From contig JANWWT010000001.1 in NCBI GenBank assembly GCA_025055675.1, positions 744,001-808,000 of the forward strand: 64,000 nt of DNA. The letters are read 5' to 3'. Origin of the DNA: Pseudanabaenaceae cyanobacterium SKYG29. GTDB taxonomy: Bacteria > Cyanobacteriota > Cyanobacteriia > Pseudanabaenales > Pseudanabaenaceae. Positions 1 to 64,000 of this stretch are shown here, piece after piece. The notes under the pieces are model-generated. The model saw only the letters and a program-made list of their open reading frames with translations. It was not told where the DNA came from and searched no databases. Each line of letters begins with the position of its first letter. Position 1 is the first letter of the stretch. A program made the translations under genes and the position numbers.

Positions 1-702
1 CGTCCCGCTGTGAGTTGGTTGCCCTCTCGCTTAACCATCGCCAACTATACCAAAGCCTGGAACCAAGCAAATTTTATCTTGGCATTTGTCAACTCCACGA
101 TCGTGGCGGTAGCCACAACTGTTTTGCAAGTGCTGACATCTTTGTTAGCTGCCTATGCCCTCTCCCGCCTACAATTTTACGGCAAGAACTTCGTACTATT
201 TGCTGTAATTGCCACCTTAGTCATTCCCTTTCAGCTCCTAGCCCTACCCATCTTTTTAATCCTACGGCTGGGTAATTTAATTAATACCTACGCTGCTCTA
301 ATTCTACCCACGGCAGCAAGTGGGTTTGGCATTTTTTGGTTGCGGCAATACATGGAAACAATTCCTATTGCTTTGGAAGAAGCTGCCATGCTTGATGGTG
401 CCAACCGCTGGCAAATCCTTTGGTATATTATTTTCCCTTTGACCAGACCAGCTATTGTGACCCTTGGTCTTTTTGCCTTTATTGGCGAGTGGAATGACCT
501 ATTCAAACCCCTCCTTTTTACCACCAAACCCAGTTTACAGACAGTGCAACAGGTATTAGCCGGCTTTCAGGAACTCTACACCGCCGACTGGTCATTACTG
601 ATGGCAGCTGTTGTCATAGCAACTCTTCCTGTTTTAGTGTTATTTTGGCTAGGACAACAACAAATCCTGCGGGGGGTAGCAGCCACAGGCTTGAAAAACT
701 AG
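1..702 (+). CDS. Sugar ABC transporter permease, MalG/UgpE type (5' end cut by window edge)
   Basis: Inner-membrane permease of a carbohydrate-uptake (CUT1 family) ABC importer. The reading frame is open to the first base of the window, and the 230 residues seen from the first possible start are about 45 short of a normal MalG-type protein, so the start lies upstream. Several membrane spans are visible, and the EAA loop that docks on the ATPase is present about midway (EEAAMLDGANRW...IIFPL). The end matches the usual short cytoplasmic tail. Substrate cannot be told from the permease alone; the partner permease and binding protein are presumably upstream, outside the window. Confidence 0.88.
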   Translation, partial: RPAVSWLPSRLTIANYTKAWNQANFILAFVNSTIVAVATTVLQVLTSLLAAYALSRLQFYGKNFVLFAVIATLVIPFQLLALPIFLILRLGNLINTYAALILPTAASGFGIFWLRQYMETIPIALEEAAMLDGANRWQILWYIIFPLTRPAIVTLGLFAFIGEWNDLFKPLLFTTKPSLQTVQQVLAGFQELYTADWSLLMAAVVIATLPVLVLFWLGQQQILRGVAATGLKN

Positions 703-764
703 GGAACATTTGTAAGTATTGATATTCTTTGCTTAAGGTAGGCGTGATTGAGAAAGAGGTAAGC

Positions 765-1487
765 ATGATTAGACAATTTGTTGCTGTTACGGGCAGTTTA
801 CTACTAGGCATGGCTGCACCCACATTGGCAATGACAGAACAACAGGCGATAAGTCGTCTCAGTTCTGTGCCTCTATTTGTGTTGATGACCCCCCAAAATG
901 AACCAGTGGTTTTATCTTTGACTAACAAGGGTAAGGAAGTGCAACTTGTTCGTTTTTACCTCAGCTACAATGATGCCCAAGTGGCTTTCCAGGACTTACA
1001 AAAAGTTAACCCCCAACTGGCAAGACAGGTGCGCATTGTTGCTGCTGCTATGCCTCAGTTTTTTGAACTGCAAAGGCAAAAGAAAGCTACCAATATCGAT
1101 TTTGTTATTGTGCCTGCCCGTAACAGTTTGGAGGCTACCCGTGCTGTCCTCAGGGAACAGGGTAAACCTGATAACCAATTTGAGGGCATTCCTGTCTTCT
1201 ATGCTACTGCCGATAAAAATGGTAGTTTGATCATGATTGAGGAGGGAGGAAGAAAATTTACACCCTTCTACTTCGATCGTTCGGACTTACAAAATTTCAT
1301 CAACGACTATCGCCGTGCCAATCCCCAAGCCCCCCAGCCCAGAATTGAGGTGGTGCCCCTCGATCGGGTGATTAGCGCTATGATTACCACCCCCACTAAC
1401 AAACCTGACCCCGCTAGTGCTACCTTCCAATTTGTCCCTTCCAGCAGTGCGGTGCAAAAAGCCTTGGAGACCCAGGGGAAGAAGTAG
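765..1487 (+). CDS. Tic22-like protein, first tandem copy
   Basis: Homologue of the chloroplast Tic22 intermembrane-space import factor; cyanobacterial members are soluble periplasmic or lumenal proteins with a chaperone-like role in outer-membrane biogenesis. About 240 residues with an N-terminal signal peptide ending near PTLA. Family features: the SSVPLFVL strand, a middle IDFVIVPA strand, and a late GIPVFYATADKNG / TPFYFDRSDLQNF block. I chose the ATG after GAAAGAGGTAAGC rather than a TTG 36 nt upstream, because the signal peptide then starts correctly. The next gene is a paralogue in the same order of blocks, so this looks like an old tandem duplication. Confidence 0.78.
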   Translation: MIRQFVAVTGSLLLGMAAPTLAMTEQQAISRLSSVPLFVLMTPQNEPVVLSLTNKGKEVQLVRFYLSYNDAQVAFQDLQKVNPQLARQVRIVAAAMPQFFELQRQKKATNIDFVIVPARNSLEATRAVLREQGKPDNQFEGIPVFYATADKNGSLIMIEEGGRKFTPFYFDRSDLQNFINDYRRANPQAPQPRIEVVPLDRVISAMITTPTNKPDPASATFQFVPSSSAVQKALETQGKK

Positions 1488-1532
1488 CGTTGATCTGCTA
1501 AACTAGGGGCATCCCCCTTCAGGAGTAAGTTT

Positions 1533-2273
1533 GTGGTTAACTTTTGTGTCCGTCTGCTGGTGCTGGTTTTCCTCCTTACCAGTTTTGCCCTGCCTGCTTT
1601 TGCCCTCACAGAAGCCCAGGTGGTGGAGCGTTTAGCCACTATTCCTATTTTTGTCATTGCTGATAGCCAGGGTATTCCTTTGGTGGGTACAAATGGTGAC
1701 AAGGACAGCGATCGGGTATTGCCCTTCTTTCTCAGTCCCCAGGACGCGGAAACTACCCTCAAACAAATTCAAAGCAGTAATGCGGAATTAGAGCCGCAAA
1801 TTCTAGCCCGATCGATGCGGGATATGTACAATTTTGTCCACACCAACCAGGACAAAGGTATTATCTACCAACTAGTTCCTTCGGAATCCAGCTTACAAGC
1901 CGCAGCGGCAATCTTTGGTGGGGATGGCGAAGAACTCCCTAATGTGCCTGTCTTTTTCGCCGTAGAAATGACGGACGAACAAACCCCTAATTTGTTTACC
2001 GTTGCCCAGGGCGAACAAGTGTTTATTCCCTTCTTTTTTGAACGGGAAGACCTCGATCGCCTAATTGCCCAAGTGAACGCCAATGACAAGACTAATAAGC
2101 AACCCCAGGTGAGAGTGGTGTCCTTCTTTCAGGTGTTAAACTCCATGGTGGACAATGGGGAAACTCAAGTAGCTCCTGAAGTGGAGCGCTTTACTTTCTT
2201 TGCTGCCCAAAAATCCTTCGACTGGATCAGGGACAATCTGAAACCAGAGGCAGACACTACCAACCAAACCTAA
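1533..2273 (+). CDS. Tic22-like protein, second tandem copy
   Basis: Second Tic22-family protein, 246 residues, starting at GTG behind an AGGAG site. The signal peptide is clear (LVFLLTSFALPAFA). Shared blocks with the copy upstream include LATIPIFVI near residue 34, IIYQLVPSE in the middle and VPVFFAVEM / FIPFFFEREDL near residues 135-175. The two copies have diverged strongly, so they probably do not simply back each other up. The 45-nt spacing between them suggests one transcript. Family assignment is established knowledge; a specific client or membrane is not visible here. Confidence 0.8.
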   Translation: MVNFCVRLLVLVFLLTSFALPAFALTEAQVVERLATIPIFVIADSQGIPLVGTNGDKDSDRVLPFFLSPQDAETTLKQIQSSNAELEPQILARSMRDMYNFVHTNQDKGIIYQLVPSESSLQAAAAIFGGDGEELPNVPVFFAVEMTDEQTPNLFTVAQGEQVFIPFFFEREDLDRLIAQVNANDKTNKQPQVRVVSFFQVLNSMVDNGETQVAPEVERFTFFAAQKSFDWIRDNLKPEADTTNQT

Positions 2274-2306
2274 ATCTATAATCTACTTGGCATTGGAGGT
2301 AAGGAC

Positions 2307-2453
2307 ATGAGTGAAGCAAGCAAGCAGCGTATCCAAGAGCATATCCGCCGCAGTACCGGTGCTAATTTCTATGAACAGCGGAAAGAAAAAGAAAACCAAC
2401 GTAAAGAAAATATCATGCGTCATCTGCGTTTGAGTACACCTGACAACAACTAG
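2307..2453 (+). CDS. Small highly charged protein, 48 residues, unknown
   Basis: A short frame with a good ribosome site (GGAGGTAAGGAC before ATG). The product is rich in Lys, Arg, Glu, Gln and Asn, with a probable long helix (KQRIQEHIRR ... YEQRKEKENQRKE) and no membrane span or signal. It begins only 33 nt after the second Tic22 gene, in the same direction. I do not recognise a named family. The codon composition and the strong ribosome site argue that it is translated. Confidence 0.6.
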   Translation: MSEASKQRIQEHIRRSTGANFYEQRKEKENQRKENIMRHLRLSTPDNN

Positions 2454-2473
2454 GGTTTGTACACATGCTTGTC

Positions 2474-2530
2474 GCCGAGTAAGTGCTGCTAACTGCAAAG
2501 GTCCTGACCTGGTGCAGACTTGCTCAGGAT
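2474..2530 (-). ncRNA. ffs: Candidate signal recognition particle RNA (4.5S), core region only
   Basis: On the minus strand the sequence contains CCAGGTCAGG followed 12 nt later by AGCAGCAC, the two sides of the conserved SRP54-binding internal loops of bacterial SRP RNA. Flanking arms pair: CC-GAG-x-AAGT-xx-GC on the 5' side with GC-ACTT-x-CTC-GG on the 3' side. The apical segment (ACCTTTGCAGTT) is not the usual GGAA tetraloop, and I see no obvious terminator, so the ends are uncertain; the true RNA is probably about 100 nt. No protein gene overlaps it. Confidence 0.5.
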
Positions 2531-2811
2531 AAATTCCTTTTTTTCTCTGTGATGGTCCCCATGAGAAACGGAGGTTTCCTGTATCTCTTTGGTGCTCCAG
2601 AACAGCAGAACAAATCTCATATCACTCCTCCAAACTTTTCAAGAATTGACCGATGGAATTACCTGTCTTCTGCCCCTTTAGCAGTGCTTACCAGGGTTTC
2701 CTTGATAACAACCAAGTGATAGTAATAGTAAGTTTTTAAGAATAGTAGTTAAGTGTGAGACTTGCGCAAGCATATTCTGGTATAGTTTTGGTAAAGTTCA
2801 GATAGAGTTTT
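2531..2811. other. Non-coding gap before the thioredoxin-like gene
   Basis: No convincing gene. It contains a small hairpin (GAAAC-GGAG-GTTTC near 2564-2577) inside a wider ATGAGA...TCTCAT pairing, which could belong to the leader of the minus-strand RNA candidate next to it. The AT-rich end near 2740-2800 probably carries the promoter of the thioredoxin-like gene. A 78-codon open frame here has no ribosome site and no sensible composition. Confidence 0.4.
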
Positions 2812-3258
2812 ATGCGCTACTTACTGCCCACATTTGTTGCTCTGTCTTTGCCAGCTCTGGTAGCCTCTGCCCACAGGGCTAACAAGATTGAATCAGTTGG
2901 TAATCCATTGCCAGCGGCATTCCAAGACAAACCAGCAATTGTGCAAATTAAATCCCGTAACTGTCCTATGTGCCGTAAGATGGAACCGATCGTCCAGGAG
3001 GTCAAGGACAAGTACAAAGGCAAAGTTACTTTCATTACCTTTGACATAACTGATAGCAACAGCCTGCAGGAGGCGCGGAAAGTAGCAGCTACAGTCAAGT
3101 TGACAGACTTTTTTGCCAAACATGGTGGTCAAATGGGGCTGATTCTGGCAGTTGATCCCCGATCGGGTAAGGTCCTAGAACAGTTCTCCCAGGGGTCAAC
3201 GGTTGACACATTCACAAAGGTACTGGATGAGGCTCTGGCAGAATTGGCGAAAAAGTAG
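2812..3258 (+). CDS. Exported thioredoxin-like protein with CPMC active site
   Basis: A 148-residue protein with an N-terminal hydrophobic segment (residues 1-20), probably a signal peptide or membrane anchor, and a thioredoxin fold whose CXXC motif is CPMC at residues 51-54. The cis-proline region is not clearly canonical (the protein has GGQMGLILAV where thioredoxins have V-PT-l-f). It ends over the start of a CcdA-type electron carrier, so the two probably form a redox relay that passes electrons from the cytoplasm to proteins in the lumen or periplasm, as in cytochrome c maturation or disulfide control. The partner assignment is inference from overlap. Confidence 0.75.
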   Translation: MRYLLPTFVALSLPALVASAHRANKIESVGNPLPAAFQDKPAIVQIKSRNCPMCRKMEPIVQEVKDKYKGKVTFITFDITDSNSLQEARKVAATVKLTDFFAKHGGQMGLILAVDPRSGKVLEQFSQGSTVDTFTKVLDEALAELAKK

Positions 3259-4075
3259 GTGGCAAATTCCTATCGCTTTCGGGATAGGGGTCTGTCTTCT
3301 AATTGCTATTCGTCCTCTATGGCAACAACTGACGGATGTATGGCATAGTCTTCTACTACCCACGATCATTACCTATCAAAATTGGCTAGGAGAGGTCGGT
3401 CAATCTGTATGGGTTTTACCTTTCCTGGCTTTTTTAGGGGGTGTGATTGTCAGTCTTACCCCCTGTGTTGTGGCTTTGTTACCTGTCTATCTCACCTACA
3501 TTGGCACACTGGAACCCCAGTCCCGACGGGAAGCCCTTTCTAATTCTTTATTTTTTGTGGCAGGTGCTTGTTCCCTGTTTGCTATCCTAGGGGCACTTGC
3601 TGGTCTCACTAATGCTATTTTGTTGGCTTGGCGTAGTCAAATTTATCTGGCGATCGGGGTCGGCATTTTGCTGGCGGGACTAAAGCAGTTGGGCATCCTC
3701 AAGCTCGGCAACCTTCCCCGTTTAACAGCCCTTGCCTGGTTAGGGCATCCCTTTTGGGTGGGGGTTTCCTTTGCCACAGTGATTTCCCCCTGTGGGGCAG
3801 GTATTGCTGTCGCCACTGTCCTGGCAGCGGGGGGTACGGGTTCCCCCCTAGGAGGAGCTATGGTCATGATCTGCTATGGTTTGGGCTATACCTTGGTCAT
3901 CTTTCTTGCTAGCTTAGGGGTGGGGTTGGCTAAACAGGCACGTAAATTTATTCCCTATAGTGAAAAGGTTTTGCATGTAGCGGGTGTAATTCTCACAATT
4001 GGGGGTTTGTTCTACATTTATCAGGGCGCCATGGGGTTACTCTTCCCTGCACCCAGCAGTAGCGGCATTGAATAA
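3227..4075 (+). CDS. CcdA/DsbD-type transmembrane thiol-disulfide carrier
   Basis: Polytopic membrane protein of the cytochrome c biogenesis transmembrane (CcdA/DsbD beta domain) family. The two redox cysteines typical of the fold lie in SLTPCVVALLP (Cys near residue 80) and VISPCGAG (Cys near residue 189). It has an extra N-terminal span (IPIAFGIGVCLLIAI) not usual in the short CcdA proteins, so it is a variant. Start: I favour the ATG that overlaps the thioredoxin-like gene by 32 nt and has AAGG in front; a TTG eight codons upstream is possible. The overlap implies translational coupling with the thioredoxin-like partner. Confidence 0.78.
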   Translation: MRLWQNWRKSRWQIPIAFGIGVCLLIAIRPLWQQLTDVWHSLLLPTIITYQNWLGEVGQSVWVLPFLAFLGGVIVSLTPCVVALLPVYLTYIGTLEPQSRREALSNSLFFVAGACSLFAILGALAGLTNAILLAWRSQIYLAIGVGILLAGLKQLGILKLGNLPRLTALAWLGHPFWVGVSFATVISPCGAGIAVATVLAAGGTGSPLGGAMVMICYGLGYTLVIFLASLGVGLAKQARKFIPYSEKVLHVAGVILTIGGLFYIYQGAMGLLFPAPSSSGIE

Positions 4076-4106
4076 AGGAAAGTTAGAATAGGTTGTCAGT
4101 ACCAGC

Positions 4107-5291
4107 ATGGGCATGGCAACGCTTCCCAGAGCAAAACACCGATCGGTGATTACTGTTAATTTTTCCCCCATCTCCATCATGGACCGCTATTTGATTAGCG
4201 AGATGGTCAGTCCTTTTTTGTTTGGTGTGGGGGCATTTACTTCTATCGCTTTGGCGATCGGCTCTCTGTTTGAGTTAATTCGCTTAATTACTAATGCAGG
4301 CTTGAGTGTTTTAACTGCTTTAGAAGTGTTTGCTTTACAGTTGCCTGGGTTTATGGTTTATTCCTTTCCTATGTCTATGTTATTGGCAACTTTGATGACC
4401 TATGGGCGCTTCTCCTCTGATGGGGAAATTACAGCTTTAAGGAGTTGTGGAATTGGCGTTTATCGCTTAGTTGTGCCTGCTTTAGTGTTGAGTTTGTTAG
4501 TCTCTGGCTTGACTTTTGCCTTCCACGAAGTAATTGTGCCCTCGGCTAATTTTCAAGCGAAAAATGTGTTACGCCGTGCCCTCAAACAAAACAATCTCCA
4601 GTTCCGTGACCGTGATATTTTTTATCAGCAGTACGGGGAGATCAGCAATCCCGATGGGACAAGGGAACAGGGGTTAGTGCGCAGTTTTTATGCCCGCCGT
4701 TTTGATGGGGAATTAATGTATGGCATTACAGTTTTAGACTTTTCCCAGGGGAAGATTCAGCAAATTCTCTCGGCGGAATCGGCAAAATGGAAACCTGACC
4801 AAGGGGTATGGGAATTTCGTAATGGCACTAACTATTTGATTAAGCCTGATGGCACCTACTACAGTATTTTGCGCTTTGAGCGACAGGATTTGCGCTTACC
4901 CCGTGCCCCTTTAGATTTTGCCCAGGAACAACGCAGTGCTGAAGAAATGAATATCAAAGAGCTGAGCAAGTTTATCGAATTAACCCGCCAATCAGGGAAC
5001 TGGAAAGAGGCAAAAAAACTAGAAGTTAGTTTGCAACAAAAGTACGCCCTGCCCTTTATTTGTGTGGTCTTTGCTTTGGTTGGTTCTCCCCTAGGTATGC
5101 GCCCCCAAAGAACCAGTACAGCGATCGGATTTGGCATCAGTGTGATGATTATTTTTGGCTATTATGTTCTACTATTTGTCTGTGGAGCGCTAGGGCAAGT
5201 GGAGATTCTTTCCCCTGTTTTGGCAGCCTGGTTGCCCAATATAGTTGGTTTAGCGGCGGGTTTCTTTCTCCTGCAAAAGGCAAATGCTTAG
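4107..5291 (+). CDS. LptF/LptG (YjgP/YjgQ) family lipopolysaccharide-export permease
   Basis: Membrane subunit of the LptB2FG-type ABC transporter that extracts lipopolysaccharide from the inner membrane. 394 residues: about three N-terminal spans after MDRYLISEM (residue 25), a periplasmic beta-jellyroll segment in the middle (about residues 130-270), and three C-terminal spans including the KYALPFICVVFALVGSPLG block that is typical of the family. Cyanobacteria commonly have one such permease that may act as a homodimer; no lptB is next to it here. Its stop codon lies inside the first codons of the CHASE2 kinase gene (8-nt overlap). Confidence 0.87.
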   Translation: MGMATLPRAKHRSVITVNFSPISIMDRYLISEMVSPFLFGVGAFTSIALAIGSLFELIRLITNAGLSVLTALEVFALQLPGFMVYSFPMSMLLATLMTYGRFSSDGEITALRSCGIGVYRLVVPALVLSLLVSGLTFAFHEVIVPSANFQAKNVLRRALKQNNLQFRDRDIFYQQYGEISNPDGTREQGLVRSFYARRFDGELMYGITVLDFSQGKIQQILSAESAKWKPDQGVWEFRNGTNYLIKPDGTYYSILRFERQDLRLPRAPLDFAQEQRSAEEMNIKELSKFIELTRQSGNWKEAKKLEVSLQQKYALPFICVVFALVGSPLGMRPQRTSTAIGFGISVMIIFGYYVLLFVCGALGQVEILSPVLAAWLPNIVGLAAGFFLLQKANA

Positions 5292-7101
5292 GCAAGGGAT
5301 AACCTCATTTGTAAATTGGCTGCGGGAAAATTTAATCCCCATTAGTTCGGGGATAACGGTGACCACGATCGTTATTGTGACCAAATTTATGGGACTGTGG
5401 CAGAGTTGGGAGTTAAACATTTTGGACTGGAGTTTTGCCCATAGCCCCCCCGAACCACCCGATCACAGAATTGTCATCATTGGTATCACGGAAGCGGATA
5501 TTAGAAATGTAGGTTACCCTGTCCCCGATCGGGTGTTAGCTGATTTAATTACCCAGCTACAAACCTATCGACCAAGGGCGATCGGGGTAGATATTTTTCG
5601 CGATCTACCTGTTCCCCCAGGCACAAAGGAATTACAGGCAATTTGGCGAAATATACCCCAAGTAATTGGCATTGAGAAATCAGTGTTACCTGCCCCTGAT
5701 AATCCTATAGTTAAACCGCCGCGGCAGTTACCGCAGGAGCAAGTGGGCTTTGCCGATGTGTTATTAGACGAGGATGGCAAAATTCGCCGCGCTCTGTTGT
5801 CAGCTCCTGGTATTGATAGTGCTTATCGCTTTGCTTTTGCTACCCGTCTAGCTAGTTTATATTTACAGCCAGAAGGTATCACTCTCAGCAATGGTATTAG
5901 GGATAGCCATGCTTTTCGCTTTGGTAATGTGGAGTTGCCCAGATTTACTGGTAGCAGCGGGGGCTATGTGCGTGCAGATAGCGGGGGCAATCAAATCCTA
6001 ATTAACTGGCGTAGACAGGCTAAGTTTACCATCGTTTCTCTACAAGAAGTACAGACTAAACAATTTGATCAGCAATACTTTCAGGACAAGGTCATAATTA
6101 TTGGCTATACCGCCCCCTTTAGTGCTAAGGACACTTTCTTTGTCCAGAATAAAGAAATTTATGGCGTAGAATACCATGCCCATGTTGTCAGTCAAATTCT
6201 TAGTTTTGTACTAGAGCAACGACCACCCCTGCGCCCCCTACCATCTTGGTTAGAGTACTGTTTGATTTTAGTTGGGGGTATAGGGGGAATGTTTTGGGCA
6301 CTTAGCTGTAATTCTCCCTGGTCAATGTATGGGGGATTGGGGAGCAGTATAGTTTTCCTATTTGTCTCTAATTACGGGTTGTTGGTCTACCACTGGTGGC
6401 TACCCATTGTTCCCACAATCATTAGCACAATCAGTAGCACAATTGTCACACGTAATATCAGTGATTTTCGAGCATTTTTGCGCCAACAAGCCCAACTATT
6501 AGAACAACGTCAGCGAACCCTCGATGATGCTTTTAATGCTATGCACAATGGACCCCTCCACACCCTCGGCGAACTGCTTAGCCTCTTAAAAATGGAGGAA
6601 GTGCCCCAGCCCACAATTATTACCAAATTGCAACAACTCGATCGGGAATTGCGCACTGTCTATGAATCCCTCCGTCCCGAAAATTTAGCGAAGGCAGCTT
6701 CTATTCCTCTCCATGAGCTGTTGTTTGAAGTTTATCACCGCACTATGCAGCGGGATTTTGCCTGTTTTCGCTCCCTCAAGGTGAGGGTGCCGGATATTCA
6801 CCCTATAGACGATCGGGGTTTGAGTGGAGAATTAAAGCGGGAAATTTGCGATTTTTTAGAGGAAGCCCTCTGCAACGTGGGCAAACACGCCGTAGGCGCT
6901 ACTCGTTTGACAGTAATTTGCAAAGAAATCGCGGGCAAACGCACAATTAGAGTAATTGACAACGGTATTGGCTTGCCCCAAGACAATCACCGAGTTAGTG
7001 GAGGTACCAAACACGCCCAGCAATTGGCAAAACGCCTACGGGGGAAATTTCAGCGCCGTCCCCATCAGCCCCAAGGCACAATCTGTGAACTGGAATGGTA
7101 G
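5284..7101 (+). CDS. CHASE2-domain sensor histidine kinase
   Basis: 605-residue membrane sensor. The N-terminus is one span (about 18-38), followed by an extracytoplasmic CHASE2 domain (about 40-305, with DHRIVIIGITEADI and RAIGVDIFRD), then about three spans (320-395). The cytoplasmic part has an H-box-like HNGPLHTLGELL near residue 424 and a NarL/DesK-style HATPase with intact N-box (EEALCNVGKHA) and G1 box (VIDNGIGL). It should therefore bind ATP. No response regulator gene is adjacent; the partner must be elsewhere. The 8-nt overlap with the LptF/G gene suggests coupled translation and perhaps envelope sensing. Confidence 0.87.
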   Translation: MLRQGITSFVNWLRENLIPISSGITVTTIVIVTKFMGLWQSWELNILDWSFAHSPPEPPDHRIVIIGITEADIRNVGYPVPDRVLADLITQLQTYRPRAIGVDIFRDLPVPPGTKELQAIWRNIPQVIGIEKSVLPAPDNPIVKPPRQLPQEQVGFADVLLDEDGKIRRALLSAPGIDSAYRFAFATRLASLYLQPEGITLSNGIRDSHAFRFGNVELPRFTGSSGGYVRADSGGNQILINWRRQAKFTIVSLQEVQTKQFDQQYFQDKVIIIGYTAPFSAKDTFFVQNKEIYGVEYHAHVVSQILSFVLEQRPPLRPLPSWLEYCLILVGGIGGMFWALSCNSPWSMYGGLGSSIVFLFVSNYGLLVYHWWLPIVPTIISTISSTIVTRNISDFRAFLRQQAQLLEQRQRTLDDAFNAMHNGPLHTLGELLSLLKMEEVPQPTIITKLQQLDRELRTVYESLRPENLAKAASIPLHELLFEVYHRTMQRDFACFRSLKVRVPDIHPIDDRGLSGELKREICDFLEEALCNVGKHAVGATRLTVICKEIAGKRTIRVIDNGIGLPQDNHRVSGGTKHAQQLAKRLRGKFQRRPHQPQGTICELEW

Positions 7102-7150
7102 GATGTCCCAAAAGGTGCTAGGCTAAAGGGAGAGAGAACGATCGGAGTTC

Positions 7151-8026
7151 ATGCCCCAGTGTGTTGTTAATCGTCGTGCCCAGTTTGCCGCCAGTCATCG
7201 CTATTGGCTCCCAGAGTTATCAGAGGCAGAAAATTTTTACCGCTTTGGCAAGGGTAGCATCTTTCCTGGTCATGGGCACAATTACGAGCTATTTGTCTCC
7301 ATGCAGGGGGAAATTGATCCCCACAATGGTATGGTGTTGAATTTATCAGAAGTCAAGCACATTATTCACAGGGAAGTCATCCAAGACTTAAACTTTAGCT
7401 ATTTGAATAGCATCTGGCCGGAATTTCAGGAATGTTTACCCACCACGGAAAATATTGCTAGAGTAATTTGGCAACGCCTGGCTCCCCACTTACCATTAGT
7501 CAATATCCAACTCTATGAACATCCACAACTCTGGGCAGACTATAAGGGAAATTCTATGGAAGCATATCTGACGGTTAAAACTCACTTTGCTGCCGCCCAT
7601 CGTTTGGCGTTGCAGACCCTTTCTTTGGAAGAAAACACAGCGATCTATGGCAAGTGTGCCCGTCCTAATGGGCATGGGCATAACTACCATTTGGAAGTTA
7701 CGGTCAAGGGAGAAATTCATCCCCGTACAGGTATGATTATTGATTTAGAGAAACTGGAAGAAGCGATTAAAACCTATGTGGTTGAACCCCTCGACCATAC
7801 CTTTTTGAACTTTGACATTCCTTACTTTGCTGAAGTTGTGCCGACAGCGGAAAATATTGCAGTTTACATCCAGAATGTCCTCACAGAGCCAATTAGACAG
7901 CTAGGAGCAGAGTTATATCGAGTGAAATTGATTGAAAGTCCCAACAACTCCTGTGAGGTATTTGGTCCTAGTGACTACCCCCTTCATGAGTTATTAAACC
8001 AATCTGCCTCTAGTTATGCACTATGA
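7151..8026 (+). CDS. Double-domain 6-pyruvoyl-tetrahydropterin synthase / QueD-like protein
   Basis: Two PTPS folds in one chain of 291 residues. Each has the zinc histidines: His16, His41, His43 in the first half (PGHGHNY) and His150, His175, His177 in the second (NGHGHNY), and each has a PT-x-ENIA motif with the acidic pterin anchor. The catalytic cysteine is present only in the second half (GKCARPNGHGH, Cys169); the first half has Gly there (GKGSIFPGHGH). PTPS/QueD enzymes act on dihydroneopterin triphosphate to make tetrahydropterins or the queuosine precursor. Likely one active and one structural site per chain. It overlaps the Popeye-like gene by 11 nt. Confidence 0.88.
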   Translation: MPQCVVNRRAQFAASHRYWLPELSEAENFYRFGKGSIFPGHGHNYELFVSMQGEIDPHNGMVLNLSEVKHIIHREVIQDLNFSYLNSIWPEFQECLPTTENIARVIWQRLAPHLPLVNIQLYEHPQLWADYKGNSMEAYLTVKTHFAAAHRLALQTLSLEENTAIYGKCARPNGHGHNYHLEVTVKGEIHPRTGMIIDLEKLEEAIKTYVVEPLDHTFLNFDIPYFAEVVPTAENIAVYIQNVLTEPIRQLGAELYRVKLIESPNNSCEVFGPSDYPLHELLNQSASSYAL

Positions 8027-8687
8027 GTTGTTTGGTCACGTTTCCTATTCCCTGCAGGCGATTAGTTACCTGGTCAGGGACATTCTATTGCTGCGGGTTG
8101 TAGCGATCGGTGCTAGCATAGCCGAGATTACCTATGATTTTTTAATTGCCGACCAACCTCTCTGGGTGGGTATTCTATGGAACAGCAGTTTTATTATCAT
8201 CAATTTAGGGCAGATTTTGTATAGTCTGGTGGAGCGGGGGCAGTTAAAATTTCAGCCAGAAGAGATGGAACTATACGAGACAGTATTCCATCGGTTTTCG
8301 CTCCTGGAATACAAGAAATTATTACGCATAGCCCAGTGGCATAATTTGCCGCCGCAGCACATCCTTAGTAGGGAGGGAGAAGACATTGATAGTGTAATTC
8401 TTATCTTTAATGGTCTAGTGTCTGTACAGAGGGGAGGGAAAGAAGTTGCGCAGTTGAAAGATGGCAATATTATCGGGGAGATGAGTTTTTTGCAGGGGGG
8501 AGCGGCAACTGCCACTACCAAGACTCTCACGCCAACTAGGGTGATACGATGGAAAAAGGCGGAACTGCGAGCTTTACTCGATCGCAATCCCAACATGGGT
8601 CTGGCTATGCAGTCTGTGTTTAATGCAGAATTAATTTACAAGTTGGTGAAGAAAGATTACGAAAAGCGCTTGGAAAGACAGAGATAG
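8016..8687 (+). CDS. Popeye-like membrane protein with cyclic-nucleotide-binding fold
   Basis: 223 residues. The N-terminus has two or three hydrophobic helices (roughly 22-45 and 52-72) and the C-terminal half is a double-stranded beta-helix like the cNMP-binding fold (NGLVSVQRGGKEVAQLKDGNIIGEMSFL near 130-160). The junction (WNSSFIIINLGQILYSL, then a run of charged residues, then ILSREGEDIDSVILIFNGLVSV) resembles animal Popeye (POPDC) proteins in layout. The phosphate-binding cassette is only partly like classical CRP (GEMSFLQGGAATATTKT). No DNA-binding domain. Ligand unknown. It starts inside the PTPS gene, so the two are probably translated together. Confidence 0.72.
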   Translation: MHYELFGHVSYSLQAISYLVRDILLLRVVAIGASIAEITYDFLIADQPLWVGILWNSSFIIINLGQILYSLVERGQLKFQPEEMELYETVFHRFSLLEYKKLLRIAQWHNLPPQHILSREGEDIDSVILIFNGLVSVQRGGKEVAQLKDGNIIGEMSFLQGGAATATTKTLTPTRVIRWKKAELRALLDRNPNMGLAMQSVFNAELIYKLVKKDYEKRLERQR

Positions 8688-8688
8688 T

Positions 8689-9540
8689 TTGACTCATTCC
8701 CGCTCCTGGCGGTCATTGCGGGATTACTGCCTGTCCTTCTTTTCTTTTGTTTGCACACTCCTCTGTTTGCTGCCCCTGGCTAGTCTGTTATTCTATGTTG
8801 TGGGTCAGGGGCTATCCCGTTTTGATGGAGCAGCTTTCACCCAATTACCACCTCCTCCCAACAGCGAAAGCGGCGGCTTTGCCAATGCCCTGCTGGGCAC
8901 GATCGTGATGGTGGGTATAGCTACAGGGCTGAGTGTGCCGATCGGGGTTTCTGCTGCGGTTTATGGAGCAGAGTTTGATAGCAAAGTCGGTGCGGTGATC
9001 AAGTTGGCGGCAAATGTCCTCTACAGTGTACCTTCTATTCTCACGGGGGTATTCGTCTATGGGCTGATTGTCTTGCCGACAGCGCAGTTGACCCAGGGGC
9101 GCTATGCTTTTTCGGCGGTGGCGGGGGGAGTGGCATTGGCAATTGTCATGTTACCGGTTGTGTTCCGCACTACGATCGAGAGTTTGCAGCAGGTAGAGCA
9201 GGATTTACGGTGGGCAGCTTTGGCAGTGGGAGCAACAGAGAGTCAGGTAGTGTTGGGGGTGGTGTTGCCTACAGCTCTCCCCGCGGTGGGGGTTGGTATC
9301 TTCCTGGCGGTGGCAAGGGTCATGGGGGAAACAGCTCCCCTGATTTTTACGGCGCTATTTAATCAGTACTGGTCACGCAGTGTCTGGGATCGGACGGCTT
9401 CCCTAGCGGTGTTGATTTATGAATTTGCGCGCTCCCCCTTTGCTAATCAACAACAATTGGCATGGACAACAGCTCTGGTTCTTTGTGTGCTGGCCACGAT
9501 CGCTAATTTGGGGGCAAAACTGGTTGCCCGCAGGGACTAG
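8689..9540 (+). CDS. pstA: Phosphate ABC transporter permease PstA (solitary)
   Basis: Inner-membrane permease of the PstSCAB phosphate importer, 283 residues with six predicted spans. Typical blocks: GGFANALLGTIVMVG, the SVPSILTGVFVYG motif, and an EAA-type loop (RWAALAVGATESQVVLGVVLP). The start is TTG, one base after the previous stop, and no better in-frame start is seen before the first span. pstS, pstC and pstB are not next to it, so the rest of the transporter must be encoded elsewhere. The call is firm; the isolation is the unusual part. Confidence 0.9.
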   Translation: MTHSRSWRSLRDYCLSFFSFVCTLLCLLPLASLLFYVVGQGLSRFDGAAFTQLPPPPNSESGGFANALLGTIVMVGIATGLSVPIGVSAAVYGAEFDSKVGAVIKLAANVLYSVPSILTGVFVYGLIVLPTAQLTQGRYAFSAVAGGVALAIVMLPVVFRTTIESLQQVEQDLRWAALAVGATESQVVLGVVLPTALPAVGVGIFLAVARVMGETAPLIFTALFNQYWSRSVWDRTASLAVLIYEFARSPFANQQQLAWTTALVLCVLATIANLGAKLVARRD

Positions 9541-9584
9541 GCAAAAATCTGGTATGTTAAAAACAAGCCAATTATGCAACTGCC

Positions 9585-11444
9585 GTGCGTATCTCCCTCG
9601 ACCACTATCGTATTTTAGGGGTAGCACCTGATGCCAGTCCTACTTATATTCAGCAGGTGTACCATTCCTTGGCGACGTGGATACCCCACCGTGACTTCTC
9701 CGAGGCAGCACTACAGGCACGGCAAAGAGTCCTAGAGCGCTCTTTCCAGGTATTGACCAACCCTGAGCAACGCCTAGAGTATGACCATATCCTAGCGGAA
9801 GGGGAGCGCACCCTGGAAGTTCCTGAACCCGATCGGATGGGAGCACTCCTGATTCTCTATAGTGTGGGGTCATACCAGGAAGTCCTAGAGCTAGCCCAAC
9901 CCCAGTTGGCAGAGGACGAATTGACGCGCAGTGACCGCATTTTGGTTAGGGCTTTAGCATTACAGGCGATCGGGTTAGAGCGGTGGCAGCAGGGCAACTT
10001 TACAGAGGCGGGGGATGCCCTAGAACAAGCCCAAGAGGAATTGATGGAGGCGGGTTTATTTTTACATTTGCGGGGGGAACTCCAGGCTTATTTGTTCAAA
10101 CTGCGTCCCCATCGCATTCTCCATCTCCTCAGTCAACATCCCCACCGTATGGCGCAGGCAATCACTCTTTTAGGGGAAATGCTTGATGAACGAGGGGGCA
10201 TCGAAGGCACAGGCAACGACTATTCCGGTCTCGATCGGGAGCAATTTTTACACTTCATCCAGGAAGTTCGCCAATATTTGCCTACTCGCACCCAAGAACA
10301 ACTGTTTGCCGAGGAAGCTAAGCGTCCCTCTCTAGTAGCTAGTTATCTCCATGGTTACAGTCTGATTGCCAGGGGATTTGCTGAATTTCGCCCTGATTAC
10401 ATCCGCCGTGCCCAGGGCATTTTCTTAAAGCTGCGCCCCAACCAAAATGTCTACCTGGAAACTGCTCTTTGTTCCCTCCTGTTGGGACAAACGGAAGAAG
10501 CCCTTTCAGAAATTATTCTCAGCAATGAATATGACACGATTATTAAGTTTCGCCCCGACCCCAACGCTGAGCCCGATCTGTTACTTAATCTCTGTTGGTA
10601 CTGCGAGCGGTGGCTAGAGAAAGAAGTTTATCCCCACTTTGCTGACTTGGCAGGCAAGTCCCCTTCTCTCAAAGCCTATTTCGCGGAAAAGCAGGTGGAA
10701 ACCTATCTAGAAGAACTCTCCCAAGGCAACCCCGCTGAAACGGCAGGGGAATGGATACCCAGTTCTCTACCCCGCCCGACCGCTCCCCCTGCCCCCCCGA
10801 GAATTCCTGTGCCACCAGCTGTACCGACTCCTAACCCCATCTCCCAGGAAGCAGCCCCTAGGACTCGTACCCGCTCGTTTTTCCCCCGCCTGCTTCTCAT
10901 CTTGGCTGTTGCCCTCAGTGGGTTAGGTGGGGGTGTAGGATTGTGGCTAGTGCGCCGCCAGGGACTGCTACCTTTACCCTCTACTGCCCAACCGCCAGTG
11001 CTGATTCAAACACCCCTGTTTGCCAGTTTCAGCCAAGTTGCCCTCTTAAAAGTGCCGGAGGAAATGAACCTGGAACAAGCCCGACAAATCATTAACAAGT
11101 GGCAGACGATCAAAGCCCAGGCAATGGGGGAGAAGTATGACATCACTGCCCTAGAGGGTATTCTGGTAGAACCGAGTTTGTCCGAATGGCGACGGCGAGT
11201 AGAGCGCAACAAAGAGGAGCAAGCCCATCTAGTCTATAACGTCAAGAATGTGGAAATCAAAACTGTCACGCCCGAGGGCACAGACAAAGCGGATGTGATA
11301 GCCGTAATTACTGAAGACCGCGATTATATCCAGCAGGGGGAGCGAATAGCGAGTGACTCCCGAACCGATGACCAGTACGAAGTCACTTACAAATTGCTGC
11401 GACAAAACGATAACTGGTTTATTCAGGACATGATTGTGAAGTAA
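9585..11444 (+). CDS. ftn2: Cell-division protein ZipN/Ftn2 (ARC6 homologue)
   Basis: FtsZ-tethering division protein of cyanobacteria, the relative of chloroplast ARC6. Order of parts: degenerate J-domain at residues 1-70 (LDHYRILGV ... QVLTNPEQRLEYD), a long alpha-helical repeat region to about 390, a Pro-rich linker, a single span (about 435-457, LLLILAVALSGLGGG), and the conserved C-terminal ARC6 domain (about 490-619, EQARQIINKWQTIKAQAMG ... YEVTYKLLRQNDNWFIQDM). The J-domain lacks a clear HPD. Length 619 is on the short side. Start is GTG; no upstream in-frame ATG fits. Confidence 0.9.
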   Translation: MRISLDHYRILGVAPDASPTYIQQVYHSLATWIPHRDFSEAALQARQRVLERSFQVLTNPEQRLEYDHILAEGERTLEVPEPDRMGALLILYSVGSYQEVLELAQPQLAEDELTRSDRILVRALALQAIGLERWQQGNFTEAGDALEQAQEELMEAGLFLHLRGELQAYLFKLRPHRILHLLSQHPHRMAQAITLLGEMLDERGGIEGTGNDYSGLDREQFLHFIQEVRQYLPTRTQEQLFAEEAKRPSLVASYLHGYSLIARGFAEFRPDYIRRAQGIFLKLRPNQNVYLETALCSLLLGQTEEALSEIILSNEYDTIIKFRPDPNAEPDLLLNLCWYCERWLEKEVYPHFADLAGKSPSLKAYFAEKQVETYLEELSQGNPAETAGEWIPSSLPRPTAPPAPPRIPVPPAVPTPNPISQEAAPRTRTRSFFPRLLLILAVALSGLGGGVGLWLVRRQGLLPLPSTAQPPVLIQTPLFASFSQVALLKVPEEMNLEQARQIINKWQTIKAQAMGEKYDITALEGILVEPSLSEWRRRVERNKEEQAHLVYNVKNVEIKTVTPEGTDKADVIAVITEDRDYIQQGERIASDSRTDDQYEVTYKLLRQNDNWFIQDMIVK

Positions 11445-11541
11445 GAAATTGGGCTTCGGTAAGCTCAGCCCCCAAGCAAAACAGGCTCAACCCCCAAGCG
11501 CTGGGCTCATACTTTCTTCAGACAAACTTTGCTGGCATAAC

Positions 11542-11571
11542 TTGACAAACTAAGGAGGTAAACCCTAAAAT
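11542..11571 (+). promoter_or_regulatory. Sigma70-type promoter of tRNA-Asp
   Basis: TTGACA at 11542-11547 and TAAAAT at 11566-11571 with an 18-bp spacer, ending 20 bp before the first base of the tRNA. Position and sequence fit a group 1 sigma promoter. The stretch in front (11450-11515) has short imperfect repeats of the CTCAGCCCCCAAGC kind and no gene. Confidence 0.6.
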
Positions 11572-11591
11572 ATCAAAGCCACAAATGCAAT

Positions 11592-11665
11592 GGGACTGTA
11601 GTTCAATCGGTTAGAGCACCGCCCTGTCACGGCGGAAGTTGCGGGTTCGAGCCCCGTCAGTCCCG
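11592..11665 (+). tRNA. tRNA-Asp (GTC)
   Basis: 74-nt cloverleaf: acceptor GGGACTG pairs with CAGTCCC, D arm GTTC/GAGC, anticodon stem CCGCC/GGCGG with loop CTGTCAC (anticodon GTC), T arm GCGGG-TTCGAGC-CCCGT, discriminator G. The CCA end is not encoded. Its last base directly abuts the stop codon of the opposite-strand pentapeptide-repeat gene. Confidence 0.97.
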
Positions 11666-13396
11666 TTACCCCTGCAAGGCCTCCAGGAGGAGATGAAAGA
11701 GAGGATGTTTCACTAGGGGTTGTATTTCGGGACAGTCATCATTTTCCACAGCTGTAGCTAGTGTCTTACGCAGAGAAGGGTGCTGGTGTACCAACTCCGC
11801 TGCCTGTGCGATCCCCGCCATCCGATCGGCTATGGACTGGTCACTATAGACGGAGAGAACTTCATCCAGGATGTGCTTGACCTCGGTAATAGCGATCGTT
11901 ATATCGTCCTCTGGCTGTAATACGGTTACTTGTTCAATGACAGTGGGTGGGGGGGCTGCTCCGACCATACCCGCAACCGTACGGCGCTGTTTCATCAATT
12001 CATTGGTTGGGCTAGTAGCTCGATGGACAGAACTCAAACGATTGACACCCCAAAATAGAGTGTTGATATATTCACTGTAGGGCACTGGCTCTCGGGAAAA
12101 ACCGATCACCTCAATCCAGTCCTGGTCAGCCCTTGCCTGATACTCCTCATCCAGAGCTTTCCTTAACAACTCGTAGGAGAGCATGAATTCGTCGTGGAGA
12201 CGGGAACGATCGGTTTCTCCTGCCACCGTCATTTTGATTACTACTGTGCCATCGCCCTTGTTTTTGATACTGGTGATGGACATTTTGGCATCAGGATTGT
12301 GGTTTTGCATATCTTGGAAGGTCTGGGCAAAGGCTTCCCAATCTATGCCCTGATGAAACACTAGGGAGACATAGCCCCTGGTCTTTTGGAACATCCGCAC
12401 AAATTCTTCGGGTTTGAATTTGTCAGCGGGAGGATAGCGGTCTTCGTAGAGACGAGTGAGCAAGCCCTGGGGACGCTCCACCTTGGACTTTAGGTAGATG
12501 TACTCGCATTCCACATTCTCCAAGCGGGTGTCACTATCAACTTCCCAGTTCTCTAAACAGACCCCTGTAAACTGAGTGCCGGTAAAGTTAGTCCCCATTG
12601 CCTGGGTACCACAAATGTAAGCTTTCATCAAGTCGCAGTAACTGAGATCGGCGTAACGCAGGTCCGCGTCAAGGAAGTTTGCCCCCGTTATGTCGGTATA
12701 GCTGAGGTCAGCAAAGCGCAGGTCAGCGTGGCTAAAATCAACACTGCCCAAATAAGCTCGACTCAGACGCGCCCGCACAAGAGTAGCTCCCGAGAGGTCG
12801 ACCTTGAACAAATTAGCTCGCATCAGGTTGGCACGGGTGAGGTTAGCAGCCCGAAGAATTGCTTCGTTGAGGTCGGCACCGTAGAAATTGCTCCGCATCA
12901 AGTTGCAAATACTGAGGTCTGCCTGGACGAGATTAGCTCCGCCCAGGTCGGCGCTGTAGAGATTAGTACCAAATAGGTTGGCATTGGCTAAATTGGCTTT
13001 GCTGAGGTGGGCATTGCGCAGATGGGCTTCACTTATGTCCGTTTCTGAGAGGTCGGCTTCAGTCAAATCTGCTCCAAACATATAGGCACCCCGCAGATAG
13101 GAGCCATGGAGGGAAGCACTAAATAGATTGGTGCCACTGAGGTCAGCTTCCCCCAAAAAGCAACCGTTGAGGTTAGCATGACTGAGGTTAGCAGTGCTTA
13201 AATTAGCATTTCTAAGATTGGAGCCACTCAGGTCTGCCCCTGACAAGTCTACGTCAGTTAGGTCGGCATAACTCAGGTCCCTACCACTGAGGTCAGCACT
13301 CCTGAGGTCAACGGGGGTGTCGGGATGTTCTCTGCGCCAACGATTCCACTCATCTAGTCCTTGTTCTAGTATTTGCAAGTACTCAGCTTTTGCCAT
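11666..13396 (-). CDS. Pentapeptide-repeat protein with a distinct C-terminal domain
   Basis: The first part (about residues 28-285) is a nearly unbroken series of A(D/N)LSx pentapeptides, which fold as a right-handed quadrilateral beta-helix. The remaining ~290 residues have no such repeats: they carry a segment around [15 protein letters not shown] and [13 protein letters not shown], resembling the C-terminal part found in other cyanobacterial pentapeptide proteins, and end in a helical tail. Function unknown. I use the ATG rather than a TTG two codons upstream, since the ATG lies just behind the stop of the SDR-like gene. The gene ends exactly at the tRNA-Asp. Confidence 0.85.
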
Positions 13397-13398
13397 AG

Positions 13399-14055
13399 TC
13401 AAACTTGGGCAAACAGTTCGGGAATGGGAATATGGGGAACTGTAGGACTAGTGACTACCTCCACAATTTTATTCCGTGCCGCGGGACAAAACAGCGCTTC
13501 TACACACACCTGCGCCACTAACGATCGGGGAATTCTACCACTAAACAGGGTGTCGGCTTTGCCCATAACTAGATTGTCTGTAGTAGGGGTATTGGTGAGA
13601 CCGCCAGGGCGCACGATCGTGTAAGTAATCCCACTCTGCTCTATGTACCGCTCTGCCTGTTTTTTCCAAAATAGGACTAACCAAAAGAGATTGAGGGGAT
13701 GGAAGAAGACAGAAGTGAGCAGGGAGGAGACCAGTACCAGGTGGGCAATATTTTTGCTGAGGGCGGCTTTGACTAGATTTTTCGTGCCCAGATAGTCTAC
13801 CTGCAATGGACCAAAGATGTTCAAACTGGGACGGGCACCCGTGGCGCAGATGATATGGGTACAATCCCCAATGGCTTCAGGTAGCAAATAGCGATCGAGG
13901 ACATTTCCTTCTACTGTTTCCACACTGTTGCCCCAAATAGCTATAGCCTTACTGGGACTGCGTACTAGTGCCCGCAGGGGTATTCCGCGTGACTGCAATT
14001 CTTTGACGACAGCTTGACCCGTAGCGCCCGTTGCCCCGACGACTAATACTTTCAT
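13399..14055 (-). CDS. NAD(P)-binding SDR-like (NmrA/Tic62-type) protein
   Basis: 218-residue Rossmann protein of the atypical short-chain dehydrogenase group. The N-terminal GATGATGQAVV is the dinucleotide-binding glycine motif, followed by RALVRSP (an Arg that favours NADP) and TGARPS. VSSLL and WKKQAERYIEQSGI mark the usual active-site strand and helix, without a clear YxxxK, so it may be a binding or regulatory protein rather than an enzyme. RPGGLTNTP is the typical substrate-side motif. Similar proteins in cyanobacteria and plastids bind NADP(H) at membranes. It is separated by 2 nt from the downstream pentapeptide gene. Confidence 0.82.
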   Translation of the reverse strand: MKVLVVGATGATGQAVVKELQSRGIPLRALVRSPSKAIAIWGNSVETVEGNVLDRYLLPEAIGDCTHIICATGARPSLNIFGPLQVDYLGTKNLVKAALSKNIAHLVLVSSLLTSVFFHPLNLFWLVLFWKKQAERYIEQSGITYTIVRPGGLTNTPTTDNLVMGKADTLFSGRIPRSLVAQVCVEALFCPAARNKIVEVVTSPTVPHIPIPELFAQV

Positions 14056-14085
14056 AGCTTGCCCCCTAACAGTATTTATTCTACC

Positions 14086-15069
14086 CTAGGGAGTAGCAGA
14101 TAATGCCAGCATCCGTTGAATGGGCTGCAGTGCTGCCAAACGCAGGGATTCATCAAGAGTGATTTCCGGGGAGCGATCGCGCATGGTGTAGTACAGTTTT
14201 TCCAGGGTGTTAAGCCGCATGTAGGGGCATTCGTTACAGGCGCAGTTGTTATGGGCGGGAGCAGGGATAAAGGTCTTGCCCGGGGCAATTTTTGCCATTT
14301 GATGGATAACCCCAGGTTCCGTCACTACGATAAATTCAGGGGCAGCACTGCGGGCGACATACTTGATCAAGGCAGTGGTAGAACCAATAAAGTCGGCATG
14401 GCGTAAAACTGCTGCTTCGCATTCAGGGTGGGCAATCACCTCTGCCTGGGGATGTTTTACTTTTAATTCCACCAGCTTCTGTTCTGAAAAAATTTCATGG
14501 ACAATACAGGTGCCCTCCCACAACAATAAATCTCTTCCTGTCTGTGCCGCTACGTATCTGCCTAAATTGCGATCGGGGGCAAAAATTAGGGGTTGGTCGG
14601 GGGGAAAGGAGTTGACAATTTTGACCGCATTGGCGCTGGTGCAGATCACATCGCTCATAGCTTTGATAGCAGCGGAGCAATTAATGTAGGACACGACTTT
14701 GTGATCGGGGTGAGCAGCTTTGAACTTGCGGAATTCATCAGGAGGACAACTATCAGCAAGGGAACAGCCTGCATTCAGATCAGGGAGGAGGACTTGTTTA
14801 TCGGGATTGAGAATTTTTGCTGTCTCCGCCATAAAATGGACACCCACAAAGACAATCACATCCGCTGTAGTCTGGGCAGCCGCCTGGGCTAGACCGAGGG
14901 AGTCACCAATGTAGTCAGCAATGTCCTGGAGGTCGCTATTTTGGTAATAATGGGCTAAAATAACAGCGTTTAACTCCCGCTTCAGGTCGGTAATTGCCGC
15001 TACTAAATCGATCGGCTTTCTCTCTGTCCTTGATGCACGAGTTGCTACAAACAATTTCTTACCCCCCAA
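14086..15069 (-). CDS. nadA: Quinolinate synthase NadA
   Basis: Makes quinolinate from iminoaspartate and dihydroxyacetone phosphate in NAD synthesis. The three cysteines of the [4Fe-4S] cluster are at residues 102 (AGCSLAD), 188 (EGTCIVHE) and 281 (CNECPYM). Other family blocks: [16 protein letters not shown] and [13 protein letters not shown]. Length 327 is normal. The first methionine adds a short charged leader before the conserved region; a later start cannot be excluded. nadB and nadC are not adjacent. It lies between mutL and the SDR-like gene on the same strand. Confidence 0.96.
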
Positions 15070-15112
15070 ATCGTGTATTTTCTATTGTACCCGGCCCAGA
15101 TGGAACACTTAC

Positions 15113-16672
15113 CTAGTAACGGCGGAAGAAATTATCTAGTCTTTGTTTGCCCAAGAAGAAGTAAATAGGGCGACCGTGGGGACAGGTGTGGGGGACTTGG
15201 CATTGCTGCCACCCTTGGACGATTTGGGTCATAGTGAGCTGGTCTAACTCTACCCCGTTGCGCACAGCAGCAAGGCAGGCTACCCTAGCCCTAAGAGCCG
15301 TGTTACTAGATTCCCTGCTGAGAGCAGCAACTGCATTAGGCAAATCGGGGTGGTGGACAAGGAGGCGGGGAAGGGCAGTAATCCGCCACGTGTTATGTCC
15401 GAAAGGTTCGGCGGGAATACCCGCTCGGTTTAGGTTCTCCTGTTGTTCCTCGGTCAAATCAGTCAGCAGGAGGGGTTCTGCTAGGGGGACAATTGCCCAG
15501 AGGCTCTCCAACTGCTCAAAGAGAATGCGCTCATGGGCAACGTGCTGTTCTACTAAGTACAATCCCTCGGGTTGCTCCACCAGGATATAGGTTCGGTGCA
15601 GTTGTCCCAAAATTTTGGGCGGGGGAGCGGCGCAGTAATTAGCCTGGGATTCTGCCAAGTGAAAGAGTTGTTTGCCATAGCTGCTCAGACCGGGTTGGGG
15701 CGACTGTAACAACTGTCTGATACCCATCTCCACTCGCTGTTGCCACTCCCCTATGTTATGTAGATAGATTTCCCGTTTGGCGGGATGGCGCTGCCAGTCA
15801 ATCGCCGTTCCTTCCACTTGCAAATGCACAACACACCCAGGAAAGCGTTGGCGGGGTAAAGTATGGCTAAAGGCAGCTAACACTGTCTGTTCTAGTTCTG
15901 GCACATGCACGGGGCGACCATTGACGGCAATCTTAATCCAATCGGGACGGGGACGGGAAAAACGATCGGGTAACCCCACCAACAGTCTGCCATAGTCCTG
16001 CTGCAGTTCCCGCACATCGGTCTCACTACAACGGGGAAAAATTTGCAGCCATATTTCCGCCATGGAAGCTCCTCCCCACAACGTAAACCAGGGGCGTTTT
16101 TCCAGTTCCACTTGCCAGGTTACAGCGGGATGGAGGAGAGCAAACTCTTGGATCAATTTCTGTATCTGCCGCAGTTGTTGGGACCGATCGGGTAAACCAG
16201 CGCGCCGCTGGGCAAAGTGGGCAAATATGCGCTCAGCCGTAACAATTGTGCCTTCCGCCATGGCATAGGGAGTAGGAGCGTCATAACCAGGGCGCATCTG
16301 ATAACCAATCTGTCCTTGGGGGCGGCTGGCAATTGTCAAACGACTGAACTGGGCAATACTGTGGAGTGCTTCCCCCCGAAACCCTAGGCTAGTGATGTTG
16401 GATAAATCCTGCAATTGCCTGATTTTGCTGGTACTGTAGGGTTGCGCCACCTGCACTAAATCTGCCACCGTCATACCTACACCGTTATCCGCCACTTGCA
16501 CTGAGAACAGGTCATCCTCTGTCCACAGGTTAATTGTGATCCGATCGGCTTGGGCATCGAGGGCATTTTCCACCAACTCCCGTACTACAGCCACAGGGGA
16601 GTCAATGACTTCCCCCGCACTAATTAGGGCAACGATCGTTTGGTCTAACGGCTGGATACCTCCAGAGCCCAT
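15113..16672 (-). CDS. mutL: DNA mismatch repair protein MutL
   Basis: GHKL-type ATPase that couples mismatch recognition to strand removal. The N-terminus has ELVENALDA (motif I), DNGVGM (motif II) and STSKI...GFRGEAL (motif III). The C-terminus keeps the metal-site motifs of endonuclease MutL, but the first is altered: EQHVAHERILFE in place of DQHA-x2-E-x4-E, with Asp changed to Glu; CPHGRP is intact near the end. At 519 residues the linker is short. Whether the nuclease is active with the Asp-to-Glu change is uncertain. Confidence 0.95.
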   Translation of the reverse strand: MGSGGIQPLDQTIVALISAGEVIDSPVAVVRELVENALDAQADRITINLWTEDDLFSVQVADNGVGMTVADLVQVAQPYSTSKIRQLQDLSNITSLGFRGEALHSIAQFSRLTIASRPQGQIGYQMRPGYDAPTPYAMAEGTIVTAERIFAHFAQRRAGLPDRSQQLRQIQKLIQEFALLHPAVTWQVELEKRPWFTLWGGASMAEIWLQIFPRCSETDVRELQQDYGRLLVGLPDRFSRPRPDWIKIAVNGRPVHVPELEQTVLAAFSHTLPRQRFPGCVVHLQVEGTAIDWQRHPAKREIYLHNIGEWQQRVEMGIRQLLQSPQPGLSSYGKQLFHLAESQANYCAAPPPKILGQLHRTYILVEQPEGLYLVEQHVAHERILFEQLESLWAIVPLAEPLLLTDLTEEQQENLNRAGIPAEPFGHNTWRITALPRLLVHHPDLPNAVAALSRESSNTALRARVACLAAVRNGVELDQLTMTQIVQGWQQCQVPHTCPHGRPIYFFLGKQRLDNFFRRY

Positions 16673-16686
16673 TGCCCTGTTTCAGC

Positions 16687-16941
16687 TTAGACATTCACTT
16701 CGGGCTGGGGTTCGGGGATAAAGGGGTCTTGGAAGTTAGAGGGTTCGTAGAGAAACCGTACCGCTTCCGATTCCAGCTTATGGATCAGAGTTACATCTAG
16801 GGAGTTATTGACTCTTAGGGCAGCCATAAAGCCATCAATAAACAGGCGTAGTTCATCCCGCGTGTAACCTTTGTGCCACATATCCACCAGGGAATCAGTA
16901 ATCTTTTGGTAGTTGCGGATGGCAAGAGGGTCAGTAATCAT
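16687..16941 (-). CDS. Small conserved cyanobacterial protein, DUF6761-like
   Basis: About 84 residues, mostly helical, with the pattern AIRNYQKITDSLVDMWHKG, ELRLFIDGFMAALR and ESEAVRFLYEPSNF that I associate with the cyanobacterial DUF6761 family. I start at the ATG preceded by CAGGAAGCT; an upstream ATG 13 codons earlier has no ribosome site. No membrane span, no known function. It sits 14 nt upstream of mutL and may share its transcript. Confidence 0.7.
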   Translation of the reverse strand: MITDPLAIRNYQKITDSLVDMWHKGYTRDELRLFIDGFMAALRVNNSLDVTLIHKLESEAVRFLYEPSNFQDPFIPEPQPEVNV

Positions 16942-17351
16942 AGCTTCCTGGCTCAACTGCTTGTGTTGCCATATTAGCACTCCCTCAGGGGAAGGAAAAG
17001 GATTCTTGGATGACCAGTATACTGCTCTAATTTAGCATAGTTTAATTTTCTGGCTATTTCTGATTCCTGCTTTGATAATATCGACTGCCCACAGTATTCA
17101 GTACAATCTATCCAAGCTATGCTGAATTTTCTAACGGGCTAAAATACTATCAATGTAAAACCCTATTGAGATTAGCTCATCACCTCTAACTAAATCCGCA
17201 CTGCTAAAATAATGACCCTCCCAGAAAGCAATGGCATTGATGTTGTTGAGGTTGTAGATGCTATTCAATTTCCTTTGAACTATGCTTACTTTGCTTAATA
17301 GTTAAATCATCTCTCATAGTGCAGTTTTTACAATTTTTAAAGTATAGTTAC
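16942..17351. other. AT-rich gap between tsaB and the DUF6761-like gene
   Basis: No intact gene. The part next to 16942-17060 should hold the promoter for the minus-strand DUF6761-like/mutL pair. A short minus-strand stretch at 17131-17268 looks like protein-coding remnant and is listed separately. Few CGATCG sites are present, unlike neighbouring genes. Confidence 0.5.
17131..17268 (-). pseudogene. Possible coding remnant (about 45 codons)
   Basis: One minus-strand frame reads as plausible protein for 45 codons (…AIAFWEGHYFSSADL then DELISIGFYIDSILA, stop). There is no ATG in frame; a TTG could start it. Just upstream another frame has ATG and 18 codons (MRDDLTIKQSKHSSKEIE, stop), so a single frameshift would join them. 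I do not recognise the family. It may be the decayed end of a gene or a chance frame. Confidence 0.3.
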
Positions 17352-17771
17352 TTATTGGTAGAGAGGAAGTACATCTTTGTAGTCCCCAGGTTCTTGATGG
17401 CACCAGCGTTGATGGGCAATTTCTAGCAACTTGCGCACTGCCGAACCCTCCCCTGTTCTAGCATCAATCTCAGCACAGGCAACGCCGTACACTGGTATGT
17501 GCAACTGCTGCCCTAGGGTGCGAGCAATTACCACCCCTACCCTGGTGCCAGTGAAACTCCCCACTCCTGTGGCTACTGCTACGTAAACGAGGTCTGTCCA
17601 GGATCGGTCTGTCATCAATTCCTGCAGGTAGATGTGCACTAGACCAGAACTTTTTTTCCCTAGGTCGGCGATTTTTTCCACGATGGTCAAGTCTTCCCCT
17701 TGGCAAAAAGACCCCAGGGCAAGTTGGAGCTGGGGCGTGGTCGTATGTAAAGCCAGAGCCAGTTTAGGCAC
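17352..17771 (-). CDS. tsaB: TsaB-like protein, unusually short
   Basis: TsaB (YeaZ) is the scaffold partner of TsaD in making the t6A37 modification of tRNA. The N-terminal half is normal: ALALHTTTPQLQLALG and the signature GVGSFTGTRVGVVIARTLG. Usual length is about 200-230 residues; this one has 139. After PVYGVACAEI, which normally starts the second domain, it jumps to a tail (LLEIAHQRW ... DVLPLYQ) that matches the normal C-terminus. So about 70 central residues are missing without a frameshift. It overlaps the start of nothing but the small basic gene upstream (8 nt). Confidence 0.82.
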   Translation of the reverse strand: MPKLALALHTTTPQLQLALGSFCQGEDLTIVEKIADLGKKSSGLVHIYLQELMTDRSWTDLVYVAVATGVGSFTGTRVGVVIARTLGQQLHIPVYGVACAEIDARTGEGSAVRKLLEIAHQRWCHQEPGDYKDVLPLYQ

Positions 17772-17931
17772 CTTCCAGGTCTTCGCCAGGTTCCAGGGTC
17801 TCTTCCCCTTCCTCTAAGCGGGTCAGCTCAGGACGACGCATATACTTAGAAGGAGTGCGTTTGCGGAATTTGCGGGCGTAGGCGAGGTTGCGCAGGGCTT
17901 TTTCTTTTTTGAGGTTGCGGCGTTTTGCCAT
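17764..17931 (-). CDS. Small basic protein, about 55 residues, conserved-looking
   Basis: N-terminus strongly basic (MAKRRNLKKEKALRN...YARKFRKRT), C-terminus acidic (EEGEETLEPGEDLEG). The composition suggests an RNA-binding or ribosome-associated protein, but I do not know a function. I start at the ATG of MAKRRN rather than five codons upstream. It overlaps tsaB by 8 nt in the same direction, which suggests coupling. Similar short proteins occur in other cyanobacteria to my knowledge. Confidence 0.65.
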   Translation of the reverse strand: MAKRRNLKKEKALRNLAYARKFRKRTPSKYMRRPELTRLEEGEETLEPGEDLEGA

Positions 17932-18003
17932 GCCAGTTTGTCTCAACGAAAAACAGCCTATCTAGGATAACCTATTTTAAGGGTCAGTCTCACTCACAAT
18001 TCT

Positions 18004-19164
18004 ATGGAACAGTCTATCGCTGACATCAATGCCAAAATTAGGGAGCGATCGGTGCGGGTGCTCACTTTATTGGAGTTACAAAAACGGGTAGCAGCGGTGG
18101 GACTGTCCCAGGCAGCGGCAGAAGTGGATGTTGTGACCACAGGGACATTTGCACCCATTGAATCGGCGGGGGTATTTATCAATTTGGGGCATACTGACCC
18201 ACCCCTCCGCTTGCGTTCTTGTTGGTTGGATGGGGTGTTAGCTTACAGTGGCATGGGAGCGGTGGATTTGTTTTTAGGGGCGACCCAGGAGGCGGAACCC
18301 CAGGAGGAACGACCGATCGGTTATGGCGGTGCGCACGTCATTGCTAAGTTGGTGGCGGGGGAAAGTGTACCGTTACGGGCAATTGGCATGCCCAACGATT
18401 GCTATCCCAGGGCTACCTTTGAAACCCACATCAATCGGGATTCCATTAACCAGTTCTATTTGTATGCCCCCCGTGGTCTCTATCAAAATTTTGTCGTGGG
18501 GGTCAACAGTGGCGAAGAGGTAGTCTACACCTATCTGGGTCCCTTGCTACCCCGCATGGGCAATGCTGTATATGCTAATCCAGGCGTGATCGCTCCCCTG
18601 TGGCATTCGTTAGAAACGATCGGAATTGGTACTAAAATTTTCCTCGGTGGAGGTATCGGATTTATTGCTTGGGAGGGCACACAACATTTCCCTAATCAAA
18701 AGCAATTAGAGAACCATATGCCCATCGGTCCTGCTGCTACTTTAGCCCTAATTGGTGATGCCAAGCAGATGGATAAGGAGTGGGTAAAGGGCTGTTATTT
18801 GCGTAACTATGGTGTCAGTTTAATGGTGGGTGTGGGTGTGCCAATTCCCGTACTGAATGAAAAAACGATCGAGTCTTTAGCTCTCCAAGATGAAGAGATT
18901 ATGGCACCAGTGATTGATTTTTCTATCCCTCGCCGTGTACGTCCCAGTTTTGGCTTGGTGAGTTATGCTCAATTAAAAAGTGGCAAGATTACGGTTAATA
19001 ATATTCCTGTGCGTACTGCCCCTATAGTCAGTATTTCCCGCGCTGAGCAAGTGGCTAGTATCTTAAAAGATTGGATTATAAAAGGGGAATTTACCCTCAC
19101 AGAACCGATCGCTGCTATCCCCCCTCAACGACAGTTTCTACATCAAGATTTAATAAATGTATAG
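18004..19164 (+). CDS. Homocysteine biosynthesis protein (DUF39 family)
   Basis: 386-residue protein of the DUF39 family, which in methanogens is needed to make homocysteine from aspartate semialdehyde and sulfide. Recognisable blocks: ERSVRVLTLLELQ near the start, DVVTTGTFAPIESAG, INLGHTDPP, a Cys in NDCYPR, GGGIGFIAWEGTQH in the middle and PRRVRPSFGLVSYAQLKSG near the end. There is no C-terminal CBS or ferredoxin domain, which some archaeal relatives carry. Cytoplasmic. The gene is divergent from the small basic gene and 27 nt before rsmG. Role in cyanobacteria is inferred from the family. Confidence 0.82.
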   Translation: MEQSIADINAKIRERSVRVLTLLELQKRVAAVGLSQAAAEVDVVTTGTFAPIESAGVFINLGHTDPPLRLRSCWLDGVLAYSGMGAVDLFLGATQEAEPQEERPIGYGGAHVIAKLVAGESVPLRAIGMPNDCYPRATFETHINRDSINQFYLYAPRGLYQNFVVGVNSGEEVVYTYLGPLLPRMGNAVYANPGVIAPLWHSLETIGIGTKIFLGGGIGFIAWEGTQHFPNQKQLENHMPIGPAATLALIGDAKQMDKEWVKGCYLRNYGVSLMVGVGVPIPVLNEKTIESLALQDEEIMAPVIDFSIPRRVRPSFGLVSYAQLKSGKITVNNIPVRTAPIVSISRAEQVASILKDWIIKGEFTLTEPIAAIPPQRQFLHQDLINV

Positions 19165-19191
19165 ATAAAAGACGAGACAATTTTCCCAGCC

Positions 19192-19821
19192 ATGAGCTTG
19201 TCCCCTGAGATATGGCAGCAAACACTCCATTGGCAACCTAGTGAGCAAGAAATAGGGCAATTCCAGGAACTCTATGACCTAGTTTTATTGGGCAATCAGA
19301 CGCAAAATCTAACTCGTATTACTGACCCTGTAGATTTCTGGGAAAAGCATATTTGGGATTCTCTGCGGGGTGTAAAACCCTTTTGGCAAGCAAGGCATCT
19401 CCAGGTAATTGATATAGGAACGGGGGCGGGTTTTCCTGGTTTACCTATAGCTATTGTTTTTCCGAGTTGGCATTTGACGTTGCTGGACGGAACATTGAAA
19501 AAGATAAAATTTGTGAATGACACGATCGAGAAATTGGGTTTAACCAATGCCATTGGTGTGCACGGCAGGGCAGAGGAATTAGGCACAAATAAGTATTATC
19601 GCCACCAGTTTGACTTAGTCTTAATTAGAGCGGTCGGTAGTGTGCCCGCGTGCCTCAAATATGGACTACCCCTGACTAAACCAGGGGGAACAATTGTTCT
19701 CTATCGGGGTCACTGGCATCCACAGGAGGCAAATTACTTGGTCAATCAGAACTGGCAAATTGATAGCTTTGTCACGCCTATTTCCCAGAGTCAGCGAAAT
19801 TGTGTTTACATCAAAGTTTGA
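19192..19821 (+). CDS. rsmG: 16S rRNA (guanine-527-N7) methyltransferase RsmG
   Basis: SAM-dependent rRNA methyltransferase (formerly GidB). Motif I is VIDIGTGAGFPGLPIA near residue 68, preceded by the family-typical QNLTRITDPVDFWEKHIWDSL. LLDGTLKKIKFV binds SAM, and RAVGSVP plus GGTIVLYRGH follow as expected. 209 residues, slightly short at the C-terminus. Its last 16 nt overlap, tail to tail, the CZB gene on the opposite strand. Confidence 0.94.
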   Translation: MSLSPEIWQQTLHWQPSEQEIGQFQELYDLVLLGNQTQNLTRITDPVDFWEKHIWDSLRGVKPFWQARHLQVIDIGTGAGFPGLPIAIVFPSWHLTLLDGTLKKIKFVNDTIEKLGLTNAIGVHGRAEELGTNKYYRHQFDLVLIRAVGSVPACLKYGLPLTKPGGTIVLYRGHWHPQEANYLVNQNWQIDSFVTPISQSQRNCVYIKV

Positions 19822-20177
19822 CTTACCCTCGCTAAATCTAACAAAGCACTACGTAACCGATCGGAAAGCTGGATATATTCACTGCCATCTGATAACAATT
19901 CCTTGGCTTTCTCTTTGTTGCCAGTGACAGCTAGCAAAGCAATTTGGGCTGTAAGTTTGTGGAACTGAGCATGAATTTGCCGCACGGCTTCGTATTGGGC
20001 AGTTAGTTTGATAGCAGCAGGTATTTCATTGCCATATAGCCATTTACCAAATACACAAGCATTGTCCAATTCAATTACAGAAGGGGGCGGATCGATAATA
20101 CCAGAATCGATCGCTTTATATAGCCTTTCCTTCCAGGCAGTATGGGCAGCTAGGGCAGCAAAAATTTGCTCTTTCAT
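19806..20177 (-). CDS. Stand-alone CZB zinc-binding sensor protein
   Basis: About 123 residues consisting only of a chemoreceptor zinc-binding (CZB) domain. The 3His-1Cys zinc site is complete: His12 (AHTAWKERLY), Cys41 (DNACVFGKWL), His69 and His73 (IHAQFHKL). CZB domains are usually fused to chemoreceptors or diguanylate cyclases and sense zinc or oxidants such as hypochlorite; this one has no output domain. I start at the ATG of MKEQIF; the longer frame has a poor leader. Converges on rsmG with a 16-nt overlap and follows hisC on the same strand. Confidence 0.85.
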   Translation of the reverse strand: MKEQIFAALAAHTAWKERLYKAIDSGIIDPPPSVIELDNACVFGKWLYGNEIPAAIKLTAQYEAVRQIHAQFHKLTAQIALLAVTGNKEKAKELLSDGSEYIQLSDRLRSALLDLARVSQTLM

Positions 20178-20209
20178 AGCGATATAGTAGCACCTATTTG
20201 ATGAATATA

Positions 20210-21259
20210 TCACCCTTTGTAAAAAGAATAAATCCGCTCGATCGTGCGTTGATTTTGGGCGGGAGTGCCGATAGTAATTCTGAGTCCTCCTCCTGTGTGG
20301 CGAATGAGAGTACCTACTTGAGCTAAATGTTGTTGTAATTTCCGATCATCGGGAGTCCGCACGTAGAGAAAATTAGCCTCACTTTGCCATACTTGTAACT
20401 GGGGTAATTTTTGTAATGCCTGATATAATTTCTCCCGTTCTTGCCGAATTTCCTCGACTAGGCTGAGGAGTTCCTGACGGTGAGCTAATACTAATTCCCC
20501 ACCGATCGCTGTTATAGTTGGTAAATTGTAGGGCAGACGAATTGTCTCCAATACCCTAATTACTGCAGGGTCAGCAATAGCATAGCCTAAGCGAAAAGCA
20601 GCTAGTCGCCATGCCTTAGAAAAAGTCCGCAAAATTACCCAATTGCCCTGTTCCCCTATTTCTCCCACCAAAGAGTGACCTGCAAATTCGTAATATGCTT
20701 CATCTACCACCACTAAAATTTCCCTGGGCAACGATCGTAGCCATTCTATCTCTGTCTTACTCAATAAATTGCCCGTTGGCGAATTGGGATGGACTACAAA
20801 CACAGCTGCGATCTTCTCTGTTTTAATTGTGTGCTGGGCAGCAGCAATATCGATGGTAAAATCTACCTCCGATCGCCCCACAATATGTACAGGAATTCCT
20901 AGGGTTTGAGCTAAAATGCTATACATGGAAAAGGTGGGTGTAGCAATTAAAATTCCCCCCTTGCCTAAGCAACTAGCAATTAAAACCGATCGGATCAATT
21001 CATCGGAACCATTCCCCAAGGAAATCCATTCCCTACCGACACCTGCATACTCACTCACTGCCTGCCGTAAATCTGTGTAGCTGCCGTCAGGATAGCGATT
21101 AGTGGATAAACGATCGGTCAACTCTTGGGCTAACTTCTGTTTCAGAGGCAACGGCAAATCCACCGCCACTTCATTGGCATCTAGTTTGTCCTCAACCTCA
21201 TCATAGTGCTCTGCACTGTAGGGAGTTAACTGTAGTAAGTCCGATCGGATACAATCCAT
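20210..21259 (-). CDS. hisC: Histidinol-phosphate aminotransferase HisC
   Basis: PLP-dependent class II aminotransferase of histidine synthesis. The internal PLP lysine is in RTFSKAWRLAAFRLGY; other cofactor contacts include NRYPDGSYTDLR, GNGSDELI, HPNSPTGN and VVDEAYYEF. 349 residues is normal. The C-terminus has GGGLRITIGT with the conserved substrate arginine. hisF and hisH lie about 10 kb away on different transcripts, so histidine genes are dispersed here. Confidence 0.93.
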   Translation of the reverse strand: MDCIRSDLLQLTPYSAEHYDEVEDKLDANEVAVDLPLPLKQKLAQELTDRLSTNRYPDGSYTDLRQAVSEYAGVGREWISLGNGSDELIRSVLIASCLGKGGILIATPTFSMYSILAQTLGIPVHIVGRSEVDFTIDIAAAQHTIKTEKIAAVFVVHPNSPTGNLLSKTEIEWLRSLPREILVVVDEAYYEFAGHSLVGEIGEQGNWVILRTFSKAWRLAAFRLGYAIADPAVIRVLETIRLPYNLPTITAIGGELVLAHRQELLSLVEEIRQEREKLYQALQKLPQLQVWQSEANFLYVRTPDDRKLQQHLAQVGTLIRHTGGGLRITIGTPAQNQRTIERIYSFYKG

Positions 21260-21301
21260 ACTCTACTTCAAAATTTGGCTGTCAGTAACGCATCAATGTC
21301 G

Positions 21302-21697
21302 TCAAAATGTAGGATTTACATCAGGAAAATTGATTTGGGAATAATCCTCTCTCACCGTTGCCCGTGCCCTAGTATAAGTTTGGCGTAAAATCTCCTGGAG
21401 AAAATGCTTGAGACTGGGGGAGTCTGCTAGTAAATCTTGTAGATCCTTGCGAAAGTTTCTTATCTCTCTCTGCCAACCTAGGTAGTACCCTGGTAGGGGC
21501 ACATAACAACTTTTGAGTGAATGCTCTAACAAACGACGCAGTAAACCCCTAGCCCCATTGCGCTGACTGCTTCCCCAATCTTCTAACTCAGTAATCAACT
21601 TCTCCAGGTCTAAATTCCCAAAGTCACGGCTCTGCAATTTAGCCACAGTGTCTTCTACCCATAACACTACATCCCGATTGTATAAAGATTCTCTCAT
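21302..21697 (-). CDS. DUF29 family protein
   Basis: Helical protein of about 131 residues in the DUF29 family, common in cyanobacteria and of unknown function. Landmarks: ESLYNRDVVLWVEDTVAKLQ at the start, LEKLITELEDWGSSQRN, and LLEHSLKSCYVP followed by WQREIRNFRKDLQDLL. The ATG of MRESLY is used; the frame's first codon two codons upstream is TTG. It may be a little shorter than typical members at the C-terminus. Family members are often multi-copy and some accompany mobile DNA, but nothing else here suggests that. Confidence 0.8.
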   Translation of the reverse strand: MRESLYNRDVVLWVEDTVAKLQSRDFGNLDLEKLITELEDWGSSQRNGARGLLRRLLEHSLKSCYVPLPGYYLGWQREIRNFRKDLQDLLADSPSLKHFLQEILRQTYTRARATVREDYSQINFPDVNPTF

Positions 21698-21825
21698 AGG
21701 CAAAATTACTCAAAATAAAAGCTCTCCTCAGTCTTCTGGTGAGAGTTCTCACAAAAAAAGGGAGGTATTCCACTACAATCGACATAGTAATTTACAATAT
21801 TATGCCTCATTACAAGAGAACAGTT

Positions 21826-22311
21826 ATGGTAAAAGCAATTTTAACTTTTGTTGCCCTAGTTTCCCTGCTGGGGAATCTTCTGGTCAATCCCGCCTTTGCC
21901 AAAGACCTGGACGAAGCCACCCGTACGGTCAAGTTTGATGAGAATTCTACGATCGTTCTCACGCCCAAAGAACTGCAGAACGGCAAGAAGTTATTCAACT
22001 CTGCCTGTGCCAGCTGTCACTCCGGCGGTGCCACGTTTACTAACCCCAACGTTGGTCTGGACATGGAAAGTCTGAAACTGGCTACACCCCCCCGCGATAA
22101 CCTGCTGGCAATGATTGACTACCTGAAGAATCCCACCAGTTACGATGGGGAAGAGGAAATCTATGAGTTGCACCCCAGTTTGCGCAGTACCGATGTCTTT
22201 CCCCAAATGCGCGGTTTGACGGAACAAAACCTCAAGGAAATCAGTGGTTATGTCCTCTACTCTGCCCAACTTAAGGGGGTCAGCTGGGGCGGTGGTAAAG
22301 TATATTATTAA
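21826..22311 (+). CDS. psbV: Photosystem II cytochrome c550 PsbV
   Basis: Extrinsic lumenal subunit that stabilises the oxygen-evolving cluster. A signal peptide (ending VNPAFA) is followed by a mature protein with the haem motif CASCH and a late axial histidine in YELHPS, giving the bis-His haem typical of c550. Other family sequence: TPPRDNLLAMIDYLKNPTSYDG. I choose the ATG of MVKAIL, preceded by AAGAGAAC, over upstream frame starts that would place 29 extra residues ahead of the signal peptide. petE follows 29 nt later. Confidence 0.95.
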   Translation: MVKAILTFVALVSLLGNLLVNPAFAKDLDEATRTVKFDENSTIVLTPKELQNGKKLFNSACASCHSGGATFTNPNVGLDMESLKLATPPRDNLLAMIDYLKNPTSYDGEEEIYELHPSLRSTDVFPQMRGLTEQNLKEISGYVLYSAQLKGVSWGGGKVYY

Positions 22312-22340
22312 GAAATTCTGTAATTTACCATCCTGCTGCC

Positions 22341-22694
22341 ATGAAAGTTCTTAAACAAATTTTCCTTGCCTGCTTGTCCGTGCTCCTGGTTTTATGGGGG
22401 TCTGTGCAGCCTGCGCTGGCAACTACCTATGAAGTCAAGATGGGTACTGATAAAGGGCAGCTGGCTTTTGAACCTAAGGTTCTGACTGTTAAAGCAGGGG
22501 ACACGGTGCGTTGGATTAACAACAAAGCCTATCCCCACAATGTGGTGTTCAGTGACCCCAACTTGTCCCATCCTAAACTCCTGCTCAAGCCCAACCAGGT
22601 GGTGGAAACTACCTTCAATCAGCCGGGCGAGTACGACTACTACTGCACTCCCCATCGGGGTGCTGGGATGGTGGGCAAGATCATTGTCCAATAG
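22341..22694 (+). CDS. petE: Plastocyanin PetE
   Basis: Lumenal blue copper protein that carries electrons from cytochrome b6f to photosystem I or the oxidase. The signal peptide ends ALA, then about 90 mature residues. Copper ligands are all visible: His in YPHNVVF, then Cys, His and Met in YYCTPHRGAGM. The short loop and length are standard. It sits just behind psbV, and a strong terminator follows it, so psbV-petE may be read together. No cytochrome c6 gene is in the window. Confidence 0.96.
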   Translation: MKVLKQIFLACLSVLLVLWGSVQPALATTYEVKMGTDKGQLAFEPKVLTVKAGDTVRWINNKAYPHNVVFSDPNLSHPKLLLKPNQVVETTFNQPGEYDYYCTPHRGAGMVGKIIVQ

Positions 22695-22718
22695 CTACAG
22701 CTCTTTGCTCTCTCTTTG

Positions 22719-22745
22719 CCTGTCCCTACTAGGGGCGGGTTTTTT
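22719..22745 (+). terminator. petE: Rho-independent terminator of petE
   Basis: Stem CCTGTCCC / GGGGCGGG (two G-U pairs) around a TACTA loop, followed directly by six T. It begins 24 nt after the petE stop codon. Confidence 0.85.
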
Positions 22746-22860
22746 AGTGTCTATCTCCCCCCTGCTCTGGACAAAAAAGCTGTCTATCCTAGCAGGATTA
22801 CAGGTAGAGGTCAACAAAATAGCCCCCAACCTCTATGATCAGAAATAGTAGTTTTCTTAG

Positions 22861-23460
22861 ATGACTATGACTTATCCCGTCCTTTCCCTTGCTCCTGAAG
22901 AGGCAATCAGCTTTTTGGCGCAGCTCTACTCTACAGTGATTGTGGTTGACCCACCAGAATTTGTGCGCCGCTACCGTGGACGGGTGTTGATTCACTCCTT
23001 GCCTTTCCCTGACCATCCCCGCCTACAGCAACTTTGCCTAGAATTTTTGGCTGCCTATGGTTTTGACCCTCACACTTTCCCTAGCTTGGCGCTGCAGGGT
23101 CTGGCTACTGTCGTCGATGCCTATCCCTACAATCCCGATCGTTTTTGTGCTGAGCAGGCAGAACATGGTTGCGGTGAGAGTCTCTATGCTTATCAGTTGG
23201 ACTACAATGTGCGAGGGGAAGTATGGGGCATAAGGTTGGGACAGACCTATTTTCTAGATGCGCCTGTTACGGATATTTTGCCACCCCCTGGTACGGAACA
23301 TGGGGACTTCTGGCTGCCCCAAACCACTTCTCAGCTGCGGGGGGTAGAACAAGCTCTATTGGAAGATGCTATCCAATGCCCAAGTTTGACAACACGTTAT
23401 AATGACTACGGTATGGGGCTGTGGCTCAGGTGGATAGAGCAAGCGCCTCCTAAGCGCTAG
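22861..23460 (+). CDS. ASCH-like domain protein whose 3' end lies inside tRNA-Arg
   Basis: 199 residues. The order of motifs is that of ASCH (PUA-like, RNA-binding) domains: RYRGRVLIHS near residue 38, LQGLATVVDAYPY near 80, and YFLDAPVTDILPPPGTEHGDFWLP near 130-155. No family function beyond possible RNA or nucleotide binding. The last 15 sense codons and the stop are made of tRNA-Arg sequence: the tRNA begins 46 nt before the stop. Either the gene truly ends there, or its original end was replaced. Two start ATGs lie six bases apart; the first is used. Confidence 0.72.
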   Translation: MTMTYPVLSLAPEEAISFLAQLYSTVIVVDPPEFVRRYRGRVLIHSLPFPDHPRLQQLCLEFLAAYGFDPHTFPSLALQGLATVVDAYPYNPDRFCAEQAEHGCGESLYAYQLDYNVRGEVWGIRLGQTYFLDAPVTDILPPPGTEHGDFWLPQTTSQLRGVEQALLEDAIQCPSLTTRYNDYGMGLWLRWIEQAPPKR

Positions 23461-23488
23461 GTCGCCGGTTCAAGTCCGGCCAGTCCCG
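23415..23488 (+). tRNA. tRNA-Arg (CCT)
   Basis: 74-nt cloverleaf: acceptor GGGGCTG with CAGTCCC (one G-U pair), D arm GCTC/GAGC, anticodon stem AGCGC/GCGCT with loop CTCCTAA (anticodon CCT, reads AGG), T arm GCCGG-TTCAAGT-CCGGC, discriminator G. CCA is not encoded. The first 46 nt double as the end of the ASCH-like reading frame. Confidence 0.95.
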
Positions 23489-23507
23489 TTGACAAGGAGG
23501 GAAAACG

Positions 23508-24485
23508 ATGCTAGCGATCGAGGTAAAAAATCTACGCAAGTCCTACAAGGATACTGTAGCTGTAGATGACCTTTCCCTAGAAGTGCCCCCTGGGGTAATT
23601 TATGGTTTGCTAGGTCCGAATGGGGCGGGCAAAACGACGACGATCCGCTGTATCTGTACTCTCCTCAAGCCCGATCGGGGCACGATCAAGGTTTGTGGAC
23701 TGACGGAGGAACGGGCAATCCGCCAGAAATTGGGTTATGTGGCTCAGGAAGTGGCGCTGGACAAGGTACTAACAGGTAGGGAACTCTTGCAATTACAAGC
23801 AGCTCTCTATCACCTTCCCCCTAGAGAGATTCCCCAGGCGATCGAGCGGGTTGTAGATTTACTGCAGCTAGGGGAGTATGCGGATAAACGATCGGGTACC
23901 TACTCCGGAGGTATACGCAAGCGGCTGGACTTGGCAGCGGGTTTATTGCATCAGCCAGAAGTGCTTGTTTTGGATGAACCGACGGTGGGTTTAGATATTC
24001 AGTCCCGTCTGGCAATTTGGGAATTTTTACAGAAGCTGCGGGCGAGTGGGATCACGATTCTCCTCACCAGTCACTACCTAGAAGAAATTGATGCTCTGGC
24101 AGACCGCGTGGCAATTATCGATCGGGGCAAGTTGATTGCTGAAGGTACACCCACCCAGCTGAAAGAGAGTCTAGGGGGCGATCGGGTGACTATTAAGATT
24201 AAGGAATTTACGGAGTTGGAGTTAGCCCAAAAAGCAATAGCAGTATTGGGGGGACTGCCCTTTGTGCGCAGTAGTTTGATTAATCCTGCCCAGGGGAATG
24301 CCGTTAGTTTAATAGTCAATTCGGAAGCGGGAGTACAGGAGAAAATTCAGTCCACTTTGAGCAGCCATGGTCTGCCTTTATTCAGCTACGCCCAATCTCG
24401 CCCTAGTTTGGATGATGTCTTTTTAGCCATTACGGGACAGACAATCCTAGATGCGGAACTAGCTCTGCTGGAACAAAAAAGGTAA
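23508..24485 (+). CDS. ABC transporter ATP-binding protein, DrrA/CcmA-like
   Basis: 325-residue ATPase of the type that pairs with ABC-2 permeases. Walker A is GPNGAGKTTT, the signature is YSGGIRKRLDLA, Walker B is VLVLDEPTVGLD, and the switch His is in LTSHYLEE. The ~100-residue C-terminal extension (after the GKLIAEGTPTQLKE block) is typical of DrrA/YadG-like ATPases. No permease gene lies beside it; its partner must be elsewhere. A good GGAGGG ribosome site lies 11 nt before the ATG. Substrate unknown. Confidence 0.88.
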   Translation: MLAIEVKNLRKSYKDTVAVDDLSLEVPPGVIYGLLGPNGAGKTTTIRCICTLLKPDRGTIKVCGLTEERAIRQKLGYVAQEVALDKVLTGRELLQLQAALYHLPPREIPQAIERVVDLLQLGEYADKRSGTYSGGIRKRLDLAAGLLHQPEVLVLDEPTVGLDIQSRLAIWEFLQKLRASGITILLTSHYLEEIDALADRVAIIDRGKLIAEGTPTQLKESLGGDRVTIKIKEFTELELAQKAIAVLGGLPFVRSSLINPAQGNAVSLIVNSEAGVQEKIQSTLSSHGLPLFSYAQSRPSLDDVFLAITGQTILDAELALLEQKR

Positions 24486-24594
24486 TTTGTTGTGCTTGTA
24501 TTCTAAGCATGGGCGTGGGCAGAGGGAATTTTAATGTCCCAGGCAAGCACTTGGTAGCGGCACTAGTCGAAAAGGATGGTATGAGTTTTTAAGA

Positions 24595-25116
24595 GTGCGT
24601 GGGTATCTTAAAACCGTGAAAATTAAAACACCAGAAGAACAGCAAATTGAACAGGAACGACTAGCCGAAATTTTAATTGTTTTAGAAGAACTCTTCCAGC
24701 GGGAAGGGGCTACGGGCAAAAGGGTGATCGGCTGTCTCTATGATATTGCCGTGATTAACTGGGTCAATCGCCATGTCCCCCCCCCTTTTAACCCTCTCCT
24801 GAAGTACCTAGCTAAATTTCCCAGAGGCATGGCACAGTATCTGGGCTTAAAGCTCTATCTCCAACCTAAATGCCCCAAATTAATCACCGATTGGCTGTAC
24901 AGCTTAGTGGAATTTCCCCCCCCACCCACGGAAACTGTACAACTGCCCAAGGCAGAGGAGGTGAGAAAACTCAAGCAACAGGTGCGACTGCTAACGGGTT
25001 CTTTGATTGTCACGATCGTTTTATCCCTGGGCAGCATGACCCTACTCTGGCAAAGAGAGAAGCTGCAGAATTTACCGCTGCTGCAGGGTGAATCCACCGC
25101 CCACTTGCCCCAGTAG
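24595..25116 (+). CDS. Uncharacterised membrane-anchored protein
   Basis: 173 residues from a GTG start; a GTG seven codons later is equally possible. The N-terminal 120 residues are soluble and largely helical (EEQQIEQERLAEILIVLEELF; a VIGCLYDIAVINWVNRHVPPP block reminiscent of cyanobacterial proteins of unknown role). One membrane span lies near residues 133-152 (LLTGSLIVTIVLSLGSMTLL), with a short tail outside. No recognised domain. It ends exactly one base before the convergent Tic20-like gene. Confidence 0.6.
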   Translation: MRGYLKTVKIKTPEEQQIEQERLAEILIVLEELFQREGATGKRVIGCLYDIAVINWVNRHVPPPFNPLLKYLAKFPRGMAQYLGLKLYLQPKCPKLITDWLYSLVEFPPPPTETVQLPKAEEVRKLKQQVRLLTGSLIVTIVLSLGSMTLLWQREKLQNLPLLQGESTAHLPQ

Positions 25117-25584
25117 CTATCTGACCTGGAGTTGAGCTGCTTCTGTGATGCCTGGTAACTCTGCCACCTCTCCCCGTGCTGCCTGGACGAGACCAAAACC
25201 ACTGGCAATTCCTATACCGATGAAAGTCGCATTAGCTAGGACTTCCCCCAGCAGGGGCAGGGCGGTACCGGCTAACCGCACCAGCAGAGAACAGAGGAAA
25301 ACTACTAGAGTCAGTAACAATGCCTGTAGGACATTGACCCGTACCGATCGGTAAAAACGCCCATCCCGCACCACTAGGGAAAAAAGCGCAAAAAACAAAA
25401 TTGTGTCAAGGGAGATAAATGGTAGGAGGGGGAAGTTGAGAAAATGGTGCAGCCACAACAGTGGCTCCAGAGCAGGGAGCAAGAAACTATAGTGATGTAC
25501 TAGGTAGCCCCCCAGGGGCATCACCCCTGTTAGTGGGAGTAGATAGGGCAAACTTGCCAGTAACCGTTCCTGCCAATCCTTCAT
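25117..25584 (-). CDS. Tic20 family protein
   Basis: Four-span membrane protein homologous to the Tic20 channel component of the chloroplast inner envelope. 155 residues. Features: a starting [19 protein letters not shown] block, a [22 protein letters not shown] segment, then [18 protein letters not shown], matching the FxRFNxxQAxLL pattern of the family. The role in cyanobacteria is not settled. Its ATG overlaps the clpP stop (ATGA), so the two are co-translated. Confidence 0.83.
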
Positions 25585-26174
25585 TGGTTGATCACCCCGT
25601 TGCGGCTGACGACCACCTCATCGATGATACCGTAGTCCTTAGCTTCTGCAGCTGACATGAAGAAATCCCGATCGGTATCCTGGGCAATGCGTTCCAGGGG
25701 TTGACCCGTATGGTAAGCCAGTAGTTCATTGAGGCGTTGTTTGTGGTAGAGAATTTCTTTAGCTTGAATTTCAATGTCAGTTGCTTGCCCCTGTGCTCCC
25801 CCTAGGGGTTGGTGAATCATAATACGTGAGTGGGGGAGAGAAAATCGCTTCCCTTTTGCCCCTCCTGCCAGGAGAAATGCGCCCATACTAGCTGCCAGTC
25901 CAACACAGATAGTGGAGACATCGGGGCGGATATGTTGCATCGTGTCATAGATTGCCATCCCAGCAGTGACTGAACCCCCAGGGGAGTTGATGTAAAGGTA
26001 AATGTCCTTAGTAGGGTCGTCTGCTTCTAGGTAAAGGAGTTGGGCAACTATGGTATTGGCTAGTTCTGCCGTCACCTGATCCCCTAGGAAAACAATGCGT
26101 TCTTTGAGCAGGCGGGAATAGATGTCGTAGGCGCGTTCACCTCTGCCAGATTGTTCAATAACAGTTGGGATCAT
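25581..26174 (-). CDS. clpP: ATP-dependent Clp protease proteolytic subunit ClpP
   Basis: Serine peptidase of the Clp complex; 197 residues. Catalytic triad: Ser in [11 protein letters not shown] (about 101), His in [11 protein letters not shown] (about 126), Asp in DRDFFMSA (about 170). Cyanobacteria have several clpP genes and this one is of the full, active type rather than the ClpR type. No clpX or clpR is next to it; instead it is followed by the Tic20-like gene with a 4-nt overlap. Confidence 0.95.
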
Positions 26175-26236
26175 GTGTACTTTGTTAGGAGAACACTCCT
26201 ATTATATTCCCAGCCCCTTTAGATAAAGGTTTCTCC

Positions 26237-26959
26237 ATGTCTTTATATAAGCCCTTTTTGGATTATGCCCTGAACTTCCTACAAACCCATTTCCCCTGTT
26301 CCCCTTATCCCATTCCCCCAGGTTTTGCCGAAAAATCTGCCCTAGTGGGTAAAGGTGCCCAGCCACAGGAAGTTAAAACGACTAGCTATGCTCTGCAGAC
26401 GGAAAAACTCCGCCAGATTCGGGCTGCCCATGTGGAGGGAGGGCAGAATTTACAGGTGCTCAATTTTGTCATCTTTCCCCGCATTGCCTACGACTTGCCC
26501 TTCTTTGGCGCGGACTTGGTCACTCTGCCAGGCGGTCATTTAATCGCCATCGATATGCAACCTCTGTTTCGCGATGACCCTGACTATCAAGCTAAATATG
26601 CCCAGCCTGTCCTAGCCATTCATCAGCGCTACCAAGCGGTCCTACCGTGGGGCGGAGATTTTCCCCAGGAGGCAGCTTGTTTTTTCTCCCCTGCTTTTTT
26701 GTGGACGAGACCAAAGGATACTCACCTAGTAGAAACTGTGGTGTTCCAAGCTTTTCAGGAATATCTGCACCAATACGGAGAATTTGTGGCAAGGGCAGAG
26801 CCAGTGCCAGAGGAAAAACGATCGTTAATTGCCGCCGCACAACAGCGTTATTTGGACTATCGTGCAGCTAAAGACCCCGCTCGCGGCATGTTCACCCGCT
26901 TCTATGGCAAAGAATGGACAGAGGCTTACATTCATGGTTTTTTATTCACCCACAACTAA
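26237..26959 (+). CDS. pebB: Phycoerythrobilin:ferredoxin oxidoreductase PebB
   Basis: Ferredoxin-dependent bilin reductase, 240 residues. The block [23 protein letters not shown]...[18 protein letters not shown] and DMQPLF matches PebB better than PebA (which has a FN-SVIYP block) or PcyA. PebB reduces 15,16-dihydrobiliverdin to phycoerythrobilin, the chromophore of phycoerythrin. It usually forms an operon with pebA, but here no pebA is adjacent. The C-terminal [21 protein letters not shown] is standard. Subtype call is by eye; a relative of the family cannot be excluded. Confidence 0.8.
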
Positions 26960-27402
26960 ATGAACTGTGGCAAAGGAGGTTATTTATTTTCCTTGCCAGT
27001 GTGTCGGGTTATTACAGAGGGGTATATCCCTGAATTCTCGTTATATGCTCCCCCAGCACAACTGCCAATAAGTGCCACCCACCTCTCTCCATCTTGCGGT
27101 TGTCATAAAACATCGGGAGTTTGAGCTGCATAGCGGTTAAGACATGCACGGGTAGCATAGCACCTGTGACTGCTAACACGAAAACAATGACGGAAAAAGT
27201 TATCCGATCGGCAAAAGATAACAGGCAACTCACTGGACATACTGGCAAGGATTTTTTCTTCCTCTCCAGTCGTAGCGTGACTCCATGTCTAAGGATTGCC
27301 AACGTGTAAAAAGTCTTTTGCAACATTTCTCTAACCTGATAAATAAGCTGCATTCACCCTAGGCGCTTCCCTTATAATGGGCAAACGGAATTGCAAAAAC
27401 TT
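26960..27402. other. Gap between pebB and pdhB with a doubtful minus-strand frame
   Basis: A 113-codon minus-strand frame (27353 to 27012) could encode a protein with one hydrophobic stretch (FSVIVFVLAVTGAML). It has no ribosome site and no family I know, so I do not annotate it as a gene. The rest is probably leader sequence for pdhB. No hairpin-T terminator was seen behind pebB. Confidence 0.35.
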
Positions 27403-28401
27403 ATGGCAGAGTACACATTCTTTAATGCTCTACGGGCAGCTTTGGATGAGGAAATGGCTAGAGATGCCAGGGTGTTTGTTTTGGGCGAAGACGTAGGACA
27501 CTACGGTGGCTCCTACAAGGTGACGAAAGACCTCTACAAAAAATACGGTGAATTGCGCTTGCTGGATACGCCCATTTGTGAAAATAGTTTTACGGGCTTG
27601 GCGATCGGGGCAGCGATGACGGGTTTGCGCCCTGTGATTGAGGGTATGAACATGGGCTTTTTACTCCTTGCTTTCAACCAAATTGCCAATAATGCGGGGA
27701 TGTTGCGCTACACGTCGGGGGGGAATTTCAAGATTCCTTTGGTAGTGCGTGGTCCGGGGGGGGTAGGTAGAAATCTGGGGGCAGAACACTCCCAAAGACT
27801 GGAGGCTTATTTCCAAAATGTGCCGGGGATTAAGATGGTGGCTTGCTCTACGCCCTACAACGCTAAGGGTCTGCTCAAATCTGCTATTCGGGATGATAAT
27901 CCTGTTATCTTTTTCGAGCATGTTCTGCTCTACAACTTAAAGGAAAATCTGCCCGATGAGGAGTACCTCTTGCCCCTAGATAAGGCAGAAATTGTCCGAC
28001 GGGGTAAAGATGTCACGATCGTTACCTATTCCCGTATGCGTTACCATGTCCTCAAGGCGTTGGAAACTCTCCTACCTAAGGGCTATGACCCCGAAGTCAT
28101 TGATTTAATTTCCCTTAAGCCCCTGGATATGGACACGATCGGTGCATCTTTGCAGAAAACCCATCGTTTGATCATTGTGGAGGAGGATATGCGCTGTGGG
28201 GGCATTGGCGCAGAAATTATTGCCTCAATTAACGATCGGTTTTTTGATGAGCTGGATGCTCCTATTGTCCGTTTAGCGGCTAAGGACGTACCCACTCCCT
28301 ACAATACCAGGCTAGAGAATTTGACCATCCCGCAACCTGAAGATATTGTGGCGGCAGTGGAGCAGTTGTTCGGCGAGGCTCACCAGCCCCTCCTAGGCTG
28401 A
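27403..28401 (+). CDS. pdhB: Pyruvate dehydrogenase E1 beta subunit
   Basis: Beta chain of the thiamin-diphosphate E1 component. About 332 residues from the ATG of [11 protein letters not shown]; a TTG four codons earlier is possible. Family blocks: [33 protein letters not shown], the active-site [12 protein letters not shown], and [13 protein letters not shown]. The alpha, E2 and E3 genes are not adjacent, as is common in cyanobacteria. No clear Shine-Dalgarno sequence. It overlaps the next gene by one base (TGATG). Confidence 0.95.
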
Positions 28402-30038
28402 TGTTGATTGTTACCTATCCCCCACCCCAACATACAACTACTAGCGATCGTATTTTTGTCCTTGGTACCGCCCCCAAGGGGGGGAATGTTTTCGTGAATG
28501 GCAAACCTATTCGCCGTAGCGAGTTTGGGCATTTTGCCCCTAGTTTTCCCCTGCGCCTGGGGAGAAATGAACTGACGGTCACCTATGGACAGCAACGGAA
28601 AATACTGAGAATCGATCGTCTGCCCGCTGTCCCTGTCCCCCCAGCTTTTGGTTTTGTGCCGGATTCTCTCTTTCCCCGCCAAAAAGTGGTTTTACCCCCA
28701 GGGGAATTGGTTTGTTTCCAAGCAATTGCCACACCTAACTCTACTGTGACAGTCGCTAGGGAGAACTGGCAGATGTCCCTTGTTTCCGTGCCCCAGTTAG
28801 TCCTTCCTCCTAATCACGCTGTCTTGACCCACACTGCCCAAACTCACAGCCGTCAACCGGGACTCTATCAGGGCTGTACCCGCCAAGCTATCAGTGGTAA
28901 GTATGTCTACAAATTGACCCAGGGAGACCGCAGCATCACTGCCCCTGCCCCAGGAGAACTGGTCATACGGGAAACTTTCCCCACAGTCCTGGTCACTACT
29001 GACCAAGCAGTTACCCGCAGCGGTCCGGGGACGGACTATTCCCGCTTGACTCCTTTACCCCAGGGTACCCAAGCAATGGTAACGGGACAGATAGGTAATT
29101 GGCTGCGCTTGGAATATGGGGCTTGGATTGAACAAAAGGACACAAAAACGATCGAGCGGGCTACGCCAGTACGCAGCATAATTCGGGGCGTGAGTAGCCG
29201 CCCAGGAATGGCAGCAACAGAGATTCTCTTTCCCCTAGAAGTACCTGTACCCATCAGTATTCGGCAGGAAGCGCAAAAATTGGTCTTAACTCTCCACTAT
29301 GTCACTGCTCAAACCGATACGGTTTTTCTCTCCCCAAATCCTGTGATTGAGCGCCTTGATTTTCAGCAGGTCAGCCCCGATCGGGTGGAGTATACCTTAA
29401 CTTTCAAAACTAAGCAGCAATGGGGCTACAGTACCCGCTATGAGGGCAATACGCTGGTGCTAACGGTGCGCCATCCCAGTCCCCAGGTGAGGGTGCTAAT
29501 CGATCCAGGGCATGGCAGTAGCAATGATTTGGGGGCGCGGGGACCCAACGGCTATCCCGAAAAGGATGTCACCCTCAAAGTAGCACAACTCCTTGCCCGA
29601 GCACTGCAGACAAAGGGGATAGAAGTAATTTTGACCCGATCGGGGGACGAAGATTTATTGCCCCAGCAGCGAGCCGAGATAATTAACAGAGTCAAACCCA
29701 CCCTCGCCCTCAGTCTGCACTACAACGCCCTCCCCGACAATGGTGATGCGGAAACCACCCAGGGGATCGGGACATTTTGGTATCATCCCCACAGCCACCA
29801 CCTAGCCCAATTTTTACACGACTATCTCACAGGTAAACTAAACCGCCAGTCCTACGGTGTATTTTGGGGCAATCTCGCCCTCACCCGACCCACGATCGCT
29901 CCCTCTGTCCTGCTAGAACTGGGTTTTATGACCCATCCCCAGGAGTTTGCTTGGATCACTGACCCCCAAGCACAACAACAGTTGGCAGATGTACTAGCAG
30001 AGGGAATTGTCAGGTGGCTGACAGACAGGAAAAGTTGA
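28401..30038 (+). CDS. N-acetylmuramoyl-L-alanine amidase (Amidase_3) with SH3b-like segment
   Basis: 545-residue cell-wall hydrolase. The C-terminal Amidase_3 domain (about 365-540) has all zinc and catalytic residues: His in DPGHG, Glu in GYPEKDV, His in SLHYNAL, and catalytic Glu in LLELGF. Before it are an SH3b-like module (SGPGTDYSRLTPLPQGTQAMV...NWLRL, about 205-250) and an AMIN-like beta region. I see no classical signal peptide at the N-terminus, which is odd for a wall enzyme; the start may be mis-set or export unusual. Cleaves septal peptidoglycan in related proteins. Confidence 0.85.
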   Translation: MLIVTYPPPQHTTTSDRIFVLGTAPKGGNVFVNGKPIRRSEFGHFAPSFPLRLGRNELTVTYGQQRKILRIDRLPAVPVPPAFGFVPDSLFPRQKVVLPPGELVCFQAIATPNSTVTVARENWQMSLVSVPQLVLPPNHAVLTHTAQTHSRQPGLYQGCTRQAISGKYVYKLTQGDRSITAPAPGELVIRETFPTVLVTTDQAVTRSGPGTDYSRLTPLPQGTQAMVTGQIGNWLRLEYGAWIEQKDTKTIERATPVRSIIRGVSSRPGMAATEILFPLEVPVPISIRQEAQKLVLTLHYVTAQTDTVFLSPNPVIERLDFQQVSPDRVEYTLTFKTKQQWGYSTRYEGNTLVLTVRHPSPQVRVLIDPGHGSSNDLGARGPNGYPEKDVTLKVAQLLARALQTKGIEVILTRSGDEDLLPQQRAEIINRVKPTLALSLHYNALPDNGDAETTQGIGTFWYHPHSHHLAQFLHDYLTGKLNRQSYGVFWGNLALTRPTIAPSVLLELGFMTHPQEFAWITDPQAQQQLADVLAEGIVRWLTDRKS

Positions 30039-30040
30039 AA

Positions 30041-30808
30041 TCAAGAATTAGTCCTAACAGGAACTCCTGCTTGTTGCAAATGACTTTTAATCTCATCGAT
30101 CGTGAGTTGACCATAGTGTAGGAGGGATGCCAAGAGGGCGGCACTGGCCTTGCCCGCTGTTAGAACTGTCTCAATGTGCTGGCAGTTACCTGCCCCGCCA
30201 GAAGCAATCACTGGTACTGGTACCCGATCGACTATTGCTCTGGTCAACGCCACATCGTAGCCTGCCTGGGTGCCGTCGGCATCCATACTGGTCACTAGCA
30301 GTTCCCCTGCCCCCCGTCTCACTACCTCTTCTGCCCAGGCAAGAGCGTCTAACCCTGTGTTCTCTCTGCCCCCCCGTACATACACGTCCCAGCCTGAACG
30401 ATCGGGTCTACTTCTGGCATCAATGGCGATGACTATACACTGACTGCCAAACCGATCGGCGGCTTGGTTGACCAAATCAGGGTTTCTCACGGCAGCGGAA
30501 TTGAGGCTGACTTTGTCTGCCCCCGCCTGTAACAGGTCAGCGATGGTGTCCACATCCCGAATGCCACCCCCTACCGTGAGGGGAATAAATACTTGTTCGG
30601 CAGTACGGCGCACCACATCAATGAGAATCTGACGGTCTTCATGGGTGGCAGTGATGTCTAAAAATACTAGTTCGTCTGCTCCCGCTTGGTTATAGCGCTG
30701 GGCTAATTCTACAGGGTCACCGGCATCTTTTAAGTCGACAAAGTTGACACCTTTGACTACTCTACCTGCTGTCACGTCTAAACAAGGAATGATGCGTTTT
30801 GCTAACAT
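30041..30808 (-). CDS. hisF: Imidazole glycerol phosphate synthase cyclase subunit HisF
   Basis: TIM-barrel half of IGP synthase; HisH supplies ammonia. The catalytic aspartates are in IPCLDV (residue 11) and the late [12 protein letters not shown] (about 131). Phosphate sites: TVGGGIRD and IASGGAG. 255 residues is normal. hisH lies 0.7 kb away on the opposite strand beyond hspA, so the partner genes are near but not in an operon. It ends 2 nt after the amidase gene stop, convergently. Confidence 0.96.
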
Positions 30809-30915
30809 AATCTCCCCAAGTTTTGTTAAGTATTTTAACAGAGGTTCGGTTAGCTAGAGTTTAGTTGGTATTGAAAACCCTACCACCAGATTTACATAGA
30901 TTTGTTATGGTGTAA

Positions 30916-30933
30916 TTGTCACGAAAGTGACGA
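30916..30933 (+). promoter_or_regulatory. hspA: Stem-loop and strong ribosome site in the hspA leader
   Basis: A 7-bp stem, TTGTCAC / GTGACGA with one T-G pair, around a GAAA tetraloop, lying about 30 nt before the hspA start. An A-rich spacer and a near-perfect Shine-Dalgarno (AAGGAGGT, 30947-30954) follow. The stem does not cover the ribosome site. It could stabilise the mRNA or bind a protein; the sequence does not say which. Confidence 0.5.
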
Positions 30934-30962
30934 AAAAAAACTAAAGAAGGAGGTATACAGAT

Positions 30963-31397
30963 ATGGCTCTAGTACGTTATCAACCCTTCCGTGAATTTGA
31001 TGCTATTCAAAAAGAAATGAATCGCTTGTTTGACAGTCTATTTGCTACGGCAGAAAGTGTTTCTCCCTATGCTTTCATGCCCGCTGCGGAGCTGGAAGAA
31101 ACTAATGAAGCCATCAACCTGCGCTTAGAGTTGCCTGGTATTGACCCCAAAGAATTGGACATCCAAGTAACTGCTAACTCCGTATCTATTACGGGGGAAC
31201 GGCGCTCCGAAACCAAGACCACAGAAGACGGTGTCACGCGCTCTGAATTCCGCTATGGCAAATTCCAACGGGTGATTCCTCTGCCTGCCCGTGTTCAAAA
31301 TAATCAAACCAAGGCAGAATACAAAGATGGTATTCTTCATCTCACCCTGCCCAAGGCAGAAGAGGAAAAGAACAAAGTGTTCAAGGTCACCCTCTAA
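30963..31397 (+). CDS. hspA: Small heat-shock protein HspA (Hsp20/alpha-crystallin)
   Basis: 144-residue class A small chaperone, similar to cyanobacterial HspA/Hsp17. N-terminus MALVRYQPFREFDAIQKEMNR; alpha-crystallin domain with LRLELPGIDPKELDIQV, GERRSET and YGKFQRVIPLP; terminating strand in the GILHLTLPKAEEE block. The extreme C-terminus carries the VTL tail rather than a clear I-x-I motif. Behind the stop lies a set of 15-bp repeats and then a terminator. Strong ribosome site and leader hairpin point to post-transcriptional control. Confidence 0.94.
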   Translation: MALVRYQPFREFDAIQKEMNRLFDSLFATAESVSPYAFMPAAELEETNEAINLRLELPGIDPKELDIQVTANSVSITGERRSETKTTEDGVTRSEFRYGKFQRVIPLPARVQNNQTKAEYKDGILHLTLPKAEEEKNKVFKVTL

Positions 31398-31408
31398 CAA
31401 ATCTGTTA

Positions 31409-31464
31409 GGCTCAGCTTCGACAGGCTCAGCTTCGACAGGCTTAGCTTCGACAGGCTCAGCAGG
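31409..31464 (+). repeat. 15-bp tandem repeat, three and a part copies
   Basis: Units GGCTCAGCTTCGACA (x2), GGCTTAGCTTCGACA, then a partial GGCTCAGCAGG. Each unit can fold on its junction (AGCTT-CGAC-AGGCT). A close relative (AGCTCTGCTTCGACA) is tandemly present inside hisH 0.45 kb downstream, with the same AGCAGG end. Located between the hspA stop codon and its terminator. Confidence 0.9.
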
Positions 31465-31476
31465 TGGGATTGCTTT

Positions 31477-31498
31477 GCCCCCGATCGGGGGCTTTTTT
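31477..31498 (+). terminator. hspA: Rho-independent terminator of hspA
   Basis: Perfect 8-bp inverted repeat GCCCCCGA/TCGGGGGC followed by seven T. The centre contains the CGATCG palindrome. It ends 18 bp before the hisH start. Confidence 0.92.
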
Positions 31499-31515
31499 TA
31501 TGGCAATATATCTCC

Positions 31516-32208
31516 ATGACAATTTTAGTGATTAATTCAAGGGTCGCTAATCTCCACTCGGTAGTCAAAGCTTTGCAGCTGGGTGGGGCGGCAGTACAAA
31601 TTACCGATCGTTACCAAGATTTTGCTGGGGCAAGGGCAATCGTATTACCTGGGGTGGGAGCGTTCGATGCCGGGATGACAGCCTTACAACAAAAAGACTT
31701 GATTCATCCTCTCCAAGACTGGGCAGCTAAGGGGAAGCCATTGCTAGGAATTTGTCTGGGGTTGCAGATGCTATTTGAACGATCGGCAGAGGGAGAAAAA
31801 GCAGGTCTGGGCATTCTCAAGGGGGATGTGCAACGGTTACCTGCTTTGCCTGCTGTACCTTTGCCCCACATGGGCTGGAATCGCTTGGAAATTTGTGGTT
31901 CGGCAAGCTCTGCTTCGACAAGCTCTGCTTCGACAAGCTCAGCAGGCGATGGGTGGGTTTTGTGGCAGCATCTGCCTGCGCATCCTTGGGTCTATTTTGT
32001 CCATTCCTACTATGTTGAACCTGTAGACAAAATGATCGTTACTGCTACAACGGATTACGGGGGGTTTCACCCTGCTGTGGCAGTGGGGCAAGGCAATATT
32101 ATGGGGTTACAGTTTCATCCCGAAAAATCGGGTCCGATCGGGCTACAAATCCTGAAAAATTTCGTCCAGTATGCTGGCGTATTAGCGGAGACAGGTAACT
32201 ATGGCTAA
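31516..32208 (+). CDS. hisH: Imidazole glycerol phosphate synthase glutaminase subunit HisH, with repeat insertion
   Basis: Class I glutamine amidotransferase that feeds ammonia to HisF. 230 residues from the ATG of MTILVINS. Catalytic triad: Cys80 in GICLGLQ, His201 and Glu203 in QFHPEK. Between the conserved PHMGWNRLEI (ending about 126) and WVLWQHL is an extra low-complexity loop of about 16 residues made of Ser, Ala and Thr (SASSASTSSASTSSAG), encoded by the 15-bp repeat and in frame, so the protein should still fold. It overlaps the DUF2808 gene by 8 nt. hspA terminator precedes it, so it has its own promoter or reads through. Confidence 0.93.
   Translation: MTILVINSRVANLHSVVKALQLGGAAVQITDRYQDFAGARAIVLPGVGAFDAGMTALQQKDLIHPLQDWAAKGKPLLGICLGLQMLFERSAEGEKAGLGILKGDVQRLPALPAVPLPHMGWNRLEICGSASSASTSSASTSSAGDGWVLWQHLPAHPWVYFVHSYYVEPVDKMIVTATTDYGGFHPAVAVGQGNIMGLQFHPEKSGPIGLQILKNFVQYAGVLAETGNYG
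31906..31946 (+). repeat. hisH: 15-bp repeat array inside hisH
   Basis: Two perfect units AGCTCTGCTTCGACA followed by AGCTCAGCAGG. Unit length is a multiple of three, so insertion keeps the frame and adds Ser/Ala/Thr residues. Same family as the array behind hspA. Confidence 0.9.
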
Positions 32209-32695
32209 ATCTGCTCTATTTCTATCGATGGTACTGACTGGTATGTTGGCTCTGCCTACCCTGGCACAGGCGGGATCGGGGTTCATTTTGTTTGGGGATG
32301 TGCGGGACCGCGCCCTCAATTACACCCTCGATGATGGCAATGCTAAAAATATCGATCGCTATTTCCTTGACCTCAAACCCCAGAAATTCAAAATTGGTGA
32401 AATTATTATCAACATTCCCGAAACTTTTGACGGCAGATTTGACCCCGATCGGATGGAAGTACGCATCAAGGATAAGCCTGTGGCACTGCGCAGTAAAAAG
32501 CTAGACATGCAAGCCCGCCGCATTGAATTCGTAGTAGCTGAACCTGTGCCCCCCAATGTGCCTGTGACGATCGTTTTAGCGGGTGTGACTAACCCCTATT
32601 TCCCCGGGATTTACAAGTTTGATGCCAATTTGATCAGCGCCGATGACAAGCCTCTACTGCGTTACGTGGGGTCGTGGGTAATTGATTTCAACTGA
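32201..32695 (+). CDS. DUF2808 family exported protein
   Basis: 164-residue protein with a signal peptide (ends TLAQAG). Typical family sequence: GDVRDRALNYTLDDGN near the start of the mature part, FKIGEIIINIPETFDG in the middle and VLAGVTNPYFPGIYKFD near the end. Predicted beta-rich, periplasmic or lumenal. Function unknown. Its start lies 8 nt inside hisH, which suggests translational coupling although no functional link is known. Confidence 0.83.
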   Translation: MAKSALFLSMVLTGMLALPTLAQAGSGFILFGDVRDRALNYTLDDGNAKNIDRYFLDLKPQKFKIGEIIINIPETFDGRFDPDRMEVRIKDKPVALRSKKLDMQARRIEFVVAEPVPPNVPVTIVLAGVTNPYFPGIYKFDANLISADDKPLLRYVGSWVIDFN

Positions 32696-32761
32696 TGGGT
32701 TGGCAGGAATAGCCCCTAGGGTGTACAGTTAATCCTATGTCGTTAATATTAGGAGCTTAAT

Positions 32762-32860
32762 ATGCAGCTTTCCGATGCACAGGTGTTCACCGCTTTGGTG
32801 GTTGCTCTGTTTCCCGCTGTTATGGCAGCATTGCTGGGTTCCGCCCTCGCTAACGAATAG
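32762..32860 (+). CDS. psaM: Photosystem I subunit M
   Basis: A 32-residue single-span protein: MQLSDAQVFTALVVALFPAVMA then a short LLGSALANE end. PsaM proteins of other cyanobacteria share the S-D-xQ-V-F-x-A-L-V-x-AL-x-P start; the usual C-terminal STELYK is replaced here by ALANE, so the end is divergent. A TTAGGAGC ribosome site precedes the ATG. PsaM helps hold photosystem I trimers. Too short to be found by length-based gene calling. Confidence 0.82.
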   Translation: MQLSDAQVFTALVVALFPAVMAALLGSALANE

Positions 32861-32882
32861 TTGAAACACTAGTTAACAAAGC

Positions 32883-33422
32883 ATGGCTACCAGAAAACGA
32901 CTCTCGGCTCAACAGGCTCGTCCCGTAGTGATGCGCTCCGTCAGTCAACCAGAGATGCCAACAGGACAAAAAGCCAGAGCCAGAAAGGGTAGTAGGGTGA
33001 CTCCTTTTCCCAACAAGGAGAATGCTAGTCCTAGTTCTGGTAGCTTTATTTCCCCTGAGACTAAATTCCGCCTTCAGCAAGAACGCCATACTCTGGGACG
33101 TGCCCTAGAGATGCTAGGCGTTACGTTTGTCAGTCTTCTGCTGTCGGGGGGGGCAGTAATAGGCATTGTCCATTTGGCAAAGTATCAAAAAGTGCAACTC
33201 GATCGCCTAAAAGAACTCGATCGGGAAGTGGCGGTCATGGAAGCTCAGATTGAATTGCAACGGGAACGCTTAGCCCAAGCCTTTAGTACCGGTGGTCAGC
33301 AGGATGCTCTCCTCCATCGGGAAGGTTTCTTAGACCCTGATGAAATGTCGATTAAGCTAATAGAGAGGGAGAAACAAACTATACCCCCCAGTGTAACGGC
33401 AGAAAAATGGTCGAGCTTCTAG
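32883..33422 (+). CDS. Membrane protein with basic N-terminus and coiled coil, unknown
   Basis: 179 residues: a basic, disordered N-terminus (about 1-60), one span near 74-98 (ALEMLGVTFVSLLLSGGAVIGIV), then a predicted coiled coil (KYQKVQLDRLKELDREVAVMEAQIELQRERLAQA). This layout is like the small divisome proteins FtsB/FtsL (N-terminal cytoplasmic tail, one span, extracytoplasmic coil), but there is no sequence evidence for that family. It overlaps the U32 gene by 16 nt. Function not assigned. Confidence 0.62.
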   Translation: MATRKRLSAQQARPVVMRSVSQPEMPTGQKARARKGSRVTPFPNKENASPSSGSFISPETKFRLQQERHTLGRALEMLGVTFVSLLLSGGAVIGIVHLAKYQKVQLDRLKELDREVAVMEAQIELQRERLAQAFSTGGQQDALLHREGFLDPDEMSIKLIEREKQTIPPSVTAEKWSSF

Positions 33423-35836
33423 CCCCTGCAGGCAATTGGGATTGTGCTAAAGCGGCGGTCGCAAACGGGGCAGATGCTATTTACTTTGGTTTAGACCAGT
33501 TCAACGCGAGGATGCGGGCTGATAACTTTACATTGGGGGACTTGCCCAAATTGCTGGATTTTCTCCATGGGCGGGGGGTAAGGGGCTATGTCACTCTCAA
33601 CACCCTCATTTTTACAGAGGAACTGGCGGCGGTAGAAAACTACCTCAAGGCAATTATCCAGGCGGGGGTAGATGCAGCGATCGTGCAGGATGTAGGGCTG
33701 TGTTGCTTGATTCGCCATCTTTCTCCCGATTTTCCTATCCATGCTTCCACGCAGATGACAATTACCAGTGCGGCGGGGGTTAACTTTGCCCAGCAGTTGG
33801 GGTGCAATTTAGTGGTTTTGGCGCGGGAGTGTTCTATCCAGGAAATCCAGAAAATTCAGCAACGGGTAGATTTGCCCCTAGAGGTGTTTGTGCATGGGGC
33901 GCTGTGTGTAGCTTATTCGGGACAATGTCTCACTAGTGAAGCTCTAGGGGGTAGGTCAGCCAATCGGGGGGAATGTGCCCAAGCTTGTCGCCTGCCCTAT
34001 GAATTGGTCGTAGATGGCAAGGTCTGGGATGTGGGCGATCGGAAATATCTCCTCAGCCCCCAGGATTTGGCGGGTATTGAGCTGTTGGGGGAATTGCTCA
34101 AAAGTGGGGTAGCTTCTCTCAAGATTGAGGGCAGGTTGAAAACGCCTGAATATGTAGCGGCAGTTACCAAAACCTATAGGCAAGCCCTCGATCGTCTCCT
34201 AGATACGGGGGAATACACACCCACCGATCGGGATTGGTACACTTTGGCGATGAGTTTTTCCAGGGGCTTTTACACGGGGTGGTTGGGGGGAATTGACAAC
34301 CAAAAATTAGTGCACGGGCGCTATAGCAAGAAGCGGGGGGTGTATCTCGGTCAGGTGCGTGCCATCAGGGAGGGAAAGGTATGGTTTCGCTCGGTAGTGC
34401 CCGTGGCAAAGGGAGACGGGGTGGCAATCATCAGAGGGGAGCAGGAATGGGGGGGCAGGGTCTATGGAGTCACAACGCAAGGACAGGAGGTAGGGATTAG
34501 CCTAGGGAAGCAGAATGGGGATTTACGGCAAATCAAGCCAGGGGACGAAGTTTGGAAAACTAGTGACCCCAAACTAGAACAGGAATTACACCAGACCTAC
34601 AAGGGGGAGATTCCCCCCAAACGTTACCCGATCGCTCTCCATGTCACAGGGGCACTCCACCAACCCCTCACCATCACTGCCCAAGACCACCTGGGGCACC
34701 AAGTGTCTATAGACTCTCCCCAACCCCTACAAGCTGCCACTAACCAACCCCTCACCTACGATCAGCTATGGGAGCAACTCAGTCGCCTAGGCAATACGCC
34801 CTTCTATCTGGACAAATTAACTGTTGACCTGCAGGGAGAAGTGATCTTACCCGTGAGTGTCCTCAATCAAATGCGCAGAACAATTGTCAGTAAATTAGCC
34901 CAACATTTATCCCTCCATCCCCAGTGGCAAATAAACCCCCAAGCTTCCTATCTCTCCCTCCTGCCCCCGCCTCCTGCCAACCCAGTAGCAACAGAGAGCC
35001 AACTACTAGTTTTGGTGCGCAATCTAGACCAACTGCGGGTAGCCCTAGACCTAGACATTCCCCTCATCTACTGCGAACTAGAAGACCCCAGGCGCTATAA
35101 AACGATCATTAGCTACGTCCGTCAGTCGGGCAAAGCCAGTCAGATTTGGGTAGCACCGCCCCGCATTACCAAGCCAGGGGAGCAATGGATACTACAACAA
35201 GTGTTGAATAGTGGAGCAGATGGCTATTTAATTCGCAACTACGACCACCTGGAGTTCTTTGGGGACTACCCCACGATCGGGGATTTTTCTTTCAATGTGG
35301 CTAACCCCCTCACAGCGCAATACTTCCTGCGTAACTACCCCCTCCAGCGCCTCACCTGCTCCTATGACCTCAACATTGACCAACTGAGCGACTTAGTACA
35401 GGCTTGCCCTAGGGATTGGCTAGAAGTGACTATTCATCAACATATGCCCCTCTTCCACATGGAGCACTGTGTATTCTGTACCTTTCTCTCTAGCGGCCAA
35501 GACTACACTAACTGCGGTCGTCCCTGCGAAAAACATACAGTGAAATTGCGGGATAGGGTGGGGGTGGAACATATCTTGCAGGCGGATGCGGGTTGTCGCA
35601 ATACTTTATTTAACGGTAGGGCACAGACAGGGGCAGAACATGTCCCCAAATTGCAAAAGCTGGGGGTTAGGTATTTCCGCCTGGAATTTCTGCAGGAACC
35701 ACCCCACCTAGTCGCCACCACCATTCATCTCTATCGCCAACTCCTGGCAGGGCAAATTACAGGCAAAGAAGTGTGGCAAAAACTAAAACTGCAAAATCAG
35801 TTGGGCGTGACCAGAGGCACAACCGATCGGGTATAA
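33407..35836 (+). CDS. Peptidase U32 family protein (RlhA-like), long form
   Basis: 809-residue member of the U32 family; E. coli RlhA, of this family, hydroxylates 23S rRNA C2501. The N-terminal TIM-barrel-like half has LLAPAGNWDCAKAAV, ADAIYFGLDQFNAR and the cysteine cluster segment VAYSGQC...GGRSANRGECAQAC. The second half contains a further set of conserved cysteines (HCVFCTFLSSGQDYTNCGRPC). These cysteines likely hold an iron-sulfur cluster. 809 residues matches the long cyanobacterial/DUF3656 form. Its peptidase label is historical. ATG overlaps the coiled-coil gene. Confidence 0.86.
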   Translation: MVELLAPAGNWDCAKAAVANGADAIYFGLDQFNARMRADNFTLGDLPKLLDFLHGRGVRGYVTLNTLIFTEELAAVENYLKAIIQAGVDAAIVQDVGLCCLIRHLSPDFPIHASTQMTITSAAGVNFAQQLGCNLVVLARECSIQEIQKIQQRVDLPLEVFVHGALCVAYSGQCLTSEALGGRSANRGECAQACRLPYELVVDGKVWDVGDRKYLLSPQDLAGIELLGELLKSGVASLKIEGRLKTPEYVAAVTKTYRQALDRLLDTGEYTPTDRDWYTLAMSFSRGFYTGWLGGIDNQKLVHGRYSKKRGVYLGQVRAIREGKVWFRSVVPVAKGDGVAIIRGEQEWGGRVYGVTTQGQEVGISLGKQNGDLRQIKPGDEVWKTSDPKLEQELHQTYKGEIPPKRYPIALHVTGALHQPLTITAQDHLGHQVSIDSPQPLQAATNQPLTYDQLWEQLSRLGNTPFYLDKLTVDLQGEVILPVSVLNQMRRTIVSKLAQHLSLHPQWQINPQASYLSLLPPPPANPVATESQLLVLVRNLDQLRVALDLDIPLIYCELEDPRRYKTIISYVRQSGKASQIWVAPPRITKPGEQWILQQVLNSGADGYLIRNYDHLEFFGDYPTIGDFSFNVANPLTAQYFLRNYPLQRLTCSYDLNIDQLSDLVQACPRDWLEVTIHQHMPLFHMEHCVFCTFLSSGQDYTNCGRPCEKHTVKLRDRVGVEHILQADAGCRNTLFNGRAQTGAEHVPKLQKLGVRYFRLEFLQEPPHLVATTIHLYRQLLAGQITGKEVWQKLKLQNQLGVTRGTTDRV

Positions 35837-35864
35837 TACGCCCAGTGCCAAGGGGAAGGGAACT

Positions 35865-36131
35865 ATGGATGTCGTGATTAACAGCTTGCTATCAGCTATC
35901 AGCATCTATTCTTTGCTATTGATTGTGCGGGTATTGCTGACCTGGTTTCCCCAAATTGACTGGTATAGCCAACCCTTCCGCTTCCTGAGAGAAATTAGTG
36001 ACCCTTACCTAGACCTCTTCCGTTCTCTTATTCCCCCGATCGGTGGCTGGGATTTGTCCCCCATGTTAGCTATCTTTGTCCTGCAACTGATTTCTGGTAC
36101 ACTGGTAAGCCTAGCTCAACCCAGTTTCTAA
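35865..36131 (+). CDS. ycf19: YggT/Ycf19 family membrane protein
   Basis: 88 residues with two spans. Typical sequence: IYSLLLIVRVLLTWFPQIDWYSQPFRFLREISDPYLDLFR and the repeat-like IPPIGGWDLSPMLAIFVL. Ycf19/YggT proteins are linked to membrane organisation in plastids and cyanobacteria; no enzymatic role. Good ribosome site (GGGAAC with GGAAGG). It lies between the U32 and fabI genes, 4 nt before fabI, in the same direction. Confidence 0.88.
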   Translation: MDVVINSLLSAISIYSLLLIVRVLLTWFPQIDWYSQPFRFLREISDPYLDLFRSLIPPIGGWDLSPMLAIFVLQLISGTLVSLAQPSF

Positions 36132-36135
36132 CTCC

Positions 36136-36954
36136 ATGACAGGATTACTTGACCTGACGGGCAAAAACGCCCTGGTAACCGGCATTGCCAATAATCGCTC
36201 CATTGCCTGGGGAATTGCCCAACAATTACACAAAGCGGGGGCTAATTTGGCGGTGACCTACCTACCGGACGATCGGGACCGCATCAAAAGCAAGGTAGAG
36301 GAATTAACAGCTCCTTTGAACCCCCATCTCATCCTGCCCTGCAACGTGCAAGACGATGCCCAAATTGCTGCTATGTATGAGGCGATCGGGGAAAAGTGGG
36401 GTAGGTTGGACATCCTCATCCACTGTTTAGCGTTTGCCAATAAGGAAGACCTCTCAGGCAGTTTCAGCAATATTTCCCGTGGGGGTTTCCAACTAGCTTT
36501 GGATGTGAGTGCCTATTCCCTCATCGCTCTCTGCCGCGGTGCTAAGCCCCTGATGACTTCTGGAGGCAGTGTAATTACCCTCACCTACATTGGGGGAGTG
36601 CGGGTGATCCCCAACTACAATGTCATGGGTATTGCTAAGGCGGCTTTGGAAATGAATGTCAAGTACTTGGCAGCGGACCTGGGGCCCCACAACATCAGAG
36701 TAAATGGCATTTCCGCCGGTCCCATTCGCACTCTCGCTTCTTCCGCGGTGGGAGACATTCATAAAATGATGCACTATGCCGAAAAGGTTGCCCCCCTGCG
36801 CCGCCTGGTCAGTCAGATTGAGGTGGGAAATGTGGCTGCTTTTCTTGCCAGTGACTTAGCTAGCTGTGTGACAGGACAAATCATCTATGCTGACTGTGGC
36901 TACGAAGTAATGGGCTCTGCCCTGTTTGAGGAGGAAAAAACAGCGGAAAGTTAG
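36136..36954 (+). CDS. fabI: Enoyl-[acyl-carrier-protein] reductase FabI
   Basis: Last reductive step of fatty-acid elongation, NADH-dependent. 272 residues of SDR fold: nucleotide site GIANNRSIAWGIAQQL, GSVITLTYIGG, and the catalytic Tyr-x6-Lys in YNVMGIAKAALE, followed by the ISAGPIRTLASSAVGD substrate loop. It is 4 nt downstream of ycf19 and its last bases overlap, tail to tail by 4 nt, the sigma factor gene. Confidence 0.96.
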   Translation: MTGLLDLTGKNALVTGIANNRSIAWGIAQQLHKAGANLAVTYLPDDRDRIKSKVEELTAPLNPHLILPCNVQDDAQIAAMYEAIGEKWGRLDILIHCLAFANKEDLSGSFSNISRGGFQLALDVSAYSLIALCRGAKPLMTSGGSVITLTYIGGVRVIPNYNVMGIAKAALEMNVKYLAADLGPHNIRVNGISAGPIRTLASSAVGDIHKMMHYAEKVAPLRRLVSQIEVGNVAAFLASDLASCVTGQIIYADCGYEVMGSALFEEEKTAES

Positions 36955-38054
36955 TCATCGATGGGGGTCATGAGTAGTTCTTTGAGCAGCTTCAGGCCCT
37001 TTTTTACCTGGCGGGAGACCGTTACAGCACTGATACCCAGCATTTCTGCCACCTCTTTATAGGTGAATTCCCGCACAAATACAAATTCCAAAATCTGTTG
37101 CGTCTTTTTCTCTAGGGTACTCATAGCTTCCCGCAGGCGGATCACATCTTCCTGGGCTAATTGAAAGTCCCGATAGCGATTGTCAGGTAGCATGTCCCCC
37201 AAAGAAGCTGTCGTATCCTCATCCTCGGTTAGGGGGGTGTCCAAACTCAGGGGCGATCGGTTTTGCAAAGCTAACTTAATTTCTTGCCACTCCTCCACAC
37301 TGATTTGCAGAGCTTGGGCAATTTCTTGGCTAGTAGGTTCCCGCCCTAATTCTTCCCGCAGGCGTTTGTGGTGCTGTCCCGCTTCACTGTAGAGTTCCTG
37401 CCAGCGCCGTGGTACTTTGATAGTGGGGCTTTTGTCCCGTAAATAGTGCTGGATTTCCCCGCGAATGTAAGGCAGAGCAAAGGAACTAAAGGCATACCCA
37501 CGGGATAGATCAAAGCGCTCGATCGCTCTGATCAGTCCCAGGCAGCCTACCTGCATCAGCTCTTCCCAGGACTCTTGACATTGACTTGCCCAATGACTGG
37601 CTTCCTTACGCACCAAACCGATATTGAGGTTGACAATTTGATTGCGCAGCCCAAGGGTGGGATTTTGCTGATACAACTCCAATAGCTCCCTGGTTCTGGT
37701 CTTCACTGTGTCTGCTGTAGTTGCTCCCTTGTCCTTCTCACAAATCCCCGTTAGTTTCTGGCAAATGTACTCCTTGGCAAACAAAGCAAAAGGTTGCTCT
37801 CCTCCCAAGTCGAAGCGATGAAAAGCCTCCTCCAAAGCCCTCTGGCTGGTTTCCATCAACTGCTCGGGTGGATATAAGTCCCCAAACTCTGCCAAAACCT
37901 CATAGACAATCCCCATATTCAAACGGATTAACTTCTGCAGGAGGCTAGGGCGCGGCTCCTCCTGATAAGCACGCAGTAACCGCAAAATCTTGGCTTCCCG
38001 CTGGTCTGGGGAATACTGACTCACGACCAGTTTCTGGGGACCCTCCTGAACCAT
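36951..38054 (-). CDS. Group 3 sigma factor (SigF/SigJ type) with duplicated region 2
   Basis: 367-residue RNA polymerase sigma factor. The C-terminal 250 residues have regular regions 2 (MQVGCLGLIRAIERFDLSRGYAF), 3 (EELGREPTSQEIAQAL) and 4 (TYKEVAEMLGISAVTVSRQVKKGLKLL). Ahead of this, residues 23-101 repeat the region 1.2/2 pattern in degenerate form (LLRAYQEEPRPSLLQKLIRLN...ALEEAFHRFDLGGEQPFALFA). That makes it about 100 residues longer than SigF-type proteins. Cyanobacterial SigF controls pili and motility, SigJ desiccation responses; subtype is not decided here. No anti-sigma gene is adjacent. Confidence 0.87.
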   Translation of the reverse strand: MVQEGPQKLVVSQYSPDQREAKILRLLRAYQEEPRPSLLQKLIRLNMGIVYEVLAEFGDLYPPEQLMETSQRALEEAFHRFDLGGEQPFALFAKEYICQKLTGICEKDKGATTADTVKTRTRELLELYQQNPTLGLRNQIVNLNIGLVRKEASHWASQCQESWEELMQVGCLGLIRAIERFDLSRGYAFSSFALPYIRGEIQHYLRDKSPTIKVPRRWQELYSEAGQHHKRLREELGREPTSQEIAQALQISVEEWQEIKLALQNRSPLSLDTPLTEDEDTTASLGDMLPDNRYRDFQLAQEDVIRLREAMSTLEKKTQQILEFVFVREFTYKEVAEMLGISAVTVSRQVKKGLKLLKELLMTPIDD

Positions 38055-38126
38055 ACACCGCCATTATACGTTGCCTCCTCCCCCGCGCAGAATTAAGGCG
38101 AGGTTAATAAATTTAACGATCGGTTA

Positions 38127-38141
38127 TGATAATCATTATCG
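38127..38141 (+). promoter_or_regulatory. znuA: Zur box upstream of znuA
   Basis: TGATAAT-C-ATTATCG, a 7-1-7 inverted repeat nearly identical to the Zur operator of cyanobacteria, ending 9 bp before the znuA ATG. Predicts repression of znuA-znuC in zinc sufficiency. Confidence 0.8.
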
Positions 38142-38150
38142 TGTCTGGGA

Positions 38151-39065
38151 ATGGGTATGCGTAAGTTAGTTACTGCCCTGGGATTGTTGGCGTTACTGGG
38201 TTTTCCTGGTTGGGGACAGAGTCAGAGACCGAAGGTGGTAGCCACGTTTCTGCCCATGTACTGGTTTACTAAGGGGGTAGTGGGGGACAGAGCGGATGTA
38301 GAGGTGCTGGTGCCCCCTGGCATGAGTGCCCATGAGTATCAAGCAACACCTGCCAATGCCCGTACCCTTGCCCAGGCAAACGTAGTGGTGATGAACGGTC
38401 TAGGCTTAGAGGAATTTATGACGGGCTTGCTGAAAAATGTGGGTAAGCGCAATCTACGGGTAATTGATGCTAGCAAAGGTATCCAGCCCCTCAAGGAAGA
38501 GGGACATAAACACAATCATGGTCACGACCACAAGCATGGACACGGTCATAGCCACAGTGCAGGTAATCCCCATGTCTGGTTAGATCCCGTTCTAGCTATC
38601 CAGCAAGTGAATAATATCCGAGATGGTTTAGTGGCGGCTGACCCCCCCAATGCCCCAGTCTACAAAACTAATGCGGCTAATTTCATCAAGCAGCTACAGA
38701 ACCTAGACCAAGAATTCCGCAACAGGTTAGCGCCTGTGAGGGGCTGCAAGTTTATTGCCTTCCATGATGCCTTCCCCTACCTAGCCAAGCGCTACGGTCT
38801 GCAGCAAATGGCGGTGGTGGAATTGCCGGAAGATGTCCTCAAACCCCAAGACATCCAACGGGTGAAAAGTGCTGCCCAAAAATTCCCAGTTAAAGCGCTC
38901 CTCTCAGAGCCAGGGGTTGATGATAAGAGATTGCAACAAATTGCCCAGGAACTCAAATTGCCTGTGAGAACTCTTGACCCTCTAGAACGGGGAGAACTCC
39001 AGTCTGACTACTACTTTAGGGTGATGCGCCAGAACTTGGCAACCTTGGAGGCGGTGTGTAAGTAG
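38151..39065 (+). CDS. znuA: Zinc ABC transporter substrate-binding protein ZnuA
   Basis: Periplasmic zinc-binding protein of the cluster 9 family, 304 residues, with signal peptide (ends near GWGQ). A His-rich metal loop (EEGHKHNHGHDHKHGHGHSH) separates the two lobes; metal ligands include His in MSAHEYQATP, His in NPHVWLDP, and His in FHDAFPYLAKRYG. A Zur box sits just upstream. znuC follows after 9 nt; znuB is not present in the neighbourhood. Start ATG is one of two in frame six bases apart. Confidence 0.94.
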   Translation: MGMRKLVTALGLLALLGFPGWGQSQRPKVVATFLPMYWFTKGVVGDRADVEVLVPPGMSAHEYQATPANARTLAQANVVVMNGLGLEEFMTGLLKNVGKRNLRVIDASKGIQPLKEEGHKHNHGHDHKHGHGHSHSAGNPHVWLDPVLAIQQVNNIRDGLVAADPPNAPVYKTNAANFIKQLQNLDQEFRNRLAPVRGCKFIAFHDAFPYLAKRYGLQQMAVVELPEDVLKPQDIQRVKSAAQKFPVKALLSEPGVDDKRLQQIAQELKLPVRTLDPLERGELQSDYYFRVMRQNLATLEAVCK

Positions 39066-39074
39066 GGACAAGAT

Positions 39075-39779
39075 TTGAGCAAGCGCAAGGAGATAGAACA
39101 CCAGGATAGGGAAGCCCAACCCCTCTTGCGGGTGGAGAATTTGACGATCGATCGGGGTCATTGCCGTGTCGTGGAGGGAGTGTCTTTCCAGTTACCTGTG
39201 GGCAGCCACACAGCGATCGTTGGTCCCAATGGGGCAGGTAAGAGTTCCCTAGTGCAGGCGATTCTGGGTTTGATTCCCTATCGGGGGCGGGTAGAGTTTC
39301 TCCGTCAGCCTGTTGTGGGCTATGTACCACAAAAATTGCCTTTCCCTCGTAATTTCCCCCTGTCCGTGGCAGAGATGGTGGCTCTCGGCTGTGCCCAGCG
39401 GTCTGCGGGTTGTAAACAGAGGGTGCGGGAGGCTCTCTACCAAGTGGGGTTAGACCATAAACGACAAAAACCGATCGGGGGGTTGAGTGGCGGGGAGCTA
39501 AAACGGATGCTTTTGGCTTACTGTCTTGTCTTGCAGCCGCAGTTTTTGGTGCTGGATGAAGCACTAGCGGGAGTCGATCGGGCGGGAGCTGTAGCTTTTA
39601 CAGAACTGCTGGGACAGTTACAGTCTCTGTATGGTTGGACAATTTTACAGGTCTCCCATGATTTGTCCTTGCTACGGCAACAGGTGGATTGGGTGATTGG
39701 TATTAATCGCTCCGTAGTTTTTATGGGTAAACCCGACCAAGTGTTAGAGGGAGAGTATCTCCAAAGATTGTACAGCTAG
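39075..39779 (+). CDS. znuC: Zinc ABC transporter ATP-binding protein ZnuC
   Basis: 234-residue ATPase. Walker A is GPNGAGKSSL, signature GLSGGELKRMLLA, Walker B FLVLDEALAG, switch His VSHDLSLL. The VGYVPQKLPFPRNFPLSVAEMV block is the family's Q-loop region for metal ABC ATPases. It starts at TTG; the next in-frame methionine would remove the first strand. Zinc specificity is inferred from the preceding znuA and Zur box. The permease is not in this operon. Confidence 0.9.
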   Translation: MSKRKEIEHQDREAQPLLRVENLTIDRGHCRVVEGVSFQLPVGSHTAIVGPNGAGKSSLVQAILGLIPYRGRVEFLRQPVVGYVPQKLPFPRNFPLSVAEMVALGCAQRSAGCKQRVREALYQVGLDHKRQKPIGGLSGGELKRMLLAYCLVLQPQFLVLDEALAGVDRAGAVAFTELLGQLQSLYGWTILQVSHDLSLLRQQVDWVIGINRSVVFMGKPDQVLEGEYLQRLYS

Positions 39780-39824
39780 GGGCACAGATGGTTTAAGATT
39801 AGGGATGTTGTGAAGGGGTTGTCT

Positions 39825-40499
39825 GTGAATACTGTCCCTACGGTTGCTGATACTAAGCGCACATTTTTGCGAGCTTTCCCTCACCCCATCAGTGCTGTCT
39901 ATCGCAAAATAATTGACGAACTGTTGGTGGAACTCCATCTGCTGACGGTGGATACGACTTTTCGTTATGATTGCGTATTTGCCCTAGGGACTGTCACCAT
40001 TTTTGACCAATTTATGGAGGGCTATCGAGGTGATGTACAACCCCTCTGGGAAGCGCTCATCCGATCGGTACGCCTTGACCCCCAACAGCTGCGCCAGGAT
40101 GCCCAGAAACTCATAGAACTGGTAGATAGTTACCCCCAAGAGGTACAGCAGCTCCTTACCAGCCTCAAAAGCACGATTGATTTGTCTCCTTTAGATGCTC
40201 ACTGGCAGGCTATTGCTGCTAATCCGCGGTTCAAATACAGTCGCCTGTTTGCTGTGGGTCTATTCACTCTTATTGCTAAACTGACACCAGAAGAAGCCCA
40301 GAGGACTGATCTGCTAAAACAAGCTTGCCAAGCTCTCTACCCCCATTGGGGTCTGGAAAATAGCCATCCTGCCGATCGGTTTTTGCGCGATCTAGATATT
40401 TACCGCTCGAATTTGGAAAAGGTGCAGCAGACGAAACAAATGATGGCAGACCTAGTAGAGGCAGAACGGAAGAAAAAAGCAAAGCAATCTTCGGCGTGA
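39825..40499 (+). CDS. thf1: Thylakoid formation protein Thf1/Psb29
   Basis: Protein associated with photosystem II repair and FtsH protease stability. About 224 residues, helical. Hallmarks: TVADTKRTFLRAF and RKIIDELLVELHLLTVDTTFRYD at the start, ALGTVTIFDQFMEGY, and ADRFLRDLDIYRSNLEKVQQ near the end. I start at the GTG of VNTVPTVADT, where the family begins, rather than a GTG five codons upstream. Cytoplasmic or thylakoid-bound. 7 nt after its stop the ABC-2 permease gene begins. Confidence 0.94.
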   Translation: MNTVPTVADTKRTFLRAFPHPISAVYRKIIDELLVELHLLTVDTTFRYDCVFALGTVTIFDQFMEGYRGDVQPLWEALIRSVRLDPQQLRQDAQKLIELVDSYPQEVQQLLTSLKSTIDLSPLDAHWQAIAANPRFKYSRLFAVGLFTLIAKLTPEEAQRTDLLKQACQALYPHWGLENSHPADRFLRDLDIYRSNLEKVQQTKQMMADLVEAERKKKAKQSSA

Positions 40500-40506
40500 A
40501 GGTGTT

Positions 40507-41271
40507 ATGTGGCAGGGAACGATCGCGGTTGCCCAACGCATTCTCTGTGAGCTCTGTCGGCGGCGTCGGAGCTTGATTTTGTGGGCTATTTTCCCTGTCT
40601 TTATTCTGCTGTTGAATGTGGCGATTTTGGAAGAAAGAACACAGCTGTCTCTGGCGGAAGCCTATAAATTGGCTACTCCTTTGACGATCGTGGGTGCAGC
40701 TCTTTTTTTTAGTTGTCTAGGAGGTACAGTATCCACTGTTGTAGCGGAACGAGAGCAGCAGACGATTAAACGCTTGTTTCTGTCTCCTCTTTCTGGTCTT
40801 GGTTATTTCCTGGGCATTTTTCTTGCCCATAGTTTGATTGGGGTAGGACAAACACTGATTGTTTTTACGATGGCTGTGGTGGCGGGGGCAAAATTTGAGG
40901 GGTCTATTGCTCTGGTTGTTTTGGTGATTGCTCTTAGTATTCTCGCCTATGTGGGATGCGGCTTTATATTGGGGACACAGATTGCTAAACGGACAGAAGA
41001 TGTCAATGCTTTGATTGCTACCTTTGGTGTGCCCTTACTTTTGCTAGGGGGCTCTTTCATTCCCGCAGAGTTCTTTCCTGCCAATCTCAAAGAGATTGCC
41101 CTGTGGAATCCTGTCTATCACATCAATGAGTTACTAGCTGGTGTGCTACAGGATCGAGCTTGGTCTGACATTAGTCATCATTTTACCTTTCTCCTCGCCT
41201 TTGCCCTGGTGATGGTGGTGGGAGCCTGGCTATCCTACAATCAAATGCGTGAGCGGGAGCGCCATCTCTAG
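40507..41271 (+). CDS. ABC-2 type transporter permease
   Basis: 254-residue membrane protein with six predicted spans, of the ABC-2 exporter family. Characteristic: FSCLGGTVSTVVAEREQQTIKRLFLSPLS, where the conserved E-R-E-xx-T-x-k-RL segment is the coupling helix, and GGSFIPAEFFP...NPVYHINELL near the end. It overlaps the partner ATPase by one base (TAGTG). Export of lipid, drug or polysaccharide precursor is typical; substrate unknown. Confidence 0.88.
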   Translation: MWQGTIAVAQRILCELCRRRRSLILWAIFPVFILLLNVAILEERTQLSLAEAYKLATPLTIVGAALFFSCLGGTVSTVVAEREQQTIKRLFLSPLSGLGYFLGIFLAHSLIGVGQTLIVFTMAVVAGAKFEGSIALVVLVIALSILAYVGCGFILGTQIAKRTEDVNALIATFGVPLLLLGGSFIPAEFFPANLKEIALWNPVYHINELLAGVLQDRAWSDISHHFTFLLAFALVMVVGAWLSYNQMRERERHL

Positions 41272-42164
41272 TGTTGCAACTAGAAGGTATCTACAAAGCG
41301 TTTGGCGATCAGCAAGTACTAACTAATCTCCATATCAATGTGGAAACTGGCACGGTCTACGGTCTATTGGGACCGAATGGCGCAGGTAAAACTACTACCA
41401 TCAACATCATTTGCCACTTACTGCAACCCGATCGGGGTCAAGTCTGGCTTGATGATACTCCCCTTGGTTCCCACAACAGACACCTGATTGGTGTGGCACC
41501 CCAACAAAATCTCATTTACCCATCTCTTACTTGTCGAGAGAATCTCTGCTTTTTTGGTCAGCTCTATGGTCTATGGGGGAAACAACTGCAAGACAGAGTT
41601 AAAACTTGCCTGGAGTTAGTCGATTTGACCGATCGAGCAGATAGTGTAGCAGAAACCCTCAGTGGCGGCATGCAGAGGCGTTTAAGTATTGCCATTGCCC
41701 TTATTCATCAACCAAAGCTAGTGATTTTGGATGAACCAACCACAGGCTTGGATTTAGAAGCCCGCTATCAGATGTGGTCAGTCATCCGCCATTTGCAAGA
41801 CACAGGTACAACTCTCCTCATCAGTAGTCATTTTCTCGATGAAATTGAGCGCCTATGCAACAAGATTGGCATTTTGCAGCGGGGGAAATTGATTGCCGAA
41901 GGTACTCTCCAACAACTCAGACAGCATATCCCCGCCCAGGAAATTGTTACCATTCAATCCCCTGACGAACAGGCAATCCTCGATCGTGCCCAGGCTTTGG
42001 GTTTAGTCAGCCGTCGCTATGGACAGCAACTAGCTCTCTGGATACCTGACCTGTGGGAGCTAAAACAGATTTTGGAATATTTTGCAGGCATACCGATCGA
42101 TGCTATTACCCGCCAACCAGTGAGCCTAGAACACATCTACCTGGAGCTAAGCCAAGGGGTTTGA
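41271..42164 (+). CDS. ABC transporter ATP-binding protein, partner of the ABC-2 permease
   Basis: 297-residue ATPase starting at GTG. Walker A is GPNGAGKTTT, signature LSGGMQRRLSIA, Walker B VILDEPTTGLD, switch His ISSHFLDE. The C-terminal extension is of the DrrA type. It overlaps the permease gene by one base, so this is a complete exporter. Distinct from the lone ATPase at 23508. Substrate unknown. Confidence 0.9.
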   Translation: MLQLEGIYKAFGDQQVLTNLHINVETGTVYGLLGPNGAGKTTTINIICHLLQPDRGQVWLDDTPLGSHNRHLIGVAPQQNLIYPSLTCRENLCFFGQLYGLWGKQLQDRVKTCLELVDLTDRADSVAETLSGGMQRRLSIAIALIHQPKLVILDEPTTGLDLEARYQMWSVIRHLQDTGTTLLISSHFLDEIERLCNKIGILQRGKLIAEGTLQQLRQHIPAQEIVTIQSPDEQAILDRAQALGLVSRRYGQQLALWIPDLWELKQILEYFAGIPIDAITRQPVSLEHIYLELSQGV

Positions 42165-42328
42165 CAATCATACCCAGTGGGACAGGACAGCCTTCCTGTT
42201 TGTAGTTGGTTTGACATAAGCCCTTTCTAAACATCTTTGAGTGAGGGATGTATAAATTTGGGCAAAACTGCCCTGGAAAAGAATTTGAGGGAAGAGTTAA
42301 ATTAGCGACGCACAGATCGACGCACATT

Positions 42329-43939
42329 TTAGTCAGTTATGCGGAGCACGGGGAGGGACAATTTTGCGGTGGGGAAAATCAGTTGGGTAGCAGCTTGCCA
42401 TTGTTTAGGGGTAGTGGCAGAGGGGTCACCTGCGATGTTACTGTGTCTTTCGATGAGGGGAAAGGCGGCTGAACTAACTACCAAACCGAGACGATGACCC
42501 TGGGCAAAGCAATGACAGGTAGGTCGCAGGGGAATATGGTAAGTTAATACTTCTCGATCCTCTGGTTTTTTGCCGCCGTAGCTAGCGCGTAGCACTCCCA
42601 TGGTCACCAACATTTCTCTGCCATCGGGATAACCGTCTAGCAATTTCACTACCCAATCCGTATCTGGGGCGGTGGTGCTTGCCTCCAAATAACATTCAGC
42701 GATACCCCCGATCGTGATTGACTCTGTTAATACTTCACTCCAAAAACTGACACAATCCCAGCGATCGTTAATTTGCCTTTGGTTGTAGGGGGCGTAGGGT
42801 GTACTGGGCGTAGGGTTCCAGGGTTCGTAGACATAAATACTGGGAGTGTCAGCAGGAGGAGGAGTAGGGTCTAATCTGCCGTCACTGTGGAGATAGTAAG
42901 TGAGAGCAGTAGTTGCATTGAGGTCTGTCACCCAGGTGTTTTTTCCCATCACAAAAAAGAGAGTCGGTTCTCTCTTAGCAATACCGTTATCGATGTCTTT
43001 TAGCCAAAAATCAAACCAAGCAATCTGTAGTTCATCTACCGATCGGTTTGCCTCCTTGCCAAAATCTAGTTCTCCTACCCGTTGTCGCCAGGGGAAGTGT
43101 TGCCAAGGACCCATGATTAGCTTTTGCGGTTTTTTAGTTGCGGCACAGGCCCGCTCATAGGTCAGCCAAATACTATCAATAAATGGATCATACCAACCGC
43201 CGATGTGAAGGGCAGGGACATCATAGCGATCGAAGCGAGTTAGGGGATGCAAATACTCCCAACTCAGAGGTGTGCGGCTGTTGAGCCAGTCCAAATAAAA
43301 CTCCCCTTGGGGGTTGGCAGTCAGGGGGGGAAATTGCCGAGGTAAGGTCGATCGCAATAACTGACCGACAGTTTGTTGCGCCTGCCACAGTTGGGTAGCC
43401 AGGGGTTCCGTTGCTTGCAATTGCGCCAGTTGTAGTGCCCAGGTAAAGCCAAACTCCCAACAGAAAGCTCCCCCCCAGTACAGCCACAGAAACAAGTCCG
43501 CCCCCGCCATGGCAGGACAAATAGTGACCAAACCTGGTGGTTGCATCACCGCTGCCTGAAATTGATTCAAGCCCTGGTAAGACAGACCATACATTCCCAC
43601 CCTACCGTTATTTTCCGGAATTTCCGAGAGACACCAAGCGATCGTGTCCATGCCATCGCGATACTCCCACCGAAAGGGATAGAACACCCCCTCTGAGTCA
43701 CCACAGCCCCGCACCTCCTGGATGACCACGATATAGCCTTGCTGGGCGTACCAACTGGGATGGCGATAAGCCACAGTGGAAGCAATTTCCCTACCGTAGG
43801 GCAAGCGCATCAGCAAAATTGGTAACTTAGTACCCCTTTCCTGGGGTCGATAAATATCGGCACAGAGGTTAACCCCATCACGCATGGGCATAGAGACCTC
43901 CCGTTCCACCGTCACCCCTGGGTAAAACACTACACTCAT
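42329..43939 (-). CDS. CocE/NonD family alpha/beta hydrolase (X-Pro dipeptidyl-peptidase S15 type)
   Basis: 536 residues. Nucleophile Ser in MYGLSYQGLNQ (the G-x-S-x-G is GLSYQG), acid Asp in GGWYDPFID, catalytic His in MGPWQHFPW. The C-terminal jelly-roll domain (from about 385) is standard. The family includes cocaine esterase and alpha-amino acid ester hydrolases; the natural substrate here is unknown. No signal peptide, so cytoplasmic. It is transcribed convergently with the ABC exporter. Confidence 0.87.
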   Translation of the reverse strand: MSVVFYPGVTVEREVSMPMRDGVNLCADIYRPQERGTKLPILLMRLPYGREIASTVAYRHPSWYAQQGYIVVIQEVRGCGDSEGVFYPFRWEYRDGMDTIAWCLSEIPENNGRVGMYGLSYQGLNQFQAAVMQPPGLVTICPAMAGADLFLWLYWGGAFCWEFGFTWALQLAQLQATEPLATQLWQAQQTVGQLLRSTLPRQFPPLTANPQGEFYLDWLNSRTPLSWEYLHPLTRFDRYDVPALHIGGWYDPFIDSIWLTYERACAATKKPQKLIMGPWQHFPWRQRVGELDFGKEANRSVDELQIAWFDFWLKDIDNGIAKREPTLFFVMGKNTWVTDLNATTALTYYLHSDGRLDPTPPPADTPSIYVYEPWNPTPSTPYAPYNQRQINDRWDCVSFWSEVLTESITIGGIAECYLEASTTAPDTDWVVKLLDGYPDGREMLVTMGVLRASYGGKKPEDREVLTYHIPLRPTCHCFAQGHRLGLVVSSAAFPLIERHSNIAGDPSATTPKQWQAATQLIFPTAKLSLPVLRITD

Positions 43940-44005
43940 AGTTGATTTGCGAATAGTTAGGCGCTTCTGGTATTACTATGGTTAAGCAGTTTGTACTAAC
44001 TACCT

Positions 44006-46249
44006 ATGCCCGCCAGTCTCGATGAACTTTACCATATTGCGGAGACCCGCCACGCTTATCCTCACAAAGTTTTAGGTATTCATCCCCAGGATGGCAAGAT
44101 GGCAGTGCGAGCCTATTTTCCCCAGGCATCCTTGGTGGAACTGTTGGCGGATGGGGCAGTAATTCCGATGCAGCGACTAGGGCACCCCGATTTTTTTGAA
44201 GCAGTAGTAGACCTCAAGCCCCCCTACACTTATCAGTTCCATGTCATTGACATCATTGGGGAGCGGACTGTCCATGACCCCTATGCCTTTACTTTCTCTC
44301 TGTGGACGGAGTTCGATCGTTACTTGTTTGGGGAGGGCAATCACCACCACCTCTACGAGAAACTGGGCGCTCATGTGGTAGAAGTAGATGGGGTAGAAGG
44401 GGTATATTTTTCGGTATGGGCACCCAATGCCCGCAGCGTGTCGGTTATTGGCGACTTTAATCATTGGGACGGCAGGCGACACCCCATGCGCCGTGAAAAT
44501 CCTGGGGTGTGGGAACTATTTATTCCTGATTTAGGGGAGGGTACCCATTACAAATACGAGATTCGTAATAGTCACGGGCATATTTACCAAAAATCCGACC
44601 CCGTAGGCTTCCAGCAAGAAATTCGTCCCCGCACTGCTTCCATTGTCAACAAACTAGAGTACACCTGGCACGACCAAGAATGGATGGAAAAGCGGGCACA
44701 CACTAACCCCCTCAAGCAGCCCATCACGGTCTACGAGTGCCACCTGGGGTCCTGGTTACACGGTTCGATGGACCATCCCCCCAAGGACGGCTACCCCGCT
44801 GTCCCTGCCGCTGACCTCAAGCCTGGCGCTAGATTCCTCACCTACCGCGAACTGGCAGAAACCCTGATTCCCTACGTCAAGGAAATGGGCTTTACCCATA
44901 TTGAACTCTTGCCGATCGAGGAACATCCCTTTGATGGTTCCTGGGGGTATCAGGTGGTAGGGTACTATGCCGCCACTTCCCGCTACGGCAGACCCCAGGA
45001 TTTCATGTACTTTGTCGATCGGTGTCACCAGGAGGGGATTGGCGTAATTATAGACTGGGTACCGGGGCATTTCCCCAAGGATGGGCATGGCTTAGCTTAC
45101 TTTGACGGCACCCACCTCTACGAACACGCAGACCCCCGCCGCGGCGAACACAAACAGTGGGGGACTCTAATTTTTAACTACGACCGCAATGAAGTGCGCA
45201 ACTATTTGATTGCCAATGCGGTGTTCTGGTATGAGAAGTACCACATTGACGGGATGCGGGTAGATGCCGTTTCCTCCATGCTCTATCTCGATTACTGTCG
45301 GGAAGAAGGAGATTATGTATTAAATGAATTTGGTGGGCGGGAGAATTTAGGAGCAATTCGCTTTTTGCGCCAGTTACATGAAACTGTTTTTCATTACTTC
45401 CCTGGCATTCTTTCCATTGCCGAAGAAGCAACTGCCTGGCCCATGTGTACTTGGCCGACCTATGTGGGGGGATTAGGCTTCAACCTCAAGTGGAATATGG
45501 GTTGGATGCACGATATGTTGGATTACTTCCACCTCGACCCCTGGTTCCGCCAATTCCATCAGAACAATGTTACTTTTAGCATCATGTATGCCTTTTCCGA
45601 GAACTTTATGCTAGCGCTATCCCACGATGAGGTTGTCCATGGTAAGAGTCCTATGCCAGGGAAGATGCCAGGGGATGAATGGCAGAAATTTGCCAACCTG
45701 CGCTGTCTCTACAGCTATATGTACACCCATCCTGGCAAAAAGACCCTGTTTATGGGTATGGAGTTTGGGCAGTGGAGTGAATGGAATGTGTGGGGTGATT
45801 TGGAGTGGCACTTGTTGCAATATCCCCTGCACAAGGGCTTACAACAGTTGTTGAAAGACCTCAATGCCCTGATTAAAAGAGAAAGAGCACTCTACGAAGA
45901 GGATTTTAGCCACGAGGGTTTCTACTGGATTGATTGCAGTGATAACCATAACTCCGTTGTCTCCTTTGTAAGACGCACTTTAGATAATGAATTTGTTGTT
46001 ACAGTTTGTAACTTTACGCCCGTTTTGCACCATAGCTATCGGATTGGTGTGCCAGAGCCTGGTTTCTATCGGGAGATTTTCAACAGCGATGCCACTACCT
46101 ACGGGGGCAGCGGTGCGGGCAATATGGGCGGCAAGACAGCGGAGGAAACTTCCTATCATGGGCAACCCTATTCCCTCGATCTCTGTCTCCCCCCCTTAGC
46201 CACCCTGATCCTCAAACCCGATCGCCATCTCCCAGCAGGGAAAATATGA
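44006..46249 (+). CDS. glgB: 1,4-alpha-glucan branching enzyme GlgB
   Basis: Makes alpha-1,6 branches in glycogen. 747 residues: an N-terminal CBM48-like module (about 1-110), a second CBM48 (about 115-210), a catalytic GH13 barrel with Asp in [10 protein letters not shown] (about 417), Glu in LSIAEEAT (about 471) and Asp in LSHDEVVHG (about 540), then an all-beta C-terminal domain. No other glg gene is adjacent. Confidence 0.97.
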
Positions 46250-46322
46250 AGAGATAAGAAAGACTGGGGCTTTTGGCTGGTTAGTGTCTAAAAATAACTA
46301 ATACAGTCATCAGGGAGATGAG

Positions 46323-47207
46323 ATGAAAGCGCAACGCATAGTCTCGATCGTGGTACTGGTGGGCTTAATCATCAGTGCAGCGGTTTGGTACGGTATCAAC
46401 AATCACTTGCTGCCAGAGGCGGCGGGGCTGGAGGCAGAAGCCTACGATCGGTTATTCAACACGATGGTTGGCATTGCCTTTGGTGTGTTTCTACTGATTG
46501 AAGGATTGTTAGTGTTTGCTATTTTGGTGTTTCAGCGTCGTCCTGGGGATGAGGAGGACGGTCCAGGGATTGGCGAAAATTTGCGCTTAGAAATTCTGTG
46601 GACGGCAATACCGATCGTGACAGTTTTATGGCTATCGATTTATAGCACTCTAGTTTACAACCGTATGGTTGGTAAAGAGCCCTTGACGATTGCCCACCAC
46701 CACGCTCACCCCCACACCACCTATGTAGCGATGACAGAGGGAGAGGAAGGGGTCACAGAAGTTGATGTAACAGCCATGCAGTTTGCCTGGATTTTTACCT
46801 ACCCTGGCACAGAAGTTACTAGTGGTGAGTTACATGTACCCCTGGGCAAGAAAGTGCGTCTGAATATGCAGGCGATGGATGTGATTCATGCCTTTTGGGT
46901 ACCAGAACTACGACTCAAGCAGGATGCCATTCCTGGCATGACTACTCACTTGGAGTTTACACCTACCAGGCTGGGTACTTTCAATATAGTCTGTACTGAG
47001 TTGTGTGGAGCCTATCACGGTGGCATGCGAGCAGAAATGGTAGTAGATACACCGGCTGATTACCAAAAGTGGTTAGCAGAACAGGCAGTAGCACAGAAGC
47101 AAGGCAAAGCCATTGCAATCAAACCAGGCGAAGAGTTCTTTGCATCCATCCCTCACCATGTACCAGCACACATTCACCATGTCATTAATGAGGAATTAGT
47201 ACGATGA
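46323..47207 (+). CDS. ctaC: Cytochrome c oxidase subunit II
   Basis: 294 residues: two N-terminal spans and the CuA-binding cupredoxin domain with the conserved CTELCGAYHGGM (both cysteines, the His and Met ligands) and an upstream His in VIHAFWVPEL. HHHAHPHTTY is a His-rich loop after the second span. Terminal oxidase on the thylakoid or plasma membrane. Its stop overlaps the subunit I start (ATGA). Confidence 0.96.
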   Translation: MKAQRIVSIVVLVGLIISAAVWYGINNHLLPEAAGLEAEAYDRLFNTMVGIAFGVFLLIEGLLVFAILVFQRRPGDEEDGPGIGENLRLEILWTAIPIVTVLWLSIYSTLVYNRMVGKEPLTIAHHHAHPHTTYVAMTEGEEGVTEVDVTAMQFAWIFTYPGTEVTSGELHVPLGKKVRLNMQAMDVIHAFWVPELRLKQDAIPGMTTHLEFTPTRLGTFNIVCTELCGAYHGGMRAEMVVDTPADYQKWLAEQAVAQKQGKAIAIKPGEEFFASIPHHVPAHIHHVINEELVR

Positions 47208-48808
47208 CTACGGCAGTTACCTCCTATTCCGCCAGTCGCCCAGAGTGGCTGAAGTACTTCAGTTTTTGTATCGATCACAAGGTGATTGGCATTCAGTATA
47301 TTGTTACGAGCTTTTTGTTTTATTTGATTGGCGGTGCCCTAGCCGGCTTGGTGCGGGCAGAGCTGACAACCCCTGAACCAGATTTACTAGACCCGTCCCT
47401 GTACAACGGCATGTTTACCCTCCATGGGACAATCATGATCTTTTTGTGGATTGTGCCGGCAGTTACGGGGGGATTTGGCAACTACCTAGTGCCACTGATG
47501 ATTGGGGCAAGGGACATGGCTTTCCCTCGTCTCAATGCTCTGGCATTCTGGATGACGATTCCGGCGGGACTGTTGTTAATTGCTAGTTTCTTTGTAGGAC
47601 CTGCTTCTACAGGGTGGACAGCCTATCCTCCTTTGAGTATCCTCACGGACCAAAAGGCGGGGCAGGTTCTGTGGATTTTGAGCATTATCATGATTGGTAC
47701 TTCCTCGATACTGGCGGCAGTAAACTTCATCACTACGATTTTGAAAATGCGCCGTCCGGGAATGGGCTTGTTCCATATGCCCCTATTTTGCTGGGCGATG
47801 TTGGCAACTTCGGTACTTGCCCTGTTAGCAACACCAGTACTAGCGGGTGCTCTGATTTTGCTCCTATTTGACATCTGTTTTGGCACTGTCTTTTTTAATC
47901 CCGCTGGCGGTGGTGATCCAGTTGTCTACCAGCATTTGTTTTGGTTTTATTCCCATCCAGCAGTGTATGTGATGATTTTGCCTGTGTTTGGCATTATTTC
48001 AGAGATTTTACCTGTCCATGCTCGCAAGCCAATTTTTGGCTACAAAGCGATCGCTTATTCCAGCATGATGATCTGCTGTTTAGGGCTGTTGGTTTGGGCA
48101 CACCACATGTTTACTAGTGCTACGCCAGACTGGCTACGCATTTTCTTTACGGTGGGCACGCTGTTAGTTGCAGTACCAACGGGGATCAAGGTATTCAGTT
48201 GGATTGCTACCCTCTGGCGAGGCAAAATTCACTTCCGATCGAGTATGTTGTTCGCTCTAGGTTTCGTTTCTCTTTTTGTGATGGGGGGCTTAGCTGGGGT
48301 GATGTTGGGGAGTGCTCCTATCGACCTCCATGTCCACGACACCTATTTTGTAGTGGCGCATTTCCACTATGTCCTGTTTGGCGGCAGTGTATTTGGCATC
48401 TATGCAGGTTTGTACCACTGGTTTCCCAAGATGACAGGGCGAATGTATAACGAATTTTGGGGGAGAGTACACTTTTTCCTCACTTATATTGGCTTTAACT
48501 TGTGTTTCTTCCCTATGCACATTTTGGGGTTGCAAGGTATGCCCAGACGGGTTGCCCAGTATGACCCTCAATTCACCAGTTTGAATGTGATTTGTTCCAT
48601 CGGTGCTCTTATTCTGGCTCTGTCTACTATCCCCTTCTTGGTAAACATGATTTATAGCTGGACAAGGGGGGAACGGGCTAGTGGCAATCCCTGGCGTGCT
48701 CTGACCTTAGAATGGACAACACTCTCTCCACCACCGACGGAAAACTGGCATGGGGAGCCACCCTTAGTTACAGAACCTTACGCTTACGGTATCAGTAGTC
48801 ATTCCTAG
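47204..48808 (+). CDS. ctaD: Cytochrome c oxidase subunit I
   Basis: Catalytic 12-span subunit, 534 residues. Haem a and CuB ligands: His in LHGTIMIFLW, the His-Tyr cross-link segment in SHPAVYVMILP, two His in WAHHMFTS, and HDTYFVVAHFHYV. The Tyr in the cross-link motif indicates an A-family aa3-type oxidase. Overlaps subunit II by 4 nt and precedes subunit III. Confidence 0.97.
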   Translation: MTTAVTSYSASRPEWLKYFSFCIDHKVIGIQYIVTSFLFYLIGGALAGLVRAELTTPEPDLLDPSLYNGMFTLHGTIMIFLWIVPAVTGGFGNYLVPLMIGARDMAFPRLNALAFWMTIPAGLLLIASFFVGPASTGWTAYPPLSILTDQKAGQVLWILSIIMIGTSSILAAVNFITTILKMRRPGMGLFHMPLFCWAMLATSVLALLATPVLAGALILLLFDICFGTVFFNPAGGGDPVVYQHLFWFYSHPAVYVMILPVFGIISEILPVHARKPIFGYKAIAYSSMMICCLGLLVWAHHMFTSATPDWLRIFFTVGTLLVAVPTGIKVFSWIATLWRGKIHFRSSMLFALGFVSLFVMGGLAGVMLGSAPIDLHVHDTYFVVAHFHYVLFGGSVFGIYAGLYHWFPKMTGRMYNEFWGRVHFFLTYIGFNLCFFPMHILGLQGMPRRVAQYDPQFTSLNVICSIGALILALSTIPFLVNMIYSWTRGERASGNPWRALTLEWTTLSPPPTENWHGEPPLVTEPYAYGISSHS

Positions 48809-48818
48809 GAGAAGAAAT

Positions 48819-49424
48819 ATGCAAGGTATTGCGCCTGAATCTATTAGCCATGACTTAGCAGCACAGGCAGTTGACCACCACCACGACCATCCTGATTTGC
48901 GAGTGTTTGGCTTACTGCTATTTCTGGTATCAGAGGGCATGATTTTCATGGGTTTGTTCAGTGCCTATTTGTTGTACCGATCGGGTTATGAAGTTTGGCC
49001 TCCCGCTGATACAGAGGTAGAAATTTTGATACCTGCTATCAACACAGCGATCCTGGTATCTAGTAGTTTTGTGATTCACCAGGCAGATGAAGCGATTAAG
49101 CACTACAAGCTGGGGGCAGTGCGGGGGTGGCTATTCACCACCTTTGTCATGGGAGTCATATTCCTAGCAGGACAAGTATATGAATATCGTCACCTAGAGT
49201 TTACCCTCTCCACTAACTTATTTGGCAGTGCCTTCTATGTCCTGACAGGGTTCCACGGCTTCCACGTCTGTATTGGTTTGTTAATTATCCTGGGCGTGTT
49301 GCTCAACTCTTTCCGCCGCGATGCTTTTCGGGACAAACACTTTGGCATCATTGGTGCTTCTATTTATTGGCACTTTGTTGATGTCATCTGGATTATCCTG
49401 TTTGGCTTGCTCTATATACTTTAG
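48819..49424 (+). CDS. ctaE: Cytochrome c oxidase subunit III
   Basis: 201 residues, about five spans. Family motifs: RVFGLLLFLVSEGMIFMGLFSAYL, FVIHQADEAI, and GFHGFHVCIGLLIILGV and the final YWHFVDVIWIILF. Good AGGAGAAG ribosome site 8 nt after the subunit I stop. A C-rich hairpin follows the operon. Confidence 0.95.
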   Translation: MQGIAPESISHDLAAQAVDHHHDHPDLRVFGLLLFLVSEGMIFMGLFSAYLLYRSGYEVWPPADTEVEILIPAINTAILVSSSFVIHQADEAIKHYKLGAVRGWLFTTFVMGVIFLAGQVYEYRHLEFTLSTNLFGSAFYVLTGFHGFHVCIGLLIILGVLLNSFRRDAFRDKHFGIIGASIYWHFVDVIWIILFGLLYIL

Positions 49425-49464
49425 GTCATGGATAGATTTTTGTAACTGTTTCTGCAATACCAAA

Positions 49465-49484
49465 GGGGGGCTAAACCGCCCCCC
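49465..49484 (+). terminator. Strong GC hairpin behind ctaE
   Basis: GGGGGGC-TAAACC-GCCCCCC, a 7-bp stem of G-C pairs. On the plus strand no T-run follows, so it is not a textbook terminator; it may still stop or protect the ctaCDE transcript. Confidence 0.5.
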
Positions 49485-49839
49485 GAAGTCAGGATATAGA
49501 CCATTCCTCTCTCATTATTTCTGGACTAAATAGAAAAAGTAGTAAGGTCTAGTTCAAAATAAGCAAAAAAACTTTATAGTAGCTTAGGTTTCTAAAGGTT
49601 GATGTAAATATCAGCACATTCTCCTGAGCCAATGTTCTCCATACAGCAAATCTACTCTAAGCCAGATCAGTTTTACGTGAGGCTAACATAAGTCACCCTC
49701 TAGGGTTTAGGGAGGGAGATTTACTTCATTACTGTACTTAATGTAGGAACTTGTAAATCAGGTTGCCTGGATTAGCCTTGTCCCCCTGCACTAAAGTATT
49801 AAAATAGTGACCAATTTTAGTCCAAACTTAGGGAACATA
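49485..49839. other. AT-rich non-coding gap before the FAD-GtrA gene
   Basis: No open frame of note, no repeat, no tRNA. Rich in A and T, and without CGATCG sites. Presumably the promoter region of the two-gene FAD-GtrA/GT-C unit. Confidence 0.6.
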
Positions 49840-51702
49840 ATGAATTATCCCATTTACGTTTTAGGAGCCGGTCCGGCAGGTCTGGCGGCAGCTTATACCC
49901 TCACCAAGCAAAAACACAAAGTCTGTGTATTAGAGAGGGAGAATGCCGTGGGGGGGCTGGCAAAAAGCATTAACTATAAGGGATTTATTCTGGACTATGG
50001 ACCCCACCGCTTCTTCACAAAACTTGCGCCGGTGCTTGCTCTATGGAACGAGGTATTAGGCTCAGACCAAGTGACTGTTAATCGTCTGACCCGCATCTAT
50101 TATCAGAAAAAATACTTTAGTTATCCCCTTAAACCCTGGGAAGTACTCAAAACGATCGGCATATGGCAGAGTTTACAGATTGTTATTTCCTATGCCCAGG
50201 CACAGTTATTTGCCAATAAGAGACCCCGTAACTTTGCCGAGTGGGTAATAAGTAAGTTTGGCAAGAAACTATTTCAAATCTTTTTTGAAGGTTACACAGA
50301 AAAGCTGTGGGGGATCAAATGTACAGAAATTAGTGCTGAGTGGGCAGCGCAGAGAATCAAAGGTCTGTCTTTGGGGAGAGCAATTCGCAGTGCCCTACTG
50401 GGAAACGACGGGAAGGTCAAATCTCTGGTAGAACAATTTCAGTTTCCCAAGCTGGGTTCAGGGCAACTCTATGACAAGATAGCTACCTACTTAGGGGAAT
50501 GCCATCAAAAGGTAAAGCTGAATGCGGAAGTAGTCAAAATCTATCATCGAGATCAACGAGTTACCCATGTTATTTGGCAGGACAGAATTACAGGGGAGGT
50601 ATATCATGAGAATTGCAGTGGTGTTATTTCCTCTATTCCTTTATCTGTTTTAGTGCAACAGTTGGAGCCTACTCCTCCCCCAGAAGTATTAGCTGCCGCT
50701 CGTTCTTTGCGCTTTCGTAATACCATTTTGGTCTATTTACTAATTGATGGCACTGATATTTTTCCTGACAACTGGCTATATATTAATGACCCTAGTGTAG
50801 GTTTAGGGAGAGTTACTAACTTTGCCAATTGGTCACCCTATATGTTACCAAATCAGGGGCAAACCCCCCTCTGTTGTGAATATTGGTGTAACTTTGATGA
50901 GCCACTGTGGTCAGAGCCAGAGGATGCTTTGTTGCAAAGGGCAGAAAGGGAATTGCGGTTTATTAAACTGTTAACAGATCAAACGGTAATCTCAGGATTT
51001 GTTGTGCGTCTACCCCGTACCTATCCCATTTACACAGGTAATTACAAAGAGGCATTGGCTACTATTCAAGACTACCTGAGTAGTTTCAGTAATTTACAAG
51101 TAGTAGGGCGCTATGGTGCGTTTAAGTATAATAATCAAGACCATAGTTTGTTAATGGGAATTTTAGCAGCTGAGAATGTCGATACGCCTGGCAAACATGA
51201 CCTGTGGGCTGTCAATTCTGATAGTGACTATGCTGAGGAAGCAAAATTGGATCAACCTACTTCTGTAGCTAAAACAGTCCCTAATAAAAAAGAAGGCACT
51301 CTATGGCAGCAGTTCTATAAGTATCTATTGGTAGGGGGATTTGCCACGATCGTTGATGCGACAGTTTACAAAACTTTGGTGGATATTACTGTACCCTACA
51401 AGCTGGCTTTAGCAATTAGCTTTATCTTCGGGTTGACGACCAACTTCTGGTTAAGTCGGCGGTATGTATTTGGGATTTATTGGCAAAATTGGTTTGTCCA
51501 ATATATTGTTTTTGCTACGGTAGCTATGAACAGTCTCTTAGCTAACTACGGTGTCATTGGTATCCTAGTAGATAATTTGGGTTGGGATGCTAAACACATA
51601 GTTACTCGGTTGGTCAGTGCCGCTTGTGTGGCGATTCTCAGTTTTACGGGACATAAATTGTACTCCTTCGCTCAGACTGATACAGCGAGACAGAGTTCCT
51701 AG
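49840..51702 (+). CDS. Fusion of FAD-dependent NAD(P)-like oxidoreductase with GtrA flippase-like domain
   Basis: 620 residues. The first ~430 form an amine-oxidase/UDP-galactopyranose-mutase-like flavoprotein: GAGPAGLAAAYTL (FAD site), NAVGGLAKSINYKGFILDYGPHRFF, and LWGIKCTEISAEWAAQRIKGLSL, with the FAD-terminal AFKYNNQDHSLLMGILAAENV. Residues about 489-613 are a GtrA domain of four spans (YKYLLVGGFATIVDATVYK...TNFWLSRRYVF). GtrA proteins are thought to flip lipid-linked sugars. The two parts are joined in one frame with no gap. I start at the ATG behind AGGGAAC; a GTG 11 codons upstream is possible. The fusion suggests a sugar or lipid modified and then moved across the membrane. Confidence 0.82.
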   Translation: MNYPIYVLGAGPAGLAAAYTLTKQKHKVCVLERENAVGGLAKSINYKGFILDYGPHRFFTKLAPVLALWNEVLGSDQVTVNRLTRIYYQKKYFSYPLKPWEVLKTIGIWQSLQIVISYAQAQLFANKRPRNFAEWVISKFGKKLFQIFFEGYTEKLWGIKCTEISAEWAAQRIKGLSLGRAIRSALLGNDGKVKSLVEQFQFPKLGSGQLYDKIATYLGECHQKVKLNAEVVKIYHRDQRVTHVIWQDRITGEVYHENCSGVISSIPLSVLVQQLEPTPPPEVLAAARSLRFRNTILVYLLIDGTDIFPDNWLYINDPSVGLGRVTNFANWSPYMLPNQGQTPLCCEYWCNFDEPLWSEPEDALLQRAERELRFIKLLTDQTVISGFVVRLPRTYPIYTGNYKEALATIQDYLSSFSNLQVVGRYGAFKYNNQDHSLLMGILAAENVDTPGKHDLWAVNSDSDYAEEAKLDQPTSVAKTVPNKKEGTLWQQFYKYLLVGGFATIVDATVYKTLVDITVPYKLALAISFIFGLTTNFWLSRRYVFGIYWQNWFVQYIVFATVAMNSLLANYGVIGILVDNLGWDAKHIVTRLVSAACVAILSFTGHKLYSFAQTDTARQSS

Positions 51703-51704
51703 GA

Positions 51705-53720
51705 ATGACAGCGGGGAATAAAGACTGGTTTATTAAAATTACTACAGGGCTAGTCATAGGCTTATTTGCATTCCAGGCTTTCATTTCGTTTATCTATCTT
51801 TGTGTTAAGCAGATTGGTGAAGGTACGCCTGTACTTTTGTGGGACCAGTTTAGTTATTATCAAGATGCGGCACAATTTTACCGTAATTTTTCTCAAGAAA
51901 GTCTACAGAATGCCGTACGACCTGTATTTTCACTGTTCAGTGTAGTTATCCTACGCTTACTAGCACTCCCCCTCAATTCAATCATTCTAATTATTACTAA
52001 TGCTCTAATTTATCAAGGAATTTTTCTAGCCAGCACTCTTTGGCTGACAAAGCTTTTACAACACAGTTGGCTAACAGGAATTGCCATAGCCTCGATCGTG
52101 TGGACTACACCACAATTTTTGGAACTGTCAGCTGATTTATGGGGCGATATTCCTACTGCTGCCTGGGTATTTTTATATACAGCGGTGCTGGTTTTTACCG
52201 TCAGCTCTGAATTTTCGGTTGTGGGCGGCTTTTTTTTAGGAGTCGTAGCTGCTTTTGGTTTCCAAATCAAGCCAATCTTTATTTTCTATCTGGTTATATC
52301 TACAGGCACTTTCTATATTTCTAGTTTTGTCTATGCCTGGCGTAAGTTCTCAGAGTTAGATTTTGTCTTAAAGGTGTTAGCTAGCTGTGGTTCTGCTTTA
52401 CTAAGTTTCTTGACAGTGCTCCAGTTCATCTTTCCCAAGAAGTTACCTAAACTAATTGCTGATTTGCAATATAATAATGAAGTCTTAGGCTATTGGCAAG
52501 GACAACAAGGTATTTACAATACTTGGCTGTGGTTTATCAACGTACTGGGGAAAAACTTTACTATTCCAGTTGTGGTTTTACTACTAGGAGTTACGATCGG
52601 GTCTGTAATAACTACAATTATCAAACTGTGGCAGGCTATAGCAAAAAAGGACAATAATATTAGCATCTTGTCTGGTGACGGCTACTCCCAACTAGCACTG
52701 ACATTTCTAGTTTGTCTAGTCTATATCTCTTTTTTCGTCCGGAGTAAAGATATACGTACTGTTTTCTTTCTCTTTCCTCTGTTTATTCTACTTGGTACTA
52801 TTTGTCTCGATAAATTACTCTTCTCCAAAAGGAGATTGTTTGCTTCTATTGTACTAGCTCTGGTTTTACTACACACGGGGTTTATGATCTCTTGGTCACA
52901 ACCCCATTCTGTATTTGCTTTTACTAGGAAGCTTTTCTTTAACTTGGCTCAGCAAGCATTCTATACCAATTTTGGTAGTCCAAGACCAATTGATACCTAT
53001 GAACAAATTGGCGTAGATCGGTTTATTGCCTTTTTGGAAAACCACAGGGATAAGAATAGGAATGCTACTGTCTTTGTCCCCCATAATTCTTGGCGATATA
53101 ATGATGCTTTGTTTAGCTCTTTTTATCACCTACAGAATAGTGTCTATCCTAACTCTTCTGTACCAAGTGTTGGCATCTGGTTTAGAAGTGCCCCTGCCAA
53201 TCTGGGGGTTGCGGGAATCGATGGCGGCATTCCTAAAGCTTTCTTTAGTAGTGATTATGTGCTGACTGTACCTGAACATCCCTACGGCGCTTTTAAGGAC
53301 CCTAAAGCTCAAATCTATAACTTTTTTACCCAAGAGGCATTAGCACAGCACAAACCTGAATTTATGGACGGTCTGACGCAAATTTACAGTGCTAAGAACT
53401 CCTTTGACGAAACTATTATCATTTACCGACGCGATCGGTTACCTAGCCCTACTAATTTTGTGAAGATTGTGTCCCAGTATGTGCAAGCTGATCCCAACAA
53501 CTTATTTAATGTGCCTTTTATTTGTGCTGCTTTACAAATTGCACCTACTGCAACAGAATTACGTTCACAACTACAGACTATGGCACAGCCTGAGTTTTTA
53601 GCTTCTGTCCATTATCGTTTTAGCGATCCAAAAATGGAAGCAAAAGTTAGAGAATTACTCCAAAACTTTCCCCAAAAATCTTTTCCAGAGTTCACCTATC
53701 CACGCTTCTTGCAAGAATAG
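51705..53720 (+). CDS. Large polytopic membrane protein, probable GT-C type glycosyltransferase
   Basis: 671 residues, about ten hydrophobic spans in the first 420, then a ~250-residue soluble C-terminus. An acidic pair in the first extracytoplasmic loop (LLWDQFSYYQDAAQF, about 43-57) is in the place of the catalytic Asp of GT-C enzymes such as ArnT/PMT. The soluble end (YEQIGVDRFIAFLEN ... VLTVPEHPYGAFKDPKAQI) has no known family. It begins 2 nt after the FAD-GtrA gene, so the two are one operon. Acceptor and donor unknown. Low CGATCG content compared with the rest of the window suggests a different history. Confidence 0.6.
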   Translation: MTAGNKDWFIKITTGLVIGLFAFQAFISFIYLCVKQIGEGTPVLLWDQFSYYQDAAQFYRNFSQESLQNAVRPVFSLFSVVILRLLALPLNSIILIITNALIYQGIFLASTLWLTKLLQHSWLTGIAIASIVWTTPQFLELSADLWGDIPTAAWVFLYTAVLVFTVSSEFSVVGGFFLGVVAAFGFQIKPIFIFYLVISTGTFYISSFVYAWRKFSELDFVLKVLASCGSALLSFLTVLQFIFPKKLPKLIADLQYNNEVLGYWQGQQGIYNTWLWFINVLGKNFTIPVVVLLLGVTIGSVITTIIKLWQAIAKKDNNISILSGDGYSQLALTFLVCLVYISFFVRSKDIRTVFFLFPLFILLGTICLDKLLFSKRRLFASIVLALVLLHTGFMISWSQPHSVFAFTRKLFFNLAQQAFYTNFGSPRPIDTYEQIGVDRFIAFLENHRDKNRNATVFVPHNSWRYNDALFSSFYHLQNSVYPNSSVPSVGIWFRSAPANLGVAGIDGGIPKAFFSSDYVLTVPEHPYGAFKDPKAQIYNFFTQEALAQHKPEFMDGLTQIYSAKNSFDETIIIYRRDRLPSPTNFVKIVSQYVQADPNNLFNVPFICAALQIAPTATELRSQLQTMAQPEFLASVHYRFSDPKMEAKVRELLQNFPQKSFPEFTYPRFLQE

Positions 53721-53917
53721 GTAATAGAGTTTTTGCATAATAGTTGGCGCTTAAAAGAAAAGGGTATAAAATAGATGCTAAGACTTTATTCTGGAATTTG
53801 CTTGCTAATAATTCCCTAGACTGGGCAGCTTATGCGCCTTAACGAAAGAATTTTTCCTATTGGAGAGTGTTTTGATAACAGACTAGAATAGTATGTGCTT
53901 TTCTAGGTTAATTGGGG

Positions 53918-54706
53918 ATGCCTCTCTCCATTGCCCAGCTTTCTGCCCGTAAAAAACAGAAACAACCGATCGTTGCTCTTACTGCCTGGGAATACGCCAC
54001 AGCCCAAATTATCGATCGGGCGGGGATAGATGTAATTTTGGTAGGGGATTCCCTAGGGATGGTAGCCCTTGGCTACAGGAATACTTTACCTGTCACCCTG
54101 GACGAAATTATTCATCACGCCAAGGCGGTGGGACGGGGGGTAGAGCAAGCGTTGTTAGTTGTGGATTTGCCGTTTATGACCTACCAGGTTAGTCCCAGTC
54201 AGGCTCTTAGGTCAGCGGGTCGTGTTCTCAAAGAAACCCCAGCCCAAGGGGTGAAATTGGAGGGAGGCTACCCGGAAATGGTGGCAACAGTGGCAAAGTT
54301 GGTCCGATCGGGGATTCCCGTCATGGGTCACGTAGGCTTAACGCCCCAGTCAGTGTATGTGATGGGCTATCGGCAACAGGGAGCTGCACCAGAGGTAGCA
54401 GACAGAATTTATCAAGAAGCCCTCGCCCTAGAGAAAGCGGGAGTGTTTGCCCTGATCCTGGAACATATTCCCAGTGAGTTGGCGCAAAAAATTACGGAAA
54501 CAGTGACAGTGCCCACGATCGGGATTGGTGCTGGTCCCCACTGCGACGGGCAAATTTTAGTCACCCACGATTTGTTGGGTCTATCGGCAGAACCACCCCC
54601 CTTTGCCCCGAAGTACACGGATCTGCGGCAAATCATCACTGAGGCAGTAACCCAGTTTAGCCAGGATGTCAGAAATCACCGATTTCCAGGAATGCCCCAG
54701 AGTTGA
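53918..54706 (+). CDS. panB: 3-methyl-2-oxobutanoate hydroxymethyltransferase PanB
   Basis: First step of pantothenate synthesis. About 262 residues from the ATG of MPLSIAQL. Family sites: [31 protein letters not shown] (Asp binds Mg), [26 protein letters not shown]. The frame's first TTG lies two codons upstream. The last 31 nt overlap the WD40 gene on the opposite strand. panC is not adjacent. Confidence 0.95.
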
Positions 54707-55830
54707 AGGGTGTAGTCATCGCCGCCACTGACTAAGAGCATCTGATCAGGTAGGAAGGCAAGGGTATTGATAACGTTGAGATGACCACGCAAGGTGTGAA
54801 TGTCCTGGTTTGTGGTCAAGTCCCAAATTTTAATTTCTCGAAAACTGGCGCTGATTAAATACCGATCGTCAGGGGTAACAATGATTGCCCGCACTTCCCC
54901 CTTGTGTCCCTCCAATTCTCGACAGTATTTGCCCTCGACAATATCCCAGATTCTGATGGTGCGATCGCGGCTGCCACTGAACAAAAATCTGCCGCAGTGA
55001 CTGACAGCAAATGCCCATACCCTGGCACTATGTCCTACCAGCTCCCACCGCAGTCTGCCACTCTCTCTGTCCCAGACGCGGATCATGGTGTTCCAACTGC
55101 AACTGACGATCGTTTTGCCGTCGGGACTGAGGGCCACCGCATTCACCAAGTTAGTATGGGCTTTGATTGTACGGATTTCTGCTCCCGTTGGCAGATGCCA
55201 AAGTTTAATCGTGGAATCCTGGCTGCCTGTAACGATCGTTTCTCCGTCGGGGCTAATTGCCACGGAATTGACATAACCGTAGTGCCCTGTGAGGGTCTGC
55301 CTTAGTTCTCCTGTGGGTAGATGCCAAATTTTAACAGTGCGATCGCGGCTGGAACTAACTAGAGTTTCTTGGTCGGGACTGAGAGCAATGCCTGTGACTA
55401 GGTCACTATGGTCTTTTAGCTTGTTTACCATTTGTTGGGTTGCCCTGTCCCAGAGGCGGATAGTGCGATCGTAACCACAACTGATGATGGCACTGCCTTG
55501 CCGATTAAGTATCACCCCACTGACCGCCTTTGTATGCCCCCGCAGTGTCCCTAGGTTGTCCATTAACCAGTAGCCATCTCTTTGTTCTGCTGTCCACAGT
55601 AACTGCAGTGCCCGCCGCCGCACCAGAGGAGAACTATCCGTCGTTGCCTGCTGTACTAGAGCTAGTCCCTCTGCCCCAAATCGTAAAGCCTCAGCTAGGA
55701 GCGCCGCCCGTTCCTGGGGCGTCCCCACTTCCCACCGCTGCTTAATTCCTAACCATCCCCCTAGGACAGCTGCATAACTCCCTGCCTGCTCCCCCCCCAA
55801 TACTACATCGAACGATCGGGGTGAATTCAT
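54676..55830 (-). CDS. WD40-repeat protein with HEAT-like N-terminus
   Basis: 384 residues. Residues about 1-85 are helical ([39 protein letters not shown]), like HEAT/GUN4-N repeats; from about 93 seven WD40 units follow, each ending in IRLWD, IWHLPTG, LWHLPTG, VWDRES, IWDIVEG, IWDLTTN and LWGIPG. A beta-propeller is predicted. No enzymatic domain. Such proteins are common scaffolds in cyanobacteria; partner unknown. It overlaps panB by 31 nt tail to tail. Confidence 0.88.
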
Positions 55831-55870
55831 CTGCCACTTTATAAAACTTTAGCTTTAGTATAATCCTAGC

Positions 55871-57382
55871 TCAATCAAGCTGACTAAGCACTCGATCGTG
55901 GCCTGAGCCAAAACTCCATCCTTCCCATCGTCGCTTAGCGCGGAAGTCCTGACCAGGGGGTAAATTTTGCAAAACTTCGTACAAACCTAATCCCAGGTAG
56001 TGCCTAAACCAATCTAGTACTGCCCCTACCCCCACTTGGGCGACAACTTGGGCAATTAAGCCAGGGTCTGCCCACAACATTCGCACCAGCGTCTGGGTCA
56101 AAGCGGGGAACTGCACTACATCCTGCAAGAAGGTACGCATCACCTGGGGGTCTAACTGGGACATCTGCCGAAAGACCAAATCCAAAATGCGATTCACACC
56201 ATTTGGCTCCCTCTTTTCCCCCATTTCCACCCGCATTACTGTTTGGAAGAGCCAGGTGACAGCGATATTAGGCTGGTAGGGTTGCACATAGCCCAAATCT
56301 GGGCGGGAGAGGTAATTCCCCCCGATCGCTTCTGTTAGTGCTTGCACCAGGCGGGGTAGGTGACGCACCATTGCCCCAAAACCGCTAAAACTGAGAGGGG
56401 ATTGATACCCCCCGCTATCTCCCAGGGAAAGAACCCTGTCCCAGGCAGGTGCAAGTGGATTAGTACGATAGGCAGGGAAAAATCCCCCCAATACACGGTG
56501 GAATTTGATCTCCCGAGGGTCAGTGTCCTGGTACTGAGGCAACAGGCGGCAATAGGCAGACCACAACTCCTTCATCCCCCCCCGCTCCCTATGGAGGTCA
56601 CCGTAGGTAAATAGATAGGTAGTCCGTCCATCGAAGGCAGGGAAGGCTTCCCAGAAATATTGGTAGTAGTCCTCGATCGGTGTAAATGTATAGAGCACAT
56701 CCCCCCAACTGCAAGGGTTTATGCCCGTAGCACAGCCCCCCACCACCCAGCAGATAGCGTCAGGACGGTCCTGTCCGTAGAGATGGTAACGAGTTTGGCG
56801 ACCGATGGGGGAAAAGTAGCCCATGCAGTCCAGCAGTAATCGCGCGCTGTAACTTCCCCCCGCTTCTACCAATACCCCGTCAGGATGTACTACCGCCCTA
56901 GTAAATGGGGAATTTTCCCTGATTTGTCCCCCCAGTGCCAAGAATTTGTGCTTGAGCAGATCAAGTAGGATACGGGGACTGACCCCTAAATCCAAAACAT
57001 CCTTGACCCAGTACTCCCCCCCACCATAAAATCCCACCCGCCCTGGGCTATATGCCGTTACGATCGTTTTTGCCAGCTCCTCTGGGGTTAATAGCTCTAC
57101 TTCCAGAAGATTGTGGAGTTCCGCGCGGGAGATATTCCACTCCTGTTCCCGCCCCTGCAGCCTACCCCGTTCCAAGATCAGAGTAGAAAAACCCCGTTGT
57201 TGCAACGCTGTCCCCACCAATAGCCCTAGTGTCCCTCCGCAGATCACCACATCCACTGCTACTTCTCCTAGGCTGTCAGAGGCAGAGGCGATCACTTGGG
57301 GTATGGGTAGCCCCGATCGGTAATCCTGCCAGAACTGTTCTATTTGGGCAATTTTTGTGTCTGTGGCGGGGGGAAAGCGCAT
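55871..57382 (-). CDS. cruP: CruP-like flavoprotein (carotenoid cyclase family)
   Basis: 503-residue FAD-binding protein of the CruA/CruP lycopene-cyclase family. The dinucleotide site VVICGGTLGLLVGTALQQRG is near residue 45, the family motif GREQEWNISRAELHNLL follows, and SLGDSGGYQSPLSFSGFGAM is the conserved C-terminal FAD contact. The REQEWNIS sequence favours CruP, the paralogue that lowers carotenoid epoxides, over CruA, but I cannot separate them firmly. It overlaps rpsJ by one base (TAATG), so the two are co-transcribed. Confidence 0.7.
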   Translation of the reverse strand: MRFPPATDTKIAQIEQFWQDYRSGLPIPQVIASASDSLGEVAVDVVICGGTLGLLVGTALQQRGFSTLILERGRLQGREQEWNISRAELHNLLEVELLTPEELAKTIVTAYSPGRVGFYGGGEYWVKDVLDLGVSPRILLDLLKHKFLALGGQIRENSPFTRAVVHPDGVLVEAGGSYSARLLLDCMGYFSPIGRQTRYHLYGQDRPDAICWVVGGCATGINPCSWGDVLYTFTPIEDYYQYFWEAFPAFDGRTTYLFTYGDLHRERGGMKELWSAYCRLLPQYQDTDPREIKFHRVLGGFFPAYRTNPLAPAWDRVLSLGDSGGYQSPLSFSGFGAMVRHLPRLVQALTEAIGGNYLSRPDLGYVQPYQPNIAVTWLFQTVMRVEMGEKREPNGVNRILDLVFRQMSQLDPQVMRTFLQDVVQFPALTQTLVRMLWADPGLIAQVVAQVGVGAVLDWFRHYLGLGLYEVLQNLPPGQDFRAKRRWEGWSFGSGHDRVLSQLD

Positions 57383-57699
57383 TATAGTTTGACTTCAATA
57401 TCTACTCCCGCCGCTAGGTCGAGCTTCATTAGAGCATCGATCGTTTTTGCCGAGGGCTGGTAAATGTCAATAATGCGGCTATGGGTACGGGTTTCAAAAT
57501 GTTCGCGGGAGTCCTTGTCCACGTGGGGGGAGCGCAGAACGCAGTAAATCCGCCGTCTAGTGGGCAAGGGAATGGGACCGATGGCAGTAGCATTAGTCCG
57601 ATTAGCCGTTTCCACAATTTTTTCGCAAGAAGCATCTAGGAGGCGATGATCAAACGCCCGTAGGCGGATTCTAATCTTTTGTTGTTGCAGCGTAGCCAC
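57382..57699 (-). CDS. rpsJ: 30S ribosomal protein S10
   Basis: 105 residues from a GTG start (GTGGCTACGCTGCAACAAC), giving the usual [22 protein letters not shown] beginning; a TTG four codons upstream is less likely. Family sequence [18 protein letters not shown]10 is normally next to tufA in cyanobacteria; here it is followed by the cruP-like gene and has no ribosomal neighbour in the window on this side. It faces a divergent response regulator gene. Confidence 0.95.
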
Positions 57700-57819
57700 A
57701 ATACTTTCCAAAATTTCAGCATCGTTTATTGTAGCATTGTAGGCAGAGCTAGGGGGTGCCTTTGAAAAAAGCTAATTTTGCGATAAAGTACATCATGGGC
57801 ATATTCAGGGGAAAAGCCA

Positions 57820-58425
57820 GTGACAGCGCACAAAATTCTGGTCATTGATGACAGCCGAGTTATTCGCAACATGGTTAGGGATATGCTGCCGCCGGAAAAT
57901 TTTGAGGTGGTAGAAGCAAAAGATGGGGTTCAGGGTCTGGAGATGGCACACAAAGAGAAGCCCTGGATGATTATGCTAGACTTTCTCCTCCCCAAGATGA
58001 GTGGCTATGAGGTGTATGAACATATTCAGCAAAATCCTGAACTCAGCCGCATTCCCATAATTTTGATGTCGGGGCGCAAAGAGGAAGTCACCAGCAAAAT
58101 TCCCGAACCCTTTGAGGACAAATATTTAGTCTTCATCGAAAAGCCCTTTGAACAGCGGGAGCTGCTCCTAGCCATCAAAAAAGCGATGACCCTGGCGCAA
58201 CGCCGTCCACCCGTGACTGGTATGGGACTGACCACTTCTCCCCCCGCTGTTCCTGCTGCCCCAGCCGTAGACCAAAATCTGCTCGATCGGGTAGCAAAAC
58301 TAGAAGCAGAGCTTGCCAAGTATGCCAATTTAGAGGAAAAGATCAGGACTTTAGAGCAGCAATTAGTTGTTCAGCACAAACAGTTGCAGCAGTTGGTAAA
58401 CTTCATCAAGCAAAAGATGCAGTAA
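57820..58425 (+). CDS. Response regulator with receiver domain and C-terminal coiled coil
   Basis: 201 residues from a GTG start. The receiver has acidic pair Asp10/Asp11, phospho-acceptor Asp54 (IMLDFLLP), Ser84 (ILMSGR) and Lys108 (FIEKPFE). After about 130 comes a Pro/Ala linker and a helical tail (DRVAKLEAELAKYANLEEKIRTLEQQLVVQHKQ), which should form a coiled coil and no DNA-binding domain. It begins a cluster with an FAH-family enzyme (6-12 nt gap) and a kinase-like gene. Confidence 0.85.
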   Translation: MTAHKILVIDDSRVIRNMVRDMLPPENFEVVEAKDGVQGLEMAHKEKPWMIMLDFLLPKMSGYEVYEHIQQNPELSRIPIILMSGRKEEVTSKIPEPFEDKYLVFIEKPFEQRELLLAIKKAMTLAQRRPPVTGMGLTTSPPAVPAAPAVDQNLLDRVAKLEAELAKYANLEEKIRTLEQQLVVQHKQLQQLVNFIKQKMQ

Positions 58426-58437
58426 AAGAAGGTGGCT

Positions 58438-59247
58438 ATGGCTGAGCGCTATGTGCGTGTCCAGGGGGAGGGGGGGATATATTATGGCTTGTTGGAAGTC
58501 AATTTATCCGTCCATTTACTTTCTGCTGCTCCCTGGTTGGGGGGTGAGGCAACGGGCAAAATTCTGCCGCCAGAAACCTACACCCTCTTGCCCCCCTGTG
58601 AACCCCAGAAGATTGTTGGAGTGGGGAAAAACTACCGTGCCCATGCTCTCGAACTTGGTACGGAGCCGCCCAAGGAACCCCTCATTTTTCTCAAAGCCAC
58701 CAGCGCTCTCATTGGTAGCCAGCAACCTATCATTCTACCTACTCAATCCAGTCGAGTGGAGTACGAGGGAGAACTAGCGCTAGTGATAGGGCAAACCTGC
58801 CGCCACGTCAGCCCCGACCATGCCCTGAATTATGTTTGGGGTTACACGATCGCCAATGATGTCACTGCTAGGGACTTACAAAGAAAAGACGGACAGTGGA
58901 CGCGGGCCAAGAGTTTTGATACATTTTGCCCCTTAGGTCCCTGGATTGTGCGGGATATAAGTCCCGCTGCCCACCTGCAGACGATCCTCAACAATGACTC
59001 TGTACCAGTGCAGAGTGCTACGATCGACGAAATGCTCTTTCCCCCTGATGTCCTAGTGTCCTTCATTAGTAGTGTGATGACTCTCTATCCAGGGGATGTG
59101 ATTTTAACAGGCACCCCCGCAGGCGTGGGCAGAATTGCCCCAGGTGACCAAGTAGCGGTAGAGATAGAAGGTATAGGGCGGTTGCAAAACCCTGTGTTAG
59201 TACGATCGGGTGTGGCGGAGGCAACCGCAGGGCAAAGGGAGGGGTGA
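58438..59247 (+). CDS. Fumarylacetoacetate hydrolase family protein
   Basis: About 269 residues of the FAH fold. Metal and active-site features: YEGELALVIGQ (acidic metal ligands), GYTIANDVTARDLQ, KSFDTFCPLGPW, and the GTPAGVGRI substrate loop. The family includes hydrolases and decarboxylases of acylpyruvates and oxaloacetate; the exact substrate is not visible. ATG is used; a GTG two codons upstream is possible. The stop codon is directly followed by the TTG start of the kinase-like gene. Confidence 0.86.
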   Translation: MAERYVRVQGEGGIYYGLLEVNLSVHLLSAAPWLGGEATGKILPPETYTLLPPCEPQKIVGVGKNYRAHALELGTEPPKEPLIFLKATSALIGSQQPIILPTQSSRVEYEGELALVIGQTCRHVSPDHALNYVWGYTIANDVTARDLQRKDGQWTRAKSFDTFCPLGPWIVRDISPAAHLQTILNNDSVPVQSATIDEMLFPPDVLVSFISSVMTLYPGDVILTGTPAGVGRIAPGDQVAVEIEGIGRLQNPVLVRSGVAEATAGQREG

Positions 59248-60402
59248 TTGTTTTGGCAGATACTGCAGGGGCAAAGGGGGGTAAATATCTGTCAGCCGCA
59301 ACAGAGTGGAGAATTTTGGCAGAAGTGGGCAACAGCGTTACGGCAGGAATTAAAAGCGGGCATTCTGCTCAGTAATCAGTCCTTATTTCTAGCTGACCAG
59401 CAGCAGTTAGAACGGTGGGTGTTTGGTCCTGTGCGGCTAGCCTCGGCACAACCCCAGACCTTTGAGTTTGTCCCCTTTAGCCCAGAGGATTCTACAGAAC
59501 GGTGGGCAGTAGTTCTGACAGACAAATGGCAATTGTGCTTAGTTAGTCGGGGTGGACAAGCCCTTTTTTCGTTTCAACCAGAGAGCATCCAGCTAGTGAC
59601 AAATACACTGTGCAAAAACCCTCACACAGCTAGGTTACAACAACGCATCCAGTCTTTTACTTTCCAACTGCCAGAATACTCGGTCATGGCGAACATGATG
59701 GCAACTTTTTTGTCCCTCTGTCATCCCCTAGAGGTGGTTTTACCAGAACTAGAAGATATTGATATTCTGCAGAGTATGATCCACGAAGTGCGCACTCCCC
59801 TAACGACAATTCGGACTTTGGTCAGTTCTCTGTTAAAACGGTCAGATGTGACTAATCTCGTGCGTCAACGGCTAGAACAAATCGATCGGGAAACAAAGGC
59901 ACAAATCGATCGGCTTAATCTCATCTTTCAGATTGTTGATCACGCCCAACCCGTCCTGCAAGAACCTTTACAACTAGAAGAACTCCTACGCCAGGAATTA
60001 CCGCAATGGCAATGGCAGACCGATCGGCGCAACCTTACCCTGGAATACATCCCCACTCCTACCGCTCTGCCCCCTGTGCTCACCAATCGGGAACTATTGC
60101 AACAATTGTTGAACGGTTTGATCGATCGTTTGCTCCGTCTTTTACCCCCAGAGAGTAAAATTGCTGTTCAACTGCATCTAGCGGGTAGTTACCTCAAATT
60201 GGAGATTGTCACATCCTCCCACAGTAGTACTGGCTTACAACCGATCGGGCGGTGGCTAGCTTGGCAACCAGAGACAGGAGTCGTGAGTTTGAGTTTGGTG
60301 GTGACCAAGGCACTCTTTCAGGCACTGGGGGGTAAATTCACCCTCAAAACCCTACCCAGCGGGGAAATCATTGCCGTCTATCTGCCTGTCTTGCCTGGCT
60401 AG
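59248..60402 (+). CDS. Histidine-kinase-like protein with degenerate ATP site
   Basis: 384 residues. A HisKA dimerisation helix is clear: [16 protein letters not shown] with His179. The following ATPase region lacks normal sites: the N-box Asn is replaced ([12 protein letters not shown]), the DxGxG G1 motif is absent ([10 protein letters not shown]), and the G2 segment is [19 protein letters not shown]. So it may be a pseudokinase or a phosphotransfer partner. The ~150 N-terminal residues have no family I recognise. It starts at TTG, right after the FAH stop, with GGGAGGGG as ribosome site. Confidence 0.8.
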
Positions 60403-60446
60403 TTGCCCATGTGGCACAATACAGAAACCGTTTTCTTGAGTTGCCC

Positions 60447-63170
60447 ATGTCCCTCCCCCTTTTAGCCAAGCAGTATAACCCCTTTACTACCGAAGCAAAA
60501 TGGCAACAGTTATGGGAAGCCAAGGGCATATTCCAAGCAGAAGCCCCCTCCCAGCGGCAGACGTTTACGGTGATGATTCCACCGCCCAACGTGACGGGTA
60601 GTTTGCACATGGGACACGCTTTTGAAGAGACGATCATTGATGCTCTGGTACGCTGGAAACGCATGATGGGGTTTAATACTCTGTGGTTGCCAGGGACAGA
60701 CCATGCTAGTATCGCTGTGCAGACTTTGTTAGAAAAACAACTGCAAGCGGAAAAGATTAACAAAGAAGAACTAGGGAGAGAGAAGTTTCTAGAGCGAGCT
60801 TGGCAATGGAAGGCAGAATCAGGGGGCACGATCGTTAAACAGCTGCGGCAGTTGGGGGTATCAGTGGACTGGTCGCGGGAAAGATTTACGATGGACGAGG
60901 GATTATCGCGGGCAGTAGTAGAAGCTTTTGTGCGTTTGTATGAAGACGGCTTAATCTATCGTGGCGAATACCTAGTAAATTGGTGTCCCTCTTCCCAGTC
61001 AGCAGTGTCGGATTTGGAAGTAGAAAACCAAGAAGTTAAGGGAAATCTCTGGCATTTGCGCTATCCCGTGGTGGGAACAGAGGAATATTTGGTGGTGGCG
61101 ACAACCCGCCCAGAGACAATGTTAGGCGATACAGCAGTGGCAGTGCACCCAGAAGATGAGAGATACAAGCATTTAATCGGACGATCGGTTTTACTACCCT
61201 TAGTCAATCGTGAGATTCCCATTATTGCCGATGAATATGTCGATCGTTCTTTTGGTAGTGGCTGTGTGAAGATAACGCCGGCCCATGACCACAATGACTT
61301 TGAGATTGGTAAGCGTCATCATTTACCGATGATCAATGTCTTAAACAAAGATGGCTCAATCAATGAGCAGGGGGGGGAATTTGCTGGGCAAGACCGCTTT
61401 GTTGCCCGTAAGCACATAGTAGAGAAACTGACAGCCCTGGGCTTGCTAGAAAAGATAGAAGACTATGTCCATACGGTGCCCTACTCAGAAAGGGGAAAAG
61501 TACCTATAGAGCCATTTTTGTCTGCCCAGTGGTTTGTCAAAATTACACCGTTGGCAGAGATTGCCCTCGACCATTTCGATCGGTTGCACTCACCACGTTT
61601 TATTCCTGAACGCTGGGGGAAAGTTTATCGTGATTGGTTAGTGAAGCTGAAAGACTGGTGTATTTCACGGCAGTTGTGGTGGGGACATCAGATTCCTGCT
61701 TGGTACATTATCAGTAAGACGAATGGAGTTATTGAAAAAGATACACCCTTTGTTGTGGCCAGGAATGGGCAGGAAGCAGAGGCAAAGGCAAAGGCTCTGT
61801 ACGGTGAAGACATCCAACTGCAACAAGACCCCGATGTCTTAGATACTTGGTTTTCTTCTGGTTTATGGTGTTTTTCTACTCTGGGGTGGCCCGAGGCAAC
61901 GATCGATTTCCAGACCTTCTACCCCACCTCAGTCTTGGTGACGGGTTTTGACATTATTTTCTTTTGGGTAGCACGGATGACAATGCTATCGGGTTATCTG
62001 ACAGGTAAGATGCCCTTTCACACGGTTTACATTCATGGCTTGGTGCGGGATGAAAACAACCAAAAGATGTCCAAGTCGAAAAACAATGGCATTGATCCCC
62101 TCGTGCTAATCAACAAGTATGGCACCGATGCCCTGCGGTTCATGCTGATTAAAGAGGTGATTGGGGCGGGGCAGGATATTCGCATGGACTACAACCGCAA
62201 AACCCAGGAGAGTAGCAGTGTAGAAGCTGCGCGCAACTTTGCTAACAAGCTGTGGAATGCTGCCCGCTTTGTCTTACTGAATTTACCAGAGGCACCTAGG
62301 GTTGATTATGACCCTGCTAACCTAGAAAGGGACGATCGGTGGATTCTCTCCCGTTATCAGCAGACAGTCAAGCAGGTCAACCAGTTGTTTAATGATTTTC
62401 TTTTTGGTGAGGCTGCCCGTGCCCTCTACGAGTTCATCTGGGGGGATTACTGTGATTACTACATTGAGTTGGTCAAACCCCGTCTGACAGGGGTAGATGG
62501 TGTTAGCAAGGAGACAGCCCGATCGGTCTTGGTACAAGTCCTAGACGGCATTTTACATCTACTGCATCCTTTCATGCCCCATATTACGGAAGAGATATGG
62601 CATGGTTTGTGGCAGAAGGGTGAAGATGAATTTCTAGCTTTGCAACCTTATCCTCAGCCTGACCTAGGGATGATTGATGAACAAATAGAGGCAGAATATC
62701 AGTTGGCTTTCGATGTCATACGGGTTATGCGGAATTTGCGGGCAGAGGCAGAGGTTAAACCAGGGCAGAAGGTCAAGTTTTATCTGGTATCAGAGCAGGA
62801 GCGCGAAAGAGAGATACTAAAGCAGAATCAAAGCGGCATTGAACTCCTAGCTAAGGGGGAGAATCTGGCGATACTGGAGACCGTACCAATGGATTTAGGA
62901 CAGACAATGACAGGAGTAGTAGAAACAGTACAGGTGATCTTGCCGCTATCGGGTGTCGTAGATTTGGCACAGGTGCGGGCGAAGCTGGAACGATCGTTAC
63001 AGAAGTTAGAACCATTGATTGCCAGTATTACCAGTCGTCTGCAAAATGCATCCTACTTACAGAAAGCCCCCCCTGAGAAAGTAGAGCAAGACAGAGCAGA
63101 GCTGGCAGAATATCAGTATCAGGTCAAGGTTTTACAGGAGCGTTTACAAGCCTTGCAGGAGCAAAAGTAG
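60447..63170 (+). CDS. valS: Valyl-tRNA synthetase
   Basis: Class Ia synthetase, 907 residues from the ATG of [13 protein letters not shown]. Catalytic motifs: HMGH in [15 protein letters not shown] (near 57) and [13 protein letters not shown] (near 540). The editing domain (about 200-400), the anticodon-binding helices and a C-terminal coiled coil ([19 protein letters not shown]) follow. A direct repeat AGTTGCCCATGT occurs at 60401-60412 and 60439-60450, so an upstream GTG start (12 codons earlier) also exists. The end overlaps cobD by 27 nt. Confidence 0.96.
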
Positions 63171-64000
63171 ACTCCACAATAATAGCCAAGTCAGGCAACA
63201 CCAACGGGTCAAGGAGAGGGCATCGGAGATTGTAGTGGGCGTAATTGGCTGTAGGTTATCCCCTAGGAGGGGTTTACGTTTAATCAGACCTTTATAACGA
63301 TTTTCTCCCCCCAGTTGCACACCCAAAATAGCGGCGTAGACACATTCACTCCAACCAGAGTTGGGGCTGGGGTCATGGACAGCATCCCGTTGACAAATAC
63401 GCCAGACATAGAGAGGACGACAAGACAAAAGCGCCAGAGTGAAAACAGTTAAACGACAGGGTAACCAGGTCAAGCAGTCTTCCGTTTTAGCACTAAACCA
63501 ACCCAAATCTGTGAAAGGTGGGGTTTTGTAACCAATCATGGAATCCAAGGTACTACTAGCTTTGTAACTAAGAGCAAATATCACTCCCCCGTAGGGTGGA
63601 AAGAGAAAAGAGCCAAGCAGAGCATAGAACAAAGGGGCGGTTACACCATCTACGCCGTTTTCCGTCACGGTTTCCATCACTGCCCGCAATATCTCTTTTT
63701 CGTCTAAATGTTCTGTATCTCTGCCCACGTAATTACTCAGTCTTCTTCTAGCCTCTGGTAAATCTGTTAAAACCTGGAGTACCTCCTCTGCAGCCCGCCT
63801 TAAGCTTCTGCCTGCCAAACAACTGGCGAGCAAAATTACCGCCCCTACATCTCCCCAATAACTATCAATCTTTGCCAATCCTTCACAGATTACCCCCCCA
63901 ATTATGCCACTGCCAAGTATCACCACCAATGCCAAAACTATACCCCAAACACGCATCCACCGAGGGGAAAACCGCGGTTGAGAAGTTTTATCGATCGTCA
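63144..64000 (-). CDS. cobD: Adenosylcobinamide-phosphate synthase CobD/CbiB (start beyond window)
   Basis: Membrane enzyme that attaches aminopropanol phosphate to cobyrinate in cobalamin synthesis. Recognised by [38 protein letters not shown] and [15 protein letters not shown]-like [15 protein letters not shown]. The frame is open to the window end without a stop, and the reading upstream of the first ATG (…[10 protein letters not shown]) fits the family, so the real start lies outside. Four or more spans. No other cobalamin gene is in the window. Confidence 0.92.

Follow-up and report, generated by a model that had tools for sequence, protein, structure and literature searches.

Overlaps between protein-coding genes and t(m)RNA genes have been surveyed in bacteria by Hudson, Lau and Williams (2014; PMC4131195), who considered 115,660 t(m)RNA genes from 2031 bacterial genome projects. 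The survey reports 379 same-orientation overlaps with Pfam-positive genes, the gene being upstream in 250 of them, and names such overlaps as candidates for the production of non-stop mRNA at high frequency. According to the same source, the families at the top of the list trace back to a small number of evolutionary events within groups of closely related genomes, the commonest case being FtsW/RodA with tRNA-Ile(CAT) in Helicobacter.

Here we describe a gene of the cyanobacterium SKYG29 (Pseudanabaenaceae) that ends inside tRNA-Arg(CCT). The gene lies in a stretch of 64,000 nucleotides, referred to as the window. Overlaps like this one are rare, but the type has precedents in other bacteria. 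As in the overlaps of the survey (PMC4131195), a same-strand coding sequence is located 5' of the RNA gene and ends inside it, and a non-stop mRNA is expected on maturation of the RNA. The survey as described was confined to Pfam-positive genes, whereas none of the 28 members of the present protein family has an informative match; because of this filter the present overlap would have escaped the count. A similar case is that of Carsonella (PMC4131195), in which smpB runs into ssrA, so that there too the RNA gene supplies the C-terminus of a protein and a non-stop message is expected. However, the gene concerned in Carsonella is smpB itself, in an endosymbiont genome of 157-174 kb, whereas here it is a gene with an ASCH-like fold in a cyanobacterium of 2.56 Mb. 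The locus is also reminiscent of tRNA punctuation in animal mitochondria (PMC9674279), where a tRNA adjoins the coding end and its excision sets the 3' end of the mRNA. In mitochondria the transcript is polycistronic and the stop codon is often completed by polyadenylation, whereas the stop codon here is encoded in the tRNA. Mitochondrial punctuation is further marked by tRNAs that lack a promoter of their own, and the conserved candidate -10 element of the present locus (6/6, 11 nt before the tRNA) speaks against such a situation.

Geometry of the overlap

The coordinates of the locus, together with the other gene ends found inside tRNAs of the same genome, are presented in Table 1. Infernal called the tRNA at G000:C1:767415-767488, which corresponds to 23415-23488 of the window, with a score of 64.2 bits (above the family cut-off), and ARAGORN called it within slightly wider limits (23414-23489) and with the same anticodon, CCT. 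An earlier note on this DNA had stated that a protein frame enters tRNA-Arg(CCT) by 46 nt and stops inside it, and this is confirmed from the sequence and by both programs. The note had also assigned the last 15 sense codons to the tRNA. This is correct for 14 whole codons (GLWLRWIEQAPPKR), which are followed by the stop codon, but not for the 15th (ATG, 23413-23415), of which only the last base belongs to the tRNA. The TAG is located where the anticodon stem ends and the variable loop starts, and the anticodon CCT serves as a proline codon in the 199-codon frame.

Table 1. Features of the overlap locus (window coordinates unless a contig is given) and further gene ends inside tRNAs of the same genome
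Feature	Position	Strand	Basis
199-aa frame, ASCH-like fold, no own stop ahead of the tRNA	22861..23460	+	ATG...TAG, sequence
Conserved core, codons 1-170	22861..23370	+	homologue alignment
Nine tail codons 5' of the -10 (IQCPSLTTR)	23371..23397	+	three-genome codon comparison
TATAAT, likely -10 of the tRNA's own promoter, inside the frame (Y180 N181)	23398..23403	+	invariant, 3 genomes
tRNA-Arg, anticodon CCT	23415..23488	+	Infernal, ARAGORN
46-nt overlap, closed by the stop codon TAG at 23458-23460	23415..23460	+	sequence
AGGAGG, probable ribosome-binding site for the ABC gene, 6 nt 3' of the tRNA	23495..23500	+	sequence
ABC transporter ATPase gene (DrrA-like), start 19 nt 3' of the tRNA	23508..24485	+	homology
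Sulfotransferase-like gene, 9 nt into a tRNA		antisense	own-genome scan
Response regulator gene, 9 nt into a tRNA		antisense	own-genome scan
Histidine kinase gene, 36 nt into tRNA-Ser(CGA)	L057, G000:C7:86622-86708	antisense	own-genome scan
TlyA/FtsJ-like methyltransferase gene, 41 nt into tRNA-Met	L059, G000:C1:52708-52779	antisense	own-genome scan

With the coding sequence 5', on the same strand, and its stop within the tRNA, the locus has the geometry of the Hudson-type overlaps. The tRNA is a genuine one by both ARAGORN and Infernal, and the protein gene is genuine by its conservation and fold. The Pfam proxy used in the survey does not recover the gene, and we have treated a Pfam match as the filter of that survey and not as a defining feature of the overlap class. 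Folded alone, tRNA-Arg(CCT) adopts a cloverleaf, and in the centroid fold of the tRNA in its context the acceptor and D stems are missing; in comparison to shuffled sequences the folding energies are unremarkable (z -1.81 alone, 0.34 in context).

The protein core and its tail

The AlphaFold2 model of the 199-aa frame has a mean pLDDT of 66.8, falling below 50 in the tail. Residues 1-146 of the model are similar to 2dp9 (TTHA0113; VIA Z 10.4, rmsd 3.5, 108 aligned; Foldseek E 2.7e-4) and to ZmASCH, 5y6c (VIA Z 9.8, 116 aligned), and further weak matches named ASCH were obtained in a BFVD search. Searches with sequence gave less: the best value against solved structures was E 0.65, the frame itself has no informative match in Pfam or NCBIfam, and in Pfam the same is true of all 28 family members, two of which had one match each (E 0.083 and 0.17), with no match of any member to Pfam's ASCH model at E up to 1. 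The predicted structure therefore supports an ASCH/PUA-like protein at the level of fold, and we speak of an ASCH-like fold and not of a member of the Pfam ASCH family. The label "ASCH-like" given in the earlier note holds for the fold, by Foldseek and VIA Z, but not in the Pfam sense. ZmASCH has been reported as a ribonuclease acting on single-stranded RNA (PMC5615036).

Matches to the frame are present in 33 of 58 genomes. The match in G053 covers residues 181-199 and corresponds to the tRNA gene, and hence 32 genomes contain homologues. In both other genomes of the genus, whose proteins are 90% and 76% identical to that of the window, the frame ends at the identical base of the tRNA; the overlap is thus kept, with no earlier stop, in all three genomes that make up the genus sample. 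In contrast, all 27 homologues retrieved from other genera (L004-L030) stop earlier, and none of those loci contains a tRNA. These homologues end at or just past positions that correspond to residues ~166-173 of the query, L008 ending earlier, and have lengths of 149-179 aa counted from the start of the match; 28 of the 30 rows of the homologue alignment (A2) were used, L018 and L028 being omitted. For the comparison of tRNA-Arg(CCT) loci 25 of 30 were used, leaving aside L119 and L120 (partial) and the second, weaker matches L121-L123, and the longest same-strand frame that enters this tRNA at the 23 loci of other genera is 100 aa.

As judged from these alignments, the overlap is beyond chance. 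In the genomes compared, the tail is a genus-specific add-on beyond the conserved ASCH-fold core, since the genus genomes share the overlap and the 27 others end before it. Homologues without the last ~15 residues had been named in the earlier note as evidence that these residues are not part of the protein. Outside the genus, every retrieved homologue is of this type, but within the genus all three proteins keep the tail.

Codons 171-179 show 11 substitution events among the three genomes, 7 of them synonymous, including 3 in one arginine codon. The neutral chance of at least 7 synonymous events out of 11 is 0.002-0.011, for events that were counted by hand and selected after looking. The only gap in these codons, in G002, is in-frame (6 nt, two codons), and the tRNA-coded part differs among the genomes by a single, synonymous change (AGG/AGA). 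A random stretch of nine codons has a 65% probability of containing no stop, and therefore the open frame alone says little. The pattern of changes weakly suggests that the first nine codons of the tail are translated. By alignment and model, the tail falls outside the conserved protein, because homologues elsewhere end without it and its pLDDT is low.

Candidate promoter, neighbourhood and other overlaps in the genus

The hexamer TATAAT (6/6 match), 11 nt before the tRNA and within the frame, is invariant across the three genus genomes. A -10 element matching at 5/6 positions or better is present 4-16 nt before 24 of the 39 tRNAs of the window's genome, compared to 20 of 725 control positions (Fisher p ~2e-23). 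Over the stretch that runs from the -10 up to the tRNA, the three genomes agree at all six wobble bases, whereas they agree at only 47 of 169 in the core, where a single one of 164 six-codon windows is equally conserved at its wobble positions. On this pattern, TATAAT looks like a promoter that is read as codons. It was not listed in a scan for consensus promoters, the counts of which are at chance level, because there is no -35 match at 16-18 nt. From the -10 element we infer that transcription of tRNA-Arg(CCT) is driven by an in-frame promoter of the tRNA and does not depend on the gene's transcript, and therefore the tRNA could be made with the mRNA of the gene left untouched. The earlier note had posed a choice between translation preceding cleavage and a tRNA-targeted rearrangement. 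This choice omits the likeliest case, a promoter belonging to the tRNA itself; some rearrangement is indeed supported, but not one targeted to the tRNA.

On the 3' side, no terminator was found between the tRNA and the ABC gene in a scan whose overall result is at chance level. The nearest terminator-like sites are located at 22718-22740 (after the plastocyanin gene), 22982-22997 (in the frame) and 23584-23597 (in the ABC gene). Since the 19-nt gap (window 23489-23507) has no terminator-like site, the tRNA and the ABC mRNA may share one transcript that is split by 3' processing of the tRNA.

The order psbV-like cytochrome gene, (plastocyanin gene), frame, tRNA and ABC gene is present only in the three genus genomes; the retrieved loci from other genera have frame and tRNA in separate places. 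In the two other genus genomes the ABC gene likewise starts 19 nt 3' of the tRNA, with no element between. The gene-tRNA neighbourhood is thus genus-specific and, on this comparison, an ancestral rearrangement in the genus most likely joined frame and tRNA. G002 (L070) also carries the plastocyanin gene that precedes the frame here (window 22341-22694), and no match to it was obtained at the genus locus L071, where the frame directly follows the cytochrome gene.

The possibility that the tRNA has been adapted to the overlap was considered and rejected. At the base of tRNA-Arg(CCT) that distinguishes a readable TGG from TAG, TGG is found at 11 of the 23 other-genus loci and TAG at the remaining 12, and no long frame enters the tRNA at these 11 TGG loci. 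As TGG already occurs there, it did not arise as an adaptation to the overlap.

In the window's genome, supported genes end inside 5 of the 39 tRNAs, one in the sense orientation (the 199-codon frame) and four antisense (Table 1). The overlap of the methyltransferase gene with tRNA-Met(CAT), 41-42 nt in length, is found in all three genus genomes (L059; L149 in G002; L240 in G001), and provides the protein with the C-terminal tail ..GVGIEPTxQRL. In two larger genomes of the family no tRNA was found to hold such an end (0/30 and 0/33; Fisher p 0.007 for 5/39 against 0/63, with unequal frame thresholds of at least 60 aa in the own genome and at least 90 aa in the comparators). Comparator tRNA sets were the best 30 loci of 41 (G004), 52 (G014), 40 (G002) and 39 (G001). 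In the comparators, Pfam-negative frames of 93-154 aa were excluded from the gene count, as were, in the own genome, a pair of Pfam-negative same-strand frames that end in a tRNA (129 and 79 aa) and frames crossing a whole tRNA. A gene of the NFACT family (Pfam NFACT_N) extends 41 nt antisense into a tRNA-Met(CAT) of G002 (L143, G002:C4:525937-526010), and the tRNA-Met(CAT) of L051 in the window's genome has no entering frame of at least 60 aa.

Fate of the read-through message

RNase P cuts at the 5' end of tRNAs, and tmRNA together with SmpB clears non-stop messages. SmpB is encoded in all three genus genomes. So is tmRNA, which was identified by ARAGORN in G001 and G002 and by DNA search, at 97% identity, in G000; a search with RF01851 had no match in G000, and those in G001 and G002 stayed below the threshold. 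As both genes are present, rescue of non-stop messages would be available in the genus. The argument of the earlier note that processing of the tRNA cuts the read-through mRNA and leaves it with no stop is sound as an inference, and has been published for overlaps of this kind (PMC4131195).

We consider it probable that the overlap is the product of a rearrangement and the loss of a stop codon, and that it was then tolerated, with the promoter of the tRNA lying in the frame and cut messages being non-stop. In the ancestor of the genus, the ASCH-fold gene would have come to adjoin the 5' side of tRNA-Arg(CCT) and would no longer have had a stop codon of its own, whereupon the frame would read the tRNA promoter (TATAAT as Tyr-Asn) and 46 nt of tRNA up to the TAG. 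The tRNA would be transcribed from the in-frame promoter with no need of the gene. Either ribosomes would translate a read-through message as far as the TAG, so that the protein has a tail of ~27 residues, or the message would be cut by RNase P at the 5' end of the tRNA and so become non-stop, in which case the ribosomes on it would be released by tmRNA-SmpB. The tail would cost little because it is outside the core and without a confidently predicted fold.

Other readings of the overlap can be weighed against the same evidence. Selection of the tail as a functional protein segment seems unlikely: the 7 synonymous events out of 11 in codons 171-179, the in-frame gap of G002 and the silent AGG/AGA change would all agree with it, but the tRNA by itself constrains the residues that it encodes, the tail has a pLDDT below 50 and it is missing from every retrieved homologue of other genera. 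We also regard as quite unlikely a regulatory device in which maturation of the tRNA sets the amount of full-length ASCH protein, cleaved messages being non-stop and their products tagged and destroyed. Persistence of the overlap across 76-90% protein identity, the presence of the SmpB and tmRNA genes and the single-stranded-RNA RNase among ASCH-fold proteins (PMC5615036) are in line with such a device. However, TGG for TAG also occurs in the 11 of 23 other-genus loci that have no long entering frame, and support for the device is limited to conservation, no response being seen in these sequence data; conservation of the overlap needs no regulatory selection, because the tRNA's own function fixes its sequence and promoter. 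It is very unlikely that the tRNA acts as a switch, with full-length protein made only from messages that are translated as far as the TAG ahead of RNase P cleavage. If this were true, the amount of a protein that possibly acts on RNA would depend, through tmRNA tagging, on how tRNA processing stands.

A different origin had been offered in the earlier note, as one of two options: a rearrangement targeted to the tRNA as the source of the end of the frame. Integration is common at tRNA genes, and integrating elements usually duplicate the 3' half of the tRNA. Creation of the frame's end by tRNA-targeted integration or excision would suit this use of tRNA genes and the genus-specific neighbourhood, but it is highly improbable, as a search of the window allowing up to 3 mismatches found neither tRNA end duplicated, the same ABC gene follows 19 nt after the tRNA in all three genomes with nothing inserted, and the frame is on the 5' side, not at the half that elements usually duplicate. 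Finally, a chance or decayed ORF, which would be no gene at all, can practically be dismissed. The lack of an informative Pfam match in all 28 family members would be expected of such an ORF, but homologues in 32 of 58 genomes, invariant residues among them, changes in the core that are biased to third positions and the predicted ASCH fold are against it, and conservation has already refuted this candidate.

Tolerance of an overlap that arose by rearrangement and stop loss thus remains our preferred explanation. The locus offers a clean natural case of a stop codon placed within a structural RNA that the cell must excise, in a group of organisms equipped with tmRNA and SmpB, and the competition among translation, RNase P cleavage and ribosome rescue could be quantified there. 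Surveys restricted to Pfam-positive genes overlook overlaps of this type, and gene ends inside tRNAs are recurrent in the genus.

Follow-up and report, generated by a model that had tools for sequence, protein, structure and literature searches.

Tandem arrays behind hspA and inside hisH of a cyanobacterium probably grew from a REP-like palindromic repeat associated with GIY-YIG nuclease genes

The tandem arrays behind hspA and inside hisH of this cyanobacterium (genome G000, 2.56 Mb, 18 contigs) most probably belong to a non-autonomous palindromic repeat of REP-like type, whose copies grew locally after insertion. They lie in the window, which is the whole 64-kb stretch of DNA that was analysed (G000:C1:744001-808000). 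In the explanation that accounts best for the data, insertion of a palindrome would be followed by slippage, with microhomology setting the period, and then by selection for codon-compatible periods. The repeat is dispersed in this genome and in many cyanobacteria, and it has entered conserved genes, including essential ones such as hisH. The chances seem about even that the family is spread by, or has co-evolved with, a small solitary GIY-YIG nuclease.

The hspA reading frame (30963-31397, + strand, 144 aa) was taken from a list of open reading frames, and its name, denoting a small heat-shock protein (Hsp20-like), is the original prediction's reading of the sequence. The array in its 3' region (31409-31464, + strand) has a 15-bp period and consists of three full units and a terminal unit. 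The units are of the GGCTCAGCTTCGACA type and start at 31409, and the terminal AGCAGG occupies 31459-31464. A hairpin resembling an intrinsic terminator, GCCCCCGATCGGGGGC-TTTTTTT, follows at 31477-31499 (+ strand). The next gene, hisH (31516-32208, + strand), encodes the 230-aa glutaminase subunit of imidazole glycerol phosphate synthase, and its product scores 188.9 bits against TIGR01855, for which the cut-off is 105.4. The in-frame array in hisH (31899-31946, + strand) contains two TTCGRCAAGCTCTGC units and a terminal unit, in the order TTCGGCAAGCTCTGC / TTCGACAAGCTCTGC / TTCGACAAGCTCAGCAGG, and the terminal AGCAGG is located at 31941-31946. This array holds a single complete palindrome, CTGC-TTCGACAAGCTCA-GCAG (31925-31945, + strand). 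The unit spacing is exactly 15 bp in both arrays. Tandem Repeats Finder reported only four arrays in the window, and the hspA and hisH arrays rank at the top (scores of 101 and 77 versus 53 and 41). The tandem units with a common AGCAGG end that had been described at both places are therefore real. The claim that about 16 residues were added to HisH between conserved blocks with the frame intact also holds, since the array contributes the 16-17 residues GSASSASTSSASTSSAG (residues ~127-143) to a protein that clearly matches its family. Other short tandem arrays in the window, with a 12-bp unit, are found at 6414-6443 and 14901-14924 and are unrelated to the palindromic repeat.

The mobile unit is a palindrome of 21-31 nt, in which an invariant asymmetric core is enclosed by variable complementary stems. 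The core is TTCGRC-N2-3-GCTCA, which appears as TTCGRCARGCTCA in this genome and as TTCGRC-TTC/TCC-GCTCA in relatives. The asymmetric core TTCGACARGCTCA does not change from site to site, while the arms vary yet stay complementary; the arm pairs in this genome are CTGGT/ACCAG, CTGCT/AGCAG, CTCCCT/AGGGAG, GGGCT/AGCCC, CAACT/AGTTG, and TTGGT/ACCAA. Stem covariation was examined at 69 distinct sites, picked by the core alone, and compared with shuffles. The flanking positions 1, 2, and 3 are paired in 67, 56, and 59 of the 69 sites, whereas the shuffles gave means of 41, 23, and 24 and maxima of 52, 37, and 36. All four pairs (GC, CG, AT, and TA) were observed, with three to four pair types per position. 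Because variable paired stems surround a constant core, the 15-mer proposed by the original prediction is not the mobile unit: the palindrome is longer, and 15 bp is only a tandem period. The description of the sequence as a palindromic interspersed repeat is upheld by this test and by the genome-wide counts given below. When folded as DNA, the palindromes form a stem of 5-7 bp and an 11-nt loop with modest stability, and the hairpin z-score was below -2 in only one of five folded examples. Inverted pairs of a GGGC-type and a CTCCC-type palindrome, separated by a spacer of ~16 nt, occur three times in this genome, and inverted pairs also flank GIY-YIG genes. At the secF site, the core palindrome bears different self-complementary stems in two species, CAACT/AGTTG here (G000:C6:234.3k, L147) and GGT/ACC in G002 (L225), hinting at stem conversion after insertion.

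With one mismatch allowed, TTCGRCRAGCTCNS has 92 matches in the 2.56-Mb genome, compared with 7 for the reversed control pattern. The repeat matches fall at ~25 sites on both strands. The exact 15-mer CTTCGACARGCTCAG is present in 17 of 58 relatives, one of which has 74 copies, the highest number in this set; it also occurs in 67 of the 386 cyanobacterial genomes searched. Its reversed control has no match in either set. The nearest relatives, G001 and G002, belong to the same genus but are separate species (~77% DNA identity), and the hisH of G002 is the same as that on the Pseudanabaenaceae MAG contig CALGKB010000001.1. A search of Rfam returned a sub-threshold SNORD2 match alone, on the opposite strand, which we put down to chance. 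The translated repeat pieces PELVEG and FDRLRANG are common in bacterial protein databases, which fits a very widespread family.

Two small GIY-YIG genes in this genome have palindromes on both sides. One is intact (G000:C1:891416-891655, - strand, 105 aa), and the other is broken by two stops (G000:C2:137720-137926). The intact protein matches PF01541 with 60.4 bits (2.2e-16), and Y5, Y15, R25, and E62 are invariant in the alignment (A1), so the conserved Tyr/Tyr/Arg/Glu catalytic residues are present. The subfamily linked to the palindromes is marked by a GW[STN]RxKK motif (GWSRxKK). We collected 15 loci of this type, of which 14 belong to the close subfamily (at least 65% identity) and one, with 50% identity, is carried by a plasmid of Sphingomonas parapaucimobilis. 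A locus was counted as flanked when a core palindrome with a stem of at least 4 bp lay within 500 bp of the gene. Core palindromes flank the GWSRxKK gene at 15 of 15 loci (12 on both sides), not all of them independent because the proteins at L252-L254 are identical, and at 0 of 44 other GIY-YIG loci. Near the GWSRxKK genes there are 85 palindromes in 47 kb, versus one in 124 kb of control loci, which are nearly all cyanobacterial. The loop variants beside the gene include TTCGACTTCGCTCA, TTCGACTCCGCTCA, and TTCGGCTTCGCTCA.

The presence of the gene also agrees with the distribution of the repeat. Among the 58 relatives, the 15-mer occurs three or more times in all five genomes with a GIY-YIG homologue of ~70% identity or more, compared with 3 of the 53 others (p = 1e-5). 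Among the 386 genomes, the 15-mer is present in 8 of 10 with a close GIY-YIG gene and in 59 of 376 without one (p = 2e-5). GIY-YIG proteins from 50 genomes of other phyla all lack the GW motif and none is flanked, with the exception of L288 (Phycisphaerales, KRWTHAKK), which adjoins a long-loop palindrome, GCCCTTCGA-N13-CTCAGGGC / GCCCTTCGATGCGCTTCGCTTACTCAGGGC, and was assigned to neither group. Viral contigs contain no close relative of the protein; the phage copies are at most 46% identical.

Several of these loci show further peculiarities. On Methylobacterium plasmids, two loci (L277 and L279) carry a GIY-YIG gene of the same type (GWSRAKK; one is degenerate) together with a different palindrome, CCTCATCCTGAGG..CCTCGAAGGAGG, and they were left out of the 15. 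This case suggests that several palindrome families are paired with the GWSRxKK nuclease clade. At L156 (G040:C1:1932972-1936211), several copies of a composite unit of ~172 bp, in which a CCCT..AGGG palindrome is combined with a CACT..AGTG palindrome, lie beside the GIY-YIG gene. At L154, L155, and L156, the GIY-YIG reading frame continues into the flanking palindrome (SLSEVEG), and the repeat forms the C-terminal tail.

The proposal is that the solitary GWSRxKK nuclease spreads the palindromes, or co-evolves with them, as RAYT transposases act on REPs. In its full form, which we put forward tentatively as somewhat short of an even chance, the GWSRxKK protein would recognise TTCGRC..GCTCA hairpins and spread the palindromes over Cyanobacteria and Alphaproteobacteria, hairpin-templated repair would regenerate the variable stems, and the copies would make new in-frame protein loops. 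If true, a dedicated GIY-YIG nuclease and not a Y1 transposase would drive a two-component mobile repeat system that is new in kind. The strict pairing of one GIY-YIG subfamily with one palindrome family provides a concrete, testable mobiliser candidate. We found no paper that links GIY-YIG genes with REP-like palindromes in the open-access full-text literature, and none that contains the repeat sequence or its translations; coverage is incomplete, and the repeat may have been described earlier.

Some genomes are rich in the repeat and lack a GWSRxKK gene, including G170 (49 copies, single contig), G425 (26 copies), G131, and G001 (22 copies; its assembly is fragmented, 90%). Mobilisation by the nuclease is therefore something we only infer. 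A divergent GIY-YIG gene was not found in most of the repeat-rich genomes. The association is one-sided; therefore, the gene may be a mobiliser that disappeared once the repeats had spread, or it may be a passenger of the homing type with the palindromes as its targets. The passenger explanation, in which the nuclease uses palindromes already widespread through another spreader as its insertion sites, is somewhat unlikely. It accords with the many repeat-rich genomes without the gene, and it has a precedent in the documented insertion sequences that target REPs (PMC1525189). At 20 repeat loci of palindrome-rich genomes without the gene, neither Y1_Tnp nor GIY-YIG adjoins the repeat and no other partner was found, which also favours this explanation. 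However, the association is total when viewed from the gene, across loop variants in Cyanobacteria and on an alphaproteobacterial plasmid, and palindromes stand on both sides at most of the GIY-YIG loci, like the ends of a two-component element.

The repeat resembles REP/REPIN elements with their RAYT genes in several respects. Both comprise small dispersed palindromes of about 20-40 nt in many copies, which form inverted pairs separated by a short spacer, and in both the repeats flank a small nuclease gene of low copy number. In contrast to REP/REPIN, the asymmetry and conservation lie here in the loop (TTCGRC..GCTCA) and not in a GTAG foot, the stem sequence is variable, the gene found with the repeat encodes a GIY-YIG protein and not a Y1 HUH transposase, and the repeat inserts into genes and expands into tandem arrays. 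It is improbable that these are classical REP/REPIN elements whose mobilising RAYT has since been lost from this genome, although the small palindromes, the inverted pairs with a spacer of ~16 nt, the high copy number in some genomes, and the Y1_Tnp proteins of 42 of the 58 relatives would agree with such a history. No match to Y1_Tnp (PF01797) was obtained in G000, G001, or G002, and none in the stretches around repeats in seven repeat-carrying genomes. A RAYT was accordingly rejected as the partner, given its absence from the genome and the genus. A GTAG or CGTC foot tag is no commoner than chance: GTAG occurs three times and CGTC once in the flanks of 76 sites, where ~6.5 are expected for any 4-mer. 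Since neither the tag nor a RAYT partner was found, we do not file the repeat under REP/REPIN, though it is REP/REPIN-like in its working.

REP-like palindromes for which no mobiliser is known still pose a problem. One case is the CGTC-tagged REPs, which are palindromic repeats found across phyla without a dedicated transposase (Di Nocera et al. 2013, PMC3733652); the present family is similar in both respects and differs in its core sequence and in having no CGTC tag. The associated protein shares the single-domain GIY-YIG fold with other solitary nucleases (PF01541; YhbQ/UPF0213-like). Unlike the other solitary GIY-YIG genes examined, the GW[STN]RxKK subfamily is tied to palindromes. Small dispersed repeats (SDR) of Nostoc and Anabaena, which are mobile repeats of 21-27 nt, are likewise short mobile repeats of cyanobacteria, and to our knowledge no gene is associated with them.

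Insertion was examined by comparing the array sites with those of relatives, which are empty sites in other species; the comparison resolved neither a transposition event nor a target-site duplication. The orthologues of HisH that were examined lack the GSASSASTSSASTSSAG insert, including those of G001 (60%) and G002 (73%). A HisH loop shared from unrelated codons was not seen in 36 sequences, and the unit is present elsewhere in the genome; thus, neither observation that had been named as contradicting a mobile repeat was made. In the AlphaFold model of HisH, the mean pLDDT is 88.8, and values below 50 occur only at residues 130-143. The model supports the view that the insert is disordered and loops out at the surface, with conserved blocks on either side. 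The length of this loop varies in other HisH proteins too, and it is in this flexible part that the array is tolerated.

The gene order hspA-hisH is kept in G002, and its intergenic region is alignable; the array is absent there, and the terminator-like hairpin is retained. This bears on the idea that the host retains the repeats because they serve it, for example by stabilising mRNA 3' ends or by terminating transcription behind hspA. The hspA array does sit between the stop codon and the terminator-like hairpin. However, G002 keeps that hairpin without the array, ten arrays are located inside genes, and the arrays have no gene class or position in common, so a host function is very unlikely.

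The reading as a mobile palindrome that enters genes is extended by eight further genes with in-frame copies of the family: lpxC, chlM, yfiH/pgeF, secF, pyrC, pabB/trpE-like, an FAD oxidoreductase, and an unnamed 368-aa protein, the names being our own reading of the sequences and not results of family searches. At the same sites, G001 and G002 have no array, and show nothing or a short relic. A single relic core is found in the DNA of G002 at the secF, pabB, and FAD oxidoreductase sites. Therefore, some insertions predate the species split, and the tandem growth alone is specific to this genome. The translations of the arrays differ between genes (STSSG, RQAH, DKLWF, and TELVEV), which argues that no peptide is under selection. 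Rickettsial palindromic elements (RPE) are palindromes found in frame in conserved genes whose function is apparently kept. The present repeat shares with them the in-frame insertion into conserved genes; by description, RPE differ in their unrelated sequence, longer unit, and lack of tandem growth with a codon-compatible period. In this genome, new protein loops can be seen in the making, probably by insertion, slippage, and period selection, and nine or more conserved genes are affected simultaneously.

Most arrays consist of one complete palindrome and partial units. In the arrays of 14 and 15 bp, a GCTC on the 5' side of the stem marks one end of the duplicated segment and the loop-terminating GCTC marks the other, as in GCTC-CCTTCGACAG-GCTC (14 bp) and GCTC-TGGTTCGACAA-GCTC (15 bp), and the complete palindrome is at the 3' end. 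In the arrays of 18-20 bp, the complete palindrome lies on the 5' side instead, and each unit comprises CGACAAGCTC, the right arm, and 4-5 nt of flank. This anatomy indicates that 15 bp is probably a secondary tandem period, equal to the distance between two GCTC words. After insertion of a palindrome, replication slippage or template switching from GCTC to GCTC, 14 or 15 bp apart, would cause local growth and would give the 15-bp period of the hisH and hspA arrays. Both array types would fit slippage or template switching at the hairpin after insertion. Ordinary local microsatellite or VNTR expansion without a mobile element, with Ser/Ala/Thr low-complexity tracts arising independently, is scarcely credible, because although local tandem duplication does enlarge the arrays and such tracts occur in several genes, one 13-nt core is common to sites that differ in strand, reading frame (four or more), stem, genus, and position inside or outside genes, which rules out independent expansion.

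In this genome, 10 of 24 arrays are inside genes. Their periods are 15, 21, 24, and 63 bp, and all ten are divisible by three, compared with 6 of 14 for the non-coding arrays; the difference is significant for these 24 arrays, which were classified by hand (Fisher p = 0.006). Arrays of 14, 19, and 20 bp occur outside genes only. Statistically, only periods divisible by three survive in genes. The original prediction had attributed the tolerance of coding insertions to 15 being a multiple of three; this is supported as a selection after the fact, and it is not peculiar to 15 bp, as the longer coding periods demonstrate. In the yfiH/pgeF-like laccase-domain gene (G000:C1:470107-471078, L202), a single palindrome has expanded into a tract of ~8 in-frame units of the QAHQPQD type (21-24 bp), and the whole tract is missing in G002 and G001.
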